Source: Rhodopirellula sp. P2
GTDB lineage: Bacteria; Planctomycetota; Planctomycetia; Pirellulales; Pirellulaceae
Assembly (NCBI RefSeq): GCF_028768465.1
Contig: NZ_CP118225.1
Location: 2,957,001-3,021,000, forward strand
Reading direction: 5' to 3'
Length of the DNA: 64,000 nucleotides
The notes beneath the pieces were generated by a model, which saw nothing but the letters and a program-made list of their open reading frames with translations, made no database searches and was not told the origin of the DNA. The position numbers and the translations under genes were made by a program. Every line of letters starts with the position of its first letter. The first letter of the stretch is position 1. Below are positions 1-64,000 of the stretch, one piece after another.

Positions 1-2
1 GT

Positions 3-1028
3 GAGTTCGAGTCGTTGCGCGACAGCATCTTGGTGGGAGCGAATCTGATGGATTGCCAGTATGGCGGTGAGTCGGTTGAGATCACATCGCCGACTGTCAC
101 GCCTCGCCGGACGTTGTACGCGATGATCAATCGCCAAAACCTGCCGGGATTGTTTCGGACCTTTGACTTCGCAAGTCCCGACATGCATTCGCCGGAACGT
201 TATGAAACAACCGTTCCGCAGCAAGCTCTGTTTTTGCTGAATCATCCACAGTTGGCCTCCGCTGCGTTGGCGACTGCACGTGATGTCGGGCGTGCCAGTT
301 CGGGCGAACCTGTGAAACAGGTGACCGAACTGTTTCAACGTTTGTTGCAGCGAGAGCCCACGGCCTCGGAGTTGGAGCAAGCGGTTTCGTTTGTCTCATC
401 GGCTGAGTTGCCACCTTTGGTCGAGACGGACCCGCGTGAGTTGTGGACGTATGGAACGGCAACGTGGAAAGACGACCAGCTCGAAGGGTTCACGGCATTC
501 CCCACTTTCCAAAAGAACGGCTGGCAGATTGAGAGCGAGTATCCCAGTCCGGGACCCTTCAGCTACGCACGGCTGACGAACGAGGGCGGGCACCCCGCTC
601 ATGGCGACAGCGGCGCCGTGGTGCGTCGTTGGAAGAGCCCGGTCGACGGTGTTGTCAAAGTCACTGGGATGGTTGGGCACCGGTCCAAGCAGGGTGACGG
701 GATCCAAGCGATCATCCGCATCGGTGGCGAAGTTGTGTTCAATGCCACGCAGCTCAGCAACGACCGCCCCGTGGCGTCGCGGAAACGAAGGATTCGCAAG
801 GGCGAATTTGTCGAGTTCATCACACACAGTGGGCCGACCCCGAGTTTTGACACGTTCTTTTGGCGGGCCAAGATTTCAGCGAGAGCGAATGATGGGGCTG
901 TCGTCGAAGCCAACTCCGTTGACGATTTCAGTGGCCCCTTTGAAAAGGCCGAATTGCCTCACTTGGATCGCCTGGCTCAATTGGCCCAAGTGTTGTTCCT
1001 CACCAACGAATTCGCATTCGTGGATTGA
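3..1028 (+). CDS. DUF1553 (PSD1) domain protein, C-terminal part
   Basis: The frame is open from the window edge, so the true start lies upstream; at least 342 residues are visible. The visible part resembles the C-terminal PSD1/DUF1553 half of large planctomycete proteins that usually also carry DUF1549 and often a cytochrome-c-like domain. Recognisable family stretches are RDSIL near the start, RRTLYAMINRQNLPG, and a block reading PERYETTVPQQALFLLNHP. The gene directly downstream, 3 bases away, encodes a DUF1501 protein, the standard partner in these genomes. The pair is thought to act at the cell surface or periplasm, often linked to polysaccharide breakdown, but the biochemical role is not established. 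The family call is from motif recall and context; the function is unassigned. Confidence 0.8.
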   Translation, partial: EFESLRDSILVGANLMDCQYGGESVEITSPTVTPRRTLYAMINRQNLPGLFRTFDFASPDMHSPERYETTVPQQALFLLNHPQLASAALATARDVGRASSGEPVKQVTELFQRLLQREPTASELEQAVSFVSSAELPPLVETDPRELWTYGTATWKDDQLEGFTAFPTFQKNGWQIESEYPSPGPFSYARLTNEGGHPAHGDSGAVVRRWKSPVDGVVKVTGMVGHRSKQGDGIQAIIRIGGEVVFNATQLSNDRPVASRKRRIRKGEFVEFITHSGPTPSFDTFFWRAKISARANDGAVVEANSVDDFSGPFEKAELPHLDRLAQLAQVLFLTNEFAFVD

Positions 1029-1031
1029 ATC

Positions 1032-2453
1032 ATGAATTTACCTTTGTCTCGTCGTGATGCGTTGAAAGTTTGTGGGATGGGCTTTGGCTCGCTCGCACTG
1101 ACCGATGCTCTGTGCCGTGAAAGCGCTGCGTCTGGGTTGCCCAACCCAGCGAACTTCGGTGGGGAGGTGATGCCTCATTTTCCCGCGAAAGCCAAGCGTG
1201 TCATTCACTTGTTCATGAATGGCGGTCCCAGCCAAGTGGACTCGTTCGATCGCAAACCTGCGCTCGAAGAGTTCGATGGTAAATCCGCTCCGATGGCAAA
1301 CTTGAAGACCGAACGGCCCACGGGCAACGTGATGCGGTCGCCCTACAAATGGGACAAGTACGGCGAGTGCGGGTTGGAAGTCAGCGAGTTGTTCGAGCAC
1401 ACGGCCAAGCACGCGGATGATCTGTGTGTGGTCAACAGCATGTACGCCGACGTTCCCAACCATGAGCCCTCGTTGTTGCTGATGAATTGTGGCGAGGCTC
1501 GGTTGATCCGGCCTGCGATGGGATCGTGGTTGACCTACGGTTTGGGCAGTGACAACGAGAACCTGCCATCGTTCATTGCGATGTGTCCGGGTGGGTACCC
1601 GATCAAAGAATCACAGAACTGGCAGAACGGTTTTTTGCCTGGCAAGTACCAGGGGACTTACATCGACAGCAGTTTCGCGTCGGTCGAACGGTTGCTGGAA
1701 AACATTCGCGGCCGTTCGGTTCACCCGACCAATCAGCGTGAGCAGTTGGATTTGCTGGCGAAGCTGAATCAGCAACATGCAGCTCAGCGTGGAAACGACC
1801 CACGGTTGGAATCACGCATTGAGTCATTCGAACTGGCCTATCGCATGCAAAGCGAAGCGTCCGAGGCTTTCGACATCAGTCGCGAAACGGAAGAAACACG
1901 AACGATGTATGGCGATGGCGATTTCGCGCGGCAAGCGTTGATCGCTCGACGGTTGGTCGAACGTGGTGTCCGCTTCGTGCAGCTCTACACCGGTGCCGGG
2001 CAGCCCTGGGACAGTCACGATGATTTGGACAAGGCTCACCGACGAGTTGCGAAGGGGGTCGACCAAGGGATCGGAGCGTTGCTGTCCGATTTGAAGCGGA
2101 CCGGATTGCTGGACGAGACGCTGGTGATTTGGGGCGGTGAATTTGGACGGACGCCCGTGGTCGAGATGCCCAAGGCAGGCTCCAACCAAGGCAAAATGAA
2201 CGGCCGCGATCACAACCATTACGGGTTCACGATGTGGATGGCTGGTGGCGGCGTCAACGCCGGAACGCGAGTCGGAGCAACCGATGAGCTGGGGTTCAAA
2301 GCCGTTGAAAACCGAGTCCACGTGCATGATATGCACGCAACGATTTTGCGGTTGATGGGTTACGACCACAAACAGTTGACGTACCGCTACGCCGGTCGTG
2401 ATTTCCGGTTGACGGACGTGCACGGGCGTGTCGTTGACGAGATCATTGGTTGA
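1032..2453 (+). CDS. DUF1501 domain-containing protein
   Basis: This is a 473-residue protein, a normal length for the family. It starts three bases after the stop of the DUF1553 gene, so the two are almost certainly co-transcribed. The N-terminus (SRRDALKVCGMGFGSLAL) resembles a Tat-type signal with a double arginine and hydrophobic stretch, consistent with export. The body shows the alkaline-phosphatase-like features of DUF1501: HLFMNGGPSQVDSFD near residue 60, DSHDDL near residue 335 and a WGGEFGRTP block near residue 370, followed by GRDHNHYGFTMWMAGGG. The DUF1501 fold is related to sulfatases and phosphatases. Substrate and activity are not known from the sequence alone. Confidence 0.88.
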   Translation: MNLPLSRRDALKVCGMGFGSLALTDALCRESAASGLPNPANFGGEVMPHFPAKAKRVIHLFMNGGPSQVDSFDRKPALEEFDGKSAPMANLKTERPTGNVMRSPYKWDKYGECGLEVSELFEHTAKHADDLCVVNSMYADVPNHEPSLLLMNCGEARLIRPAMGSWLTYGLGSDNENLPSFIAMCPGGYPIKESQNWQNGFLPGKYQGTYIDSSFASVERLLENIRGRSVHPTNQREQLDLLAKLNQQHAAQRGNDPRLESRIESFELAYRMQSEASEAFDISRETEETRTMYGDGDFARQALIARRLVERGVRFVQLYTGAGQPWDSHDDLDKAHRRVAKGVDQGIGALLSDLKRTGLLDETLVIWGGEFGRTPVVEMPKAGSNQGKMNGRDHNHYGFTMWMAGGGVNAGTRVGATDELGFKAVENRVHVHDMHATILRLMGYDHKQLTYRYAGRDFRLTDVHGRVVDEIIG

Positions 2454-2502
2454 TCAGAGTGCCCAACCCAAGGTCATCCTGTTCCGGCTTTTCTAGTTCG
2501 TC

Positions 2503-2775
2503 GTGCTCGAGCCCAGCGAAGCGGTGCTCGTCATCGTCATCGATGTTAGCATGGTTGCTCCGCACCGAACTCCGCGACACCATCGGGTTTTATCGCGAGA
2601 TCATCGCGAATCGCTGAGCGATGGTGATGTCTCCAGCGATCGAGCCACGGCGCCGATCGAGAGTCGGTCAATATCGAGTCATTCGTGGTCCAACGCTTGC
2701 GCGGACAATCGGGGCTGGTTTCGATCACGACTACGAGCACCGTCGCTGACGCGACTGAGCACGAGCACGAATCCG
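2503..2775. repeat. Degenerate inverted GAGCACGAGCACG-type repeat
   Basis: A copy around 2503-2548 contains gtgctcgagcccagcgaagc followed by ggtgctcgtcatcg. An opposite-orientation copy around 2727-2775 contains acgactacgagcaccg and gagcacgagcacg. Similar pentamer-rich text occurs at 16330-16350. The stretch 2454-3124 has no convincing gene; short ORFs there lack family motifs and ribosome binding sites. Confidence 0.4.
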
Positions 2776-2838
2776 GAAAGCTGGCTGGCACCTCGGGCTC
2801 TTGAGCCTTGTGTCCCCCATTGCCCCGAGACCGATTTG

Positions 2839-2944
2839 CTTGATCCCGGTAGGGATCGAGAGTGGTGGCGTGGGCGTGGCATGTCCATCGGTGGCGCGAT
2901 CGCTTACCGACGGCTACCATCTGGCATCCCTCCCGGGATGGAAA
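2839..2944. repeat. Intergenic element bounded by two hairpins
   Basis: The left part holds gatcccggtagggatc (six-base arms, 4-base loop). The right part holds catccctcccgggatg (six-base arms, 4-base loop). The 70-odd bases between them contain no gene. This could be a small palindromic dispersed element; copy number elsewhere in the genome cannot be seen here. Confidence 0.35.
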
Positions 2945-3124
2945 CTTGCGCAAACGAATAGGCTCCACAACACCGAACATTTCGCCGTCCCGCGTTCGCC
3001 CCGAATGAGGGCGGCAACCTTGGCTTACGCCAAGCGGTTCACATACCCGATGGCACCTGCGTACCTGTCTAGATGCTCGCGTTTCTCGCCGTGACGATCG
3101 GAGCAGCCTGGAGCCGAAGATGAC

Positions 3125-3661
3125 TCAATCGTCGCGTCCACGCGAAGTCAAATCCTGTTTGGTTCTGCCGTTGTTTGGAGGAGCCAGAGTCACTTGAAGC
3201 TCGTACTTCGCTGGCCCCGTCAAGGACACCGAATTGTCACCACCACGTGTTAACCAATCGCCTGACGCCACAGATGTTGACGAACGATGGGTCAATGCGT
3301 GTGCGTCAAGGAACGGGTTGTGGCATGTGCCGGTCATTGTCGTGCCGCCACCGAACCAAGCGTAGGTGAGATCCGGCTTTTGGTCATGTTGGACAAGAAG
3401 GGTGATTTGCGACCCACCGACAACCGTCGCAGAAGACGAGGGTTTAGCGACGCCATCAATCAGAGGCGTAAGTGTCAAAAAATAGCCGTCGCGTTCTTCA
3501 GGGATGTCGATTTGGTACCGTCGCGCGTTGAGTAGCTTCTGGAGATCAGCCGATGTGGCAATGCCCTGTCCAGCGTCGAGCCAATCTCGTGTCACGATGA
3601 AGCCTGCAAGAACCAATATCGGCCAAACAAGCAGAAAGAGCGTCAATGCGTGTTTCTTCAT
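3125..3661 (-). CDS. Hypothetical protein with N-terminal membrane anchor or signal peptide
   Basis: I chose the start MKKHALTLFLLVWPILVLAG (178 residues) rather than a farther upstream start, because it gives a positively charged N-terminus followed at once by a hydrophobic segment of about 18 residues; the upstream extension looks non-coding and runs into an IS-derived repeat. The remaining 150 residues are predicted to be outside the cytoplasm, with several beta-type stretches (GYFLTLTPLIDG, SQITLLVQHD). I recognise no family. It sits just downstream of an IS91-family relic, so it may be a resident gene next to an old insertion. Confidence 0.45.
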   Translation of the reverse strand: MKKHALTLFLLVWPILVLAGFIVTRDWLDAGQGIATSADLQKLLNARRYQIDIPEERDGYFLTLTPLIDGVAKPSSSATVVGGSQITLLVQHDQKPDLTYAWFGGGTTMTGTCHNPFLDAHALTHRSSTSVASGDWLTRGGDNSVSLTGPAKYELQVTLAPPNNGRTKQDLTSRGRDD

Positions 3662-3719
3662 GAGCGATTCAGTCGGATAACGAATTGCGAACGATGGAGG
3701 CACAGGAGGTGCATGCATC

Positions 3720-3929
3720 GATCGTGCGTTGAACTTTGTCGCCGCACTGGGTTGGTCGGGGAAGCGCATCAGGACTTCTGATTCGCTAGTAAGAGTCTAC
3801 CAGATACGATTCTTGGCATGCCCGGGAAGCGGCAAGGCCGGGTAGCGACAGCTGAATCGCAGGTGGGCGATCTTGCTCGCGTTCCTTTGCACTTTCTACC
3901 TGTGTTTGCATGTACCATTCGTAAAAGTT
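3720..3929 (-). pseudogene. Relic of an IS91-type transposase 3' end plus element terminus
   Basis: On the minus strand 3786-3929 encodes FYEWYMQTQVESAK and ends CQESYLVDSY. The intact transposase at 10634 ends with FYDWYRETQVESAKG and HHESYLIDSF. The similarity continues past the stop: gttgaactttgtcgccgcac occurs at both 3' flanks, followed by tgggt. Everything upstream of the FYEWY codon is missing; the break lies next to a ctcatccgacggaag repeat at 3932. This is a decayed remnant of an older insertion of the same or a closely related element. Confidence 0.75.
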
Positions 3930-4245
3930 CTGGCTCATCCGACGGAAGGGTGCGTCCGAGGTTTTCAAGGCATGCACCGATGTCCGCATGTTCAATGATG
4001 GACGGCGTCCGTGTTGAAAACACCCCACCGGCATGGCGAGCATGCCGGTGGGCCACGCAGCACCTTCGGCGCATCGGAGACCAAGCTATTCCTTGGCAAG
4101 TTGCTCCTCAGCAGAGTTTGCTTCCGCTTCACTTGGCAACTTAATTCGAACGCCTCGAAATGGTCTGTTCAAACTTCGGGCATCGGAGAAATCCCTCCAA
4201 AAACCTGAAGTCAGGGTACCGCGCACGCTTCCGTCGGATGAGCCG
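3930..4245. repeat. Inverted repeat pair ggctcatccgacggaag
   Basis: The motif ggctcatccgacggaag plus ggtgcg lies at about 3930-3952. Its reverse complement, with one mismatch in 23 bases, lies at about 4221-4243. The region between has no convincing gene. One arm forms the edge of the IS91-type relic, so it may mark a recombination or insertion boundary. Confidence 0.5.
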
Positions 4246-4631
4246 AAATCGTCCCGGCCGTGCTGAACCACGCGAAAATAAGCGGCGGCCCAAAACGCTA
4301 AAACTGATGAAGGTGCCGCGCTGGATCTTTCACGCTGCAGTGGCCGCGCTGTCAAAAATCACGTGATTCGCCAACGACAACGCCATTCGTTTCCGACACC
4401 TTTTCCTCTTCCATCGCAACTGCCCGCCAGTCCCCTCAAAACACGAACGAGACACTCTCGCCCAGCGAGCGCAGACCAGCCAAATTATCGATGCTAGCAA
4501 TTCAGCGTCGGCCGGCAAACGTCGGGCCGAACACTATTGGGCCTGACCCGTTTGATTTCTCCTCGCCAACAGAAAAGGCCACCTCGCGGCGGCCTCGTTG
4601 AACGTCGTTTCACTCCGGCGCATCGGTTGGA
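4246..4631. other. Gene-free stretch with scattered repeat fragments
   Basis: No ORF here has support. A fragment ttccgacaccttttcc near 4390 matches half of the GGTGTCCGACACC hairpin family found at 6363 and 8866. The phrase cctgacccgtttgatttctc near 4545 is repeated at about 4648. Confidence 0.4.
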
Positions 4632-4835
4632 TTACTCATCAAAGAGACCTGACCCATTTGATTTCTCCACGTTTGATTTCTCTGCGCTGTTAACAAGAAA
4701 ACACACAAGTAGTGACGCTGATGCACCGACCGCACTTGAATAAAACAATCCAATGTCCGTTAGCATCATTAGTGCTGGCGGAGTCGTTAGCAAAACAATC
4801 AAGCAAGCAACAAGTGAAGTTTTTGAGAAAGTCAT
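4632..4835 (-). CDS. Small membrane protein downstream of RHS copy 1
   Basis: This 67-residue ORF starts 9 bases after the stop of the first RHS gene on the same strand. It has two hydrophobic segments, roughly residues 6-27 and 31-51. The last 16 residues (EKSNVEKSNGSGLFDE) are encoded by a dispersed repeat whose DNA contains two gagaaatcaaa units, so the native C-terminus has probably been replaced by repeat sequence. Position directly after a variable RHS tip is where immunity genes are found in polymorphic toxin loci; that role is an inference from context only. It could also be a chance ORF. Confidence 0.35.
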   Translation of the reverse strand: MTFSKTSLVACLIVLLTTPPALMMLTDIGLFYSSAVGASASLLVCFLVNSAEKSNVEKSNGSGLFDE

Positions 4836-4844
4836 TCAATTACC

Positions 4845-6383
4845 TTAGTAGCACTTTTCAGCGAGGCACAATGTAATTGGAATTGCCATCCCGCCACCCG
4901 TGCCGCAAACAATTGATCCGTATGGAGGTGCGAGCGGAAGCCCAAGCACAGCACCGGCTCCAGCACAGCATCCGTCGCGAATTAGACGCCACTTGCTAGA
5001 CGCGCACGCATCTAAGTCTCCATTGAACTCGCCAACGTATACCGGTTTCAGCGTTTTTCCAGCGGGACAAACAAAGTTAGCATTACAACTGTTCTCACAC
5101 CCGCGACGATTGCTTCCGCTTTTCGTTGATGCACAACACGCGCGGCAAGCCCATTTATTTCCTTTTGCCAAACAGGAAGCATTCGGGTTTCGCCCCGATG
5201 GATTTCCAGGAGTAGGACGAGGCCGCCCGCGTCGACCGGGTTGAGAACGTATCGTACCTCCTGAATCCATGTAGCTTAACGGAGAACTACCGACATACTC
5301 ATGCAGATTCCACGGACTCCCCTCATACCCGATTGGGTCTCTGGAGCAGAACCTTCCTGTCGCTGAGTCGTACATCCGGGCCCTGTAGTGGTACAGGTCT
5401 AGTGCTTCGTCGAACTCACGGCCGGTGTAGGTATAGCGGTTGCCTTCGGCGGAGGTTGTGAGTGGTGAGAGACTGGCATTGAGGATCGTCAGGCCGCCGT
5501 AGGCGTCGTAGGCGTAGCGTTCTTGGATCGCTCCGCTGCCGTTGGTCAGTGCGATGATGCTGTACTGTTGGTTGCGGTGGTAGTAGCGGTTGCCGCTGCT
5601 GCCCGATCGCATCACCGGTTCGTCGATGTAGGATGCGTAGATGTAGTCGTACGTGGGGCTCGATGCCGCCGTGCCTGAGGTGTAGTCGGCGATGGCTTGT
5701 TGGCCGGACTGCACGAACACCGTCACGGTTGTGCCGTCGTCGCGGCCGACTCGCCGGCCCAGGGCGTCCCACTGGTAGGTCACGTCCGCCACTGAATCGT
5801 TGTCGGTGTCCGCTGAGATCAGCTTGTTTTCAAGATCCCACTTCATCGCCAGTGGGTCGCTGCCGGGACGTAGGATCGCGGGGATCACCGTTTGGTTGCC
5901 CTTGGCGTCGTGCGTGACCGCTTGGCCAGCCACCGTCAGCAGCTCGTGTGTGTCACCGTGGGTACGGCTTTGGACACTGGCGTTTTCTGTGTAGCTGCTC
6001 CAGTCTCCGACCAGGCTCAGGTTCCAGGATTGGTCCAGGTTGCTGTCGTCTCGCTCCCACGAGACGAGGCGATCCTCGACGTCGTAGCCGCTCGTTCCGA
6101 CATCGAACCCGTAACCACTCATCGTTCCCGTGATCCCCTCACTGGTCTTGTTCTTGTTGGCGTCCCAGCCATAGCTGAGGTTGCCGATCGACGCGCCGCT
6201 GAAGCTGATGCTCGCTAGCGTGTTGTCGTTGTTGTACGCCCGTGTTTCACTCACACCGTTATTGTAGCTGAGCATGTGAACACAGTGGCCGGCCGCGCTG
6301 GCTCGTTTCGGTCTTCCCATGCAGAGAAGAATCCCCCCTTCTTCTTGCCTAATTAGCCAATTCGGTGTCCGACACTCTTCCAT
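4845..6383 (-). pseudogene. RHS/YD-repeat protein, 5'-truncated copy with Cys-rich variable tip
   Basis: From about residue 39 (SYNNGVSETRAYNND) to residue 300 this ORF is nearly identical to the second RHS gene at 13371-15926. The RHS core ends in the hallmark ARMYDSATGRFCSRDPIG. The tip after YMDSGG is about 140 residues long, is unrelated to the other copy, and carries 15 or so cysteines (for example CRACCAS, RDGCCAGAG). The first ~38 codons are encoded by unrelated DNA that begins inside a GTGTCGGACACC hairpin repeat, so the original N-terminal half of the gene is missing. RHS proteins are large cell-surface or toxin-delivery shells with exchangeable C-terminal tips. I treat this as a displaced 3' gene fragment; expression is possible but unproven. 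Confidence 0.8.
6346..6375. repeat. Dispersed hairpin repeat GGTGTCCGACAC, copy 1
   Basis: The text gcctaattagccaattcggt followed by gtccgacac matches, with few changes, gcctagtcagccaagtcggt plus gtccgacacc at 8849-8877. The core ggtgtccgacacc is palindromic (six-base arms). The two copies lie in the same orientation on either side of the RAYT block. Confidence 0.65.
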
Positions 6384-6529
6384 TTACCGCCTGCCCAAAA
6401 GTGAGGTTGCGTCGGTCGACAGGGCTGGCGCAAAGCCCCGTAGGGACTCCTTTCTGGTTTCACCGTTTCGGCAGGTAGTGACCAGCCAGGACTTCGACGA
6501 AACGAGGGTGATGCAGCGGGTGCGATTTG

Positions 6530-6575
6530 AAGCGAAGTGGCCGCCCGACAGGTGGCCATTTCGCTGCTTCGCTCA
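6530..6575. repeat. Hairpin at the 3' end of the RAYT gene
   Basis: The arms gaagcgaagtggcc and ggccatttcgctgcttc pair with one small bulge, around a loop of about 10 bases. It overlaps the RAYT stop codon region. It may serve as a transcription terminator or as a REP-like element end. Confidence 0.45.
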
Positions 6576-7733
6576 ACCAAAACACGCCGCGGCTTGGGCT
6601 TGGCCTCGGTGGTGCCTGTGGCCGGTGCGTTCCGCGTCGGCTTTCATTGATTCCGGACGGCCTACGCAAGTTGTCTTGCCGAAGTACTTTTGCCAGTCCC
6701 ATACCAGGTCACGCCACATGGATGCCTCAATGCCGACCTCCGAAAGCGTTCGAGCCAGATGCTTGGGTAGCTCGGCGACTTGACCGGCGACGGACTGCGC
6801 CGCTGTCCAGTCCAGCAATCGCTTGTAGTCGCTCCAACGAATGTGGAGAAACCCGCGGTCACTGCTGCGAAGGCCTTTCGTGTGGACTTCGGGTTCTGCT
6901 GAAAGCGTTGTTTTGCTCAGCGTCAGTGGGCTGAGCCACCCGTCGCGGCGAATGCGTTTGCCCGTTGGATTGCGTCGTTTTGCCTTGCGTTTTTTCTGGA
7001 GGACTTCGACAGGTGTCTCGCGGATTTCGCGTCCGGCTTCTTCGGTTGGGATCGGCTTGAGATCAAACGCAGCCGAAGGAATCCGTTCTCCTTTGCAAGC
7101 TTCGATCCGGTCGTAGGCACTGGTGTGCGGGCTGGTCTCGGGAGTGGTGGACATGGCCGCGCGGACTGGGTTCAGGTCGACGTACATGCTGCACGCGAGT
7201 AAGCCCGCTTCATCGACAATTCGCTGGGCTTTGAAGCGACCTTCCCAGAACCGGCCGGTACACTCGTCTTGCTTGTTGGCCATTCGGGCGATCGGTTCAG
7301 CCAGTGCTCGCATGAACCAAGAGATGTCAGACAAGCGGCGGCGAACTTCAGCCAGCCGCTCTTTATCTCGAACCAGCATCTGAACGTCGTTTTCAGTGGG
7401 CTCGGCCAAGTGCTCTTCGAGACGTCGGCCGGGGAACACCCGCAGCCAGCGAATCGCCACTTCCTCGTCGCTCCACTGGGCGCAAACATCCGGTCGATTG
7501 CGGAGGATCTGGTGCATGTGGTTGCTCATCACCGCATAGGACAGCACATCGACGGCGAATACCGAGGCCAGGGCCTCCATCCGCCGGCGAATCCATTCCT
7601 TGCGGAACGAGAAGTCCTTGCCGGTCGCTTGATCGACACCGGCCAGAAAGGCTCGACGGACACATCGCTGAACAACATGCACGATCCCGACTTCGCTGGA
7701 ATCAAACTGTTCGCATCGCTGAGGCCGCGGCAT
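6573..7733 (-). CDS. REP-associated tyrosine transposase (RAYT, IS200-like Y1 family)
   Basis: The start MPRPQRCEQFDSSEVGIVHV gives a 386-residue protein, at the long end for the family. The HUH metal-binding motif is visible as SNHMHQIL near residue 75. The candidate nucleophile is the tyrosine in ACSMYVDLNPVRA near residue 190, with a conserved asparagine-proline motif after it. Y1 transposases of this type cut and join single-stranded REP hairpins and are usually single-copy domesticated genes. Here the gene is flanked by hairpin repeats at both ends, and a 5' half-copy lies upstream, which points to local amplification. The C-terminal ~130 residues are basic and do not match a domain I know. 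Confidence 0.85.
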   Translation of the reverse strand: MPRPQRCEQFDSSEVGIVHVVQRCVRRAFLAGVDQATGKDFSFRKEWIRRRMEALASVFAVDVLSYAVMSNHMHQILRNRPDVCAQWSDEEVAIRWLRVFPGRRLEEHLAEPTENDVQMLVRDKERLAEVRRRLSDISWFMRALAEPIARMANKQDECTGRFWEGRFKAQRIVDEAGLLACSMYVDLNPVRAAMSTTPETSPHTSAYDRIEACKGERIPSAAFDLKPIPTEEAGREIRETPVEVLQKKRKAKRRNPTGKRIRRDGWLSPLTLSKTTLSAEPEVHTKGLRSSDRGFLHIRWSDYKRLLDWTAAQSVAGQVAELPKHLARTLSEVGIEASMWRDLVWDWQKYFGKTTCVGRPESMKADAERTGHRHHRGQAQAAACFG

Positions 7734-7830
7734 GGCTGAGCTCTCCCTCTCGGAACGGACTGGCAAGACAAATCGATCCTACGCAGCGGCGTTTGGAAGT
7801 CAAGGTTTGGTGGATGGCACCATCCGGCGC
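7731..7830 (-). repeat. RAYT upstream repeat unit A
   Basis: This ~100-bp unit begins at the RAYT start codon and runs upstream. It contains gagctctccctctcggaacg, ggcaagacaaatcgatcc and the palindrome ggatggcaccatcc. Units B (7832-7932) and C (8404-8505) are similar throughout. The palindrome gives a REP-like hairpin directly upstream of the transposase gene. Confidence 0.7.
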
Positions 7831-7831
7831 T

Positions 7832-7932
7832 CATGGCTGAGCTCTCCCTCTCGGAACGGATTGGCAAGACAAATGGATCCTACGCGGAATGCGACGCCAC
7901 GTCAAGGTAAGGTGGGTGGCACCATCCGTCGA
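7832..7932 (-). repeat. RAYT upstream repeat unit B (orphan)
   Basis: Tandem to unit A and similar to it, including a start-codon-like cat at its left edge and ggtgggtggcaccatcc at its right end. It has no full transposase attached; the truncated copy at 7938 begins right after it. Confidence 0.7.
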
Positions 7933-7937
7933 TCCTT

Positions 7938-8406
7938 CGTCTTGTTTGTTGGCCATCCGGGCGATCGGTTCGGCCAGGGCTCTCATGAACCAAGAGATGT
8001 CAGACAAGCGACGGCGAACTTCAGCCAGTCGCTCTTTATCTCGAACCAGCATCTGAACGTCGTTTTCAGTGGGTTCGGCGAGGTGTTCTTCCAGGCGTCG
8101 GCCGGGGAAGACCCGCAGCCAGCGAATCGCGACCTCTTCGTCGCTCCACCGAGCACAGACATCAGGCCGATTGCGGAGGATCTGGTGCATGTGGTTGCTC
8201 ATCACCGCGTAGGAAAGCACATCGACTGCGAACACCGAGGCCAGAGCCTCCATCCGCCGACGAATCCATTCCTTTCGAAACGAGAAATCCTTGCCGGTCG
8301 CCTGGTCAACACCAGCCAGAAAAGCCCGGCGGACACATCTCTGCACCACATGCACGATCCCGACTTCGCTGGAATCAAACTGTTCGCATCGCTGAGGCCG
8401 CGGCAT
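7938..8406 (-). pseudogene. Half-length second copy of the RAYT gene
   Basis: The ORF begins MPRPQRCEQFDSSEVGIVHV exactly as the full gene does and matches it almost residue for residue through IARMANKQDE, about 155 residues. It then runs into unit B and reads unrelated codons. The HUH motif is present but the catalytic tyrosine region is lost, so it cannot be an active Y1 transposase by itself. Its own upstream region carries repeat unit C. The arrangement fits a tandem duplication followed by deletion of the 3' half. Confidence 0.85.
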
Positions 8407-8505
8407 AACTGTGCTCTCTATCTCGGAACCGAATGGCAAGACAAATGGATCCTACGCAGCGGCACTCGAGAGTCAGGGTTTGGTGGGTGGCACCATCCAT
8501 CGCTC
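8404..8505 (-). repeat. RAYT upstream repeat unit C
   Basis: It begins at the start codon of the half-length transposase copy and matches units A and B, including ggcaagacaaatggatccta and ggtgggtggcaccatcc. The stretch 8506-8848 beyond it shows no gene. Confidence 0.65.
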
Positions 8506-8848
8506 TTTGACTGATCGGTGCCGTGAGCATTGAACTGACGCGGCAAGCCGATGCTGGACCGCACCAAGGATCGAACGCCCACCGCCCAACGAACATCGAC
8601 TTGGCGGGCTGCTGAAGTCGTACCGTCGAGCTGCATAGCCACGGTCACGTCGAGCATCTGATCAAAGCACCGGATTGAGAAAAATCAGTTGGGTTTACTG
8701 CTGCGCGAATAACTCGAAACACAAGCAGTTTGCACTTGAAAACGGGCGGCCCGCGCCAAGGTCGGCCGAAAACCATCTCTCGGAAGGCAAAAACGCACCC
8801 GGATTCTCCAATTCAAACGCTCGTCAGAGTTTTTTGACAGGACGGGCT

Positions 8849-8878
8849 TGCCTAGTCAGCCAAGTCGGTGTCCGACAC
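8849..8878. repeat. Dispersed hairpin repeat GGTGTCCGACACC, copy 2
   Basis: It contains gccaagtcggtgtccgacac, the match to copy 1 at 6346-6375. It overlaps the 3' end of the leucine-rich-repeat-like gene, supplying its last codons. Confidence 0.65.
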
Positions 8879-10486
8879 CTTTGATCGCTCAACCAAGCCA
8901 ATTGCGGTTCTCATCATGTCGGCTGAACTCCTGATCTTTGAAGCTTTAATTGTCCAAGATGTAACAGACGGGAAACGCTCGCGATCAATTTGGCTCACAT
9001 CTTCAACTGCAAGCGATATTTGAAATGGAAGTTGTCCTTCAAGATCCCGAAAAGGACGGATTAATGTGCCACGGACATCCAAAACGCTTAAGCCTTCTAA
9101 ATTAGGGCAACCTTCAATAACAGATTTGAAGGCTGAATTGTCGATGACGCAATTAACCAAACAAATATATTTGGTTTCCTCGCCTACCGCGTCGGCAAGC
9201 CAACGCGAATCAACATTGCAGTTTTGGAGGAGCAATGATTCAATTGATTGCATGGATTCACTCGAAGTTCCCATCGCAGGAAGGACAGTAAATCCGTCCA
9301 ACGCGAGAAAATGAATAGTTCTCGCTCTCAGCAGCGATTCAGCAATTAGCAGCGACGAATCTTCGCTATCAGACAAATCTGCTTTGATGTACAAACCTCG
9401 GAGCTTCGAGCCTTCGAGCTTCGGAACGCTCAATTTGATTTCACCTAGCCGCGGATAGACCAAGCAAACACTTTGCAAGCGATCCGCACCGATGACCTCA
9501 TTAAAGTGATCCGTATTCAAGGCAGTTCGAGTTTTTGGGAAATTTGTGTTCAGAAACCGGAAGTGAGAAATCTGGCCTTCCTTATCTAGTAAACCAACAT
9601 ACTCCGCAGTCAGGTTGATATCACAATTCGCCGAACGCCCGCAGCCAACCGCTGTGTGTATTCGTCCCGAAGAAGCAAGAGTTCCGAGGGACAGGGTCAG
9701 CCTTTTCGAATCAAGGCCAAGCCCATTTGTTGTGGTTGATCTAGGTGAGATCCATTCGATTGAATTCGCGGATATGCCGTTGATCGGTCGTTCCATACCT
9801 ACGTACGAAAGACGTTGTATTTTCATTGGAACCGAATTCGCTTCGGGCGGAACAACGCAGAACGCTAGTTGCAAATCTTCCAGATGCTTTAGCTTTTTAA
9901 CCGCACTTGACGATATCAAAGCATTCGAAATGCTTAATTTTTGGACTCTTGATTTTTTGATCAACGGGAAAAGGTCAACAGGTGTGAGCTGGCTCGATCG
10001 GCATTCTATCGATAAGGAATGCAGTGAATCTAAATTAGCGATAAACTCCATCGCATTCCTGTCTGGTCCCCCGCTGCGCTTGCTGTAACGCAGGTGTAGA
10101 TCCTGGACGCTTCCAGGAACAAGGTCTGGGAGATCCCCTTCAAAATCCAGTAGCTCTAACTCCCTGATGTGAGAGTGCTGAGGAAGTGGCCCCCGAGAGT
10201 TAGGCATGGTAACCCGCTCAATCTTCAATGCCAACAACGAATCGGAGTTGAGCATCTCTCTGTATGCCGAGTTGTCAATATCAGAGTGGGAGATTGCAAG
10301 TGACTTAAGCCTTGGCAGTCCATGCAGCAGATGCGATATTTCTGAACGCTGGATGAAATCTAACTCAAGTGATGTTGTACTCTCGGGGACTTGAGGAGAA
10401 CGCCCGATTGAATACTCATTTGCGATGTATTTTACATCGGGTAGCTGCTTAGAAAATTCAGTCGCCTCCTGTCCAAGCAAGGTCAA
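8852..10486 (-). CDS. Leucine-rich-repeat-like protein, probably 5'-truncated
   Basis: The ORF of 544 residues has recurring LxxLxL-type segments (LPRLKSLAISHSDID, HIRELELLDFEG, VQKLSISNALISSSAVKKLK, LEDLQLAF), typical of irregular leucine-rich repeats. Base composition is clearly richer in A and T than the neighbours, and codon use differs, suggesting transfer. There is no signal peptide at the assigned TTG start. The frame stays open upstream to at least the end of the IS91-type element at about 10567, so the native N-terminus was probably removed by that insertion. The last codons come from a dispersed hairpin repeat. LRR proteins usually bind other proteins; no specific role can be given. 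Confidence 0.6.
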   Translation of the reverse strand: MTLLGQEATEFSKQLPDVKYIANEYSIGRSPQVPESTTSLELDFIQRSEISHLLHGLPRLKSLAISHSDIDNSAYREMLNSDSLLALKIERVTMPNSRGPLPQHSHIRELELLDFEGDLPDLVPGSVQDLHLRYSKRSGGPDRNAMEFIANLDSLHSLSIECRSSQLTPVDLFPLIKKSRVQKLSISNALISSSAVKKLKHLEDLQLAFCVVPPEANSVPMKIQRLSYVGMERPINGISANSIEWISPRSTTTNGLGLDSKRLTLSLGTLASSGRIHTAVGCGRSANCDINLTAEYVGLLDKEGQISHFRFLNTNFPKTRTALNTDHFNEVIGADRLQSVCLVYPRLGEIKLSVPKLEGSKLRGLYIKADLSDSEDSSLLIAESLLRARTIHFLALDGFTVLPAMGTSSESMQSIESLLLQNCNVDSRWLADAVGEETKYICLVNCVIDNSAFKSVIEGCPNLEGLSVLDVRGTLIRPFRDLEGQLPFQISLAVEDVSQIDRERFPSVTSWTIKASKIRSSADMMRTAIGLVERSKVSDTDLAD

Positions 10487-10633
10487 CGAATTGCGATCTA
10501 TCCGCTGGGCAGGCGTTGAAAAAGCTCCACGTTGCGGTAGAGCTTGGTCGCCTGTCTTGCGGATAGATCGTGCGTTGAACTTTGTCGCCGCACTGGGTAG
10601 CGGGCAACCGAGCGATCGGGATGCTCCCGGTCG

Positions 10634-12124
10634 CTAGAACGAGTCTATCAGATACGACTCATGATGGTCTCGAACCGGCGAAAATCCTGGCAGCGGTAGC
10701 TGAATCCGGCGAGTTGGTTCCGCCAAGATTCCCTTTGCACTTTCTACCTGAGTTTCCCTGTACCAATCGTAAAATCCCTCCCCATAGGACTCCGCCCAGA
10801 ACTTCCGATGCGATTCGCGTTGCAGGTCGGCATACCACCACGGGCAACTGTCGCTCTCTCGCCACATCAGTTCTTTCCAAGATGGCTTCGCCGTCTGAGC
10901 GACCAGCTCCAATCGGTCACTGCCGCAGTGCTCGCACAGCAAGTCGGGATGCTCCTCTTCGCACGTCGCTTCGTCGACCGTTGACACATCGCGTCCAAGT
11001 GACTCGAGCAACTCCTGGCATCGAGCCGAATAGGTCGCGTGCCGGTTGTTGGACCAGCCACCGAAGTAGCGTGTCTTGGTCAGTTGGTCCGGCTGGATGT
11101 GAAGACACCAGCGACGAATAAAGTCGCTCGTCTTCAGGGTGATCGGAACTTGTTGCCGTTCGCCGCCGGTTCGCGTTCCTTCTCGGGCCAGGAACGTCAC
11201 TTCCCTGCCATTGGCTGAAGTGATTCGGTGGTTGCTGATCGGACCGCCGGTCAGATAACGCGTCAAGTAATTGACCACCTGGGTCGCGCTGCTCGTGGCG
11301 GCCGGAGGCGGCTGGATGAAGGCCACCCAGTTCTTGGACTCAAGCTTCTCGATGAATGCATCCCAGTGCTCGTTTTCTTGGAGATGTTCAAACTTGCCAC
11401 CCAGCTTCAGCTTGCCAGCACGGCGAAGCCGTCGCAGTTTCGCGATCGCTTTGGTTCGGTAGGTCTCACGGAGTGCGGCAGCACGGACCAAGTGAAAGCC
11501 GTCGGAGTTCTTGGCATCCGGCGGCGCCGTCGCTTGCTTCCAGGTTGAACCGCTGAGACTCGGGCCTTCGCCAGGAACCAGTAAGTGAACGTGCCAATGC
11601 GCCTCCAACTTTTGATTCCAGGTATGCAGCACCGAGATGGCCGCCGGATCGTAGTCTTGCTCCGCTTTGATCTGGGTCGAAAGACTCTTCCAAGCCGAAC
11701 CAACCAGCAGGTCTGCCATCTCTTCTCGATTGGCCAGCGCCAACTCAGACAGTTCGCTCGGGAGGGTGAAGACCACTTGATAGTAAGTGACTCCCGGCAA
11801 AATGAGGTTCGATGCTTTGTCGTTGAAGTCCACTCGCTTGCCACCGCTACAGGTCGGGCAATGCCGGTCGCCGCACGAGTTGTAAAGCGACGTGACCTCG
11901 TCACAATCACGACACTGAAACTTGCGTCCTCCCATCACGTGCGTGCGGCACAAAGAGATCTTCGCCAGCACGCTTTGGACTTGAGGGCACGTCGAATCGT
12001 CGACCGCGCCGGCAGCACCCAGCCGCAGAATTTCTGCGAGGCTTAGCTTGGGCTGTTGGTCTCCGAGATTCCGCTGTTCTCTTGGGGCGGCTGATACGTC
12101 GGCAGTTGTTTCACCGGCAACCAA
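10634..12124 (-). CDS. IS91-family Y2 transposase (HUH, rolling-circle)
   Basis: An N-terminal zinc-binding region is visible (CRTHVMGGRKFQCRDC, then NSCGDRHCPTCSG). The HUH motif reads AHWHVHLLVPG, and the paired tyrosines of the Y2 class lie in VVNYLTRYLTGG. The open frame extends far upstream inside the recombinase gene, but those residues look like out-of-frame translation. The first reasonable start close to the domain is a TTG at 12124, giving 497 residues; the true start is uncertain and translation may be coupled to the upstream gene, whose stop lies at 12043. The C-terminus IQLPLPGF...SYLIDSF matches the relic at 3786. Confidence 0.85.
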   Translation of the reverse strand: MVAGETTADVSAAPREQRNLGDQQPKLSLAEILRLGAAGAVDDSTCPQVQSVLAKISLCRTHVMGGRKFQCRDCDEVTSLYNSCGDRHCPTCSGGKRVDFNDKASNLILPGVTYYQVVFTLPSELSELALANREEMADLLVGSAWKSLSTQIKAEQDYDPAAISVLHTWNQKLEAHWHVHLLVPGEGPSLSGSTWKQATAPPDAKNSDGFHLVRAAALRETYRTKAIAKLRRLRRAGKLKLGGKFEHLQENEHWDAFIEKLESKNWVAFIQPPPAATSSATQVVNYLTRYLTGGPISNHRITSANGREVTFLAREGTRTGGERQQVPITLKTSDFIRRWCLHIQPDQLTKTRYFGGWSNNRHATYSARCQELLESLGRDVSTVDEATCEEEHPDLLCEHCGSDRLELVAQTAKPSWKELMWRESDSCPWWYADLQRESHRKFWAESYGEGFYDWYRETQVESAKGILAEPTRRIQLPLPGFSPVRDHHESYLIDSF

Positions 12125-12966
12125 TCCAGTGGACTGGGGACGCTGTGCAGGTGCTCTCGTCGGCAGTGCAGATAAACCATCGTCGTGACGAAACTGGCGT
12201 GCCCGAGCAACTTGCTGATCGTCAGCAAGTCCACGCCCGCTTCGAGCAGTCCGGTCGCGTAAGAGTGCCTGAGCACATGCGGATACACTCGTTTCTTGAT
12301 TCCCGCTTTCTCGGCAGACCGCTTCATCGCTTTTTGAATCGACGTGTCGGCGTAGGTCTTGGTCGCTGAGTTGCCGGGGAACAGCAAGTCGGTCGGCCTG
12401 TACTTCTTCCAGTAAACCCTCAACTCGGTCAAGAGCCTTGGCGAGAGCGGCACCAGTCGATCCTTGGCTCCCTTGGCGTGTCGGACGTGAATCATCATCC
12501 GATCCGAGTCGATGTCGGCGATCCTCAAGTGGGCCGCTTCGGAGAACCGGAGCCCCGCCGAGTACAGCGTCATCAGAAAGGTTCGGTGTTTCAGGTTGGC
12601 GGTGCATTGAAGCAGCTTGTCGATTTCGTGGCGACTGAGCACGATCGGCAAGGTCTTGGGCCGTTTCCCGAAAGGAACCATCGTGACGGGCCAAGGGACC
12701 CGGATGGTGTGCGTGTACAGAAACCGTAGCGCGCAAACCGCTTGGTTGAATGAGCTATAGGCGACCTTCTTCTCTTGGATCAGGTAAAGCTGGAAGGTTC
12801 TAACGTCTTCGACGGTTGCTTCGCCGAGCGGTTTACCGATGAACCCGGCAAACCTTCTGGCGTGATAGGTGTAAGCCTTGATGGTTGCGGGGGCCATGTT
12901 TCGGATGAGCATGTCCTCAGCCATTCGGCGAGTCAGCTTGCAAGAATGTTCTTCGGAGGGAGCCAT
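12043..12966 (-). CDS. Tyrosine recombinase / phage-type integrase of the IS91-like element
   Basis: The start MAPSEEHSCKLTRRMAEDML gives 307 residues, a usual length. An N-terminal SAM-like core-binding domain spans roughly residues 10-95. The catalytic domain shows YSAGLRFSEAAHL (first Arg), HAKGAKDRLVPL (Lys), HVLRHSYATGLLEAGVDLL (HxxR), LLGHAS (His) and TTMVYLH (Tyr nucleophile). It overlaps the transposase reading frame, and the two are likely translated from one message. Integrase-like genes accompany some IS91-family elements; a role in resolving or integrating transposition intermediates is an inference. Confidence 0.88.
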   Translation of the reverse strand: MAPSEEHSCKLTRRMAEDMLIRNMAPATIKAYTYHARRFAGFIGKPLGEATVEDVRTFQLYLIQEKKVAYSSFNQAVCALRFLYTHTIRVPWPVTMVPFGKRPKTLPIVLSRHEIDKLLQCTANLKHRTFLMTLYSAGLRFSEAAHLRIADIDSDRMMIHVRHAKGAKDRLVPLSPRLLTELRVYWKKYRPTDLLFPGNSATKTYADTSIQKAMKRSAEKAGIKKRVYPHVLRHSYATGLLEAGVDLLTISKLLGHASFVTTMVYLHCRREHLHSVPSPLDWLPVKQLPTYQPPQENSGISETNSPS

Positions 12967-13110
12967 TGCACTTGTCTCAAAGCAGGATGGAAGCATCGCA
13001 CTCCGAGGGTTCGGTGTGCGGAAGCATTCCACAGTGCTTGCGAAATCCAAAAGCGCAAGTCCTACAACCGTTTTAATCAAACCTTGGCGAAGACGCTCTT
13101 TCCCATGAGC

Positions 13111-13368
13111 GTGCTATTTCAAGACCGCCACTGCCGTCATCCATCACGTTCCCGCCGCAGAGTTCGAGTCAGCGAAGCTGATGGAACATGCATGGTTGGC
13201 AGGGATGCCAACCATCACCCCCGCAAGGAAGCGGCCACCCACCGAAAGAGCTTGCCAACCCGTGCACTGGAGAGAGCATGCCGCCGGACGACTCGATTAA
13301 GTTCAACGAATTGCATAACCAGACAACGATTGCAAGTGTTCCAAACGTAAGCCGAACCTTACCAATAC
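13111..13368. other. Intergenic stretch between IS element and RHS copy 2
   Basis: It contains a perfect hairpin with ten-base arms, atggttggca and tgccaaccat, around a 4-base loop at 13189-13212. No T-tract follows. On the minus strand a possible 75-codon ORF (13169-13396) overlaps the end of the RHS gene and has one hydrophobic segment (RLTFGTLAIVVWLCNSLNLI). I give it little weight. Confidence 0.35.
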
Positions 13369-13370
13369 GA

Positions 13371-15926
13371 TCAAAAGTTCTGCATGTCGATCTCATGTTC
13401 ACCGTAATTGCCCCCGTATTTTTCATCTCGATAATCAAAAGAAATATCCAACGTCCCGCCTCCGCTACATGGGCAAATTGGGACGCAAACGGTTGCTGAT
13501 TTCGCCCTATGAACTAATCGAGCATCCTTTCTCCCGCCCGCCCCTGGGTTCATGATTCCATCACGAGACGGAATGACATCTTCTTTCCAGCTATTCGTTG
13601 AATTGGTGCCGCCTCCACTTCCTTCTGGGCAGTCAAGTGAAATAGAAATCTCAAGAAAGTCATCGTCATCACGATAATCCTGTCCATCGAAGTACATGCC
13701 TCCGTATTCGTTGTCGTCATCATCACCGTTCAAGATCAGGGGGAAATTGGGGAAGTCCCAGCCATCGACATCTTCAGGATCTCGCCAGTCATTCCATTCC
13801 TCCATTTCATCGTTCCAACTCTCGCGTGTTACATTTCTTGTCGCCTTCGCATAGATGCAAACTGTGCCATCTGGTCCATCAGTAACGTGAGTCTCGAAAT
13901 CGATGCTACCGTCTCCCACTGGTTCGGAATGTGGGAAAACACCCGGCGAACTAACCTGCAGACCTGACGGATCAACGTACCGAAAGACGCGACTGCGTAA
14001 AAAGCTGTAAATATTTCCTGGACTACCCCTAAACCCAATCGGATCTCTGGAGCAGAAACGTCCCGACCTAGCGTCGTACATCCGAGCCCGGAAGTGGTAC
14101 AGATCAAGGTCACCGTCCCACTCACGCCCAGTATAGGTGTACCGGTTGTCGCTCGAAGCAGCGGACACACCGGCACCATCGAACACATCCAACCCGCCGT
14201 AGGCGTCGTAGGCGTAGCGTTCTTGGATCGCTCCGCTGCCGTTGGTCAGGGCGATGACACTGTACTGTTGGTTGCGGTGGTAGTAGCGGTTGCCGCCACT
14301 GCCGGACCTCATGACGGGCTCGTCGATGTAGGACGCGTAGACGTAGTCGTACGTGGGACTCGATGCCGCCGTGCCGGACGTGTAGTCGGCGATCGTTTGT
14401 CGGCCGGACTGAACGAACACCGTCACGGTTGTGCCGTCGTCGCGGCCGACTCGTCGGCCCAGGGCGTCCCACTGGTAGGTCACGTCGGCCACGGAGTCGT
14501 TGTCGGTGTCCGCTGAGATCAGCTTGTTCTCAAAATCCCACTTCATCGCCAGGGGGTCGCTGCCGGGACGCAGGATCGCGGGGATCACCGTTTGGTTGCC
14601 CTTGGCGTCGTGCGTGACCGCTTGGCCAGCCACCGTCAGTAGCTCGTGCGTGTCACCGTGGGTACGGTTTTGGACACTGGCGTTTTCCGTGTAGCTGTTC
14701 CAGTCACCGACCAGGCTCAGGTTCCAGGATTGGTCCAGGTTGCTGTCGTCTCGCTCCCACGAGACGAGGCGATCCTCGACGTCGTAGCCGCTCGTTCCGA
14801 CATCGAACCCGTAACCGCTCATCGTTCCCGTGATCCCCTCACTGGTCTTGTTCTTGTTGGCGTCCCAGCCGTAGCTGAGGTTGCCGATCGATGCACCGCT
14901 GAAGCTGATGCTCGCCAGCGTGTTGTCGTTGTTGTACGCCCGTGTTTCACTCACACCGTTATTGTAGCTGCTGGTGAGCATCCGGCCGCCATCGTCGTAC
15001 GTTCGCGTGTCGATCGTGGTGCTGTCGAAGTCGATCCCGGCAAGCTGGCCACGGTCGGTGTAGCTGCGGTCGACCTCTTTGCCGTCCGGGTAGGTCAGCT
15101 TGGACACTTGGCCCGCCGCGTCGTAATCGGTCAGGACCGTGTACGTCTGGCCGCCGATCTGGATCGACTCACTGGCCTTGCGGCCCGCATCGTCGTAGGT
15201 GTAGGTGACCGTGTTGCTGTAGCGGCCACTGATGGCTGTCAGCATGCGGCTGGCGTCGTCATAGGTGAACGTGTCGGTGTGGCTTTGACCGGACAGCGGG
15301 CCACTGGCGTGACCGGTGTAGGCCTTGCTGCTCAGACGACCAGCCAGGTCGTAGGTGAAGTCGCACGTGTCACCCTGCTGGTCGGTTCGCTGGACCGTGC
15401 GGCCCGTGGCGTCCGGGGTGAACGAGACGATCCCGTAACCGGTTTGACCGATCGTGCTGCTGGGCACGTGGTCCGGGTAGGTTTCGGTCAGCTTGGTGCC
15501 GGCCGCGTCGTAGGTGTAGCTGGTGACTTGGTCCTCGGCGTCGGTCAGCGATTCCAGCTGGCCGGTGTCCGTGTAGGCGAACTCGGTTTCACCCGAGAGG
15601 CGATCGATCTGTTTGATCTGGCGACCGCGTGCGTCGAACACGTACGTCGTCGTGTTGCTCTTGGCATCGGTCGAGGAGACCTTGTTGCCAGCCAAGTCAT
15701 AGCCGCTCTGCGTCACACCGCTGGCGGTGTCGGTGCACTGGGTGTCACGCCCCAAGGCATCGTAGAGGCAGTCCTGGCCGACTCCGTTGGGGTCGCGGAC
15801 CTTGAGCTGGTTGCCCGAGGCGTCGTATTCGTAGCTGGTGACCTTGCCCAGGGCATCGACGGGACGACCGAGCACAATCGGCTCTGTCACCCCTTCGGGG
15901 TTTTGTCTTTGTGGGGGCATGCTCAT
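13371..15926 (-). CDS. RHS/YD-repeat protein with acidic variable C-terminal tip
   Basis: The ORF of 851 residues is built of YD-type repeats (YEYDASGNQLK, YTYDAAGTKL, FTYDDASRML, YTYDDAGRKAS). The RHS core ends at GRFCSRDPIGFRGSPGNIYS and YVDPSGL. The ~196-residue tip beyond it is very acidic (NGDDDDNEYGG, DYRDDDDFLE) and ends with a Cys-containing stretch VCVPICPCSGGG; it is unrelated to the tip at 4845. The first ~22 residues (starting MSMPPQRQNPEGVT) are encoded by a 118-bp dispersed repeat, so the gene probably lost its N-terminal half and any signal peptide. RHS proteins with exchangeable tips often act as contact-dependent toxins or surface proteins; no toxin domain is recognised here. 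Confidence 0.8.
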   Translation of the reverse strand: MSMPPQRQNPEGVTEPIVLGRPVDALGKVTSYEYDASGNQLKVRDPNGVGQDCLYDALGRDTQCTDTASGVTQSGYDLAGNKVSSTDAKSNTTTYVFDARGRQIKQIDRLSGETEFAYTDTGQLESLTDAEDQVTSYTYDAAGTKLTETYPDHVPSSTIGQTGYGIVSFTPDATGRTVQRTDQQGDTCDFTYDLAGRLSSKAYTGHASGPLSGQSHTDTFTYDDASRMLTAISGRYSNTVTYTYDDAGRKASESIQIGGQTYTVLTDYDAAGQVSKLTYPDGKEVDRSYTDRGQLAGIDFDSTTIDTRTYDDGGRMLTSSYNNGVSETRAYNNDNTLASISFSGASIGNLSYGWDANKNKTSEGITGTMSGYGFDVGTSGYDVEDRLVSWERDDSNLDQSWNLSLVGDWNSYTENASVQNRTHGDTHELLTVAGQAVTHDAKGNQTVIPAILRPGSDPLAMKWDFENKLISADTDNDSVADVTYQWDALGRRVGRDDGTTVTVFVQSGRQTIADYTSGTAASSPTYDYVYASYIDEPVMRSGSGGNRYYHRNQQYSVIALTNGSGAIQERYAYDAYGGLDVFDGAGVSAASSDNRYTYTGREWDGDLDLYHFRARMYDARSGRFCSRDPIGFRGSPGNIYSFLRSRVFRYVDPSGLQVSSPGVFPHSEPVGDGSIDFETHVTDGPDGTVCIYAKATRNVTRESWNDEMEEWNDWRDPEDVDGWDFPNFPLILNGDDDDNEYGGMYFDGQDYRDDDDFLEISISLDCPEGSGGGTNSTNSWKEDVIPSRDGIMNPGAGGRKDARLVHRAKSATVCVPICPCSGGGTLDISFDYRDEKYGGNYGEHEIDMQNF

Positions 15927-15978
15927 CCGGGGCCTGACGGCCCCGGCAATGGCTGTGTCGGCCCGTCCGGGCCTGGTT
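15861..15978. repeat. 118-bp direct repeat, copy 1
   Basis: It starts gggacgaccgagcacaatcg and ends with the text gcccgtccgggcctggtt. It contains ccccttcggggttttgtctt and the hairpin ccggggcctgacggccccgg. Copy 2 lies 351 bases downstream with about two differences. This copy supplies the apparent start of the second RHS gene. Confidence 0.85.
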
Positions 15979-16211
15979 GCAACTGGTTCAACTCAAAGCC
16001 TTTGGTGGATGGCACCGTACGGCCTTTACCTAACAGTCGCCCACCCAATAGGCCTTCCCCTTGGATGTTCCTTGGGGGCGTCTCGTTTGGAGTCGGGCCA
16101 AGCGAAACGCCGTTCGGACACCTCAGCGAGTTGAGGCCCGGAGGGTCGGCAGATCTCCTGCCGGGGCCGTCAGGCCCCGGTCCACGCCCCACGATCATTC
16201 CAAGCCCCGGC
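15979..16211. other. Spacer between the 118-bp direct repeats
   Basis: No gene is supported. It contains a ggtggatggcacc fragment at about 16004, as in the RAYT upstream units, and an inverted copy of the ggggccgtcaggcccc hairpin at about 16163. Confidence 0.4.
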
Positions 16212-16329
16212 GGGACGACCGAGCACAATCGACTCTGTCACCCCTTCGGGGTTTTGTCTTTGTGGGGGCATGCTCGTCCGGGGCCTGACGGCCCCGGCAA
16301 TGGCTGTGTCGGCCCGTCCGGGCCTGGTT
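16212..16329. repeat. 118-bp direct repeat, copy 2
   Basis: Near-identical to copy 1 at 15861-15978 (g/a and a/g differences seen by eye). The following bases 16330-16350 are the pentamer-rich text gagtgcgagtgcgagtacga. Confidence 0.85.
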
Positions 16330-16486
16330 TCGAGTGCGAGTGCGAGTACGAGTTTTGGGATGTCAGACCCCACATTGGCCAACGAAGCCGACTGCAAAAG
16401 CGCAGTTTTGAAACTCATGCGTCGGGTTTTCTTTTCGACGGGCTTGGAAGCCCATCGTACTGGATCGCTTGCTGCGGAGGGTGTGT

Positions 16487-17686
16487 TCAGGCCGACGGAG
16501 GGTCTCCGTCGGCGACGCGATCGATGGCGTGGGTGATCCAGCCGCCGCCGAGGACTCGTTCCCCGTCGTAAACGACCGCGGCTTGGCCCGGTGCGACCGC
16601 GGCTTGGGGATCGTCGAACAGGACCTTCATCTGGGTTGAGTCGGATGCGTCGATCACGACATGGCCGGGATGAGGCTGTCCGTTGTAGCGAATCTGGATG
16701 CCGACGGATTTGGCATCCGCAAGCTCTTCAGGGGGCACAAACCAATTGCATTGATCGGCCATCAGTCCGGGGCGTAGCAGTTCTTTTGCCAACCCGATCA
16801 CAACACGCCGGGTGTCCGGTTCAATGCGAATCACAAAGTGTGGCTCGCCCATGGCGACGCCGAGTCTCTTGCGTTGGCCAATCGTGAAGGCTTCGAATCC
16901 GTTGTGTTCGCCGACGACTTTGCCACCGGTGGTCACGATTTCTCCGGCGGTTGCGCCGACCATCTCGGGACGTCGAGACTTCACAAAGTCGCTGTGGTGA
17001 CCTTGGGTGACGAAGCAGATCTCTTGGCTGTCCTTTTTGTCTGAAACGCCCAGTCCGAGCGAGGTTGCCATGTCGCGAATTTCGGGTTTGGTGAAGTCGC
17101 CGACCGGCAGCATCATGCGGGGCAAGCGAGCTGGGTCGATGCCAAACAACGCGTACGATTGATCCTTGTGGCCGTCCAGGCCGCGATGCAGTTCGGATCT
17201 GCCGTTGGCGTGCACCATTCGGGCGTAGTGCCCTGTCGCGACGAACTCGGCGTCGACACCATCGGCGTAATCGAACAAACGTCCGAATTTGATCCAGTGA
17301 TTGCACTTCACGCACGGATTGGGTGTTCGCGCGGCGAGGTAATCGTCGACGAAGTAGTCGACAATCTTTCGGAAGTCTTCTTGCAGGTCGAGGGAGTAAA
17401 ACGGAATCCCCATCGACATCGCGACCCGGCGAGCGTCGGCGGCATCGGTTGCGCTGCAGCAACCCTGTTTGTGATCAGCTCGTTTGCCACCCGTGGACTC
17501 GCCCAGCACAGGAAGATTCAGGGGGTTGGCGTTTTGGGGTTCGTCGGAATCGATTCGGCAGGCGGCAGCGGAGGCTTCGCCGTGGCGCATGAAGACTCCG
17601 ATCACCTCGTGACCGTCACGCAACAACAGGTGGGCCGCGACGCTGGAATCAACGCCGCCACTCATCGCGAGAACCACGCGAGACAT
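16487..17686 (-). CDS. mnmA: tRNA-specific 2-thiouridylase MnmA
   Basis: MnmA makes the 2-thio group of wobble uridine 34 in tRNA-Lys, -Glu and -Gln, using sulfur delivered by relay proteins and ATP. The start MSRVVLAMSGGVDSSVAAHL places the PP-loop SGGVDSS at the N-terminus, as expected; the earlier in-frame ATG adds an unlikely leader. The catalytic cysteines are visible in TPNPCVKCNHWIKF and in KDSQEICFVTQGHHSDF. A segment of about 30 residues after MRHGEAS is an insertion relative to the E. coli protein. The length, 399 residues, is slightly long because of it. It is divergent from prfB, with 97 bases between the starts. A hairpin of nine-base arms (ccgacggag/ctccgtcgg) overlaps its stop codon. 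Confidence 0.95.
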   Translation of the reverse strand: MSRVVLAMSGGVDSSVAAHLLLRDGHEVIGVFMRHGEASAAACRIDSDEPQNANPLNLPVLGESTGGKRADHKQGCCSATDAADARRVAMSMGIPFYSLDLQEDFRKIVDYFVDDYLAARTPNPCVKCNHWIKFGRLFDYADGVDAEFVATGHYARMVHANGRSELHRGLDGHKDQSYALFGIDPARLPRMMLPVGDFTKPEIRDMATSLGLGVSDKKDSQEICFVTQGHHSDFVKSRRPEMVGATAGEIVTTGGKVVGEHNGFEAFTIGQRKRLGVAMGEPHFVIRIEPDTRRVVIGLAKELLRPGLMADQCNWFVPPEELADAKSVGIQIRYNGQPHPGHVVIDASDSTQMKVLFDDPQAAVAPGQAAVVYDGERVLGGGWITHAIDRVADGDPPSA

Positions 17687-17783
17687 GTAGAATCCGTTTT
17701 CTAAGAAAAAAATTTGGCGGACCTTGCACACGCTGTGCACGGCCTCGCCGGCTCACCATCATATCCGAGAGGGACATTTCGTC

Positions 17784-18909
17784 ATGGACGCTGAATTGAC
17801 GCAACGCAGTCAAGCGATTCGCAGCCGCCTGGTCCAGCTACAGGACTCTCTTTGACCACGCTGGCAAGAACCAAGCGATCAAAAAGATCGAAGCCCAAAT
17901 GGGGGCGCCTGATTTCTGGAACGACAGTGAAGCGGCTCAAAAGGTCGTGATGCAACTCAAGGGTCTCAAGGGAATTGTCTCTCCTTTGAATGAGCTTGAG
18001 TCCTCCGCGGAAGACTTGGAAGCCCTCTTCGAGATGGCAGAGGACGATGATTCCATTGTCGATGAGGTTCGGTCGGAGATCGATCGCCTGGAGGGTGTCC
18101 TGGATGACTTGGAATTGAAGGCTTTGCTGAACGGGCCGAACGATTCCGCTGGTGCGATTGTGACCATCAACGCTCGCGATGGCGGGACGGATGCGAACGA
18201 TTGGGCTGATATGCTGCTTCGGATGTACTCCGCTTGGGCGGTGGGGCAGGAATACAAAATTGAGTTGCTGGACCGTCAAGAAAACGAGGAGGCGGGAATC
18301 AACCATGCCTCGATCGCGGTTCGGGGGCCGATGGCGTATGGCTATCTCAAGGGCGAGGAAGGCATGCACCGGTTAGTTCGGATCAGTCCGTTCAACAGCG
18401 AAAGCAAACGCCAGACGAGCTTTGCTGCGGTGAGTGTTTCGCCTGAAATCGATGATTCGTTTGAAGTGAACATCGAAAAGAAGGATGTTCGCGAAGACAC
18501 TTACCGGGCCAGTGGAGCGGGTGGTCAGCACGTCAACAAGACGGACAGTGCGATTCGGTTGACACACATCCCGACCAACACGGTCGTGCAATGTCAGAAC
18601 CAGCGAAGTCAGCACCAAAACCGGGACACCGCCTGGAAGATGCTGCGGGCCAAGTTGGCACGAATCGAGGAGGAACGCCGTGAAGCGGAGGAAGCCAAGA
18701 AGTACGAGACTCAGGCAAGAACCGGTTTCGGGAGCCAGATTCGCAACTACTTCTTGCACCCTGATCAACGCGTCAAGGACGCTCGGACGGGGCATTACGT
18801 TGGCAACTTCAACAGTGTGCTCGACGGCAGTGAACTGCAAGGGTTCTTCGACTCGTTCCTGCGTTTGAAGGCTGGGAAGACAGAAGCCGTCCAGTCCGAC
18901 GACGACTGA
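17784..18909 (+). CDS. prfB: Peptide chain release factor 2 with programmed +1 frameshift
   Basis: RF2 recognises UGA and UAA stop codons and triggers release of the finished peptide. The gene starts with ATG at 17784, preceded by gagaggg. A short first frame of 23 codons ends at TGA 17853-17855, and the +1 frame continues LDHAGKNQAIKKIEAQMG. The full product is about 374 residues. The catalytic GGQ lies in RASGAGGQHVNKTDSAIRLT, and the RF2-type anticodon region precedes it; a stop-recognition SPF motif is present in ISPFNSESKR. The first frame alone would give a nonsense peptide, so the shift is required. A bidirectional terminator follows. Confidence 0.96.
17838..17856 (+). other. prfB: prfB autoregulatory +1 frameshift site
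   Basis: The sequence ctacaggactctctttgacc contains the slippery CTT followed by in-frame TGA and C, the context conserved in most bacterial prfB genes. An AGGA element lies upstream and can act as an internal Shine-Dalgarno. Low RF2 causes slow termination at TGA and favours the shift, so RF2 controls its own level. Confidence 0.92.
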
Positions 18910-18913
18910 TTCA

Positions 18914-18999
18914 GGTGGTGGATCCACCACTTCACTGGATCAACCCAAGGACCCAAAAAAAGACCTGCGAGGACAATGAAGTCCTCGCAGGTCAAGTTT
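18914..18999. terminator. Bidirectional terminator between prfB and the Met/Gly-rich gene
   Basis: A 13-base perfect stem (gacctgcgaggac and gtcctcgcaggtc, 6-base loop) lies at about 18962-18993. It is followed by aagtttggtttt on the plus strand and by a run of T on the minus strand (aaaaaaa on plus). A separate palindrome gtggtggatccaccac sits at 18915-18930. The stem serves two convergent genes. Confidence 0.85.
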
Positions 19000-19053
19000 G
19001 GTTTTCTCGTTGGTGATTGCGTTCTGGGCGATCACTCGGTGACAAGCTGCTGT

Positions 19054-19974
19054 TCAGCTGCCGTAGTTGTTGTCCAAGGTCAGGCCGCCTTCGGTCTTCT
19101 CGCCTGACTCCAGTTTGTCCTGGTAATTCTGGGCGATGCGTTTGACTTCGCCGACCACGTTGGATGCGGCACGCAGCTCAAAGGCGGTGAAGTAAGGTTC
19201 GTTGCCGGTGTACTGGCTTTCCTTGCGATTCTTCTCTGCCAGTTCGCTCCATGACATCTTGTCGGTCAGGTGCCATGTTGCGGCTTGGGCCGTGTTTTGA
19301 GCGATGAGTCCATTGCCCAGGGCTTCGCACAAGGCCGTCACGGCAGGGTCTTTGGTGACTTGGTCGAGTGGCGCGATGGTGTATTTCATTTTGGCATTGG
19401 GTTCCGGTTTGCCATGTTCGAGGCAAACGGTGTTGAGAGCCATTTTGGTCGTGCGTCCAGGTGCGACTCGCATGAAGCCACCCATGCCGCCGCCCATGCC
19501 ACCCATGCCGCCGCCCATTCCGCCGCCCATGCCACCACCCATACCGCCGCCCATGCCGCCGCCGCCGCCCATGGCTTGACCGCCACCGCCACCGCCGCCC
19601 ATGCCGCCGCCCATTCCACCACCCATGCCGCCGCCCATCCCACCACCCATGCCGCCCATCATGCCTTGAGCAAGAACTGGAACGCCAGCGAAGGCGGCGG
19701 GAACGTGGATGTGCAGAGGTTTGTCAGTCAGGTTCTTGACCAACAAGTTGGCTTTTGCAGACGATTGAGGGATGAATTTGGCCTCAACCGTTCCGGCTTC
19801 CATGGCCTCGAACAAGCCATTGACGACGGTTTCTTCACCGCCAGCATTGGCGTTGGAGGGTGAAGCAAGTCCCGCGATGGCGAAACCGAGAGCGGCAACG
19901 CACATCAGAGAGGTCATTCCGGAGAACGAAACTGGGGTGCGACGAGAGAAGAAGTGGCGATTCACGGTCAACAT
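19054..19974 (-). CDS. Secreted protein with Met/Gly-rich low-complexity region
   Basis: The start MLTVNRHFFSRRTPVSFSGM gives 306 residues with an N-terminal signal-like segment (MTSLMCVAALGFAIAGLASPSNANA) and a likely cleavage after ANA. Residues about 95-165 are a low-complexity array of MGGG units. The parts before (IPQSSAKANLLVKNLTDKPL) and after (GFMRVAPGRTTKMALNTVCLEHG) look like an ordinary folded domain interrupted by the array. I recognise no named family. A candidate promoter lies about 200 bases upstream. The methionines might bind metal or take part in interactions; that is speculation. Confidence 0.75.
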   Translation of the reverse strand: MLTVNRHFFSRRTPVSFSGMTSLMCVAALGFAIAGLASPSNANAGGEETVVNGLFEAMEAGTVEAKFIPQSSAKANLLVKNLTDKPLHIHVPAAFAGVPVLAQGMMGGMGGGMGGGMGGGMGGGMGGGGGGGQAMGGGGGMGGGMGGGMGGGMGGGMGGMGGGMGGFMRVAPGRTTKMALNTVCLEHGKPEPNAKMKYTIAPLDQVTKDPAVTALCEALGNGLIAQNTAQAATWHLTDKMSWSELAEKNRKESQYTGNEPYFTAFELRAASNVVGEVKRIAQNYQDKLESGEKTEGGLTLDNNYGS

Positions 19975-20163
19975 CCTGAGAATCAGTGTGCAGGGAGAAG
20001 GAATGGTCGGGCGCTGAAGACAAGATGGATTTTCGATGGCGAGATCCACCCTTGATTCGGCGCCGCAGGCGATCAGTCCCGCGGCCAAAGTGTCCTCCAC
20101 GATTGAATGCAGGCGGCAATTCAGGGGATGGAGGGCTGGACCGGGAGCGATCTGGGTCGAATC

Positions 20164-20192
20164 AGTATACTTGGTTGCCGTGCCCGCACCAA
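20164..20192 (-). promoter_or_regulatory. Candidate sigma-70-type promoter for the Met/Gly-rich gene
   Basis: On the minus strand TTGGTG (-35) is separated by 17 bases from TATACT (-10). This would give a leader of about 180 bases before the start at 19974. The rest of 19975-20278 shows nothing else. Planctomycete promoter consensus is not well defined, so this is a candidate only. Confidence 0.4.
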
Positions 20193-20278
20193 ATTTTCTT
20201 CCAGCGTTCCCGTCGCATTTGCAGGGGAAATTGACGGCATTGGTGCTGGGATCCCGCCCCCGATTCGCTGGCGGGGAG

Positions 20279-21448
20279 TCAGCCGTCCTGCCCGCGGACA
20301 CTTTGCCGGTATTGCCCAGGGGTCATCCCCAGATCGCGTTTGAACACGTAGTGCATGTATTCCGGGTGATCGAACCCTGCCCGGTAGGCGATTTGTTCGG
20401 CTGCCATTTCGGTGGTGACCAAAAGTTCTCGGACGCGTTTGAGTTGAACGTTGCGGATTTCCTGCTGCGGTGTGCGTCCCAGGTAGCGACGCAGTTGCCG
20501 TTCGAGGGTGCTGCGGCTGACCGCAACGTTTTGCAGGACTTCGTCGACCGTCAGGCCTTCGCAAGCGTGTTGCCGGATGTAGGCCAGGGCCGACGCGACT
20601 TCGGGATGATCGATGGCAACGACATCGGTGGACAGCCGAGTCGCGACGCCAGTGGGGGCCACGACTTGCTGTGATTCGTGGTGCGATTCGCCCTTCATCC
20701 GGCGGGACAAGCGTTCTGCGGCCAGGAAGCCGACCGCTTCCGCGTTGGGAATCACGCTGGACAGTGGCGGCTGGCAGAATTGGCAAAGCAGTTCGTCGTT
20801 GTCGGCCCCGATCACGGCGACTTCTTCCGGCACGGTCAGTTCCAAGGTGGAGCAAACGGCCAGGACATGTTGGCCGCGAAGGTCATTGCAGGTGAAGATT
20901 CCGCAGGGTTTTGGCAACGCTTGCAGCCAATCCGCAATTGCTTGTTGGTCCTCTTCCCAGGGTCGGGCCAAGTTCATCCAGGGCGAGTTGAAGGAATCGC
21001 ACTGGCATCCTTCTTGTTGGACCGTTTTCGCGAACGCTTCTTGGCGTCGATGCGACCAGGCTTCGAAATCAAAGCCGCAGAATCCGAAGTGTTGGAATCC
21101 GCGTTCCATCAGGTGGCGGGCGGCCATTTCACCAATTTTGGCGTCATCGCTGCGGACGTGCGCCTTGTCGACTTCGCTGCGGTCATTCAATTCGATGACC
21201 GGAATGTTCCGCAGGACCGCGGCCTCGATCATTTCATTGGTGGATCCTCGCGAGATGATCCCGTCGCCTTGCCAATCGTTCAGCCAGGCCGGTGGCGACG
21301 TCATGAGGTCGCGCTGTTCGAGGAAGACGGACCAATCTTCTTGCGTTCGCATGAAACGCATGATTCCAGATAGCACTTCACGTCCGTAAACAGTCGCGGT
21401 CTCGACCATCAACGCCACGTGAGGTTTGGAGCGAGCAGGTTTGTTCAA
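20279..21448 (-). CDS. XylR-type AraC-family transcriptional regulator
   Basis: The protein has 389 residues. The N-terminal two thirds resemble a LacI-type periplasmic-binding-protein sensor (ALMVETATVYGREVLSGIMR, DGIISRG, GFCGFDFEAWSHRRQEAF, VAVIGADNDELLCQ). The C-terminal ~110 residues are an AraC-type double helix-turn-helix (VSRSTLERQLRRYLGRTP, AYRAGFDHPEYMHYVFKRDLG). This domain order is that of XylR from enteric bacteria, which senses xylose. Many planctomycete paralogs sense other sugars, so the ligand is unknown. The gene is monocistronic and convergent with nothing close; its own targets cannot be identified, although a sugar transporter gene lies about 1.2 kb away. Confidence 0.88.
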   Translation of the reverse strand: MNKPARSKPHVALMVETATVYGREVLSGIMRFMRTQEDWSVFLEQRDLMTSPPAWLNDWQGDGIISRGSTNEMIEAAVLRNIPVIELNDRSEVDKAHVRSDDAKIGEMAARHLMERGFQHFGFCGFDFEAWSHRRQEAFAKTVQQEGCQCDSFNSPWMNLARPWEEDQQAIADWLQALPKPCGIFTCNDLRGQHVLAVCSTLELTVPEEVAVIGADNDELLCQFCQPPLSSVIPNAEAVGFLAAERLSRRMKGESHHESQQVVAPTGVATRLSTDVVAIDHPEVASALAYIRQHACEGLTVDEVLQNVAVSRSTLERQLRRYLGRTPQQEIRNVQLKRVRELLVTTEMAAEQIAYRAGFDHPEYMHYVFKRDLGMTPGQYRQSVRGQDG

Positions 21449-21520
21449 CGCGCGTCCTTCAACAGTAAAGTCAGTTGATTAGATAAGGCGATCGGAATCG
21501 CAGAGGAGAGTGTGATCGCG

Positions 21521-22273
21521 TCAGTTCGATTCCGCAAATTGCGAGGGCGCTTCTTCGTTGCCGGGAACGCTTTCGGATTGTTCGGACTCGCGTTTTTTGC
21601 GACCACTGATCGGAACCGCCAAGGGACCGCCAAACGCGTCGTAAACCACTAAAAAGTTCAGCAGCCCTGCGATCATCGTGTACCAGGTGCCCATTTCGTA
21701 GCCCGAGCCACGGCGGGCATACCAGGCGGCGACTTCATCGGCCTCGGATTCATCGACGGGACGGTGCGGGGGCGCCATGAAGCCGTTCCACAGTGGTTCG
21801 TAGTCCTGACGAGTTCGCCCGCGGTTGTCGGTCGCCAGTCGCATTCGATTGCCCTGAACCAGGGCGGGAAGTGCGGCGGAGCCCACTCCGGCTTGGAGGA
21901 AATAGTGCCAGCGTTTGTCGCCGGGATACCAGGAGGCGTAGACAACGTGAAAGCCGCCCAGTGCAAATCCCAGGGTCCAGATCGAGAGAATGCTGATCAC
22001 GAACAAGGTGCCCTTGGTGTGGCGACCTTGGTAGTAATGCCCGGCTCCGGGCACCAACCAAGCCAAGAAAGCTGCCAAATAGCGATTCCGCAAGTTGACT
22101 TGGATCCCGTCGACCTCGATCTGAGTGTCGCCGTTGAACACCTTGGGATTGACCTGAATGGGTTCGTTTTTGGTGGGGGAGCTGTTCTCGGAGGCTTGCT
22201 TTGGCTCGGAGCCGTTGGAACTCGCGCCTGCGGTGGTCTCAGCGTCTCGGGATCTGCGTGAACGTTGGGCCAT
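21521..22273 (-). CDS. DUF6677-like membrane protein
   Basis: The start MAQRSRRSRDAETTAGASSN gives 250 residues: a charged disordered N-terminus of about 60 residues, then hydrophobic segments around NRYLAAFLAWLVPGAGHYYQ and GTLFVISILSIWTLGFALGG, and a last one near GTWYTMIAGLLNFLVVYDAF. The WLVPGAGHYYQGR motif is typical of small membrane proteins of planctomycetes that I recall as DUF6677; the same kind of motif occurs in TM2-domain-like proteins. No function is known. It is divergent from the symporter gene. Confidence 0.6.
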   Translation of the reverse strand: MAQRSRRSRDAETTAGASSNGSEPKQASENSSPTKNEPIQVNPKVFNGDTQIEVDGIQVNLRNRYLAAFLAWLVPGAGHYYQGRHTKGTLFVISILSIWTLGFALGGFHVVYASWYPGDKRWHYFLQAGVGSAALPALVQGNRMRLATDNRGRTRQDYEPLWNGFMAPPHRPVDESEADEVAAWYARRGSGYEMGTWYTMIAGLLNFLVVYDAFGGPLAVPISGRKKRESEQSESVPGNEEAPSQFAESN

Positions 22274-22629
22274 GAGTGATTGGGGACTGACGAAAATTCG
22301 GAATGCGGGCAAATGCCCAAACGGAGGGGCAGGCTTGAAGCATGTCATTTTGCGAGATTCAGCCCGTGGGCGATAGCCAGTCCCTCCAATTCCGGAGATT
22401 GGATCTTCAATTCAGTGATTTGGTCCACCCGGCCCGGGGGCGGCTTGCGGGGCAAAATGTCTTAGGGCGAGAGGGTGGTTCGGGGAAGCCTGTTCGCGTG
22501 GGGTTCAGGCGGATGGTGATTGAAGGGGCCATCCGGGCCACTTGCATGTGCTGAACGGCAGAAAATAGTTCGTGGAGGATGTAAGGGGTGTGGTGACGCT
22601 GTATGGTATGTCGTCTCGCTGAAACTCCA
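22274..22629. other. Divergent intergenic region with no gene
   Basis: It separates the DUF6677-like gene (minus) from the symporter (plus) and must contain the promoters of both. Apart from the palindrome just upstream of the symporter, I see no clear element. Confidence 0.4.
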
Positions 22630-22642
22630 TTGCATGATGCAA
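22630..22642. promoter_or_regulatory. Candidate operator palindrome upstream of the symporter gene
   Basis: TTGCATGATGCAA is a perfect inverted repeat with six-base arms around one base. It ends 15 bases before the start codon at 22658. The position in the leader suggests a repressor site, but no matching regulator can be named. Confidence 0.3.
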
Positions 22643-22657
22643 CCCCCGAGGATGTCC

Positions 22658-24313
22658 ATGAACACCACCACGCTCGTTTCCTTTCTGTTCTTCACTGGTT
22701 TGGTAGCGTTTCTGACATGGTGGAAGACGCGTGGCAGCGACGTGGACACCGATGAGGGCTATTTCTTAGCCGGTCGTTCGCTCACCGGCGTCTTCATCGC
22801 GGGAAGTTTGCTGCTGACCAATTTGTCGACGGAGCAATTGGTGGGGCTCAACGCAGACTCCTTCAGCGATGGGCTGTCGGTGATGTGCTGGGAAGTGGTC
22901 GCGGGGATCTCGCTGGTGGTTTTGGCGTTGGTGTTCTTGCCTCGGTATTTGAAATCCGGGATCGCGACGATCCCGCAGTTTCTGGAGGAACGCTACGGTC
23001 GCGGGGTGCGAGCGCTGACGGCGGCGATCTTTATCGTTGCCTACATGCTGATCCTGTTGCCGTTTGTCTTGTTTTTGGGCGCCAACGGGCTCAACAGCAT
23101 GTTGTCGCTTCATGTTCGGTTCGGGGTGACTGACTACCAGATGATTTGGATGCTGCTGGTGTTCATCGCATCGCTGGGCGGTGCCTACGCGATTTTTGGT
23201 GGATTGCGAGCCATCGCGGTTTCCGACACGTTCAACGGTGCCGGGTTGTTGGTTGGTGGTTTGATGATCACGTACTTTTCGCTGCAGGTTGTCGCTGGAG
23301 ACGAAGGCGGAATCGGGGGGGCGCTTCAGAAGATTCATGAAGCGGATCCCGACGCGTTTCGGTCACTGGGTGCGGCGGACGAATCGACTCACTGGCCAAC
23401 GTTGTTCACGGGAGTGTTGCTACTCAATTTCTTTTACTGGACCACCAACCAGCAGATCATTCAGCGAACTTTTGGGGCGAAGAATTTGGCGGAGGGTCAA
23501 AAGGGAGTTTTGCTGGCCGCGTTCTTTAAGATCTTGGCCCCGTTGATTCTCGTGTTGCCTGGGATCGCAGCGGCTTATTTGGTCATCACCGCCGAGGACC
23601 AGCAAATGATCGATGCCGTCGGGTTGAACGCGGAAGGCAATTGGAAGTCCAGTCAGGCTTATGGTGCGTTGGTCGCACGCGTGTTGCCGGAATGGTTGCT
23701 CGGATTCTTTGCGGCGGTGGTGATCGGTTCGATTCTTTCGACGTTCAACTCGGTGTTGAACTCGGCGGCGACGCTGTTCTCCTTGGACGTCTACAAGCAA
23801 TACATTCGGCCGGATGCGACCACGAAGCAGGTGCGTTTTTCGGGGCAGATTTGCAGTTTCGTCGTTGCCATTTTTGCTGTCATCGCGGCACCGTTGGTCT
23901 TTTATGGACGTGACGGTGTCTTCAGTTTCTTCCAAGGGCTCAACGGCGTTTACTTCATCCCATTGGCCTCGGTGATTCTGTTGGGGTTGTTCCACAAGAC
24001 TGCTGACGGGCGATCCGCGATGGTCGCGTTGATCGTCGGTTTGGTGCTGATGGTGATCGGGACCTTCCGCAGCGGCGGCGACGACGGTTGGCTCGTTTCT
24101 ATCTTCGGCAATGGGTTTCACTACATGGGGGCGGTGTTTGTCCTGTTGGTCGCCCTGCAGTTGGTGATGGTTGCGATCGGGATTCGTCGGGATTCGCCTT
24201 ACGAACAACGCGATGCCAAATTGGTTGACTTGACCCCGTGGAAACCGGCCCCGTACGTCGGCGGCGTTTTGGTTCTGCTGTGCTTGGGCGTCTACGCCTA
24301 CTTCGCCATTTAG
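22658..24313 (+). CDS. Sodium/solute symporter (SSS family), SGLT-like
   Basis: The start MNTTTLVSFLFFTGLVAFLT is preceded by gagg at good spacing; the longer in-frame extension is unlikely. The 551-residue protein has about 14 hydrophobic segments. SSS-type sequences are visible: GYFLAGRSLTGVFIAGSLLLTNLSTEQLVGLN, ATIPQFLEERYGRGVR, FYWTTNQQIIQRTFGAKNLAEGQKG and GSILSTFNSVLNSAATLFSLDVYK. This resembles the SGLT/sugar branch of the family that couples sodium entry to uptake. The next gene encodes a secreted aldose 1-epimerase, which supports a hexose or related sugar as substrate; that is an inference. Confidence 0.88.
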   Translation: MNTTTLVSFLFFTGLVAFLTWWKTRGSDVDTDEGYFLAGRSLTGVFIAGSLLLTNLSTEQLVGLNADSFSDGLSVMCWEVVAGISLVVLALVFLPRYLKSGIATIPQFLEERYGRGVRALTAAIFIVAYMLILLPFVLFLGANGLNSMLSLHVRFGVTDYQMIWMLLVFIASLGGAYAIFGGLRAIAVSDTFNGAGLLVGGLMITYFSLQVVAGDEGGIGGALQKIHEADPDAFRSLGAADESTHWPTLFTGVLLLNFFYWTTNQQIIQRTFGAKNLAEGQKGVLLAAFFKILAPLILVLPGIAAAYLVITAEDQQMIDAVGLNAEGNWKSSQAYGALVARVLPEWLLGFFAAVVIGSILSTFNSVLNSAATLFSLDVYKQYIRPDATTKQVRFSGQICSFVVAIFAVIAAPLVFYGRDGVFSFFQGLNGVYFIPLASVILLGLFHKTADGRSAMVALIVGLVLMVIGTFRSGGDDGWLVSIFGNGFHYMGAVFVLLVALQLVMVAIGIRRDSPYEQRDAKLVDLTPWKPAPYVGGVLVLLCLGVYAYFAI

Positions 24314-24424
24314 GATGTTCCGTTCATCGCAGCGTTCAAGCGACGACGCCGTGGTTGATCCAGCAGTCGTCGCAAAATCAGCTTTCCTTTTAAACTCAAG
24401 TCCATTGCTTCTTGGAGAATTCGT

Positions 24425-25552
24425 ATGAACCGACTCATTGCACATTGGTTTGCGGGTGTGTTGATGATTGGATGCCTTGCCATTCCTGGGCTGGCACAAG
24501 ATCAGATGCAGGTCGAGGACTTTGATTCGATCGAGCTGTACACACTCGAAAACAAGTCCGGCGCCAAGGTTCAGATCACCAACTTTGGTGCGATCGTGAC
24601 CTCCATCGTGGTGCCTGATCGCGACGGAACGCTGGGCGACGTGGCGCTGGGGTATGACTCGGTTGAAAGCTACATCAACGCGGTCGACAAGCCCTACTTC
24701 GGTGCGGTGGTCGGACGTTACGGGAACCGAATCGCCAAGGGGGAGTTCACGCTGGACGGGGAGACCTATTCATTGGCGACCAACAACGGTCCCAATCACT
24801 TGCACGGTGGCGTGATTGGATTTGACAAAGTCGTCTGGGATGCGGTGCCCACGGCGGTCAACGGAAAGCCAGCCTTGAAGATGACCTACCTCGCGAAAGA
24901 TGGTGAAGAGGGGTACCCCGGCAATCTGGACATCGCGGTCACTTACCAGTGGACGGATGAGAATGAATTGATCGTCCGCTACGAAGCGACCACGGACAAA
25001 GCCACCCCGATCAACCTGACCCAGCACACCTATTTCAACTTGGCCGGTGAGGGCAACGGGACCATCCTCGATCACGAGCTGATGTTGAACGCTTCGAAAT
25101 TCACTCCGGTTGATTCAACCTTGATTCCCACCGGCGAATTGCGAGAAGTGGAGGGGACGCCGTTTGATTTTCGAAAGGCGAAAGCGATTGGACGCGACAT
25201 CGCTGTCGACAACGAGCAACTTGAATTCGGAATGGGGTACGATCACAACTTTGTGCTCGATCCTTCGGGTGAGCCTGGCGAAATGCTGTGGGCAGCTCGC
25301 GTCTTGGAGCCGACATCAGGGCGTGTGATGGAGGTTCGCACCACTGAACCGGGGATCCAGTTCTATTGCGGGAACTTCTTGGATGGTCGTTTGGAAGGGA
25401 AGTCGGGCAAACCTTACGTGCACCGGGGAGGGTTCTGCTTGGAGACTCAGCACTTCCCCGACAGCCCCAATCAACCGACGTTTCCATCGGCGATTTTGAA
25501 GCCGGGTGAGAAGTACGACACGACAACGGTGTTCCGTTTCTCGACAAAATGA
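24425..25552 (+). CDS. galM: Secreted aldose 1-epimerase (galactose mutarotase)
   Basis: The enzyme interconverts alpha and beta anomers of sugars such as galactose and glucose. The 375-residue sequence has an N-terminal signal peptide (MNRLIAHWFAGVLMIGCLAIPGLAQ, cleaved after the LAQ motif), so it probably acts outside the cytoplasm. Family motifs are NNGPNHLHGGVIGFDKVVWD (catalytic His), NLTQHTYFNLAGEG (catalytic His), GYDHNFVLD, and TTEPGIQFYCGNFLDG followed by GFCLETQHFPDSPNQP with the catalytic Glu. Cytoplasmic mutarotases belong to the Leloir pathway; an exported form next to an SSS symporter suggests preparation of the anomer that the transporter prefers. A hairpin terminator follows. 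Confidence 0.93.
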   Translation: MNRLIAHWFAGVLMIGCLAIPGLAQDQMQVEDFDSIELYTLENKSGAKVQITNFGAIVTSIVVPDRDGTLGDVALGYDSVESYINAVDKPYFGAVVGRYGNRIAKGEFTLDGETYSLATNNGPNHLHGGVIGFDKVVWDAVPTAVNGKPALKMTYLAKDGEEGYPGNLDIAVTYQWTDENELIVRYEATTDKATPINLTQHTYFNLAGEGNGTILDHELMLNASKFTPVDSTLIPTGELREVEGTPFDFRKAKAIGRDIAVDNEQLEFGMGYDHNFVLDPSGEPGEMLWAARVLEPTSGRVMEVRTTEPGIQFYCGNFLDGRLEGKSGKPYVHRGGFCLETQHFPDSPNQPTFPSAILKPGEKYDTTTVFRFSTK

Positions 25553-25578
25553 TCCAGGCAATTTTTCAGTCACTCACG

Positions 25579-25612
25579 AATCGCTTGGAGGCAATCTTCC
25601 AAGCGATTTTGC
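25579..25612 (+). terminator. Rho-independent terminator after galM
   Basis: An 11-base stem, aatcgcttgga and tccaagcgatt, has an 8-base loop and is followed by ttgcg. It begins 27 bases after the galM stop. Confidence 0.7.
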
Positions 25613-25709
25613 GTTCCTGCCGACAATGGATCGCACCACCAATTGTGTCGTTTTCTGAAAGCTGCCATCATCCCAGTTGGGCAACTTGTCTCAAATCCAC
25701 GTCTCAGGA

Positions 25710-26042
25710 ATGACATTGGCCGCAAATCAATTTCAGCGAAACGATTGGGTGATCTACCGCAAACACAAAAGCAGTGTTTCGCCGGGGCCGCGCGCTTCCG
25801 ACGTTCATGCCGCCGGGAAGGGCAACACCTACCGCTACGTGGTCGAGAAATACTGGATGGTTGAAGAAGTCCTCGCTGACAACCAGCTGAAGATCTGCAC
25901 CCGTCGCGGCAAACGCCATTTGGTGAGTGCGGATGATCCGTCGTTGCGACGGGCTCGGTGGTGGGAGCGGATTCTGTATCGCAGTCGATTCGAAGCGATC
26001 GATTTGAACTCACCGGTCAGTCAGGAAGACGAGATCGCGTAG
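25710..26042 (+). CDS. Conserved hypothetical protein (planctomycete type)
   Basis: A 110-residue soluble protein if started at the ATG reading MTLAANQFQRNDWVIYRKHK; an alternative TTG 33 bases upstream is possible because the AGGA sequence sits too close to the ATG. The charged sequence NDWVIYRKHKSSVSPGPRAS and RRGKRHLVSADDPSLRRARWWER recalls small uncharacterised proteins seen in Pirellulaceae, but I cannot name a family. There are no membrane segments. The basic motifs suggest nucleic-acid or protein binding; this is only a guess. Confidence 0.55.
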   Translation: MTLAANQFQRNDWVIYRKHKSSVSPGPRASDVHAAGKGNTYRYVVEKYWMVEEVLADNQLKICTRRGKRHLVSADDPSLRRARWWERILYRSRFEAIDLNSPVSQEDEIA

Positions 26043-26069
26043 AGCGTGTCAGTCGGCCGGTGAAGCACC

Positions 26070-26197
26070 GGCGCCGATTGAGAAACCGCGCCGATCGAGA
26101 ACCGACGCCAATCGAGAAACGGACCTGATTGAGCAACTGGGCGGATCGAAACGCGGGCTCACTGTAACACGGGCTCACTGAAACGCGGGCTCATTGG
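26070..26197. repeat. Two small tandem repeat arrays
   Basis: Bases 26070-26125 hold three degenerate units of the type gcgccgatcgagaaccg. Bases 26150-26197 hold three 16-base units: aacgcgggctcactgt, aacacgggctcactga and aacgcgggctcattgg. They lie between two convergent genes. Confidence 0.65.
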
Positions 26198-26225
26198 CAA
26201 ACGGGCCCAAGGTGGACCCGTTTGC
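26197..26225. terminator. Hairpin between convergent genes
   Basis: A perfect nine-base stem (gcaaacggg and cccgtttgc) with an 11-base loop lies between the hypothetical gene and the aas-type gene. There is no T-run, so termination is plausible but not certain. Confidence 0.5.
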
Positions 26226-26256
26226 TCGCATTGCCAACGGAACGTCAGGTTCTCCT

Positions 26257-28557
<2,301 letters not shown>

Positions 28558-28833
28558 CTACACAAGTCGAAAACGATGTGGCTGTATCCTCGTGAGACAG
28601 CCCAACGCATGATGATACGGTCTGGAGCCCTGCGTCGAGAGAGCGGCTCGCGGAAATCCTTGGTTGCTGCCAAGAAGTCAGGAAAAAGCTACCATGAGCC
28701 GTTCGATTGGCCGTGAGTCGTTTGATTGGATTGTCAACGGATTGAACCGAGGCTCGCGAGAGGCTCCCCCTGTTTCTGGCCGCCTGCGCGATCACGATCG
28801 ACCTCAGGTGGTTTGCATCAAGAAGGAAATTGC

Positions 28834-29562
28834 ATGAACGAAGAGAACGCTGCTGAAAACGAAACCAGCCAACCTCACCCGTTGTCCGCCGCTGCGAGAC
28901 GTTGCTTGGGCGTGTTGGTTGAAAAGGCCAAGACGACGCCGGACGGCTACCCACTTTCCTTGGCTGGTTTGATCACGGGCTGCAATCAAAAGTCCAATCG
29001 TTCGCCGCAAATGCAGGTGGATGAGTCGGATGCTCTGTCCGCCCTCGATGAGCTTCGGGCCGCCGGCGCGGCTCGCGAAATCCAGGGCAGTGGACGGGTG
29101 ACAAAGTACCGGCACGCCGCCTATGAGTGGCTGGGGGTCGACAGTCCGGGGGCGGCGATCATGACCGAGTTGTTGCTGCGTGGGCCACAAACCGCGGGCG
29201 AGTTGCGCACCCGAGCGTCGCGCATGCACAAATTTCCCGACCTGGATTCGCTGAAGACCGAATTGGATTCCTTGATCGACAAAGGTTTGGTCGAATCGCT
29301 GACGCCTTCGGGACGCGGGCAAACGTTTTCGCATCGCTTGTACACGCCCCAAGAACGCCTGTACTTGGTCGACAAGATCAAGAAGCAGGACGCTTCGGCC
29401 GCGGCACCTGCCAAATCGGAGCCCGTCACATCGGAACCGGTGGAATCGGCTTCGGGGAAGTCCGCCCACGATGATCGAATCGACCAAATTCAAGATCGAC
29501 TCGACAGCGTGACTGCCAAACTCGAGGCGCTCGAAAAGCGTTTGGAGTTCCTCGAGTCGTAG
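28834..29562 (+). CDS. YceH-like (DUF480) protein
   Basis: The 242-residue protein starts at an ATG preceded by aaggaa. It matches the YceH family: LSAAARRCLGVLVEKAKTTP, LAGLITGCNQKSNRSPQMQV, DALSALDELRAAG, and LLLRGPQTAGELRTRASRMH. The fold consists of two winged-helix domains. After about residue 190 there is a Pro/Ser/Ala-rich linker and a predicted coiled coil at the end (RIDQIQDRLDSVTAKLEALE). The biological role of YceH proteins is not established. A short terminator follows. Confidence 0.88.
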   Translation: MNEENAAENETSQPHPLSAAARRCLGVLVEKAKTTPDGYPLSLAGLITGCNQKSNRSPQMQVDESDALSALDELRAAGAAREIQGSGRVTKYRHAAYEWLGVDSPGAAIMTELLLRGPQTAGELRTRASRMHKFPDLDSLKTELDSLIDKGLVESLTPSGRGQTFSHRLYTPQERLYLVDKIKKQDASAAAPAKSEPVTSEPVESASGKSAHDDRIDQIQDRLDSVTAKLEALEKRLEFLES

Positions 29563-29573
29563 CGTGCTGGGAC

Positions 29574-29596
29574 CTGCCCTTCTTGCGGGCAGTTTT
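29574..29596 (+). terminator. Terminator after the YceH-like gene
   Basis: ctgccc and gggcag pair around a 7-base loop, followed by tttt, 11 bases after the stop codon. Confidence 0.6.
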
Positions 29597-29611
29597 GAGG
29601 CAGCTCGACTC

Positions 29612-29956
29612 CTAGGCAGCTCGACGCAGTGGTTCGGTCTGAGCGGTGTCTGTCTGAGGTTGGGCGGCAGCGAATTGTGCTTCCAGTTCAGCGGATGAGA
29701 GGGTTTCCACGCAGGAACCGTCTTCATCGTGGATCTTCAACTCATCCTCTTCGGTGAACCAAATTGCCGAGGCGCTGTCGGTTCGGAACCGGCGACCTCG
29801 ATAGAATCCGTCGCAAATGAACACGGATTCACTCCATTCGGCTTGCGGTTCACTCGGGCGAATTCGAATGGTATCGGGCGAATCTTCTGCGGGTTGGGCG
29901 TTGAGCCAAGCCTGGAAGCAGTGACGAGCCCGTGCCAATTTTTGCGATGGCGTCAT
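29612..29956 (-). CDS. Hypothetical protein
   Basis: The start MTPSQKLARARHCFQAWLNA gives 114 residues; a longer in-frame version is less likely. The sequence is acidic and soluble, with a compact region IRPSEPQAEWSESVFICDGF and a phrase FRTDSASAIWFTEEDELKI. It contains no membrane segment, and I recognise no family. It is convergent with the YceH-like gene and divergent from hpt. Confidence 0.6.
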   Translation of the reverse strand: MTPSQKLARARHCFQAWLNAQPAEDSPDTIRIRPSEPQAEWSESVFICDGFYRGRRFRTDSASAIWFTEEDELKIHDEDGSCVETLSSAELEAQFAAAQPQTDTAQTEPLRRAA

Positions 29957-30216
29957 GCGTCTGTTCGATCCACGATTGATAGGGCAAAATGGGTGCCGAC
30001 GAAGACAACCCAACCCTTTCAATCGGACCGCAGGCGGTCAGGGCATCGGTCGGTCGCGTTCCCGCATCAGGGGTGACTCGACCGGGAAATTCGCTGCCTT
30101 TTCGCTGGTTTGCGCAATCGGACTGGTTTGACACTGGTTGCGGCCCTCCGTCGCGATGAAGGCTCGTCACGTCGCTTTGCTCATACTTCCTTGATCCTCT
30201 CTCTCTGTGACCCGCC

Positions 30217-30750
30217 ATGCGAACGCTGATTGACGAATCCCAGCTCGATGACGGCGTTTCGAAGTTGGCCAAGGAAATTGATTCCCACTATGGCGATCGG
30301 CCGATCACGGTGGTCGCGGTGATGACGGGATCGTTGGTCCTCTTCGCCGATTTGATTCGCCGGTTGTCGATGCCTCAGCGAGTCGGCGTGATCCATGCCT
30401 CGAGTTATCGGGGCGGAACACAAGCGGGCAAATTGGAGATCGATTCCAAGATGCTGATTGATGTGCAGAACCGGGACGTGTTGTTGGTGGATGATATTTA
30501 TGACACCGGGGCCACGTTGACCAAGCTCAGCGAAGCGATCGCGGACATGGGCGCCTCCAGCGTTTCCACGGCGGTCTTGCTGCGGAAATTGCGACCCGAG
30601 CAGATCGGTCCGAAGCCTGACTTCGTGGCGTTTGAAATCCCGGACGAATTTGTGGTCGGCTACGGGCTGGATTACCTCGACATGTATCGCAACTTGCCGT
30701 TCATCGGTGTGTTGGAACCGGACGAGATTGAAGCGACGGCACGCCAGTGA
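30217..30750 (+). CDS. hpt: Hypoxanthine phosphoribosyltransferase
   Basis: It converts hypoxanthine or guanine plus PRPP to IMP or GMP in purine salvage. The 177-residue length is typical. The PRPP-binding motif reads VLLVDDIYDTGATL, the flexible-loop region precedes it (HASSYRGGTQAGKL), and VAVMTGSLVLFADLIRRL is the N-terminal motif. The C-terminus has the family pattern DFVAFEIPDEFVVGYGLDYL, followed by RNLPFIGVLEPDEI. Its last four bases overlap the start of the glycosyltransferase gene behind it, so the genes are translationally coupled, although no metabolic link is obvious. Confidence 0.95.
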   Translation: MRTLIDESQLDDGVSKLAKEIDSHYGDRPITVVAVMTGSLVLFADLIRRLSMPQRVGVIHASSYRGGTQAGKLEIDSKMLIDVQNRDVLLVDDIYDTGATLTKLSEAIADMGASSVSTAVLLRKLRPEQIGPKPDFVAFEIPDEFVVGYGLDYLDMYRNLPFIGVLEPDEIEATARQ

Positions 30751-31994
30751 GTGCGTCTCGAGTGATGTTCGTGGCTCGGCACTATTGGCCGCTGTGCGCG
30801 GGGCGGCATGAAGCCGCCGCGGCGACGTTTGAATTGACCCAGCGGTTGGCGAGCTGGGGCATGCAGGTGGAGGTCGTGACGCCCCGACATGGCAACACTT
30901 GGCCCACCGAAATCACGTTGGGCGACGTCAAGGTACATCGTGTGGCGGCAGCCCCTCGTGGCGATTGGTCGACGCAGCGTTACGTCCGGCATTTAGGACA
31001 CTGGTTGGCTGAGCGAATGCCAGGACTCGACGCGATCGTTTGCGATCAACTTCGGGAGGAATCCCGGGCGGTGGCCACCGCAGTTCAATCGGGGACACCG
31101 GACGCGGCCGGCGTGAGAGCCACCGTGGGCGTTGCGATGTGCGGCGGATGGGGCGAGGATTCTGACGAGACCTGGTGCCAGAACACGCGAAGCGGCCGGC
31201 GCGTGCTGCAATCTTGCGGTGGGCTGGATGCTGTGGTCACGGACCATGCCAAAACAGATCGGTACTTGGTTTCGCATGGTGTTCCAGCGGAAAAACTTCG
31301 CAGGCGTCCGGTCGGTTTTCATCGCCCGGTGATGGTGACGAATGAGCAACGAATGAACGCGAGGAGGAGTTTGCGGGGGATCAATCTCGACCTGACCACC
31401 GACAACGATTCACGTGTTCTCCTGTGGTGCGGGCCGATGGCGGGACCGGCGTCCTCCGAAAGTGGTGTGGGAGCTTTGGTCCAGAGTGCAAGGTTTCTCG
31501 CTGCCCGAGACCAGGAGTTGAGAATCTGGATGCTAGGTGACGGCCAACTTCGTGATTGGGTGCACGCGGAACTCCGAGCCGAGGGCGTCCGCAGTGTCGT
31601 CGCGATTCCGGGATCGTTTTCGGACATGACGGAAATCTGGCGTTCGGTTGACGCAGTCGTGCTGAATGAAGATTCTCAATTGCGGTTCACGTTTCCGGCA
31701 TCACTGGCGGCGGGGCTTCCCGTGATTGTCGCCGATCATCCTGCGGCGAGGGAATACTTGCAAACACAATTCGACGCTTCCATTTTGGATTCGTTGGCTT
31801 GGTATGAGCCGGCCAAGCCGAGTACGCTGCGGAAAGCGTTTCGTTCCGTCTGGGGCGATCTGGAAATGGCCAAGCAACATGCCTTCGAATTGGCTCGCGA
31901 TCTTTCGCGTCGTCATCCCTTGGAACCGGAGTTGACGTTCTGGCAATCCATCTTGCGTCCCAATCAACCACTGCCCAACCCGAAAGCCTCATGA
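30747..31994 (+). CDS. Glycosyltransferase family 4-like protein
   Basis: The 415-residue protein starts at GTG in the GTGA overlap with hpt. An N-terminal Rossmann-like half is visible (RVMFVARHYWPLCAGRHEAA, VEVVTPRHG), followed by a C-terminal half with LLWCGPMAG, LRIWMLGDGQLRDWVHAELR and a donor-binding-like segment ending FPASLAAGLPVIVADHPAAREYL. The EX7E-type motif is weak, so the activity may be divergent. It overlaps a second glycosyltransferase gene by four bases. The substrate is unknown; the two may act on the same cell-surface glycan. Confidence 0.75.
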   Translation: MSASRVMFVARHYWPLCAGRHEAAAATFELTQRLASWGMQVEVVTPRHGNTWPTEITLGDVKVHRVAAAPRGDWSTQRYVRHLGHWLAERMPGLDAIVCDQLREESRAVATAVQSGTPDAAGVRATVGVAMCGGWGEDSDETWCQNTRSGRRVLQSCGGLDAVVTDHAKTDRYLVSHGVPAEKLRRRPVGFHRPVMVTNEQRMNARRSLRGINLDLTTDNDSRVLLWCGPMAGPASSESGVGALVQSARFLAARDQELRIWMLGDGQLRDWVHAELRAEGVRSVVAIPGSFSDMTEIWRSVDAVVLNEDSQLRFTFPASLAAGLPVIVADHPAAREYLQTQFDASILDSLAWYEPAKPSTLRKAFRSVWGDLEMAKQHAFELARDLSRRHPLEPELTFWQSILRPNQPLPNPKAS

Positions 31995-33115
31995 AGATCG
32001 CCTTGGTCATTCCCACCATGGACCGTGGTGGCGCCGAAAAACAGGTGGTCCTGCTTGCCAAGGGATTGCATGAAGCCGGGCATGACGTCCGCGTGTTCTT
32101 GTTGACGCATGATGGCCCGCGGAGTGTCGAACTGCGAGACGCTGGCATCCCCGTCGTCTTGATTGGCAAGCGTTTCAAAGTGGATCCGACTGCGTTGTTT
32201 CGATTGAAGAAACAGCTCATCGATTTCGCACCTGATGTCGCGCACACCTGGTTGTTCGCCGCGAATTGCTTCGGACGTGTGGCGGCAAAATGGGCGGGCG
32301 TTCCCGTCATCATTGCCAGCGAGCGGTGTGTGGATCCTTGGAAGACGTCCTGGCACTTTCGTATCGATCGACGATTGCAGAAGTTCTCTCAGGCGATCAC
32401 GACGAACAGTTCCGGTGTCCAGGCATTTTACGCGGCCAACGGGTTGGATCCGGCGCAGTTCGTGGTCATTCCCAATGGAGTCGAGTCCGTCTGCACGACG
32501 GGCCTCATTGAGATCGATCGCGACGAGGCGATGAGCCGTTTGGACGTGCCGCCGGATCGGCGATTGATTCTGGCTGTGGGGCGATTGTGGCCTCAAAAAC
32601 GAATTCGCGATCTGATCTGGTCGGGCGAACTGCTCGCGACGACTCACGGAAACACCACCTTGGTGATCATCGGAGATGGGCCACAGCGAGATGAGTTGGT
32701 CCGGCATCGAGACGCGGTGTCCTCTCCGTTGCATGTGCGTTTCGCTGGGCAGCGGGATGATATCGCCGAACTGCTGCCTCACGCGGATCTGTTTTGGATC
32801 GCAAGTGAATACGAAGGACAAAGCAACGCAGTGATCGAAGCGATGTTGGCGGGTCTGCCCGTGATCGCTTCGGACATTCCCGGCAATCGAGACTTGGTCA
32901 TCGAAGGGGAAACCGGCTGGCTGTTTCCACTGGGTGACGAGGCTGCTTTGGTCCGCCGAAGTTTGTCGGCTCTGAATGACCCCGAGGAATGCCAGCGAAT
33001 CTCCGAGCGAGCCCGCCAACGCATCGTCACGGAGTTCTCGCTCGGCGCCATGGTCGAGCGTCACATCGAACTCTACGTGCGACTTTTGTCGGAGCAGATT
33101 TTGCCAGGGGAGTGA
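31991..33115 (+). CDS. GT4-type glycosyltransferase
   Basis: The 374-residue protein begins in an ATGA overlap with the preceding glycosyltransferase. The N-terminus MKIALVIPTMDRGGAEKQVV is typical of GT4 family enzymes (GGAExxV). The C-terminal donor-binding half shows LILAVGRLWPQKRIRDLI, VIIGDGPQRDELVRHRD, VRFAGQRDDIAELLPHADLF and EYEGQSNAVIEAMLAGLPVI, with the EX7E motif. Enzymes of this kind transfer sugars from nucleotide donors to lipid carriers or glycans in the cytoplasm or at the membrane. No nearby gene identifies the product. A hairpin terminator lies downstream. Confidence 0.88.
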   Translation: MKIALVIPTMDRGGAEKQVVLLAKGLHEAGHDVRVFLLTHDGPRSVELRDAGIPVVLIGKRFKVDPTALFRLKKQLIDFAPDVAHTWLFAANCFGRVAAKWAGVPVIIASERCVDPWKTSWHFRIDRRLQKFSQAITTNSSGVQAFYAANGLDPAQFVVIPNGVESVCTTGLIEIDRDEAMSRLDVPPDRRLILAVGRLWPQKRIRDLIWSGELLATTHGNTTLVIIGDGPQRDELVRHRDAVSSPLHVRFAGQRDDIAELLPHADLFWIASEYEGQSNAVIEAMLAGLPVIASDIPGNRDLVIEGETGWLFPLGDEAALVRRSLSALNDPEECQRISERARQRIVTEFSLGAMVERHIELYVRLLSEQILPGE

Positions 33116-33149
33116 TCGAATCGCGGATCACGCTGGCTGCCATCGGCAA

Positions 33150-33188
33150 AGAGGGCCCTGCAGCAACGCTGCAGAACCCTCTGTTTCT
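33150..33188 (+). terminator. Terminator after the glycosyltransferase genes
   Basis: agaggg and ccctct, with inner arms ctgcag and ctgcag separated by a small internal mismatch, form a hairpin of 33 bases, followed by gtttctt. It sits between convergent genes. Confidence 0.6.
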
Positions 33189-33212
33189 TGCGAATCACAT
33201 CTCAGACAGCGT

Positions 33213-34331
33213 TCACTGTTTTTGATCGTGAGTGCAATCGGGGTCGCGATCGACGGGCGTGCCGACTTGGTCGACAGGATGCGTGAAGAGGTAACGCCAG
33301 ACCGCTTCGTGCTTGTACTCACCCGTTTTAGGATCCTTGGCGGCTGAGCGTCCGGGCTGCACGCTGCTGTGGGCTCGCTTGGCGTCGCCGTTGACGTCGA
33401 AGTCCGTGATCAAACGTCGCGTGTGTCCGTAAGGCGGTGCCTGTTCATCGACGTTGACAATCGGGCCGAAGGCATTCAGTCCGAGCATTTCCCAGCTGCG
33501 GCAGTAGTGGTCATCGACCCAGCCACCGTCCAGCACGTGAGAGAAGGCAAAGTAGCGGTTCGGCGGGGTCGCCGACGGAAGGGCTTGCCAGTTTTGATAC
33601 TGATCCCGTGGTCCACACAACGCGACGACGCGAGCGACCCGTTGGTGCTTGGCAAATCTCGCGGCGGTGGTCGAGCCGTGGGAGCTGCCGGCCACGATGA
33701 CTTTGTCCCAGTTCAGGTCGGTGCGGTCTTCGTTGAGGAATTGTTCCCAGTTGCCGGGAGAATTTCGTTCGGCCAGCCAACGCACAAACTGGAAGGCTCG
33801 TTCAGCCATCCCGTCTGGTTTGGCCAGGTTCATTTCGTCGGTGTAGTCTTCCCCCGTGGCAGCCTCCAGACGCATGTTGCCGCGACAGGTCGGGGCAACC
33901 GGTTTTTCTTGGCAACAGATGCTGAACCATTTGTTGGCGTAGTGGACTCGAATCGCATGCAGGCCGTAATCGCCGACTTTTTCGAACAGCTGTGAGTTGT
34001 GGCCCATCAACCAAATCACCAGTTGGCCGCGGGAATTGACGTTGGGATTGAACATCGCCTGCTGTTGATCGGCCGGTTTTCCTTTGGCGTCCTCGATCAA
34101 AAAATTGATTTCTGGATAAGCCTTCACGCGAGGGTCGATCTCCGATGCCCGAGCGGTGATTTGAAAACGATCTTGTTTGGCGGCTTTTTCGGCTGGCCCG
34201 CGGGTTTGGGCTGTGACGATGGAAGGGATGAGGAAGACGCATCCGGCCAGGAGAGCGGCGGCGGTCCGCAATCCAGCCACTTCGACGCGAGGGATTTTCA
34301 AGGCAGGAAGCGAGGGTGTGAAACTCGGCAT
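33213..34331 (-). CDS. Secreted alpha/beta-hydrolase-like protein (BPSS1187-like)
   Basis: The start MPSFTPSLPALKIPRVEVAG gives 372 residues, with a signal-type hydrophobic stretch (TAAALLAGCVFLIPSIVTAQ). An alpha/beta hydrolase core is suggested by the nucleophile elbow VIVAGSSHGSTTAARFAKHQ (GxSxG-like) and by ALCGPRDQYQNWQALPSATP. The pattern resembles the BPSS1187 family of secreted proteins common in planctomycetes, whose activity is unknown. Several cysteines (SICCQEKPVAPTCRG) may form disulfides outside the cell. Confidence 0.65.
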   Translation of the reverse strand: MPSFTPSLPALKIPRVEVAGLRTAAALLAGCVFLIPSIVTAQTRGPAEKAAKQDRFQITARASEIDPRVKAYPEINFLIEDAKGKPADQQQAMFNPNVNSRGQLVIWLMGHNSQLFEKVGDYGLHAIRVHYANKWFSICCQEKPVAPTCRGNMRLEAATGEDYTDEMNLAKPDGMAERAFQFVRWLAERNSPGNWEQFLNEDRTDLNWDKVIVAGSSHGSTTAARFAKHQRVARVVALCGPRDQYQNWQALPSATPPNRYFAFSHVLDGGWVDDHYCRSWEMLGLNAFGPIVNVDEQAPPYGHTRRLITDFDVNGDAKRAHSSVQPGRSAAKDPKTGEYKHEAVWRYLFTHPVDQVGTPVDRDPDCTHDQKQ

Positions 34332-34562
34332 GGGGTCACTTGCAGGGGGAAAAAGGGGGGATTGGGGGAGGGGACGTGTGAAACGTCGCCAATACAATAG
34401 CTCAAACCTCTGAGGGTTTTCGTGATCCAACGCAGAGTGTTACCTTTGAATTGTCCATTTTCTGTCAATTTGTGACTGGGAAGATGGGTGCCGAAGTCAC
34501 GCGGTCGTCATTGATTGGGATCGTTCGCTGTTTTCACTTGAACCAGTTACCTAGGTGATCCG

Positions 34563-35702
34563 TTGACTTACTTCGGTTTCGTACTGAAAAGCCTGTGGCG
34601 GCGACCGCTGCGCACGGGGCTGACGCTGATGGCCTTGGCCACCGCGATTGGTTCCGTGATGGCTTTGTCGGGCGTGGCCGAAGGGTTCACGGAGTCATTC
34701 CGAGGTGTGTATGAATCGCATCGAGTCGATGTGGTTGTTTCACGCCAGGGTTCCGCGGATCGCTTGAGCAGTTCGCTGGAAGAAACCTATGTCGCGCAGG
34801 TGACCGCGGTCGAAGGCGTCGCCAGTGCGGCGGGAGTTTTGTTGGAAACCTTGTCGGCGGAAGATCAGCAGGTTTACGGAATTCCAGCGATGGGAATGCG
34901 AACGGAATCGTGGTTGTTCAATGACTACGAGATGCGATCGCCCGACTCAGTGGCGTCTGAGAATTCAGAGGTGAAGGGGCAGGTTTATTTGGGCGAGAAC
35001 CTGGCGGGACGATTGGATTGTCAGCCGGGCGCGATTTTGAATCTGTTCGATGAACCGTTTCTCGTCGCGGGAGTCTTTCAAAGTGGAAGCGTTTGGGAAA
35101 ATGGTTCGATGATCGTGCCCTTGGACCAGCTTCAGGATTTGGCGGGGCGTGACGGGCAAATCACGTACATCAACGTGGTGCTGGACGAGTCGATTCAAGC
35201 GGCTGACGTGGGTCAGGTGGTGGATCGAATCAGAGCGGTGGATGTCAAGCTTCTGCCCTTGGCGACGGATGAGTTTGTGAGGTCGGATACCCGGATGCAG
35301 TTGGCCGGCGCGATGGCTTGGATGACATCGACGATCGCGTTGTTGGTGGGAGCGATTGGAACGCTCAACACGATGATGACCAGTGTTCTCGAAAGGACCG
35401 GCGAGATTGGGATTTTGCGAGCGATCGGTTGGCCAGCCAAGCGAATTGCGGGGGTGATCCTTTGCGAATCGGTGATGCTCGCGTTGATGGCGACGGTTTT
35501 GGGCGGACTCGGTGCGAGCGTGTTGCTGCAGGTGTTGGCAAACAGCGAAGCAACGGGTGGATTGCTGCAGCCGACGATCGCGAGTGGGGTCTGGGTGCGA
35601 GGGCTCGTCGTGGGGTTAGGGATTGGTGTATTGGGCGCGTCATTGCCCGTTTGGCGTGCGTCACAGATGCGCCCTGCGGATGCCCTTCGCCACCAGGGAT
35701 GA
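34563..35702 (+). CDS. FtsX/MacB-type ABC transporter permease
   Basis: The gene starts at TTG with aggtgatc five bases before it. The 379-residue protein has one N-terminal membrane segment (RTGLTLMALATAIGSVMALS), a large outer domain of about 220 residues, and three C-terminal segments, including MAWMTSTIALLVGAIGTLNT and ILCESVMLALMATVLGGLGA. MTSVLERTGEIGILRAIGWP is the family's coupling motif. A MacB-like partner normally includes an ATPase gene, but none is near. The next gene, 18 bases on, is the PKS-NRPS, suggesting a role in export or self-resistance. Confidence 0.82.
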   Translation: MTYFGFVLKSLWRRPLRTGLTLMALATAIGSVMALSGVAEGFTESFRGVYESHRVDVVVSRQGSADRLSSSLEETYVAQVTAVEGVASAAGVLLETLSAEDQQVYGIPAMGMRTESWLFNDYEMRSPDSVASENSEVKGQVYLGENLAGRLDCQPGAILNLFDEPFLVAGVFQSGSVWENGSMIVPLDQLQDLAGRDGQITYINVVLDESIQAADVGQVVDRIRAVDVKLLPLATDEFVRSDTRMQLAGAMAWMTSTIALLVGAIGTLNTMMTSVLERTGEIGILRAIGWPAKRIAGVILCESVMLALMATVLGGLGASVLLQVLANSEATGGLLQPTIASGVWVRGLVVGLGIGVLGASLPVWRASQMRPADALRHQG

Positions 35703-35720
35703 TTGCGAGGCGAATGACGC

Positions 35721-38700
35721 ATGACACATGAAACAACGAAACATTCGAAGGTAGGGTTTGGCGTGAGAAACGAACCAATTGCCGTCGTGGGCATCGGTTG
35801 TCGCTTTCCTGGGGATGCGGACGATCCGTCCGCGTTTTGGGATCTGTTGGCATCAGGAACAGACGCCATCTCGAGGACCCCTGGCGATCGTTGGAACTTG
35901 CAAAAGTTCTATCGGCCCGGCGAGCCATTGCCTGGTAAAACGCAGAGCCAATGGGGCGGCTATGTTCGTGGCATCGAACGATTTGATCCGGCCCTGTTCG
36001 GGATCTCGCCCCGCGAAGCCGCGGCGATGGATCCGCAACAGCGAATGCTGTTGGAAGTCGCTTATCGGGCGATGGAAGATGGCGGTGCACCGCTTGGCAC
36101 GTTGGCAGGTCGCCCCGTCGCGGTGTTCACCGGGATCAGCAGCATCGATTACGCGGTCGCCAGCCTGAGTTTCGAAGATCGAGGTGAGCTGGGACCGTAC
36201 ACGAACACGGGCTCGTCCAGCAGCATCGCGGCCAACCGCATTTCGTATTGTTTTGATTTGCGAGGGCCAAGCGTCGCCGTCGATACTGCGTGTTCGTCCT
36301 CCTTGGTTGCGCTGCACATGGCTTGCCAAGCGATCTGGAACGGCGAAGCTGAAACGGCACTGGCCGGTGGTGTCAATGCGCTGATCATGCCGGATTTTTA
36401 TGTCGCGTTCAGTCAGCTCGGCGTGCTGTCACCGGACGGCCGTTGCAAAACATTTGATTCCCGTGCCAACGGATACGCTCGCAGTGAAGGCGCGGGGATG
36501 GTGCTGCTGAAACCACTCCGCGAGGCCCAGCAAGATGGCGACCGAATCTACTGCACGATCCGGGCGACCGCACTGAATCAAGACGGTCGGACTCCCGGTT
36601 TGACCGTCCCCAGCGGTGAACAGCAAGAGCGGTTGGTCCGACGGACTTGTGAGTTGGCCGAGGTCGATCCCTCCGACGTGCATTATTTCGAAGCTCACGG
36701 GACCGGAACGGCCGTTGGGGATCCGATCGAAGCTGGGGCGCTCGGGCGAGTCATCGCATCGAGTTCGCAGCATCGCGATTCACCCTGCCGAATCGGTTCG
36801 GTCAAAACAAACATCGGGCACTTGGAAGCCGGGGCTGGCATTGCAAGCTTGATCAAGGTTGCGCTGTCGATGCACCATCAAGCCATCCCGCCTCACTTGC
36901 ATCTGCAAACCCCCAACCCCGAGATCGATCTGCTCGGTTGGAACCTGCACGTTCCGACCGAGTTGGAGCCTTGGCGAGCGGAAGGGGCGATTCGGATCGC
37001 CGGGATCAACGGGTTCGGCTATGGCGGAGCGAACGGTCACCTGATCGTCGAAGAAGCTCCGCGTGGGAAGGTGGCAAGCCAATCGACGAGTGGTTTTGCC
37101 GACGAAGAGGACGCGGCCGAACCTGGCGACACCCGCCCAGTTGTCTTGCCCCTCTCGGCGACCGACCGCAAGTCATTGGTGGAAGTTGCGGATCAGTGGA
37201 ATGGCTGGCTGACCGAACAATCGCAGTCTGGCGACGGTTTGCTCGAGCTCGCGGCAGTGGCAGCGACGGCCGCTCATCACCGCACGCACCATGATGTTCG
37301 CACGTGGGTTGTTGGCGAAGATGTTTCGTCGCTGCAAGCGGAGTTGAACACGCTGGCGGATTCGTTGCGCTCGGCTGCCGCCCATGAAACCTCCGTGATT
37401 CCGGCTCGTTTGCCTGCTGCAGAACGGTCCCAGGGGATTGTGTTTTTGTGTTGTGGTCAGGGGCCGCAGTGGTGGGCGATGGGACGTGGGTTCTATCGAG
37501 ACAACAAGGTCTTTCGTGAGATCATCCAACGCATTGAGATCGAGTTTGAAAAGCACACCTCGGAATGGTCGCTGATCGAAGAGCTGCATCGCGATTCGGA
37601 AACGACCCGGATGGATCGCACCTCCATCGCGCAGCCAGCCCTGTTTGCGATCCAAGTGGCGCAAGCCGCGATGTGGGCTTCGGTTGGGATTCGTCCGAGT
37701 TTGATCATTGGACACAGCGTCGGTGAAATCGCCGCGGCGCACCTGTCCGGTGGGCTGGATTTTGCAGATGCTTGCCGCGTGGCAATTCATCGCGGCCGCA
37801 CGATGGATCTGGCGACCAGTCGCGGTGCGATGATTGCAGTTGGGTTGACGGAAAAGGAAGCGGAGAAACGGATCGCGGCGCTCGCAGAGATCGATCCGTT
37901 GATGCCCGCGACGGTTGCCATTGCCGCGGTCAACGGCCCGGCTTCGATCACGTTGTCCGGTGACAAGGACGCGATCGAACGATTGGCGACTTCGATCGAA
38001 GCGGATTCGATTTTCTGTCGTCGATTGGCGGTGGAGTATGCCTTTCACAGTCCACAAATGGACCCGGTTCGCGACGAGTTGTTGCGGTCGCTTGATGGCA
38101 TCCAGACGCGGCCTTTGCACACGCCGATGATCTCGACGGTGACCGGACGAGCGATCCGTGAAGACGATTCATTGGCTGGTGAATATTGGTGGACGAACGT
38201 TCGCAGCGGCGTCCGATTTGCTGACGCGGTGATGGCGGCGGCGAAGGCGGGACATGGCGTGGGGATTGAGCTGGGACCACACCCCGTGTTGGCGTTCGCG
38301 ACGACGGAGTGTTACGGGCATACGACACAGAACATTCAGCTGATTGCGACGGCGCGGCGACCGAAAACAGCATCGACATCCAGCCAGTCAGCTGGGGCCG
38401 ATCAAGATGAAAGGCAGTGGTTGAGCAGCCTCCGTGATTTGTTCTCTCTGGGGTTTGAAATCGATTGGTCGGGGGTCGTGCCTCGACCGAAGAAGCGAGC
38501 CAAGTTGCCGCTGTATCCGATGCAGCAGCACGCGTTGTGGCAGGAATCGGAGCAATCCCGTCGCTCTCGACTGACGACCTCCGTGCACCCGCTGCTCGGT
38601 GAGGCGGACCGATCGGCCGACCCGGTTTTCCGTGGCCGGATGGATGCTGAGAACCAAGCCTATCTGCTCGATCACCGTGTTCGCAGTGCGGCCATGTTCC

Positions 38701-41700
38701 CCGCCGCAGCGGGAATCGAGATGGCGTTGTCGGGAACGCTCTCGGTCTTGTCTCAGGCCAGCGAATTGGCGGGCGATCCCGAGCCCACTCAGATCCGGCT
38801 TCAGCGATTGCAGTTGCTCAACGCGATGATCTTGGATCCATCGCAGACGCATCGATTGGAAACCTCCTTGGCGGGCGACCGACGTTCCATCGAAATTCGA
38901 TACAGTGAGATTCCTGGGGATGCTTGGACGCCGCTCTTGGCGACGACCCATGGGACTCCTGCGCCAATTGATGCCGCTGACAAGCGAGCGGAATTGGAGG
39001 CGGGGCGGAAACGTTGCCTGCAAATGTTCGGCGCCGAGGAATGTTACGACTATTGCCAGTCGATCGGCCTGAACTACGGACCCGCGTTCCAAGGCATTCG
39101 CGAGGGCGTTCGGTGCGATGGCGAGTCGATTGCCACGGTGCAATTGGAGCAATCTGTTCGCACTCCTGCCTTCGATGCAGAGGCCTCGCTGTTTCTCGTT
39201 CATCCTGCAGTGCTGGACAGTTGTTTTCATGCGATGGTGGTTTGCGATCCACTGTTCGGTCAGTCGCCGGGTGGGTTGTACTTGCCACATGAAATGGAAG
39301 ACATCCAAGTCGATCTCGAAAAAATTCAGTCCGCCGGATTGGGTTCACCGTTGACGGTGCATGCGAAAATTCGGCTGAAGACAGAGCACCGTTTGTTGGC
39401 GGATCTGGACCTGTATCTGGACGATGGATCGCACGTGGGTTCGATTGTTGGATTCGAAAGCCGACGAGTGGGCGCCGAAACCGAAAGGTCGACCAAGGAT
39501 CTGCTGTATCGATATCGTTGGCAGGCGGATGATTTGGAAAGCTCGTCCAATCCAACGCACGAGAGAATGGTGGTGTTCTCGCCAGCGGATCTCGTCGATG
39601 AGCTCGTTCGCGGCTGGGGAAAGTCTCGCGAAGACTTCCTGTGGGTGCATCCCATTGAAGACCCCTCTCAGCACGCGGGACAGTTCGGGGGCGGCGACTC
39701 GGTGGAACAGGATTGCTACTGGGTGGACGCCGATAGCCCGCAATCCTTTTCACGATTGTGGGATGAACTGGGGGTCCGTGAGTCAACGGAAGACTGGCAC
39801 TTGGTTTATCTGTGGGCCATTGATGCGTTGGACCCGCTGTCGTTGGAGGCGATGTCGCCAAGCGATGCCAGTGAGGCACTTCGTGACAGCACCTTGATGA
39901 GCACGCGGGCTCCGCTGCATCTCGTTCAAAGTTGGGAAGCGATTCCCGATCGGCCGGCGACGCGGTTCACGATTGTGACCTTGGGGGCTCAATCGGGTGA
40001 TGAATTGGATCAACCGGTGGCTGCAATTCAGATGCCCTTGGTCGGTGTCGGACGCGTGATCGTGAGCGAGATCGGATCGCTGCGAACGCGGTTGGTGGAT
40101 TGCGATCCGAACGCCAATTTTCCACTGGAAGGGTTGGCAGCTGAGTGGGCACGCGAAGACGCGGAAGACGAAGTGATGTTGCGAGATGGTGTGCGATATG
40201 TCCACCGTTTCGTTCCCGACACGCATCGGGAAGAACGCGGGACGGCGACCGATCCAGAGCACCGTTCTGCCTGTCGGTTGGTCAAGGGTGCCGCGTCGGG
40301 AGTCGACGAACTGAAACATCAGGCTTTCGGGCGAGTCTTCCCGCATGCGGACGAAGTTGAGATTCAGGTCGCCGGCGCGGGATTGAATTTCAGTGATGTG
40401 ATGAAGGTGTTGGATCTGTACCCAGGGTTGCCTCCTGGCCCAGTGGCGTTGGGCGCCGAAGTCAGCGGCACGATCACGGCAGTGGGCGATGACGTCCACG
40501 AATTTTCGATTGGCGATCAAGTCATTGCGGTGGCTCCCGGCGGATTTGCAACGCATGTGTTGGTCAACGCGGCGTTGGTTGCCAAGGCTCCTGAATCGAT
40601 GGACCTGGTCGATGCCTCCGCAATTCCGGTGGCTTGGCTGACGGCGGATCACGCGTTGAATTCGTGTGCTCGGTTGAGGGACGATGAATCGATCTTGATT
40701 CACGCCGCCAGTGGTGGCGTGGGGCTGGCGGCGATCGAGGTGGCGCACGAGTTGGGCGTGGAGGTTTTCGCGACGGCAGGAAATGATTTCAAACGAGAAC
40801 ATGTTCGGTCGCTGGGCGTCGAGCAAATTCATGATTCCCGTTCACTGAACTTTGTTTCTGAGATCGCGGAATTGACGGCGTCCCGTGGGGAACCGGGCAT
40901 CGATGCCATTCTGAATTCGCTTCCGGGGGAAGCCATCCCAGCGGGGATGAGTTTGCTTCGAGTTGGCGGGCGTTTTCTTGAAATTGGCAAACGGGACATT
41001 TACGCCGATCAATCGTTGGGCATGTACCCGTTGCGAAATAACCTCGCCTTCTTTGCGATTGATTTGGATCAGCTGTTTCAGCAGCATGCTGTGCGAATGG
41101 GCAAGCGTCTGCGAGCGGTGGTGCAGAAGTTCAATTCGCGAGTTTATCACGGCCATGTTCCAAAGCGTTTTGCAGCGTCCGACGCTGCTTCGGCGTTCCG
41201 GTTCATGCAGCAGGCCAAGCACATTGGCAAGGTGATCGTTGACTACACCGTTCCACCCGTGCAGGTGCAAGCTCGCGACGAAGGGGAATTCCAGTTCCGC
41301 AGTGACGGAACCTACTGGTTGGCTGGTGGTTTAGGCGGATTCGGTTTGCGAATCGCGGATTGGATGTCCGAGTCGGGGGCAGGCACATTGGTGCTCAGCG
41401 GCCGAAGCAAAACCATTCGCGAACAAGCCGTTCCTGTGATCGAGGGGATGCGATCTCGCGGGACTCAGGTGGTCGTGTTGCCATGTGATATCACGGTTCC
41501 CGATGAGATTCAGCGGACGCTGGATCACATGGATGAACAGTTGCCGCCGCTGCGTGGTGTGTTGCACACCGCGATGGTGCTGGAAGACAGACTGATCGTC
41601 GATCTCGATCGGGAGACCTTGGATCGAGTGCTGTGGCCGAAGGTGCTCGGCGGATGGAATTTGCACCAAGCCACTCGGAATCGTGTTCTGGATCAATTCA

Positions 41701-44700
41701 TATTGTTCTCGTCTTTGTCGAGCGTGTTTGGGCACGCTGGACAAGCGAACTATTCCGCGGCCAACGCGTTGCTGGACGGGTTGGCCCATCACCGCCGAGT
41801 GTCAGGGCTGCCTGCGACGGTGGTCAACTGGGGGCACCTTGGTGAAGTTGGCTACTTGGCCGAACGGGAAGATTTGAGCGAGCGTCTGCGGCGTCAGGGT
41901 GTGTTGGATTTCTCTTCGTCCGAAGCAACCGAATGCTTGGCGCGAGCCTTGCATCGTGGAGTGACCCAGTGCAGCGTGCTGCGAATGGATTGGTCACGTT
42001 GGCGTGGGTTGGGTTTGACCAAGGATGTCTCTCCCCGATTTGCGCATTTGATTCGGGGAGGCAATGACACAGAGCAAACGCTCAACGGTGAATCACTCCG
42101 TCAGGTACCAGCCTCAGATCGGGAGCGTTGCTTGCAGGAAGTGGTGTCGGTCAAGTTGGCTTCTTTGTTGGGAGGCAACGTTGCCGAACTGGATGCTGAC
42201 CGCCCCCTGTTGGAAATGGGGTTGGACTCATTGATGGCGGTTGAGCTTCGCAACTGGATCGAAGGACAACTGCAGTTGAAACTTCAGATTGGTTCCCTGA
42301 TGCGTGGGTCCAGCTTGAAATCCTTGGTGGCGACGCTCAGTGAATCCTTGGCGGCCGAAACCGGTGATTCCGAAGCAGCCTGGGGAACGCAAGTTGGTGG
42401 GGAGGAGCAAGGTGAAATCGCGGATGACCCGGCGATGCAGGACCGTCAATGTTATCCCATGTCGGACCAGCAGACGGGACTTTGGTACGCATTTCGTCGC
42501 AATCCGAACGGGACGGCGTTCAATGTGTTTCTGCCGACTCGCTTGCGATCACCGCTGGATGTCGATGCATTGCGGATGTCGATGGAAGGCGTGGTGCAGC
42601 GTCACGCGGCGTTGCGGACGACGTTCACGGATTCATCGAGCGAGCTTCATCAGATCGTTCACGACGAACTGAAACCTGAATTTGTGGTGGAGGATTGGTC
42701 GGCATCAGGCGATGGCGAGCATGCTGAAGACGCAATGCTCCGGGCCGTGATCGAAGAGACCCAGCGTCCCTTCGATTTGCAGAATGGACCGATGATGCGA
42801 ACGCGTCTGTTTCGGTTGGCGGAAGACGACTGGGTGGTGGTTGCGACGACGCATCACATCGTGGTTGATTTCTGGTCGTTGATTTTGATTCTGGGCGAGA
42901 TCAAACAGTTCTACCCGCAATACTTGACCGGGGCGGTTCCAGCCATCGTTGCGCCGGAAAAGGACTACTTCGAGTTGGTATTGCGTCAGCGTCGGTTGCT
43001 GAATTCGCAACGGGGGCAATTGCTGAAGGAGTATTGGACGAAGACGTTGGTGGATGTGCCCCAGGTCTTGGAAGTGCCGACGGATCGAACCCGTCCGACA
43101 ACGTTCACTCAGTCTGCCAAAATTGTCGGAATCGAATGCGCGGAGGAGGTTGGTGCGGCAATCAATCAAGTCGCCAAACTCGCTCAGGTGACTTCGTCCT
43201 CGGTTGTCATGGCGGCGCTTCAGGTGCTCTTGCATCGAGCCAGCGGTCAAGAGAAGTTCATCATCGGAAGTCCTTTTGCGGGGCGGACGTACTCTGATCT
43301 GGAAGACACGGTCGGCTTCTTCGTCAACATGTTGCCGTTGGTGGCCGACGTTTCTGGGAATCCCACGTTCCTGGATCTGGTCCGCCGCGCAGGCGATCGC
43401 TTGGTTGACTCGATGCAGCACGAAGAATACCCCTTTGCCCAAATCGTTCGGGATGTGGATCCGCCTCGTGACACCGGACGCAGCCCACTGATTCAGGTCT
43501 CTTGCACGTTTGAAAAGGCGCACGTGCGAGACGAAGAGGGACGTGCCGGATATCTGTTTCCTTCGGCGACTCAGGTCAAGGACATGGCAGGGTTGAAACA
43601 GGAAAGCTATCCGGTTCCGCACCAAACCTGTCACTATGATTTGGAATTCATTTTCGAAATGACTGGCGATCATCTGGGTGGGATGATTGTTTATTGCCAG
43701 GACTTGTACGAAGCGGACACCATGCAGGCGATGGCGGATCAGTTCGTGTCGCTGTTAGCGAAGTTGTTGGCGGAGCCGAACGCATTGGTTGATTCGATTC
43801 AGTTGTTCGAGGGGATGCAGGATCAGCGATCAACCCCTCAGCAATTGTTGTCGTCTGATCGAAAGAGCGGCGAGGCGAACGACGATGGGCCGACTCTCAA
43901 TGCGTTGATTTCGAAGGGAGCGAATCAGCAATCGCAGACCCAGGCATCGAGTTCACAGGAGCAGGCTGAGGTTGGGAGTGGTCGGCGACGATCCTTCAAC
44001 CGATTGTTCCGGTCGCCAAAACTGAAGCCCGCCAGCCCTTCCCTTTCCGAACTGGCCGAAGAAGCGGTTGCGGGATCGGTTGCGACTCGAGACTTGATCG
44101 CTCGACGGTTGCAGACGCATCATTTTGAACGGGGTGAGTTTGTGCCTGTGCTGGCCCAGCCCGGCCAGCAAGCGATGGATTTGATTCTAGCGTTGCAGCA
44201 GATCGGTGCTGTTCCGGTGCCTCTGGATTCCACTCGTCCGTCGGTGATGCTGGATCTGGTGGTTCAGCAAACCGGAGCCACCAGGATCTTGGTCGATCAG
44301 CTTGGCGAGGAAGTTCCTTCGGGATTGCAGTTGCTCACATGGGACCAGCTGACTGGTTCGCAAAACGGTGCGAGCAACGGGAACGGCCAATCCTCGCTCC
44401 CTGGTGCGGCGAAAGATCCGGTGGTCACCGCCGAGGATGCGGCTTACGTGATCTACACGTCGGGAACAACCGGAGTTCCGAAGGGCGTTGTTGTTTCGCA
44501 GGGTGCGATCGCGAACACGTTGCGTTGGCGAGGTCGAATCACGCCCTTGAATTCATCCGACCGGATGTTGATGCCGTTGTCGCATCAATTTGATGCCGGG
44601 TTGGGCATGACATTGTTTGCCTATGCTCAAGGAGCCAGCGTTGTCTGGCCGGACGTGGATCGAGTCGCCGATGTCGATTTTGTGGTGGACCAAATCATTC

Positions 44701-46748
44701 GCGAAGGTGTGACGGTCTTGGTTGGTGTGCCGTCCTGGATCGACTTGGTCGCGTCCCATCGCAAGTTTGCACATTGTCATTCGTTGCGTCACGTTTGGAT
44801 TGGTGGCGAAGCAATGCCCGAGAGCCTGCCGCGGACGATTCGTCGAAACAGTGAAGCCCAGATTTGGAATTGTTACGGTCCGACTGAGGCTGCGGTGGAA
44901 GCGACCGCGTACCGCATCATCGACGTTCATTCGCCACGACGCATTCCAGTTGGTTTGCCTGCGGATCATACCGATGTGCTCGTGTTGGATTCGGATCGAC
45001 GCGAAGTGCCGTCCACGTTTGTGGGTGAATTGGCCTTGGTCGGGAAGGGATTGGCCGACGGGTACCTGGGGGATGAGCCATTGACTCGCCAGCGGTTTGT
45101 GACGTTGTCCGATGGCAGACGGGCTTACCTGACTGGCGATCAAGGTCGTCGCCGAGTGGATGGCATGGTGGAGGTGTTGGGACGCATGGATCGGCAGCTG
45201 AAAGTTCGTGGGTATCGCATTGAGCCGACGGAAATTGAAAGTGTGCTGAAGGATCATCCCGCGGTCGCCCAGGCCGCCGTGGTTCCTCGCAAGATTGGCG
45301 ACACCGAGGCGAGCCAGTTGGTTGCATTTGTGCAGTTGGACTTGCCCGAGTCGACGGGCGGACATTCGGGCGATGTTGGGGACTTGCCTGCGGAACGCAG
45401 GTCGCAGTGGAGCGATGTGGTGTTGTCGTTGCAGCATCATGTGGCGGAGCATTTGCCGCCGTACAAGCGACCCGCTCACCTGCAGCAAGTGGAATCCTTG
45501 GTGATGACCGCGAGCGGCAAAGTGGATTTGAACGCGTTGCCAGAACTCGCGCAAGACGCGTCCGCCTTGGCGGCCTATCAGCCACCACGGACCAGTTTGG
45601 AACAGCATCTTGCGGATCGTTGGACGGAACTGTTGGGATCGCAGTTGATTGGGATCAATCAGAACTTCTTCGAGTTTGGCGGCAGTTCGCTTCAGGCGGC
45701 GATGTTGACGAACCGGTTGAGTGAAGATTTGGGGGTCGACGTGCCCTCGTCGTTGCTCTTTGATCTCGCCGACATTTCCGCGATGGCCGGGCGCCTGGCA
45801 ACGCTGTATCCCGACGAGCTTTCGCGACGATTTGGGGAGTCGTCCGTTGATTTCTACGCAGACCAAGCGAACCAGCAGAATCACGGTCTGAATGAATTGC
45901 TGGCTCCGTTGAAAGTCACCGGGGAGCGGACTCCGTTGTTCATGGTTCACCCGCCGGGCGGCATCGTTGTTTGTTACCGGGAATTGGCGGCGGAATTGCC
46001 GGACGATCAGCCGATGTACGCGATTCGTTCGCGGGGATTGCACGGGAAAGAAGCTTTGCCAGAGACGATGCGGGCCATGGCCGCCGAGTATGCCGACGCA
46101 ATTCGCTCGGTTCGGGCGGAGGGCCCGTACGTGATTGGCGGATGGTCGGTCGGCGGGGTCATTGCCATGGAAGTTGCCCAGCAATTGATTGCCTCTGGGC
46201 AAGAGGTGGAGGGATTGATTCTGCTCGATTCGTCCATCCCGAGTGGGGCCAGTGAGCTGGTCCCTGCGGAGGATCAAACCAACGTGGGATTGGAATACGG
46301 GATCGATTTGACGCTGGATGAGTTGTTGCAACTCCCCAGTGAAGAGCAATTGCCTTTCCTGTGGCAGCACGCAGAGAAGCTGGGGGTGTTGGATCAAGAC
46401 ACACCCGCTGACGTTGCCGCTCGGGCAATCGATGATTTGAAAGCCCTGTTCCATCACCATTTGAAATTGGCCACTCAATACAAAATGAAACCCATCGCAA
46501 CACGGATCGTCTTGTTCCGACCCACCGACGTTCCGTTTGAGACGGAAGGCAGTGCGGATCGTGGTTGGTCACATTTGGCGGATCGCGCGGAGGTGATTTC
46601 AACGCCTGGGCATCACCACAGCATGGTTCAGGATCCTCACGTCAAGCACTTGGCTGGCGCTCTCTGCGACTCCTTGAACGCGAATTCCGGACTGAGTGGC
46701 TCGAACCGGAATGGCTCGAATCCCAAAGTGAGTCATGCGGGTGGCTGA
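35721..46748 (+). CDS. Hybrid polyketide synthase / nonribosomal peptide synthetase
   Basis: A 3675-residue bimodular enzyme. Approximate residue order: KS 20-450 (VDTACSSSLVAL; His motifs EAHGTGTAVGDP and NIGHLEAGAG), AT 570-880 (GHSVGEIAAAH; YAFHS, of malonyl-CoA type), DH from 955 (LLDHRVRSAAMFP), ER 1530-1830 (AASGGVGLAA), KR 1860-2050 (LAGGLGGFG; SSVFGHAGQANYSAAN), ACP near 2165 (MGLDSLMAVEL), C 2240-2680 (HHIVVDFWS), A 2850-3250 (YTSGTTGVPKG; NCYGPTEAA; ASGKVDLNALP), PCP near 3315 (FGGSSLQAA), TE 3400-3640 (GWSVGG, GHHHSMVQD). All loading and catalytic residues look intact. The expected product is a fully reduced two-carbon extension joined to one amino acid; both are inferences. No phosphopantetheinyl transferase is nearby. 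Confidence 0.93.
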   Translation: MTHETTKHSKVGFGVRNEPIAVVGIGCRFPGDADDPSAFWDLLASGTDAISRTPGDRWNLQKFYRPGEPLPGKTQSQWGGYVRGIERFDPALFGISPREAAAMDPQQRMLLEVAYRAMEDGGAPLGTLAGRPVAVFTGISSIDYAVASLSFEDRGELGPYTNTGSSSSIAANRISYCFDLRGPSVAVDTACSSSLVALHMACQAIWNGEAETALAGGVNALIMPDFYVAFSQLGVLSPDGRCKTFDSRANGYARSEGAGMVLLKPLREAQQDGDRIYCTIRATALNQDGRTPGLTVPSGEQQERLVRRTCELAEVDPSDVHYFEAHGTGTAVGDPIEAGALGRVIASSSQHRDSPCRIGSVKTNIGHLEAGAGIASLIKVALSMHHQAIPPHLHLQTPNPEIDLLGWNLHVPTELEPWRAEGAIRIAGINGFGYGGANGHLIVEEAPRGKVASQSTSGFADEEDAAEPGDTRPVVLPLSATDRKSLVEVADQWNGWLTEQSQSGDGLLELAAVAATAAHHRTHHDVRTWVVGEDVSSLQAELNTLADSLRSAAAHETSVIPARLPAAERSQGIVFLCCGQGPQWWAMGRGFYRDNKVFREIIQRIEIEFEKHTSEWSLIEELHRDSETTRMDRTSIAQPALFAIQVAQAAMWASVGIRPSLIIGHSVGEIAAAHLSGGLDFADACRVAIHRGRTMDLATSRGAMIAVGLTEKEAEKRIAALAEIDPLMPATVAIAAVNGPASITLSGDKDAIERLATSIEADSIFCRRLAVEYAFHSPQMDPVRDELLRSLDGIQTRPLHTPMISTVTGRAIREDDSLAGEYWWTNVRSGVRFADAVMAAAKAGHGVGIELGPHPVLAFATTECYGHTTQNIQLIATARRPKTASTSSQSAGADQDERQWLSSLRDLFSLGFEIDWSGVVPRPKKRAKLPLYPMQQHALWQESEQSRRSRLTTSVHPLLGEADRSADPVFRGRMDAENQAYLLDHRVRSAAMFPAAAGIEMALSGTLSVLSQASELAGDPEPTQIRLQRLQLLNAMILDPSQTHRLETSLAGDRRSIEIRYSEIPGDAWTPLLATTHGTPAPIDAADKRAELEAGRKRCLQMFGAEECYDYCQSIGLNYGPAFQGIREGVRCDGESIATVQLEQSVRTPAFDAEASLFLVHPAVLDSCFHAMVVCDPLFGQSPGGLYLPHEMEDIQVDLEKIQSAGLGSPLTVHAKIRLKTEHRLLADLDLYLDDGSHVGSIVGFESRRVGAETERSTKDLLYRYRWQADDLESSSNPTHERMVVFSPADLVDELVRGWGKSREDFLWVHPIEDPSQHAGQFGGGDSVEQDCYWVDADSPQSFSRLWDELGVRESTEDWHLVYLWAIDALDPLSLEAMSPSDASEALRDSTLMSTRAPLHLVQSWEAIPDRPATRFTIVTLGAQSGDELDQPVAAIQMPLVGVGRVIVSEIGSLRTRLVDCDPNANFPLEGLAAEWAREDAEDEVMLRDGVRYVHRFVPDTHREERGTATDPEHRSACRLVKGAASGVDELKHQAFGRVFPHADEVEIQVAGAGLNFSDVMKVLDLYPGLPPGPVALGAEVSGTITAVGDDVHEFSIGDQVIAVAPGGFATHVLVNAALVAKAPESMDLVDASAIPVAWLTADHALNSCARLRDDESILIHAASGGVGLAAIEVAHELGVEVFATAGNDFKREHVRSLGVEQIHDSRSLNFVSEIAELTASRGEPGIDAILNSLPGEAIPAGMSLLRVGGRFLEIGKRDIYADQSLGMYPLRNNLAFFAIDLDQLFQQHAVRMGKRLRAVVQKFNSRVYHGHVPKRFAASDAASAFRFMQQAKHIGKVIVDYTVPPVQVQARDEGEFQFRSDGTYWLAGGLGGFGLRIADWMSESGAGTLVLSGRSKTIREQAVPVIEGMRSRGTQVVVLPCDITVPDEIQRTLDHMDEQLPPLRGVLHTAMVLEDRLIVDLDRETLDRVLWPKVLGGWNLHQATRNRVLDQFILFSSLSSVFGHAGQANYSAANALLDGLAHHRRVSGLPATVVNWGHLGEVGYLAEREDLSERLRRQGVLDFSSSEATECLARALHRGVTQCSVLRMDWSRWRGLGLTKDVSPRFAHLIRGGNDTEQTLNGESLRQVPASDRERCLQEVVSVKLASLLGGNVAELDADRPLLEMGLDSLMAVELRNWIEGQLQLKLQIGSLMRGSSLKSLVATLSESLAAETGDSEAAWGTQVGGEEQGEIADDPAMQDRQCYPMSDQQTGLWYAFRRNPNGTAFNVFLPTRLRSPLDVDALRMSMEGVVQRHAALRTTFTDSSSELHQIVHDELKPEFVVEDWSASGDGEHAEDAMLRAVIEETQRPFDLQNGPMMRTRLFRLAEDDWVVVATTHHIVVDFWSLILILGEIKQFYPQYLTGAVPAIVAPEKDYFELVLRQRRLLNSQRGQLLKEYWTKTLVDVPQVLEVPTDRTRPTTFTQSAKIVGIECAEEVGAAINQVAKLAQVTSSSVVMAALQVLLHRASGQEKFIIGSPFAGRTYSDLEDTVGFFVNMLPLVADVSGNPTFLDLVRRAGDRLVDSMQHEEYPFAQIVRDVDPPRDTGRSPLIQVSCTFEKAHVRDEEGRAGYLFPSATQVKDMAGLKQESYPVPHQTCHYDLEFIFEMTGDHLGGMIVYCQDLYEADTMQAMADQFVSLLAKLLAEPNALVDSIQLFEGMQDQRSTPQQLLSSDRKSGEANDDGPTLNALISKGANQQSQTQASSSQEQAEVGSGRRRSFNRLFRSPKLKPASPSLSELAEEAVAGSVATRDLIARRLQTHHFERGEFVPVLAQPGQQAMDLILALQQIGAVPVPLDSTRPSVMLDLVVQQTGATRILVDQLGEEVPSGLQLLTWDQLTGSQNGASNGNGQSSLPGAAKDPVVTAEDAAYVIYTSGTTGVPKGVVVSQGAIANTLRWRGRITPLNSSDRMLMPLSHQFDAGLGMTLFAYAQGASVVWPDVDRVADVDFVVDQIIREGVTVLVGVPSWIDLVASHRKFAHCHSLRHVWIGGEAMPESLPRTIRRNSEAQIWNCYGPTEAAVEATAYRIIDVHSPRRIPVGLPADHTDVLVLDSDRREVPSTFVGELALVGKGLADGYLGDEPLTRQRFVTLSDGRRAYLTGDQGRRRVDGMVEVLGRMDRQLKVRGYRIEPTEIESVLKDHPAVAQAAVVPRKIGDTEASQLVAFVQLDLPESTGGHSGDVGDLPAERRSQWSDVVLSLQHHVAEHLPPYKRPAHLQQVESLVMTASGKVDLNALPELAQDASALAAYQPPRTSLEQHLADRWTELLGSQLIGINQNFFEFGGSSLQAAMLTNRLSEDLGVDVPSSLLFDLADISAMAGRLATLYPDELSRRFGESSVDFYADQANQQNHGLNELLAPLKVTGERTPLFMVHPPGGIVVCYRELAAELPDDQPMYAIRSRGLHGKEALPETMRAMAAEYADAIRSVRAEGPYVIGGWSVGGVIAMEVAQQLIASGQEVEGLILLDSSIPSGASELVPAEDQTNVGLEYGIDLTLDELLQLPSEEQLPFLWQHAEKLGVLDQDTPADVAARAIDDLKALFHHHLKLATQYKMKPIATRIVLFRPTDVPFETEGSADRGWSHLADRAEVISTPGHHHSMVQDPHVKHLAGALCDSLNANSGLSGSNRNGSNPKVSHAGG

Positions 46749-47685
46749 GACGCCGAAGCACTCGCCCAGCGGTGAACTCAAAATCGGATTGGTGTGCGCC
46801 ATTGTGGCTCACACGATGTGGGGTTTGTTTCCAATTTATTGGCGACAAATCGGCAACGCTGATTCAATGGAATTGGTGTCTCACCGGATTGTTTGGTCGT
46901 TCGTGACGCTCGGATTGGTGCTGCCGGTCATGCTGTGGCGCGGTCGGTGGGGAGGTTTCTCTGTCGTCTTCCGCGAGCTTCGCAGTCGCCGTGTTTGGGC
47001 GGTTTATGTGGTGGCGGCCTTGATGATCGCAATCAATTGGTTGGCGTTCATTTGGGCGGTCAACAACAACCGGGTGCTGGAGGCGTCGCTGGGGTACTAC
47101 ATCAACCCGTTGTTGAACGTGTTGTTGGGGGTGGTGGTCTTGGGCGAGCGTCTTCGTTGGCCGCAATGGGTGGCGGTCGGGTTCGCCGCGGTGGGTGTGT
47201 CGGTGATGGCGATCGGCAACGGTGGTTTGCCGTGGGTCTCGATGGCCATGGCGACTTCCTTTGCGGTGTATGGCTTGGTGAAGAAGAAGGCCACACTCCC
47301 CGTGCTGCTTGGTTTGATGTTGGAAGTCACCGTGTTGGTGGTTCCCGCAGCGATCTACCTGGGCCTGCGGTTGGCAGAGGGGGTTTCGACCATGCAAACC
47401 GGGACGCCCGTCGAGTTTGGGATGCTGTTGGGGGCTGGATTGATCACCATTGCACCGCTGGCGTTCTTTGCCGCCGCTGTCCAGCGAGTGGATTTATCGC
47501 TGATGGGCATTCTGCAATACGTTGGTCCGACGCTGCAGTTTTGGGTGGGCTACGTGTTGTTTGAAGAGACGTTGGACCCATCCAGAAAGGTCGGGTTTGT
47601 TTTTGTTTGGATTGGGTTGCTGATCTTCTTGGTGGCGTCTCAATTCAAACGCCGACGCTCCACGCTGGTTGCGGAAGCGAATTGA
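46735..47685 (+). CDS. rarD: RarD-type EamA/DMT transporter
   Basis: The 316-residue protein overlaps the end of the PKS-NRPS gene by 14 bases in another frame, so translation is coupled. It has about ten membrane segments. RarD motifs are visible: AHTMWGLFPIYWRQIGNADS, SHRIVWSFVTLGLVLPVML, NNNRVLEASLGYYINPLLNV and GILQYVGPTLQFWVGYVLFEE. RarD belongs to the drug/metabolite transporter superfamily, usually described as a chloramphenicol-sensitive-type permease with unknown substrate. In this position export of the PKS-NRPS product is plausible, but this is inferred only from the overlap. Confidence 0.9.
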   Translation: MRVAETPKHSPSGELKIGLVCAIVAHTMWGLFPIYWRQIGNADSMELVSHRIVWSFVTLGLVLPVMLWRGRWGGFSVVFRELRSRRVWAVYVVAALMIAINWLAFIWAVNNNRVLEASLGYYINPLLNVLLGVVVLGERLRWPQWVAVGFAAVGVSVMAIGNGGLPWVSMAMATSFAVYGLVKKKATLPVLLGLMLEVTVLVVPAAIYLGLRLAEGVSTMQTGTPVEFGMLLGAGLITIAPLAFFAAAVQRVDLSLMGILQYVGPTLQFWVGYVLFEETLDPSRKVGFVFVWIGLLIFLVASQFKRRRSTLVAEAN

Positions 47686-47741
47686 GGCCCACCTCTCGCG
47701 TGACCAAGGGGGCTCGGGAAAACGCCACTGGCAGTCCCGGC

Positions 47742-48416
47742 TCAGTAGATTTCGACGTCGATGGGAGTCTCGCCGTTTTCAGGCCGATCGATCACCGCTT
47801 CTTCGAAGTCCGGTGGCCCAAATTTTCCGCGCGCGTTGTTGCTGAAGCCATAACGCTCGGCGGGGATCCCAAATTGATTTCGGGACAACGCCCCGTCGTT
47901 GTCTGTGTCATGGAACGCAGCGATGGCAAATCGTTTGGGGAGCTGACTGATTGGAATCGTGCACGCGGCCACACCATTGGGTTGGATCGGAAGCTGGGCG
48001 GCGACCAGGGCATTCTCGGGATCGTTGAACGAGGTGTCGGCGTTGTAGAGTGCCAGCCAAACCAGCGAGTCACTCGGGATGGCGCCGATGACTCGAATCA
48101 AGACACGTTCCTCGGTCGCGTTAGCAGCTTCGCCGGTGGCCAGGTCCAGTGCCGTCAAGGCATTGTTGTGGGCGGGATTGATGCTGGACGCATCTGGGAA
48201 TGCTGGGGGGCGGAATTGGTTCTGTCGGTAAGTCAGGACGCCGATTCCGGTCAGAAAGACCAGGGTCGCAAACGCCATCAGCAGCGAGCCGTGGTTTTGT
48301 TGCCAGCGCTCTGGTAGTGACTGCCAGGCGTTCCAGCTTGGTTCCAACTCGACCTGTTCGATGGGGTCGGATTTTATTTCTGCTTGGGGTTCGAACCCGT
48401 TTTCCATCTGTACCAT
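47742..48416 (-). CDS. DUF2141-like membrane-anchored protein
   Basis: The 224-residue protein has a cytoplasmic N-terminus of about 40 residues, one membrane segment (SLLMAFATLVFLTGIGVLTY), and an outer domain of about 150 residues. The C-terminal phrase KRFAIAAFHDTDNDGALSRN, followed by FGIPAERYGFSNNARG and GPPDFEEA, is typical of DUF2141. These domains are secreted beta-rich modules of unknown function. A second ATG three codons downstream has better spacing to a GGGGA sequence and may be the real start. Confidence 0.72.
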   Translation of the reverse strand: MVQMENGFEPQAEIKSDPIEQVELEPSWNAWQSLPERWQQNHGSLLMAFATLVFLTGIGVLTYRQNQFRPPAFPDASSINPAHNNALTALDLATGEAANATEERVLIRVIGAIPSDSLVWLALYNADTSFNDPENALVAAQLPIQPNGVAACTIPISQLPKRFAIAAFHDTDNDGALSRNQFGIPAERYGFSNNARGKFGPPDFEEAVIDRPENGETPIDVEIY

Positions 48417-48621
48417 TCCCCGACAAGATCAGCCCGACTGGACCTGTGTTTCGCTCAATCAGGCTGTTTCAGCAGATTCGATGGCGAATCGATCGTCCGA
48501 ACAGTCTGTCCCAGGCATCGTTGGTGGTGAACAACGAGTGCCCTCAGGGTAACCGAAATGTGCGATCGATGCGACGAAGTGATTCAACCTGCAACTTCGT
48601 CAAACTGGGGCTGGGATGGGT

Positions 48622-48649
48622 TTCACAAAAGGGATGCTTGACCTAAACT
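48622..48649 (+). promoter_or_regulatory. Candidate promoter of the SRP RNA gene
   Basis: TTCACA (-35) is 16 bases from TAAACT (-10). A start about 8 bases later lies roughly 13 bases before the 5' arm of the RNA, so some processing would be needed. Confidence 0.3.
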
Positions 48650-48669
48650 AGCGGAGCGATCTGCTTGAT

Positions 48670-48764
48670 GGTGGCGACCCTTGCGACTGTGAGTCGTGAA
48701 CCTGGTCAGGCCTTAACTGGAGCAGCCATAAGCGGTGTAACTTTGTGTGAGGGTTGCCTCCACC
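48670..48764 (+). ncRNA. ffs: Signal recognition particle RNA (4.5S-type)
   Basis: The small bacterial SRP RNA binds Ffh and directs ribosomes making membrane proteins to the membrane. The terminal arms ggtgg and ccacc pair and continue into gaccct/agggtt. The diagnostic symmetric internal loop is present as GGTCAGG on one side and AGCAGCC on the other. The apex between them reads CCTTAACTGG, so the hairpin loop is TAAC or TTAACT rather than the GGAA tetraloop of E. coli. The gene lies just upstream of dnaX, as it does in many bacteria. This RNA also argues against a dnaX start at 48754, which would overlap it. Confidence 0.88.
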
Positions 48765-48822
48765 GAGCAGACGCGATTGCCAGCCGGTTTTTTTAACCGT
48801 TTCTACGAATTCATGTGAATCT

Positions 48823-50745
48823 GTGAGCGACGATCATTCTGCAGACGACGGGTCGTACGTCGTTGTTGCAAGACGCTATCGGCCGCGGGATTTCACGCAG
48901 CTGGTCGGTCAAGACCATGTTGCTCGAGCCTTGCAGGGCGCGATTGAAACCTCTCGCGTGGGGCACGCTTACCTGTTCACAGGGGCCCGCGGGGTCGGCA
49001 AAACCAGCACCGCTCGGATTTTTGCGAAGGCCCTGAATCACCCCGACGGTCCGACGGCAAATCCGGACAACGAAAGCGATGTTGCGCAGGCCATCGATTC
49101 GGGCGAAGACGTCGACGTGATTGAAATCGACGGTGCGAGCAACCGTGGGATCGATGAGATTCGGTCGTTGCGAGCCAACGTGGGTGTGCGACCGAGCCGC
49201 TCGCGGTACAAGATTTACATCATCGACGAAGTTCACATGCTGACAGGGGCCGCGTTCAACGCGCTCTTGAAGACGCTGGAAGAGCCGCCCGAGCACGTCA
49301 AATTCATCTTTTGCACGACCGATCCGGAAAAAATTCCGATCACGGTGCTCAGTCGCTGTCAGCGATTCGATTTTGCGCCCGTTGAAAGCGATAAAATCGT
49401 GCAGCGTCTGCGCGAGATTGTCGAAGCCGAAAACAACACGGTGGAAGAGGAAGCGTTGGAGCTGCTGGCACGCCGTGCCGCTGGGTCCATGCGAGACAGT
49501 CAATCGTTGCTCGAACAAGTGCTCAGTTTCAGCGACGGGCATCTCACGGCCGACCATGTGCACACGATGCTGGGGACGGCCGACGATCAACGCCTTCATC
49601 GTTTGGCCGAAGCCATGGCAGCACGAGATGCCGCGGCCGCTCTATCCCAGATTGATGAGGCCATCGCAGAAGGGGTCGACGCAGGTCGGTTGGCGGAGCA
49701 AATGCTTGGCTACTTCCGTGACTTGATGGCGGTTGCCGTCGGCTGCGAAGCCTCTCTGATGCGATACGCCGCTGCATCGATGCACGGTGCGTTGGGCGAG
49801 TTGGCAGGTCGTTGGGGCTTGCAAACGGTGCTCGCAATTGTCGGCTTGGTTGATGAAACGTTGGTTCGAATTCGGCACAGCGTCCACGCTCGGGTGTTGC
49901 TGGAAGCGACGGTGATTCAGGTTTGCCACCTGCCCGATTTGCAGGCCATTTCGGATTTGGCGGCAGCAGCGTCAGGTGCCAGCGGTGGAAAGGGCGGCAG
50001 CGAAAAAAAAAAGCGGCCCCCGGTAGCTAGCTCGGCTCCCGCGGCGGCGCCCGCAGCCCCTCATTCCGGTTCCGCTTCGGATCGTGAGGCGGCAAATGTT
50101 CGTGTCGATTCTGCGTCGGAACCCGCTGCTGCTCATCAAGCGACGGCCAGTTCGGCGCAATCAGTTGCTCCAGCAACGGCTACGTCCAGTTCCTCGCCCC
50201 CAGCGTCACCATCCTCCGCGCCCGTCGCCCAAGCCTCGTCCCCCACCGGATCGAGTCAATCACCTGCTGTGCCCCCGGCAACTGCTGGGGCGGAGTCATC
50301 CGGTGAGCGAGCTGCATCGACCACCTCAACGGATGATTACCCGCTGATTTCCAGTGAGGAAGCCAAGTCCGGTTGGTCGCAGGTGCTTCAGGAAATGGAT
50401 CCGATGACCGCGACCTTGGCCAAAGCAGCCGAGCGGGTGGATTCACCCGAGCCCGGCGTCCTTCGGTTGGTTTTTCCAGGGAGCTCTGGGTTGGCACTGA
50501 GTCGGTGCCAGATGCCGGAGCACAAAGAGGAAATTCTTCGAACCGTTGCCCGGGTGACTGGTCGGCGTGCTACCTTGCAATTCGAAGCGACCGCGGTGAA
50601 AAAGGCTGAGCCGGTTGCGGCCGCGAAACCAAAGAATCGAAATCGGATGCAGCGAATGCGCGAGATCCAGGCCAACCCCTTGGTTCAATCCTGCGTCGAA
50701 TTGCTGGGCGCGGAAATCGTTCGCGTCGACACCCCTCGCGGTTGA
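48823..50745 (+). CDS. dnaX: DNA polymerase III subunit gamma/tau
   Basis: This is the ATPase of the clamp loader, which places the sliding clamp on DNA and, as tau, holds the polymerases together. I chose the GTG start at 48823 (VSDDHSADDGSYVVVARRYR), since the upstream TTG start would overlap the SRP RNA. The AAA+ motifs are GARGVGKTSTARIFAKAL (Walker A), IYIIDEVHMLTGAAFNALLK (Walker B), FCTTDPEKIPITVLSRCQRF (SRC). The zinc-finger cysteines are absent between Walker A and B. After about residue 395 comes a Ser/Ala/Pro-rich linker and a C-terminal domain of about 120 residues. A run of ten A precedes the linker and probably yields a short gamma form. The full form has 640 residues. Confidence 0.95.
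   Translation: MSDDHSADDGSYVVVARRYRPRDFTQLVGQDHVARALQGAIETSRVGHAYLFTGARGVGKTSTARIFAKALNHPDGPTANPDNESDVAQAIDSGEDVDVIEIDGASNRGIDEIRSLRANVGVRPSRSRYKIYIIDEVHMLTGAAFNALLKTLEEPPEHVKFIFCTTDPEKIPITVLSRCQRFDFAPVESDKIVQRLREIVEAENNTVEEEALELLARRAAGSMRDSQSLLEQVLSFSDGHLTADHVHTMLGTADDQRLHRLAEAMAARDAAAALSQIDEAIAEGVDAGRLAEQMLGYFRDLMAVAVGCEASLMRYAAASMHGALGELAGRWGLQTVLAIVGLVDETLVRIRHSVHARVLLEATVIQVCHLPDLQAISDLAAAASGASGGKGGSEKKKRPPVASSAPAAAPAAPHSGSASDREAANVRVDSASEPAAAHQATASSAQSVAPATATSSSSPPASPSSAPVAQASSPTGSSQSPAVPPATAGAESSGERAASTTSTDDYPLISSEEAKSGWSQVLQEMDPMTATLAKAAERVDSPEPGVLRLVFPGSSGLALSRCQMPEHKEEILRTVARVTGRRATLQFEATAVKKAEPVAAAKPKNRNRMQRMREIQANPLVQSCVELLGAEIVRVDTPRG
50003..50030 (+). other. dnaX: dnaX A10 slippage site with stops in both alternative frames
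   Basis: Ten A residues (50003-50012) are followed by G. In the -1 frame the next codons are GCG GCC CCC GGT AGC and TAG (50028-50030). In the +1 frame they are AGC GGC CCC CGG and TAG (50024-50026). Either slip would give a protein of about 400 residues that keeps the AAA+ clamp-loader domains. Ribosomal or transcriptional slippage in dnaX is known in E. coli and Thermus. Confidence 0.8.
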
Positions 50746-50815
50746 GCATCGTGACGATCGGATTCGTTCGTTTTTTATTTGATCTCCCTGACTCTCGTTC
50801 CATTGGATTGGTCCC

Positions 50816-51202
50816 ATGTTCAAAGGCCTCGGCAATCTCGGCAACATCGCTTCGATGGTTGGCAAGCTGCAAGAAATCCCGCAGAAAATGCAGGAGCTCA
50901 ATGACCAGATGCGAAGCGAACGTGTTTCGGCAAGTTCGTCTTGCAATCACGTGGAAGTGGTCATGAATGGGATCGGTGAAGTTCAATCGGTGCAGATCGC
51001 TCCCGAGATCTTGGGCGTTGGTGGCAGCGAAGCGGTTGCCCCCGAAGATTTGCAGCACGCCATTCGCGATGCGACCAACGCGGCCGGTGCAGCTGCCAAG
51101 CAGTTGTACGCCAGTGCAATCAGTCAGCTTGCATCGGACATGGATTTGAACATGCCCGGTGTCGATGGTTTGCTGACGAGCCTGACGGGTGGCAATGGAT
51201 GA
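50816..51202 (+). CDS. YbaB/EbfC family nucleoid-associated protein
   Basis: The 128-residue protein is in the standard position between dnaX and recR. The start MFKGLGNLGNIASMVGKLQE is preceded by no strong RBS. The family features are a helical N-terminus with a MQELNDQMR segment, the core NHVEVVMNGIGEVQSVQIAP and EDLQHAIRDATNAAGAAAKQ. These proteins form dimers that bind DNA without strong sequence specificity and help organise the nucleoid. Its last four bases overlap the recR start, so the two genes are translationally coupled. Confidence 0.92.
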   Translation: MFKGLGNLGNIASMVGKLQEIPQKMQELNDQMRSERVSASSSCNHVEVVMNGIGEVQSVQIAPEILGVGGSEAVAPEDLQHAIRDATNAAGAAAKQLYASAISQLASDMDLNMPGVDGLLTSLTGGNG

Positions 51203-51798
51203 GCGGGCATGCCGGTGCGGTATCCGATTTAGTCGACCAGCTCAGCAAGCTGCCAGGGATCGGTCGTAAAAGCGCTGAGAGGTTGGCGTTCCATTTGCTG
51301 CGAGTCCATGAGGATGAGGCGTTGGCGCTTGCGTCCGCGATTCGTCGTGTTCGCACCGACGTTCGCTACTGCTCGGTTTGTTACAACCTGTCCGAGACCG
51401 AGCTTTGCCGCATCTGTGCCGATCCCAAACGCGATGCCACGCGGCTGTGTGTCGTCGAGCAACCGCGAGATCTGCTCAGCCTCGATGCGTCGGGGGTCTA
51501 CTCGGGGTTGTATCACGTGTTGCTTGGCCGAATCGCACCCCTGGATGGGATCACACCTGACCAATTGACCATCGATTCGCTGGTGGAGCGGGTGCGGACA
51601 GGAAATTTTTCTGAGATCATCATGGCGACCAACCCGACGGTCGAGGGTGATGGCACTTCCCTGTATTTATCTAATTTAATGCAGGAATTCCCGGTGGAAA
51701 TCACCCGTTTGGCTCGCGGCATCACTTCCGGCAGCGTCCTGGAATATGCCAATCGCGAAATAATTGCTGATGCGTTGACGGGTAGGCAGCGGTTATAA
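51199..51798 (+). CDS. recR: Recombination mediator protein RecR
   Basis: RecR works with RecF and RecO to load RecA on gapped DNA. The 199-residue length is typical. An N-terminal helix-hairpin-helix region (LSKLPGIGRKSAERLAFHLL) is followed by the C4 zinc finger CSVCYNLSETELCRIC and a Toprim domain (RLCVVEQPRDLLSLDASGVY, IIMATNPTVEGDGTSLYLSN). The C-terminal ITRLARGITSGSVLEYANRE is conserved in the family. It overlaps ybaB by ATGA and is followed after 102 bases by rpoN. Confidence 0.96.
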   Translation: MSGHAGAVSDLVDQLSKLPGIGRKSAERLAFHLLRVHEDEALALASAIRRVRTDVRYCSVCYNLSETELCRICADPKRDATRLCVVEQPRDLLSLDASGVYSGLYHVLLGRIAPLDGITPDQLTIDSLVERVRTGNFSEIIMATNPTVEGDGTSLYLSNLMQEFPVEITRLARGITSGSVLEYANREIIADALTGRQRL

Positions 51799-51900
51799 TC
51801 TCGATGCCAGTGATGAATTGGCATCGAATTCGCTCACTCGGTTTTCTCTGAGGGGTGATCTACCATTTGATTCACGTCACGCATTTCAGAAAAGATTCTC

Positions 51901-53397
51901 ATGCGGATGTCAGTGGGGCTTCAAGCCCGGCAAAGCCAAGTCCAGAAACTCGCGCCACGGATGATCCAGTCGATGGAGATCCTGCAGATGCCCACGTTGG
52001 CATTGCAGGAACGCATCGAGCAGGAGATGAACGAGAATCCGTTGCTGGAGCAGCAAACCGGAGATCCGTTGAATCCGGATGAAGGGGACGACGAGGTCCC
52101 CGACAAGGACACCCGCAGCGAGAACGAGAAGGAATTGGTGGTCGACAACGACCACGACAACAAAGACGACTTTGAGCGTCTGCTGAACATGGACTCGGAT
52201 CTGCCGAGCACCTTTGACGATTCATTTCGGCAGAGTGCTAACCGCATGTCGGATGACGCGGACCGTCGTCACGACATGATGGCGAATGCCCAGTCTCGCC
52301 CAGAATCGTTGAACGATTATCTGCTGCACCAGTTGGCAGAGATGGACATCGACGATGAGGTGGAGCAAATCGCCGAACGGATCATCAGCACCTTGAATGC
52401 CTCCGATGGTGGTTACTTGCGGATGCCGCTGGCTGATTTGCTGCCCTCCGGACATTCCAAGGAAGACTACGAGAAAGCTGAGGAAGCATTGGCGGTGGTG
52501 CAGTCCCTCGAGCCAAGTGGCATTGCCGCTCGTAATTTGAGCGAATGCTTGATCTCGCAACTGGACCCGTCAATCGAGCATTTCGAAGAGTTGTCGATCC
52601 TGATTCGCAATCATCTGAACGACCTGGCAGAAAATCGTCTGCCACAGATTTCGAAGAAGACTGGGTTCTCGATCGAGCTGATTCAAGAGTTGCGGGAAGA
52701 GTTGCATCTCTTGAATCCGAAACCTGGTGCTGCGTTTTTGGAAACGTACGTCCCCAACGTGACGCCAGACATCATTCTGGAGCAGGATGAATCCGGCGAA
52801 TATCGCGTTCGCTTGGACGACGACCGAGTTCCAACACTGTTCATCAGTGAGTACTACCGGCGTCGTTTGCAGGCCTCGGATTGCACGGATGCGGAGCGTG
52901 AGTTCATCAAGCAAAAGATCAACGGCGCGCAGTGGTTGATCGACTCGATCGAGCAACGTCGAAGCACGTTGACCCGCGTGTCGGAAGCCATCGTGGCGCA
53001 TCAGAAGCGTTTTCTCGATGAAGGTCCCGAGGCCATTGAACCTCTCAAAATGCAGCAAATCGCTGACAAAGTCGGGGTTCACGTGACGACGGTGAGCCGT
53101 GCAGTGGATGACAAGTGGATTCAAACCCCACGCGGGATTCTTCCGCTGCGTCGCTTTTTCGTCGGCGGCACCCAGACCGAAGATGGGGAGGATGTTGCTT
53201 GGGACACGATTCGTTTGAAGCTCCAAGAATTGATCGACAAAGAAGACAAGAGCAAACCTTACAGCGACGAGAATCTGGTTGACGAGTTGAAGAAGGCCGG
53301 GATGACGGTCGCTCGCCGAACCGTCACCAAGTATCGAAAAAAGATGGGCATTCCCAGCAGTCGACAACGGCGTGATTGGAGTCTCACCGCTTCCTGA
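51901..53397 (+). CDS. rpoN: RNA polymerase sigma-54 factor
   Basis: Sigma-54 directs RNA polymerase to -24/-12 promoters that need enhancer-binding activators. The start is MRMSVGLQARQSQVQKLAPR; a Met two codons later is also possible. Region I is seen as LAPRMIQSMEILQMPTLALQERIEQEMNENPLLE. An acidic Region II follows to about residue 110. The core-binding Region III and the DNA-binding motifs appear as MQQIADKVGVHVTTVSRAVD, TPRGILPLRRFF and the RpoN box TVARRTVTKYRKKMGIP near the end. The 498-residue length fits. The stop codon overlaps the start of the next gene by one base. Confidence 0.96.
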   Translation: MRMSVGLQARQSQVQKLAPRMIQSMEILQMPTLALQERIEQEMNENPLLEQQTGDPLNPDEGDDEVPDKDTRSENEKELVVDNDHDNKDDFERLLNMDSDLPSTFDDSFRQSANRMSDDADRRHDMMANAQSRPESLNDYLLHQLAEMDIDDEVEQIAERIISTLNASDGGYLRMPLADLLPSGHSKEDYEKAEEALAVVQSLEPSGIAARNLSECLISQLDPSIEHFEELSILIRNHLNDLAENRLPQISKKTGFSIELIQELREELHLLNPKPGAAFLETYVPNVTPDIILEQDESGEYRVRLDDDRVPTLFISEYYRRRLQASDCTDAEREFIKQKINGAQWLIDSIEQRRSTLTRVSEAIVAHQKRFLDEGPEAIEPLKMQQIADKVGVHVTTVSRAVDDKWIQTPRGILPLRRFFVGGTQTEDGEDVAWDTIRLKLQELIDKEDKSKPYSDENLVDELKKAGMTVARRTVTKYRKKMGIPSSRQRRDWSLTAS

Positions 53398-54611
53398 TGT
53401 CCGCCTTGAAACGATCTCTTTTCGTTGGCTTGGTGGTGATGAATGTGAGTTTGATACTCCTGGTCATCGCACTGCTCATTCGCCCTCTTGGGGGCGATCG
53501 GTCTTTGCGGCCATCGGTGGAGGTCACTTCCCCAGAGCCGCGTTCAGGTGAAAGCAGACCCACGGCGACAGCCGCGCGACGCAGTTCGTATGAGGTCGAT
53601 GTCGCTCGCGAAACGATGGGCGTTTCCGCAGCAAGCGATCAGGCCGACTCCGAGACGCGGACCATTGAATTGTTCCGGGTGACATCGCCGTCGGTCGTTC
53701 ACATCACGACCTCCAAGGTGGCTCGCGATTTCCTCAGCATGAACTTGCAGGAGATTCCACAGGGCAGTGGGACCGGATTTGTTTGGGACAAAGCCGGTCA
53801 CATCGTGACCAACAATCATGTGATTCAAAATGCCGACGTGGCGATGGTCGCGTTTGATGATCAAACCAGTTTTCCGGCGAAATTGGTGGGCGTTGCCCCG
53901 GACAAAGATCTCGCCGTGTTGCGAATCGATGCCCCTGCCAATCGACTGCGTCCAATCCCGCGAGGTGTCTCGGCAGACTTGGAAGTGGGGCGGACCGCGC
54001 TCGCCATTGGCAACCCGTTTGGGTTGGATCAGACTCTGACGACGGGCGTTATCAGTGCGCTCGGTCGCGAAATCAAGTCGGACTCGGGGATCCCGATCAA
54101 GGATGTGATTCAAACCGACGCGGCGATCAACCCTGGCAACAGTGGCGGCCCGTTGTTGGATCGTTCGGGGCAGTTGATTGGTGTCAACACAGCGATCTAC
54201 AGTCCCTCGGGAGCGTACGCCGGAATCGGATTCGCGATTCCAGTCGATACGGTTCGTTGGGTGGTTCCGGAGTTGATTGAACACGGCCGGATCATCCGAC
54301 CCGGCATTGCAATCACAGTTGCCAGCGACTCCATGAGCAAGCGGTTCAAGTTGCCGCCGGGCGTTTTGATTCTGGAAGTGCCTGATCCCAGCAGCGCTGC
54401 GGAGGCAGGGTTGATGCCGACGCGTCGAACCCGCTTCGGGGACATCGTGCTAGGCGATATCATTGTGGCAGTCGACAATCAACCAGTCACATCAACGGCG
54501 GATCTGACGCTGATTTTTGAAAACCATGAGAGTGGTGACGTGGTGGACGTCACGGTTCTTCGCCAAGGTGCTGAATTGGTTTTGCCAGTTGAACTCGAAA
54601 CATTGGACTGA
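53397..54611 (+). CDS. HtrA/DegP-like membrane-anchored serine protease
   Basis: The start MSALKRSLFVGLVVMNVSLI overlaps the rpoN stop by one base (TGATG), suggesting coupling. The 404-residue protein has an N-terminal membrane anchor, then a trypsin-like domain with VTNNHVIQN (His), DLAVLRIDAP (Asp) and TDAAINPGNSGGPLLD (Ser), and a C-terminal PDZ domain from about residue 305 (GVLILEVPDPSSAAEAGLMP). Such proteins degrade or repair misfolded exported proteins and can take part in envelope-stress signalling. Arg/Ser-rich low-complexity sequence links the anchor and the protease domain. Confidence 0.93.
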   Translation: MSALKRSLFVGLVVMNVSLILLVIALLIRPLGGDRSLRPSVEVTSPEPRSGESRPTATAARRSSYEVDVARETMGVSAASDQADSETRTIELFRVTSPSVVHITTSKVARDFLSMNLQEIPQGSGTGFVWDKAGHIVTNNHVIQNADVAMVAFDDQTSFPAKLVGVAPDKDLAVLRIDAPANRLRPIPRGVSADLEVGRTALAIGNPFGLDQTLTTGVISALGREIKSDSGIPIKDVIQTDAAINPGNSGGPLLDRSGQLIGVNTAIYSPSGAYAGIGFAIPVDTVRWVVPELIEHGRIIRPGIAITVASDSMSKRFKLPPGVLILEVPDPSSAAEAGLMPTRRTRFGDIVLGDIIVAVDNQPVTSTADLTLIFENHESGDVVDVTVLRQGAELVLPVELETLD

Positions 54612-54636
54612 TCGGATTCCTCGTTCCCCTGCCACT

Positions 54637-55764
54637 ATGTTGCGTCCCTGGTACGAAACGGACAATCTCGACGAAGTCAATTCGCCGGCGTTGTTGGTCT
54701 ACCCTGATCGAGTCCAAGCCAACTTAGATCGGATGATCGAAATGGCGGGGAGTTCCGATCGGCTGCGACCGCATGTGAAAACTCACAAGATGCCCGCCAT
54801 CACCCAGCTGAACATTGCTGCCGGGATCACTCGGTTCAAGGCGGCGACGATCGCGGAAGCTGAGATGACGGCTGAAGCCGGGGCTCAGGATGTTCTGCTT
54901 GCCGTGCAGCCGGTGGGCCCCAATGTTCAGCGATTGGTGAAGCTGATCAAACGCTATCCCGGTTGCCTGTTTTCGTGTCTGGTGGATGAGCCAGCGGTGT
55001 TGGTGCAGCTTGAAAATGCGTTTCAAGGGGCCGGTGTCTGCGGAAGCGTCTGGTTGGACATCAACGTTGGCATGAACCGTACCGGCATCGCCCCCTCCGC
55101 TGCCGCATCGGATTTGATTCGATCTCTGTTGTCGAGTGAGCATGTTGGTTTCGCTGGGATCCACGTCTACGACGGTCACTTGCATGACACGGATGCCGAG
55201 CGTTTGAAGCAACAGTTCGACGGCGTCATGAAGCCGTTTTGGGCATGGCTCGCTGAGTCGCAGCGGGCCTCGGGAACCCGGCCAAGATTGGTTGCGGGAG
55301 GAACCCCCACGGCAAGTTTTTGGCAAGCGGAGGCAGGGGCTCGGCAACTTGAGATTGAAACGGGTGCCGGGACGACGGTGTTGTGGGATGCGGGGCAGCC
55401 GACCTTCTCTCCAGCCATGCCTTTCGAGCCCGCTGCGGTCGTGGTGACCCGAGTGATCAGTCGGCCCACGGAGTCGCACGTTTGCCTCGATCTCGGTCAC
55501 AAATCGATTGCGTCGGAGATGCCACTTCCACGCGTCAAGTGGTTGAACTGGGAGGAGGAGCACGAGGTGGTTGGCCACAATGAAGAGCACCTGGTTTTGC
55601 AGACCAAGGAACGCTGTTCGCTTCGCTGTGGCGATGTGCTCTACGGAGTCCCCGTCCACATTTGTCCGACGGTGGCGTTGCACCAGCACGCGGAATGCGT
55701 GCGGGATCATCGCGTGAGCGAGCAATGGCAGGTGGTGGCTCGCGACCGAAAGCTGACGATTTAG
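54637..55764 (+). CDS. D-threonine aldolase-like PLP enzyme
   Basis: The start MLRPWYETDNLDEVNSPALL gives 375 residues. The fold is the alanine-racemase-like PLP barrel: LRPHVKTHKM contains the expected PLP-binding lysine, and the order RFKAATIAEAEMTAEAGAQD, VWLDINVGMNRTGIAP, GGTPTASFW and ETGAGTTVLWDAGQ follows the D-threonine aldolase/DSD1-like family. These enzymes cleave D-threonine to glycine and acetaldehyde or dehydrate D-serine, often using a divalent metal. A choice between these activities cannot be made from sequence. The gene probably forms a unit with rpoN and the protease because the spacing is short (25 bases). Confidence 0.85.
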   Translation: MLRPWYETDNLDEVNSPALLVYPDRVQANLDRMIEMAGSSDRLRPHVKTHKMPAITQLNIAAGITRFKAATIAEAEMTAEAGAQDVLLAVQPVGPNVQRLVKLIKRYPGCLFSCLVDEPAVLVQLENAFQGAGVCGSVWLDINVGMNRTGIAPSAAASDLIRSLLSSEHVGFAGIHVYDGHLHDTDAERLKQQFDGVMKPFWAWLAESQRASGTRPRLVAGGTPTASFWQAEAGARQLEIETGAGTTVLWDAGQPTFSPAMPFEPAAVVVTRVISRPTESHVCLDLGHKSIASEMPLPRVKWLNWEEEHEVVGHNEEHLVLQTKERCSLRCGDVLYGVPVHICPTVALHQHAECVRDHRVSEQWQVVARDRKLTI

Positions 55765-55811
55765 CTGGCGATTGAACTGTCTGGTCGACCGACCATTGCC
55801 ACTTCCACTGA

Positions 55812-56044
55812 AGAGGTCGTGCCGTTTTCCTTCATCCTCCCTTTGGGAGGGGCGGACCGCTTCGGGCCGGGGAGGGTTCCGCGCTGGATCCAATGCTGAG
55901 CCCTCCCCACGCTTCGCTTGACCCTCCCAAGGGGAGGGTGATGACAAACGCCTGGCAATCAAGACTTAAAAACTGCACCAACTCTTCGTCGGGCGGGGTT
56001 CTCGAGACGCTACTGGCACAGCATTGAAAAACGGCACGACCTCT
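55812..56044. repeat. Palindromic mini-element between convergent genes
   Basis: The outer arms are a 17-base inverted repeat: agaggtcgtgccgtttt at 55812-55828 and its complement at 56028-56044. The inner arms are catcctccctttgggaggg at 55833-55851 and the inverted form (ccctcccaaggggagggtga) at 55922-55941. No ORF is supported. The layout is MITE-like and could also act as a terminator for the genes on both sides. Confidence 0.6.
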
Positions 56045-56058
56045 GCAGGTGAGGGCTC

Positions 56059-57549
56059 TTAGTTCAGCTGGACTGGGTTGGTGGCTTCTTTGATCTTCTT
56101 TCGCATCAGGTCGATCGAGGCTTCTTGGCCGGTGAAGAGTTTGAACTGATACGCGGCTTGGCGGACGAACATGTCCACACCGGTGATCACGCGAGATTGT
56201 TTCTGTTTGGCTTGTTTGATCAGCAGTGTGTTTTCGGGGTTGTAAACCGTGTCGAAGACAACCATGAACTGATTCAGAGCGGATTGGTTGAACGGGGTGT
56301 TGTCGACATCTGGGTGCATGCCGATTGGTGTCCCATTGATGAGCAGTTGGACTTTCGTGTCGTGGCGTTCTTCCCAGTCGACGACATGGCAACCGATGTC
56401 AGCGGCCAGCATCTCAGCGCGTTCGCGGGTTCGAGAGCTGATGGTGACGTCACACTTGCGTTGCCGCAGTCCCCACGCGATGGCTCTTGAAACCCCGCCG
56501 GCTCCCAAGATCAGTGCGGTTTTTCCTTGCAGGGAATTCTCGGTGCCACGCTCGATATTGAATGCTTCTTCGATGCAATCCATCGCGGCTCGATAGTCGG
56601 TGTTGTAACCGAGGCGATCGTCCCCGTTGAAGACCATGGTGTTGATCGCACCAATGCCGGTGGCGGCAGATTCGGCTTGTGTGCAATATTGCAGGGCCGA
56701 TTCTTTGTGGGGAATCGTGATGCTGATTCCTTGGATGCCCAGGTCCGTGCAGGTGTTCATGAACGAAGGCAGGTCATCCTTGGGCACCCGCAAGGGCAGG
56801 TAGCGTGCGTTCAGCCCCGCGTCGACGAAGGCAGCGTTGTGGATCAGCGGGCTGTGGCTATGAGCGACGGGGTCCGCGATCACGCCGAACAACGCGGTGT
56901 CTTCCTTGATTGTTTCGTAGTGGTAGACGCTGTTCATCTCCTTCCAGTTCAGTTGTCCCGGAGCAAGTTTTTTGTCCGAGCTGAACGTCGCGTAGGTGAA
57001 CGGTGATCCGACGCGATTGGCGAGGATCCGGGTCAGCATGCCGATCTCGCCCATGCAGATCCCGATCGTCGGGATCTTCGCGTTCTTGCAGAGGTTGATC
57101 ATTCGGATGTTGTCCGAAAACGAATTCGCCATGCAGGCGATTTTGACGATGTCAGCGTCTTCGGCTGCCATCGCCTCGTGCAGTTCGTCGAGATTTTCAG
57201 GTGTGCCACTGAAGTCGTGGTAGCTGATGATTCGTTTGGTGTTGCCGTATCGTGGGATCTGCGCGGCGACGTCGGCTTCGATGTCAACGTATTCCGCTCC
57301 CGCCGCAATGACGCTGCGCAAAAGCATCAGGCGATCTTGCTCGGATCGTTCCCATCGCCCGCCGTCCTCTTTGCGACGGACCGTGGCGACCACGGGACCT
57401 GGACGGTCATTGAGTAATCGTTTCAGGTCCACGGCGCGCGAAATGTAATCCAGACGCAATTCAACGAGCTGGGCGCCTTGTTCGACCAAGTACTGGTGTT
57501 CGGCGATCATGCGTTTGTGGCGGGCACGGCCGAGACTGACACAAATCAT
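56059..57549 (-). CDS. aroDE: Bifunctional 3-dehydroquinate dehydratase / shikimate dehydrogenase
   Basis: The 496-residue protein combines two steps of the shikimate pathway. Residues 1-220 are a type I dehydroquinase with ELRLDY, the catalytic His in RIISYHDFSGTPENL and the Schiff-base lysine in DADIVKIACMANSFSDNI. Residues ~225-490 are shikimate dehydrogenase with FGVIADPVAHSHSPLIHNAA (substrate-binding SxS), TIPHKES (catalytic Lys), GYNTDYRAAMDCI and GAGGVSRAIAWGLRQR (NADP site). The same fusion is known in plants and several bacterial groups. The order is as expected, and both active sites look intact. Confidence 0.95.
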   Translation of the reverse strand: MICVSLGRARHKRMIAEHQYLVEQGAQLVELRLDYISRAVDLKRLLNDRPGPVVATVRRKEDGGRWERSEQDRLMLLRSVIAAGAEYVDIEADVAAQIPRYGNTKRIISYHDFSGTPENLDELHEAMAAEDADIVKIACMANSFSDNIRMINLCKNAKIPTIGICMGEIGMLTRILANRVGSPFTYATFSSDKKLAPGQLNWKEMNSVYHYETIKEDTALFGVIADPVAHSHSPLIHNAAFVDAGLNARYLPLRVPKDDLPSFMNTCTDLGIQGISITIPHKESALQYCTQAESAATGIGAINTMVFNGDDRLGYNTDYRAAMDCIEEAFNIERGTENSLQGKTALILGAGGVSRAIAWGLRQRKCDVTISSRTRERAEMLAADIGCHVVDWEERHDTKVQLLINGTPIGMHPDVDNTPFNQSALNQFMVVFDTVYNPENTLLIKQAKQKQSRVITGVDMFVRQAAYQFKLFTGQEASIDLMRKKIKEATNPVQLN

Positions 57550-57725
57550 AAAACTTCGGTGGTCGTGAATGAGGGCGGATGGGGGCGAGACTTCGCCTGG
57601 TCGTTATAATAGTCCGCAGCGTTCTGCTGGGCAGTACGGGGGCCAAGCAGAAACACACAAAATGTGCTGATTGGACGATGATTCACTGCTTTCAAGACAC
57701 CGCATCCGCAAAAAAGGTTCCCGCC

Positions 57726-59018
57726 ATGATTCGAGTCGGTTGTTGTCTCGCTGTGCTGCTTAGTGGATGTGTTTTGCCGGCGGCGTTTGCAGAGGACGTC
57801 GTTTCGCCGGTTTGGCCAACGGCACGTGGGAACTTCGCCGGGACTGGAGCGCGGTCGACCGGATTGGCGGAAGAGTTGGTGCTGCAATGGGAAACCAAGA
57901 CCGCCGAAGCGATCGAGTCCGCTCCCGTGAGCGACGGCAACCACGTTTTCGTGGTGGACGTGATGGGCGGTCTGGAAGCCATCTCGCTTTCCACGGGCAA
58001 GTCGATGTGGCGGCACGAGTTGGAGACGGGGTTTGTGGCTTCTCCAGCCCTGTTCCTGCCGCTGGACGTCCGTCCGTCCGTGGGAGCGGTGAATGTCTTG
58101 GACGCGAGCGAGCTGGCAGCGAATACGAGTCCTTTGCAACCGGAAGGTCTTCGGTCGTGGGCCGAAAACCTGTCGCCCGTGTTGGTTTCGGGAGATGTCG
58201 AAGGCAATGTGGTCGCTTGGGATCCTGTCTCGGGGGAGCAGCTTTGGAAAAGCTTGACCGGCGGCGAAATCAGTGCGTCGCCCTCTTTCTACGTGCTGCG
58301 GCGGCCAGATTCAGCAGGCGAGATTGAATTGCAGCCGCGGGTGTTGGTGACCAGCCAGGATGGCAGTTTGTATTGTTTTGCCTTGGATTCAGGCGAGCTG
58401 ATTTGGAAGTATGAAACCGGCGACCAGATTCGCTGTGGCGCGACCATCGGCGATGGGAAAACTTATCTGGGCGGATGCGATGGAGGGTTGCATGTGGTGG
58501 ATCTGAGCACCGGCAAGGCTTCACGCGAGCCGATTCCGCTGGGAGGGCCAACGGGCAGCACACCCGCGATTCAAGGTGGGCAACTGTTTGTTCCGATCAT
58601 GGATGGCGTGTTGTACGCGTTCTCACCACAAAACGATTCTGACGCTCCAGTCGAACCGACGTGGGAATACAGCGATCCCGACCGAAGCCAGGAATACCGC
58701 GGGAGCGTCGCGGTCACCGACGAAGTCGTGGTCGTGACCAGTCGCAACAAAACAGTGGATGCGATTGAGCGAGAGACTGGCAAACTTCGTTGGAGAGTGA
58801 CTTTGAAGCGGCGTGCGGATGCTTCCCCCGTGATTGCGGGAGACGACGTTTGGATCGCATCCACGGACGGCCGGCTGGTGCGTTTGGCACTTCTTGACGG
58901 ACGAGAAAAGTGGGATTTCGAAATTCGCGGTGCCTTCATCGGTGAACCTGCCATCGTGGGGGGGCGTTTGGTCATCGCGGACGATGAAGGCATGGTACGC
59001 AGCTTTGGGCCAAAGTGA
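57726..59018 (+). CDS. PQQ-type beta-propeller repeat protein
   Basis: The start MIRVGCCLAVLLSGCVLPAA follows aaaaaaggtt; the longer in-frame version lacks a signal. The N-terminus could be a lipoprotein signal (LLSGC) or a normal signal peptide cleaved after AFA. The body of about 400 residues has repeated WxxP/G-type blades: VDVMGGLEAISLSTGKSMWR, VVAWDPVSGEQLWKSLTGGE, YCFALDSGELIWKYETGDQ, DGGLHVVDLSTGKAS, and DAIERETGKLRWRVTLKRRA. Such propellers appear in BamB-like assembly factors, dehydrogenases and many planctomycete secreted proteins. No catalytic residue set is visible. Confidence 0.85.
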   Translation: MIRVGCCLAVLLSGCVLPAAFAEDVVSPVWPTARGNFAGTGARSTGLAEELVLQWETKTAEAIESAPVSDGNHVFVVDVMGGLEAISLSTGKSMWRHELETGFVASPALFLPLDVRPSVGAVNVLDASELAANTSPLQPEGLRSWAENLSPVLVSGDVEGNVVAWDPVSGEQLWKSLTGGEISASPSFYVLRRPDSAGEIELQPRVLVTSQDGSLYCFALDSGELIWKYETGDQIRCGATIGDGKTYLGGCDGGLHVVDLSTGKASREPIPLGGPTGSTPAIQGGQLFVPIMDGVLYAFSPQNDSDAPVEPTWEYSDPDRSQEYRGSVAVTDEVVVVTSRNKTVDAIERETGKLRWRVTLKRRADASPVIAGDDVWIASTDGRLVRLALLDGREKWDFEIRGAFIGEPAIVGGRLVIADDEGMVRSFGPK

Positions 59019-59126
59019 CGCTTCTGCACAGAAGCGTTTTTGGCCACGATTCGAGGCTCACCGGTTCGGTGTGAGCAGCGAATCGACTATTCTGAAACTG
59101 ATCATTCGCACGCAAACGGGAATTTT

Positions 59127-60473
59127 ATGACGACTGCATCGACCCAGGACGAGTCTCGCGAAAAAAAGCCGGAAGGTAGCAAGACGGAAGTCGGTAGCTA
59201 CTTCATCAGCAATTATCCGCCCTACAGCCAGTGGAAAGCGGATTCGCTCGATGAAGTGAAGCAACGCATGGGTTCCGCACCGACCAGCGAGAATCCGTTG
59301 GGGCTGTATCTGCACATCCCATTTTGCCGAAAACGCTGTAAGTTTTGTTACTTCAAAGTCTTCACGGACGTCAAAGCTCCGGAAGTTCAACGCTATGTCG
59401 ATGCGTTGTGCAACGAGATTTCGATGGTCAGTCAACTGCCGGTGATGGGCGATCGCCCGTTTCGGTTTGTTTACTTCGGCGGTGGGACCCCAAGTTTTCT
59501 TTCACCCAAGCAATTGACCAAGCTCGCGGATCGGTTGCGCGAGCACATCACTTGGGATGGTGCCGAAGAAGTCACCTTTGAATGCGAACCAGGCACGCTG
59601 AGCGAGACCAAAGTCAAGACGCTGCGTGAGCAATTGGGCGTGACCCGGTTGAGCTTGGGAATTGAAAATTTCTCCGACAAGTTGCTGGAGGAGAACGGCC
59701 GGGCTCACCTCTCCAAACAAGTTTTCACCGCTTGGGAGTGGATCGAAGCGGCCCAGTTCCCCAATGTGAACATCGACCTGATCTCGGGGATGGTGGGGGA
59801 GACCTGGGAGAATTGGCGAGACAACATTCGCCGAACGATCGACATGTCACCAGAGAGCGTGACGATCTACCAAATGGAACTGCCGTTCAACACGGTTTAC
59901 AGCGCCGATATTTTGGGCAACAAGATTGATAGCCCTGTGGCCGACTGGCAGACCAAACGCGACTGGGTCAGCTACGCCTTTGATGAGATGACATCAGCTG
60001 GATACAAGGTCAGCAGCGCGTACACGTTGGTCAAAGACACCGGGAAAGTGAACTTCTCTTACCGTGATAACCTCTGGCGAGGTGCCGACTTGTTAGCAAC
60101 TGGCATCGCCAGTTTCGGTCATGCTGCTGGGGCTCACTACCAAAACCTGCCTCACATGGAACAGTACCTCGGCGCGATCGAGGAAGGGAATTTGCCGCTC
60201 GGCCGCGGATTTGTTCCGACGGAGCACCAAGCCTTGATTCGCGAAATGATTTTGTTGCTGAAGCGTGGGTTCCTGGAACGGGACTATTTCCAAGCCAAGT
60301 TTGGCGTTGATATCGTGGAGGATTGGAAATCGGTCTGGGATGGTTACGTGGAAGAAGGCCTGGCCGAAGTGCATCCCGATGAAGTTCGTTTGACTCGGGA
60401 GGGGTTGCTGCGAGTCGATTCTTTGCTGCCGGCATTCTTTGAGCCTGAGCACCAGAACGTTCGCTACACATGA
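59127..60473 (+). CDS. HemW-like radical SAM protein
   Basis: The start MTTASTQDESREKKPEGSKT gives 448 residues. The radical SAM cluster motif CxxxCxxC is present as PFCRKRCKFCYFK near residue 68. The glycine-rich SAM site reads FVYFGGGTPSFLS, and later motifs are GIENFSDKLLEENGR, NVNIDLISGMVGETWENWRD and TIYQMELPFNTVYSADILG. This is the coproporphyrinogen III oxidase-like/HemW group; most such proteins are heme chaperones or have unknown roles rather than oxygen-independent oxidases. The unusual N-terminal 55 residues are partly disordered. It overlaps folP by ATGA, but no functional link is evident. Confidence 0.85.
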   Translation: MTTASTQDESREKKPEGSKTEVGSYFISNYPPYSQWKADSLDEVKQRMGSAPTSENPLGLYLHIPFCRKRCKFCYFKVFTDVKAPEVQRYVDALCNEISMVSQLPVMGDRPFRFVYFGGGTPSFLSPKQLTKLADRLREHITWDGAEEVTFECEPGTLSETKVKTLREQLGVTRLSLGIENFSDKLLEENGRAHLSKQVFTAWEWIEAAQFPNVNIDLISGMVGETWENWRDNIRRTIDMSPESVTIYQMELPFNTVYSADILGNKIDSPVADWQTKRDWVSYAFDEMTSAGYKVSSAYTLVKDTGKVNFSYRDNLWRGADLLATGIASFGHAAGAHYQNLPHMEQYLGAIEEGNLPLGRGFVPTEHQALIREMILLLKRGFLERDYFQAKFGVDIVEDWKSVWDGYVEEGLAEVHPDEVRLTREGLLRVDSLLPAFFEPEHQNVRYT

Positions 60474-61384
60474 TCCGACGAGCGGTGTGGCGGACGTCGC
60501 GGCGTCGTTTGGAAATCGGCCGACGTCCGCTCGTGATGGGGATCTTGAACGTCACCCCGGATAGCTTTTCAGACGGTGGTCGCTTCGTTGCTGCAGGTGA
60601 GCAACTTGCGAGTGAGAAGACTTGGGCGGATGCGGTCAACGTTGCCTTGCAAATGCAATCCGCGGGCGCCGATTTGATTGACATTGGCGGTGAGAGCACG
60701 CGTCCCTACAGCGATCCAGTGGACGCGGAGACCGAGGAACGACGCGTTGTGCCAGTGATTGAGCGGTTGGCCAGTCAGTTGACCATCCCCATCAGCATCG
60801 ATACCAGCAAAGCCTCTGTTGCTCGAGCCGCAATGCACGCCGGGGCTGAGATCATCAACGATGTGACGGGGTTGGAAGGTGATTCCATGATGCCTGCGGT
60901 CGCCGTCGAAACATCGGCAGGCGTCTGCGTGATGCACATGCGAGGCAACCCGCAGACGATGCAGGACGATCCCAGCTACGACGACGTGGTGGAGGAGATC
61001 GAGCAGTATTTGTTGGCTCGCCGGCAAGCTTGTCTGGACGCTGGGATTGATGCGGAGCGGATTTGTTTGGATCCCGGAATCGGGTTTGGGAAGACTCACG
61101 AGCACAATCTCACCCTGTTAACAGCGACCCAACGCTTCGCTTCGCACGGCACACCCATTTTGATGGGGCATTCCCGGAAGGGATTCATCAAGAAGCTGTT
61201 GCAAAGCAAACAGCGTCTTTCAGGTGACGGCTACGACCCGATGGCTGGCACGCTGGGGGTGTCGCTGGCCGTCGCTGCGGCTGGTGCTCATGTCATTCGT
61301 GTGCATGACGTGGCGGAAACCACTCAGGCCCTGGACCTGTTCGAAGCAGCGGGCGGTTTGGATGGAAGAGTTGCGGGAAGGTGA
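60470..61384 (+). CDS. folP: Dihydropteroate synthase
   Basis: It joins para-aminobenzoate to the pterin in folate synthesis and is the target of sulfonamides. The 304 residues have the two family signatures MGILNVTPDSFSDGGRF and DLIDIGGESTRPYSDPV. Other conserved elements are PISIDTSKASVARAAMHAGA, NDVTGLEGD, VCVMHMRGNPQTMQ, DPGIGFGKTHEHNL and PILMGHSRKGFIKKLL, followed by GTLGVSLAVAAAGAHVIRVHD. It starts in the ATGA overlap with the radical SAM gene and converges with recQ, 8 bases apart. Confidence 0.96.
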   Translation: MIRRAVWRTSRRRLEIGRRPLVMGILNVTPDSFSDGGRFVAAGEQLASEKTWADAVNVALQMQSAGADLIDIGGESTRPYSDPVDAETEERRVVPVIERLASQLTIPISIDTSKASVARAAMHAGAEIINDVTGLEGDSMMPAVAVETSAGVCVMHMRGNPQTMQDDPSYDDVVEEIEQYLLARRQACLDAGIDAERICLDPGIGFGKTHEHNLTLLTATQRFASHGTPILMGHSRKGFIKKLLQSKQRLSGDGYDPMAGTLGVSLAVAAAGAHVIRVHDVAETTQALDLFEAAGGLDGRVAGR

Positions 61385-61392
61385 TGGACGGT

Positions 61393-62886
61393 TCATTGGA
61401 CGGGCGCGTCTTCTAAGAAGTAGCGATTCAAGAAAGCTTGGCGTTCAGCACTCGGCGTCGCAGCAAACTGAACCATGGCATACAGCCGTTTTTGATCGCG
61501 TTGTCGTTTCTCTGAGAGCCACTGGTTGTTTCGGAATTGTTCGGGCAACGTGCCGATCAATTGAAAGCATTCTGGTTCCCTTGGGCCAGCGACCACGCCA
61601 TGTCGGTCGAGCATGGCGAGGGCTGTGTCGACCCGGTGGTCATGCGGGCTGACTCGTTGCAGTTCGTTTCGCAGCCAGTCCAAGCCATACGCGATGCAAC
61701 GATCCGCGTGATTTTCGAGTGAGAACATCAAGCGATCGTAGAAATCGGCATCCGGATTGGCCCACTCGATGAACTGCATTTGTGTCATCAGGTCATCTTG
61801 ATCGTAGAGCCAAAGGCAACGGCTCGGCTGATCGTCGCGTCCTGCCCGACCAATCTCTTGGTAATAGGACTCCATGGAACCTGGGGTTTCGACGTGGATG
61901 ACCAGCCGAATGTCTTCCTTGTCGACTCCCATTCCAAACGCAGGCGTGGCCAGGACGAGATCTCGTTCGCCCGACATGAATTGGTTTTGGATCCGACGTC
62001 GATCCCTGCGTGATTGGTCGCCGTGATAGCAGACATGATCAATGGAGCGTGCCAGGAGCAGGTCGCTGAACCGAGTCAACGTCTTGATCAACGAGAAGTA
62101 GAGGATCGTTCCACCGCTGGCCGGGGAGGTTGGCGATTGAAGCAGTGGTTCAGAGAGAGCTTCCAGGATCTGGTCGAGTTTTTCGTCGTCGCCCATGACC
62201 GTTTCGACATCGATTCGCAAGTTCGGGCGATCGATTCCTTCGTGGAACAGTCGCATGTCGCCATCTTTGAGTCCGATCTGATGGACGATGTCGGCGCGAC
62301 ATTCTGCCGTGGCGGTTGCGGTCAGGGCGATGGTCGTCGGGGATCCAAGTTGTTTTCGGATGTCGGCGATTCGGCTGTAATCCGGTCGGAAATCGTGCCC
62401 CCATTGGCTGACGCAGTGAGCTTCGTCGATCGCAAGCAGCTGAATCTTTCGTCCGGAGATGGCGTCGAGAAATTCAGGCTTTCGGAAGCGTTCTGGCGTG
62501 ACGTAGAGCAACCGGTAGTGGTTCTGACGCAGTTTCTCCTGTCGCTTTTCTCGCTCCATCCGATCCAGCGAGGAATTGATGAGAGTGGCATCGATTCCTT
62601 TCGCGACCAGCCCATCCACTTGATCTTGCATCAGTGCAATGAGCGGTGAAAGCACCAGCGTCAGGTCGTCGCCTGATCCGAGCAAGGCGGGGATTTGAAA
62701 GCACAGTGACTTGCCACGCCCCGTGGGCATGATCACCATGGCGTGCTCTCCGGCGAGAACGTGTTGAATGACGGCCGACTGACTGGGACGAAACGCGTCG
62801 TGGCCGAAGACATCCCGGAGGATGGGTTGGGCTTGCTCAAGCGAACGCTTGTCTGATTTCAAATTCGCGTTGGCGGGACCACCCAT
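61393..62886 (-). CDS. recQ: RecQ-type ATP-dependent DNA helicase, short form
   Basis: The 497-residue protein has the full helicase core: QSAVIQHVLAGEHAMVIMPT, Walker A PTGRGKSLCFQIP, DEAHCVSQWGHDFRPDY (DEAH-type box), TATATAECRADI, and LATPAFGMGVDKEDIRLVIH with YQEIGRAGRDDQPS. The usual Cys-rich zinc-binding region and the HRDC domain of about 600-residue RecQ proteins are absent; the C-terminus after residue 355 is a shorter helical region. Such short RecQ paralogs occur in many bacteria. It is a 3'-5' helicase of recombinational repair in principle; the exact role here is unknown. Confidence 0.9.
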   Translation of the reverse strand: MGGPANANLKSDKRSLEQAQPILRDVFGHDAFRPSQSAVIQHVLAGEHAMVIMPTGRGKSLCFQIPALLGSGDDLTLVLSPLIALMQDQVDGLVAKGIDATLINSSLDRMEREKRQEKLRQNHYRLLYVTPERFRKPEFLDAISGRKIQLLAIDEAHCVSQWGHDFRPDYSRIADIRKQLGSPTTIALTATATAECRADIVHQIGLKDGDMRLFHEGIDRPNLRIDVETVMGDDEKLDQILEALSEPLLQSPTSPASGGTILYFSLIKTLTRFSDLLLARSIDHVCYHGDQSRRDRRRIQNQFMSGERDLVLATPAFGMGVDKEDIRLVIHVETPGSMESYYQEIGRAGRDDQPSRCLWLYDQDDLMTQMQFIEWANPDADFYDRLMFSLENHADRCIAYGLDWLRNELQRVSPHDHRVDTALAMLDRHGVVAGPREPECFQLIGTLPEQFRNNQWLSEKRQRDQKRLYAMVQFAATPSAERQAFLNRYFLEDAPVQ

Positions 62887-62923
62887 CGGTGACGGAACTT
62901 TCTAATTTGAGGATTCGAAGATC

Positions 62924-63619
62924 ATGAGCGAAGTCGATGTCATTTACGAAGACAATCATTTGCTCGTGGTGAACAAGCCCACCAAGTTAGCGACGATGGG
63001 AGCGACTGGGCAGCCGACATTGCATTCGCTGGGATGCGACTACATCCGGCGGACTTGCAGCAAACCCGGGAAGGTCTACCTCGGCATTGTCAGTCGACTC
63101 GATTCGATGACGTCAGGGGTGATCGTCTTGGCGCGAACGAGCAAAGCAGCCAGTCGGCTCACGCCCCAGTTTGCAAACCATTCTGGTGAGGGAGCCAAGA
63201 AAACCTACCTTGCGGTGGTGGCGGGACGGGTCGAGCAGCAGCAGGGCGTGTTGGTCGACGACGTCTACAAAGACGATGCCGCCCATCGCATGCGAGTGGC
63301 TCATCATGCGAGAGCGGATGCGAAGGAGGCTCGTTTGGAATTTGACGTGTCCGGGTACGATCGCGATTCAACCCTGTTGAAGGTCAAACCGCTGACTGGC
63401 CGGAAGCACCAAATTCGCTTGCAATGGTCGGAGGCTGGCTATCCCATTTTGGGTGACACGAAGTATGGCAGCGAACGGTCTTGGCCGACCGGTATCGCGC
63501 TTCATAGTTGGCGGCTCTCGATCATGCATCCAACGAAGAAAGAACGCCTGACCTTTGAAGCCCCCGTTCCAGAGGCCTGGAAGAGCAAGCTCGATTCGAG
63601 TTTGCTGGGTGGGCGTTGA
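62924..63619 (+). CDS. RluA-family pseudouridine synthase
   Basis: The 231-residue protein has the family start MSEVDVIYEDNHLLVVNKPT and the catalytic motif GIVSRLDSMTSGVIVLARTS with its aspartate. YLAVVAGRVEQQQGVLVDDV and LLKVKPLTGRKHQIRLQWSE follow, and YPILGDTKYGS lies near the end. There is no S4 domain at the N-terminus, so it is a short RluA-type enzyme. It modifies uridine in rRNA or tRNA, but the position cannot be predicted. It is divergent from recQ, with 37 bases between their starts. Confidence 0.93.
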   Translation: MSEVDVIYEDNHLLVVNKPTKLATMGATGQPTLHSLGCDYIRRTCSKPGKVYLGIVSRLDSMTSGVIVLARTSKAASRLTPQFANHSGEGAKKTYLAVVAGRVEQQQGVLVDDVYKDDAAHRMRVAHHARADAKEARLEFDVSGYDRDSTLLKVKPLTGRKHQIRLQWSEAGYPILGDTKYGSERSWPTGIALHSWRLSIMHPTKKERLTFEAPVPEAWKSKLDSSLLGGR

Positions 63620-63648
63620 GATCGAGCGTTGTGGGAGGCATCAACGAA

Positions 63649-63682
63649 AAAACGTCGTCTCCAATTGGAAGACGACGTTTCG
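63649..63682. terminator. Bidirectional terminator
   Basis: aacgtcgtct and aagacgacgtt form a stem around ccaattgg. A run of A precedes it on the plus strand, so on the minus strand it is followed by T residues, and it serves the convergent gene at 63710. Confidence 0.75.
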
Positions 63683-63709
63683 TTCGTTTGACTCGAGCGT
63701 GATCGAGGA

Positions 63710-64000
63710 TCAGTTCCGCAGGAGTTCTTGGATACCGTAGGTGAAGAAAGTACCGAGGCCGAAGTTCAGCAGCTCTTCTTCACACTTGTATTGCAAGATC
63801 AAAGTGTCGCCAGGTTGAACCAGTGGACGGCTTCGCGGGTCGTTGATTGCTCTGGCAAGGTCCACCTCAATTGCGACTTGTCCGTTGCAAGGAGTGTGAC
63901 GCAGGATATACAGCATTCCTGGTGGGACTCCGCCAACCGATCGTGCTCCTCCGAATCCACCACCGCCACCGGTCGTTTGTCCGATGCCTCCTCCAGCGAG
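63710..64000 (-). CDS. Polysaccharide export-like protein, C-terminal part
   Basis: The frame is open to the window edge, so only the last ~96 residues are seen. The visible part starts with a Gly-rich stretch (GGGIGQTTGGGGGFGG), then YILRHTPCNGQVAIEVDLAR, VQPGDTLILQYKCEEELLNF and GTFFTYGIQELLRN. The PGDxLILQYK motif and the general pattern resemble the C-terminus of planctomycete polysaccharide biosynthesis/export (SLBB-type) proteins. The assignment rests on the short end only, and the rest of the gene lies outside the window. Confidence 0.55.
   Translation of the reverse strand, partial: LAGGGIGQTTGGGGGFGGARSVGGVPPGMLYILRHTPCNGQVAIEVDLARAINDPRSRPLVQPGDTLILQYKCEEELLNFGLGTFFTYGIQELLRN

Follow-up and report, generated by a model that had tools for sequence, protein, structure and literature searches.

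A conserved run of A's followed by stop codons in both alternative frames suggests a programmed transcriptional slippage site in dnaX of Rhodopirellula and other planctomycetes

In E. coli, dnaX yields gamma beside tau through a -1 ribosomal frameshift on A_AAA_AAG, which is assisted by an SD-like motif and a hairpin acting as stimulators. The dnaX gene of Rhodopirellula sp. P2 carries a run of ten A's past its clamp-loader part, and the question that this locus raises is whether the run serves to make gamma as well and, if so, whether the shift would occur on the ribosome or during transcription. The gene lies in a 64-kb stretch of DNA (GCF_028768465.1, NZ_CP118225.1, positions 2,957,001-3,021,000 of the forward strand), hereafter the window, to which the positions given for dnaX refer.

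The dnaX gene, encoding the clamp-loader subunit tau/gamma, occupies positions 48823..50745 on the + strand. In the profile search it scored 440.6 bits with TIGR02397 (cut-off 250) and it contains the domains PF13177, PF22608 and PF12169; downstream come a ybaB-like gene (below its own cut-off), recR and rpoN. The start is likely the GTG at 48823 and not the mechanically listed TTG at 48754; counted from this GTG, tau is predicted to have 640 aa and a mass of 67.7 kDa. The candidate slippage run, A10, extends from 50003 to 50012 (+ strand) and is read in the frame GAA AAA AAA AAG CGG CCC CCG GTA GCT AGC. It includes, at 50007..50013, the heptamer A_AAA_AAG in the frame needed for an E. coli-type -1 ribosomal shift. 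Two TAG codons on the same strand follow: that of the +1 frame (50024..50026) begins at the 12th base past the run and that of the -1 frame (50028..50030) at the 16th. The zero frame, i.e. the unshifted ORF of full-length tau, continues for 243 codons beyond the run up to the TGA at 50743-50745. Some 20 residues separate the run from the last Pfam clamp-loader domain, whose final residue is number 397 of the longest ORF. Thus the layout given in the original prediction, with stops 12 and 16 bases on, a zero frame open for some 240 codons and a site at the end of the clamp-loader part, agrees with what we found.

We consider it probable that this A10 is a programmed transcriptional slippage site which provides gamma beside tau. 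RNA polymerase would add or drop A's on the run and so generate a mixed population of dnaX mRNAs. Those with ten A's, or with a number differing from ten by a multiple of three, would be translated into tau; the other mRNAs would bring the ribosome to either of the stops close by and so yield gamma, a clamp-loader ATPase devoid of the C-terminal part of tau. According to the translation, this tau-only part (50014..50745, + strand) consists of a linker rich in Pro, Ala and Ser and of a C-terminal domain. The TAG of the +1 frame would be used by mRNAs with one A fewer (predicted gamma of 400 aa) or two more (401 aa), and that of the -1 frame by mRNAs with one extra A (402 aa); the predicted masses, counted from the same GTG, are 43.1-43.3 kDa, and the predicted gamma C-termini end in SGPR or AAPGS. 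We infer slippage itself, its efficiency, the production of gamma and the role of gamma from sequence comparison.

The comparison covered dnaX matches in 13/13 genomes of the genus, 221/241 of the family and 385/397 sampled from the class. We read 162 loci of the class, the best-scoring ones and then about one per genus, the presence of a run being no criterion in this choice; one locus (L055) stops at a contig end and was left out. A run of A8-A11 past the clamp-loader part is present in 138 of the 161 untruncated loci (82 A10, 54 A9, one A11 and one A8) and absent from 23. By group, it is found in 13/13 loci of the genus (11 A10 and 2 A9), 91/95 of the family, 112/123 of the order and 26/38 of the other orders of the class, and it occurs in one or more loci of 90 of the 112 sampled genera. 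The original prediction had named, as an outcome that would speak against it, that close relatives lack the run, and every genome of the genus has kept the run. Besides the picked runs, the 162 ORFs (288,507 bases) contain 11 runs of seven or more A's or T's, none longer than 8. The presence of the run is only modestly clustered on the tree: it requires at least 16 changes on a FastTree tree (161 loci, unrooted), compared with a mean of 21.9 and a minimum of 19 in 60 shuffles. Repeated loss or gain is therefore likely, the tree leaving the direction unpolarised.

We then looked at the stops. Among the 134 runs that are in frame, a stop occurs within 30 nt in the +1 frame in 123 cases, in the -1 frame in 128 and in both in 117, at a median distance of 8 nt (+1) and 9 nt (-1); the remaining 17 lack one or both, which, like the 23 loci devoid of a run and the modest clustering on the tree, speaks against a programmed site. 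Elsewhere in these genes both stops follow 7.5% of 19,905 positions; where a locus has no run, the figure is 1.1% of 1,541 positions. When the synonymous codons after the run were re-drawn according to each gene's own usage, both stops were obtained in 16.7 +/- 3.2 of the 134 genes, vs 117 observed. Kinship inflates locus counts, but the figure per genus is close all the same: with one locus per genus both stops are present in 74/89 (P of about 7e-68 on the 7.5% null, a value that ignores the remaining kinship). In the genus itself, both stops lie within 30 nt in 11/11 runs that are in frame. The idea that the pair of stops reflects selection is thus supported by the strong enrichment in both wrong frames, and the broader claim of a slippage site making gamma, whose type had been left open, gains support from a comparison that leans towards transcription.

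Within the window the run by itself is unremarkable: 50 of 100 dinucleotide shuffles of the 64 kb had at least as many A8 matches. Runs of A10 or T10 number only two in the whole 7.29 Mb genome, the dnaX run being one. As an origin of the run, chance is ruled out by conservation and not by these shuffles; the run and its stops being conserved together across relatives makes it untenable.

The features that vary among relatives bear on the mechanism. Run length and the stop pair persist, whereas position, codon phase and the next base drift. In the 138 loci the position of the run ranges from 14 nt ahead of the reference point to 167 nt past it, the phases 0, 1 and 2 are all found, and the base that follows is C in 65, G in 63 and T in 10. 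A quick unrooted tree requires 19 or more changes of phase (shuffled mean 41.7). Taken together with the stops, the sequences fit Thermus-type transcriptional slippage better than E. coli-type ribosomal frameshifting.

An alternative that we regard as unlikely is that gamma is made by programmed -1 ribosomal frameshifting on A_AAA_AAG or A_AAA_AAA in the manner of E. coli dnaX, the +1 stop being incidental. It draws support from the enrichment of -1 stops after the run and from the heptamers: A_AAA_AAG is in frame in 42/138 runs, that of the window included, and A_AAA_AAA in 138/138. The drift in phase might be taken as a proof against ribosomal shifting, but this argument is weakened by the presence of A_AAA_AAA in frame in every run, so that phase is in principle no bar to a ribosomal shift. 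For a -1 shift, the -1 stop alone would suffice, yet the +1 stops are as strongly enriched as the -1 stops. The stop pair is found in 37/42 runs with A_AAA_AAG in frame and in 80/92 where this heptamer is out of frame or absent. Likewise, A9-A10 is maintained although A7 would be enough for the ribosome. The stimulators known from E. coli are not seen on average in the 138 loci: an SD-like motif upstream of the run occurs in 2, vs 5.8 expected from control windows, and a downstream stem-loop is not apparent from folding (mean z -0.02, 6/138 below -2; z 0.97 in the window). Upstream of the run the mean folding z is -0.16, with 11/138 below -2 (mononucleotide shuffles). The host genome encodes tRNA-Lys with both UUU and CUU anticodons, and the CUU one also counts against a ribosomal shift. 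Finally, passages of PMC5009743 describe A_AAA_AAA as far less shift-prone than A_AAA_AAG in E. coli.

Ribosomes might also slide in either direction on the poly-A codons of a homogeneous mRNA and terminate at either stop. Excerpts from PMC4363877 do report that consecutive AAA codons lead to out-of-frame termination, and both stops would be usable. However, the same excerpts report that in E. coli extracts sliding is robust on A11 and gives little product with A9 or A10, and 136 of our 138 runs are A9 or A10. We therefore hold this explanation to be very unlikely.

Transcriptional slippage also has to be weighed against changes of the DNA itself. The run could be a phase-variation tract by which tau is switched off in subpopulations, as homopolymers mutate and in 4/138 loci the DNA itself has the run out of frame (L005, L010, L062, L099). 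But 134/138 are in frame, and the loss of tau should, we infer, be lethal. Moreover, the genome that carries L005 (G004) also has an A9 where its genus mates have A10 in a second gene, a polyketide synthase considered below; short runs in both genes point to homopolymer error, and an assembly error is likely for L005. The other three out-of-frame runs may be assembly errors or real. Altogether we find phase variation highly improbable.

Hardly credible, in our view, is the last alternative, according to which gamma has no function, a pair of Lys is conserved in the linker and the stops serve only to cut accidental errors short. Every run does encode at least two Lys, and early out-of-frame stops would limit waste. 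But Lys elsewhere in these genes is encoded by AAG more often than by AAA (1370 vs 1114), so that KK could avoid a run; and KK or KKK in the linker occurs 138 times at the run, which follows from the way runs were selected, and 6 times elsewhere.

Slippage in dnaX is of a known kind, and comparison strongly supports the planctomycete case as a putative member of it. The nearest model is Thermus thermophilus. As described in parts of PMC1088944, PMC5009743 and PMC4320859, its dnaX has an A9, an unshifted tau ORF and a stop in each wrong frame, with two gamma forms as products, and according to sections of the first two of these papers slippage is efficient at nine A's. The same gene, the unshifted tau ORF, the A run, the stops in both wrong frames and the two tRNA-Lys are common to both organisms, and Atkins et al. 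suggest, in a passage of PMC5009743, that the two tRNA-Lys of Thermus may bear on its use of slippage. The planctomycete case differs by its A10 (mostly A9 or A10 in relatives), by the phylum, by the drift of run position and phase within the class and by being known from sequence alone. It also differs in that no translational frameshift signature was found on average in our loci, whereas Thermus dnaX is said, in a passage of PMC4320859, to bear one too; even the model case may thus be mixed.

Compared with E. coli dnaX, the would-be outcome of gamma plus tau is the same and A_AAA_AAG is in frame in the window. Here, however, the stimulators are not seen, both wrong frames are stopped and a run of 9-10 is kept. 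A third comparison is provided by GeneTack, for which portions of PMC3711429 list two-ORF dnaX genes with 7-10 A's, A10 in nine of 17, and propose slippage. These genes share a poly-A run in dnaX with ours, but there tau needs the shift and here tau would be the unshifted product; the same portions name relatives among the Chlorobi and no planctomycete dnaX. In our searches of the open-licence PMC literature we found no description of slippage in dnaX of Rhodopirellula or other planctomycetes.

Baranov et al. 2005 state, in excerpts from PMC1088944, that slippage of the truncation type is hard to assess comparatively and that a run of nine conserved among homologs very likely indicates purposeful slippage. 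The both-frame stops suggest a way to recognise truncation-type slippage from sequence. They may also bear on gamma, whose importance to cells is called controversial in a section of PMC5009743: a gamma switch kept in most sampled genera in spite of its wandering position and phase would amount to evolutionary evidence of selection for gamma, and the drifting sites would offer many natural replicates for testing it.

We extended the comparison to the other planctomycete classes, in which 60 loci were read (L176 and L225 are incomplete), the search of the phylum having given matches in 288/294 genomes. An A9 or A10 is present in 12 of these 60 dnaX loci. In nine the run is near the same place and both stops lie within 44 nt (L185, L189, L190, L191, L197, L200, L201, L217, L218); L173 and L186 have an A9/A10 without a close stop pair, and L222, from an AT-rich genome, has close stops but a run located 521 nt further on. 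A distinct design appears in another planctomycete family, represented by four loci (L195, L196, L219, L220). Their dnaX has an A7, the zero frame meets a stop within about 25 nt, the -1 frame is open for 476-539 nt, and the two loci that were folded both show strong hairpins (z -3.8 and -3.4). In these four a ribosomal frameshift that gives tau is probable, and this frameshift-like design in the phylum counts in favor of the ribosomal alternative for the window.

A survey of named loci, taken as the best 80 of 586, shows that A9/A10 located beyond the clamp-loader part and followed by both stops within 30 nt is also found outside the planctomycetes, for example in Ignavibacteria (L318, L321, L322, L335), Verrucomicrobia (L324), Terriglobia (L307) and Omnitrophota (L282). 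The G+C of five of the seven is 0.31-0.41, and single cases are weak there. Among the same best 80 of 586, four loci are possible two-ORF dnaX genes with A9 or A10 (L270, L319, L323, L326), in assemblies of Thermoguttaceae, another planctomycete, Opitutales and Myxococcales; their zero frame closes early and a different frame stays open for 285-789 nt. These may reflect slippage or a homopolymer error.

The second A10 of the genome lies at G000:C1:774954-774963, on the - strand, in a gene for a PfaA-like polyketide synthase (L032/L377), directly after the ACP domains. The match to TIGR02813 is 127.9 bits, far below the cut-off of 1010. Stops in the wrong frames come 8 and 21 nt after the run. 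A search of 198 genomes of the family gave matches in 24. The 18 best (E up to 3e-56), ten from the genus and eight from three other genera, all have a run there (16 A10, one A11 and one A9); the run is missing from the 6 weaker ones (E 6e-42 or worse). Two of the 18 runs, in G004 (the A9) and in G210, are out of frame, and each of the 16 others is followed within 30 nt by a stop in both wrong frames. Thus both A10 runs of this genome lie inside long genes with a slip-and-stop design, which speaks for the slippage reading of dnaX. In our searches of the open-licence PMC literature we found no description of slippage in a polyketide synthase.

From these two genes we are inclined to think, with less assurance than for dnaX, that Pirellulaceae have a general slip-and-stop device, A9-A11 with stops in both frames, by which at least two unrelated proteins, DnaX and the PfaA-like polyketide synthase, would each be made in a truncated and a full-length form. 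If so, the polyketide synthase would be cut just after its ACP domains, the both-frame stops would constitute a comparative signature of truncation-type transcriptional slippage, and the second site suggests a use beyond replication.

There are 14 exact A9/T9 runs in the genome. Nine of them lie next to a stem of 8 or more pairs and resemble intrinsic terminators (L390, L391, L393, L394, L397, L398, L400, L401, L403); since the dnaX run itself adjoins an interrupted antisense stem (-16.0 kcal/mol), the test for antisense terminators is rough. Three others (L392, L395, L399) cross no open stretch longer than 651 nt, and two are located at ORF junctions. At one junction (L402; G000:C1 6371543-6371551, - strand) the A9 is near the start of a 473-aa ORF, without a Pfam match and transposase-like by eye only, and another short frame ends there. 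At the other (L396, also L438; G000:C1 4064858-4064866, - strand) a ThuA ORF (PF06283) ends right after the A9 and is followed by a frame with NPCBM and DUF7133 domains. The sister genome G007 has an A10 at this site, and in five further genomes of the genus a single long ORF is found here; the arrangement may reflect a gene fission or a fusion made by slippage.
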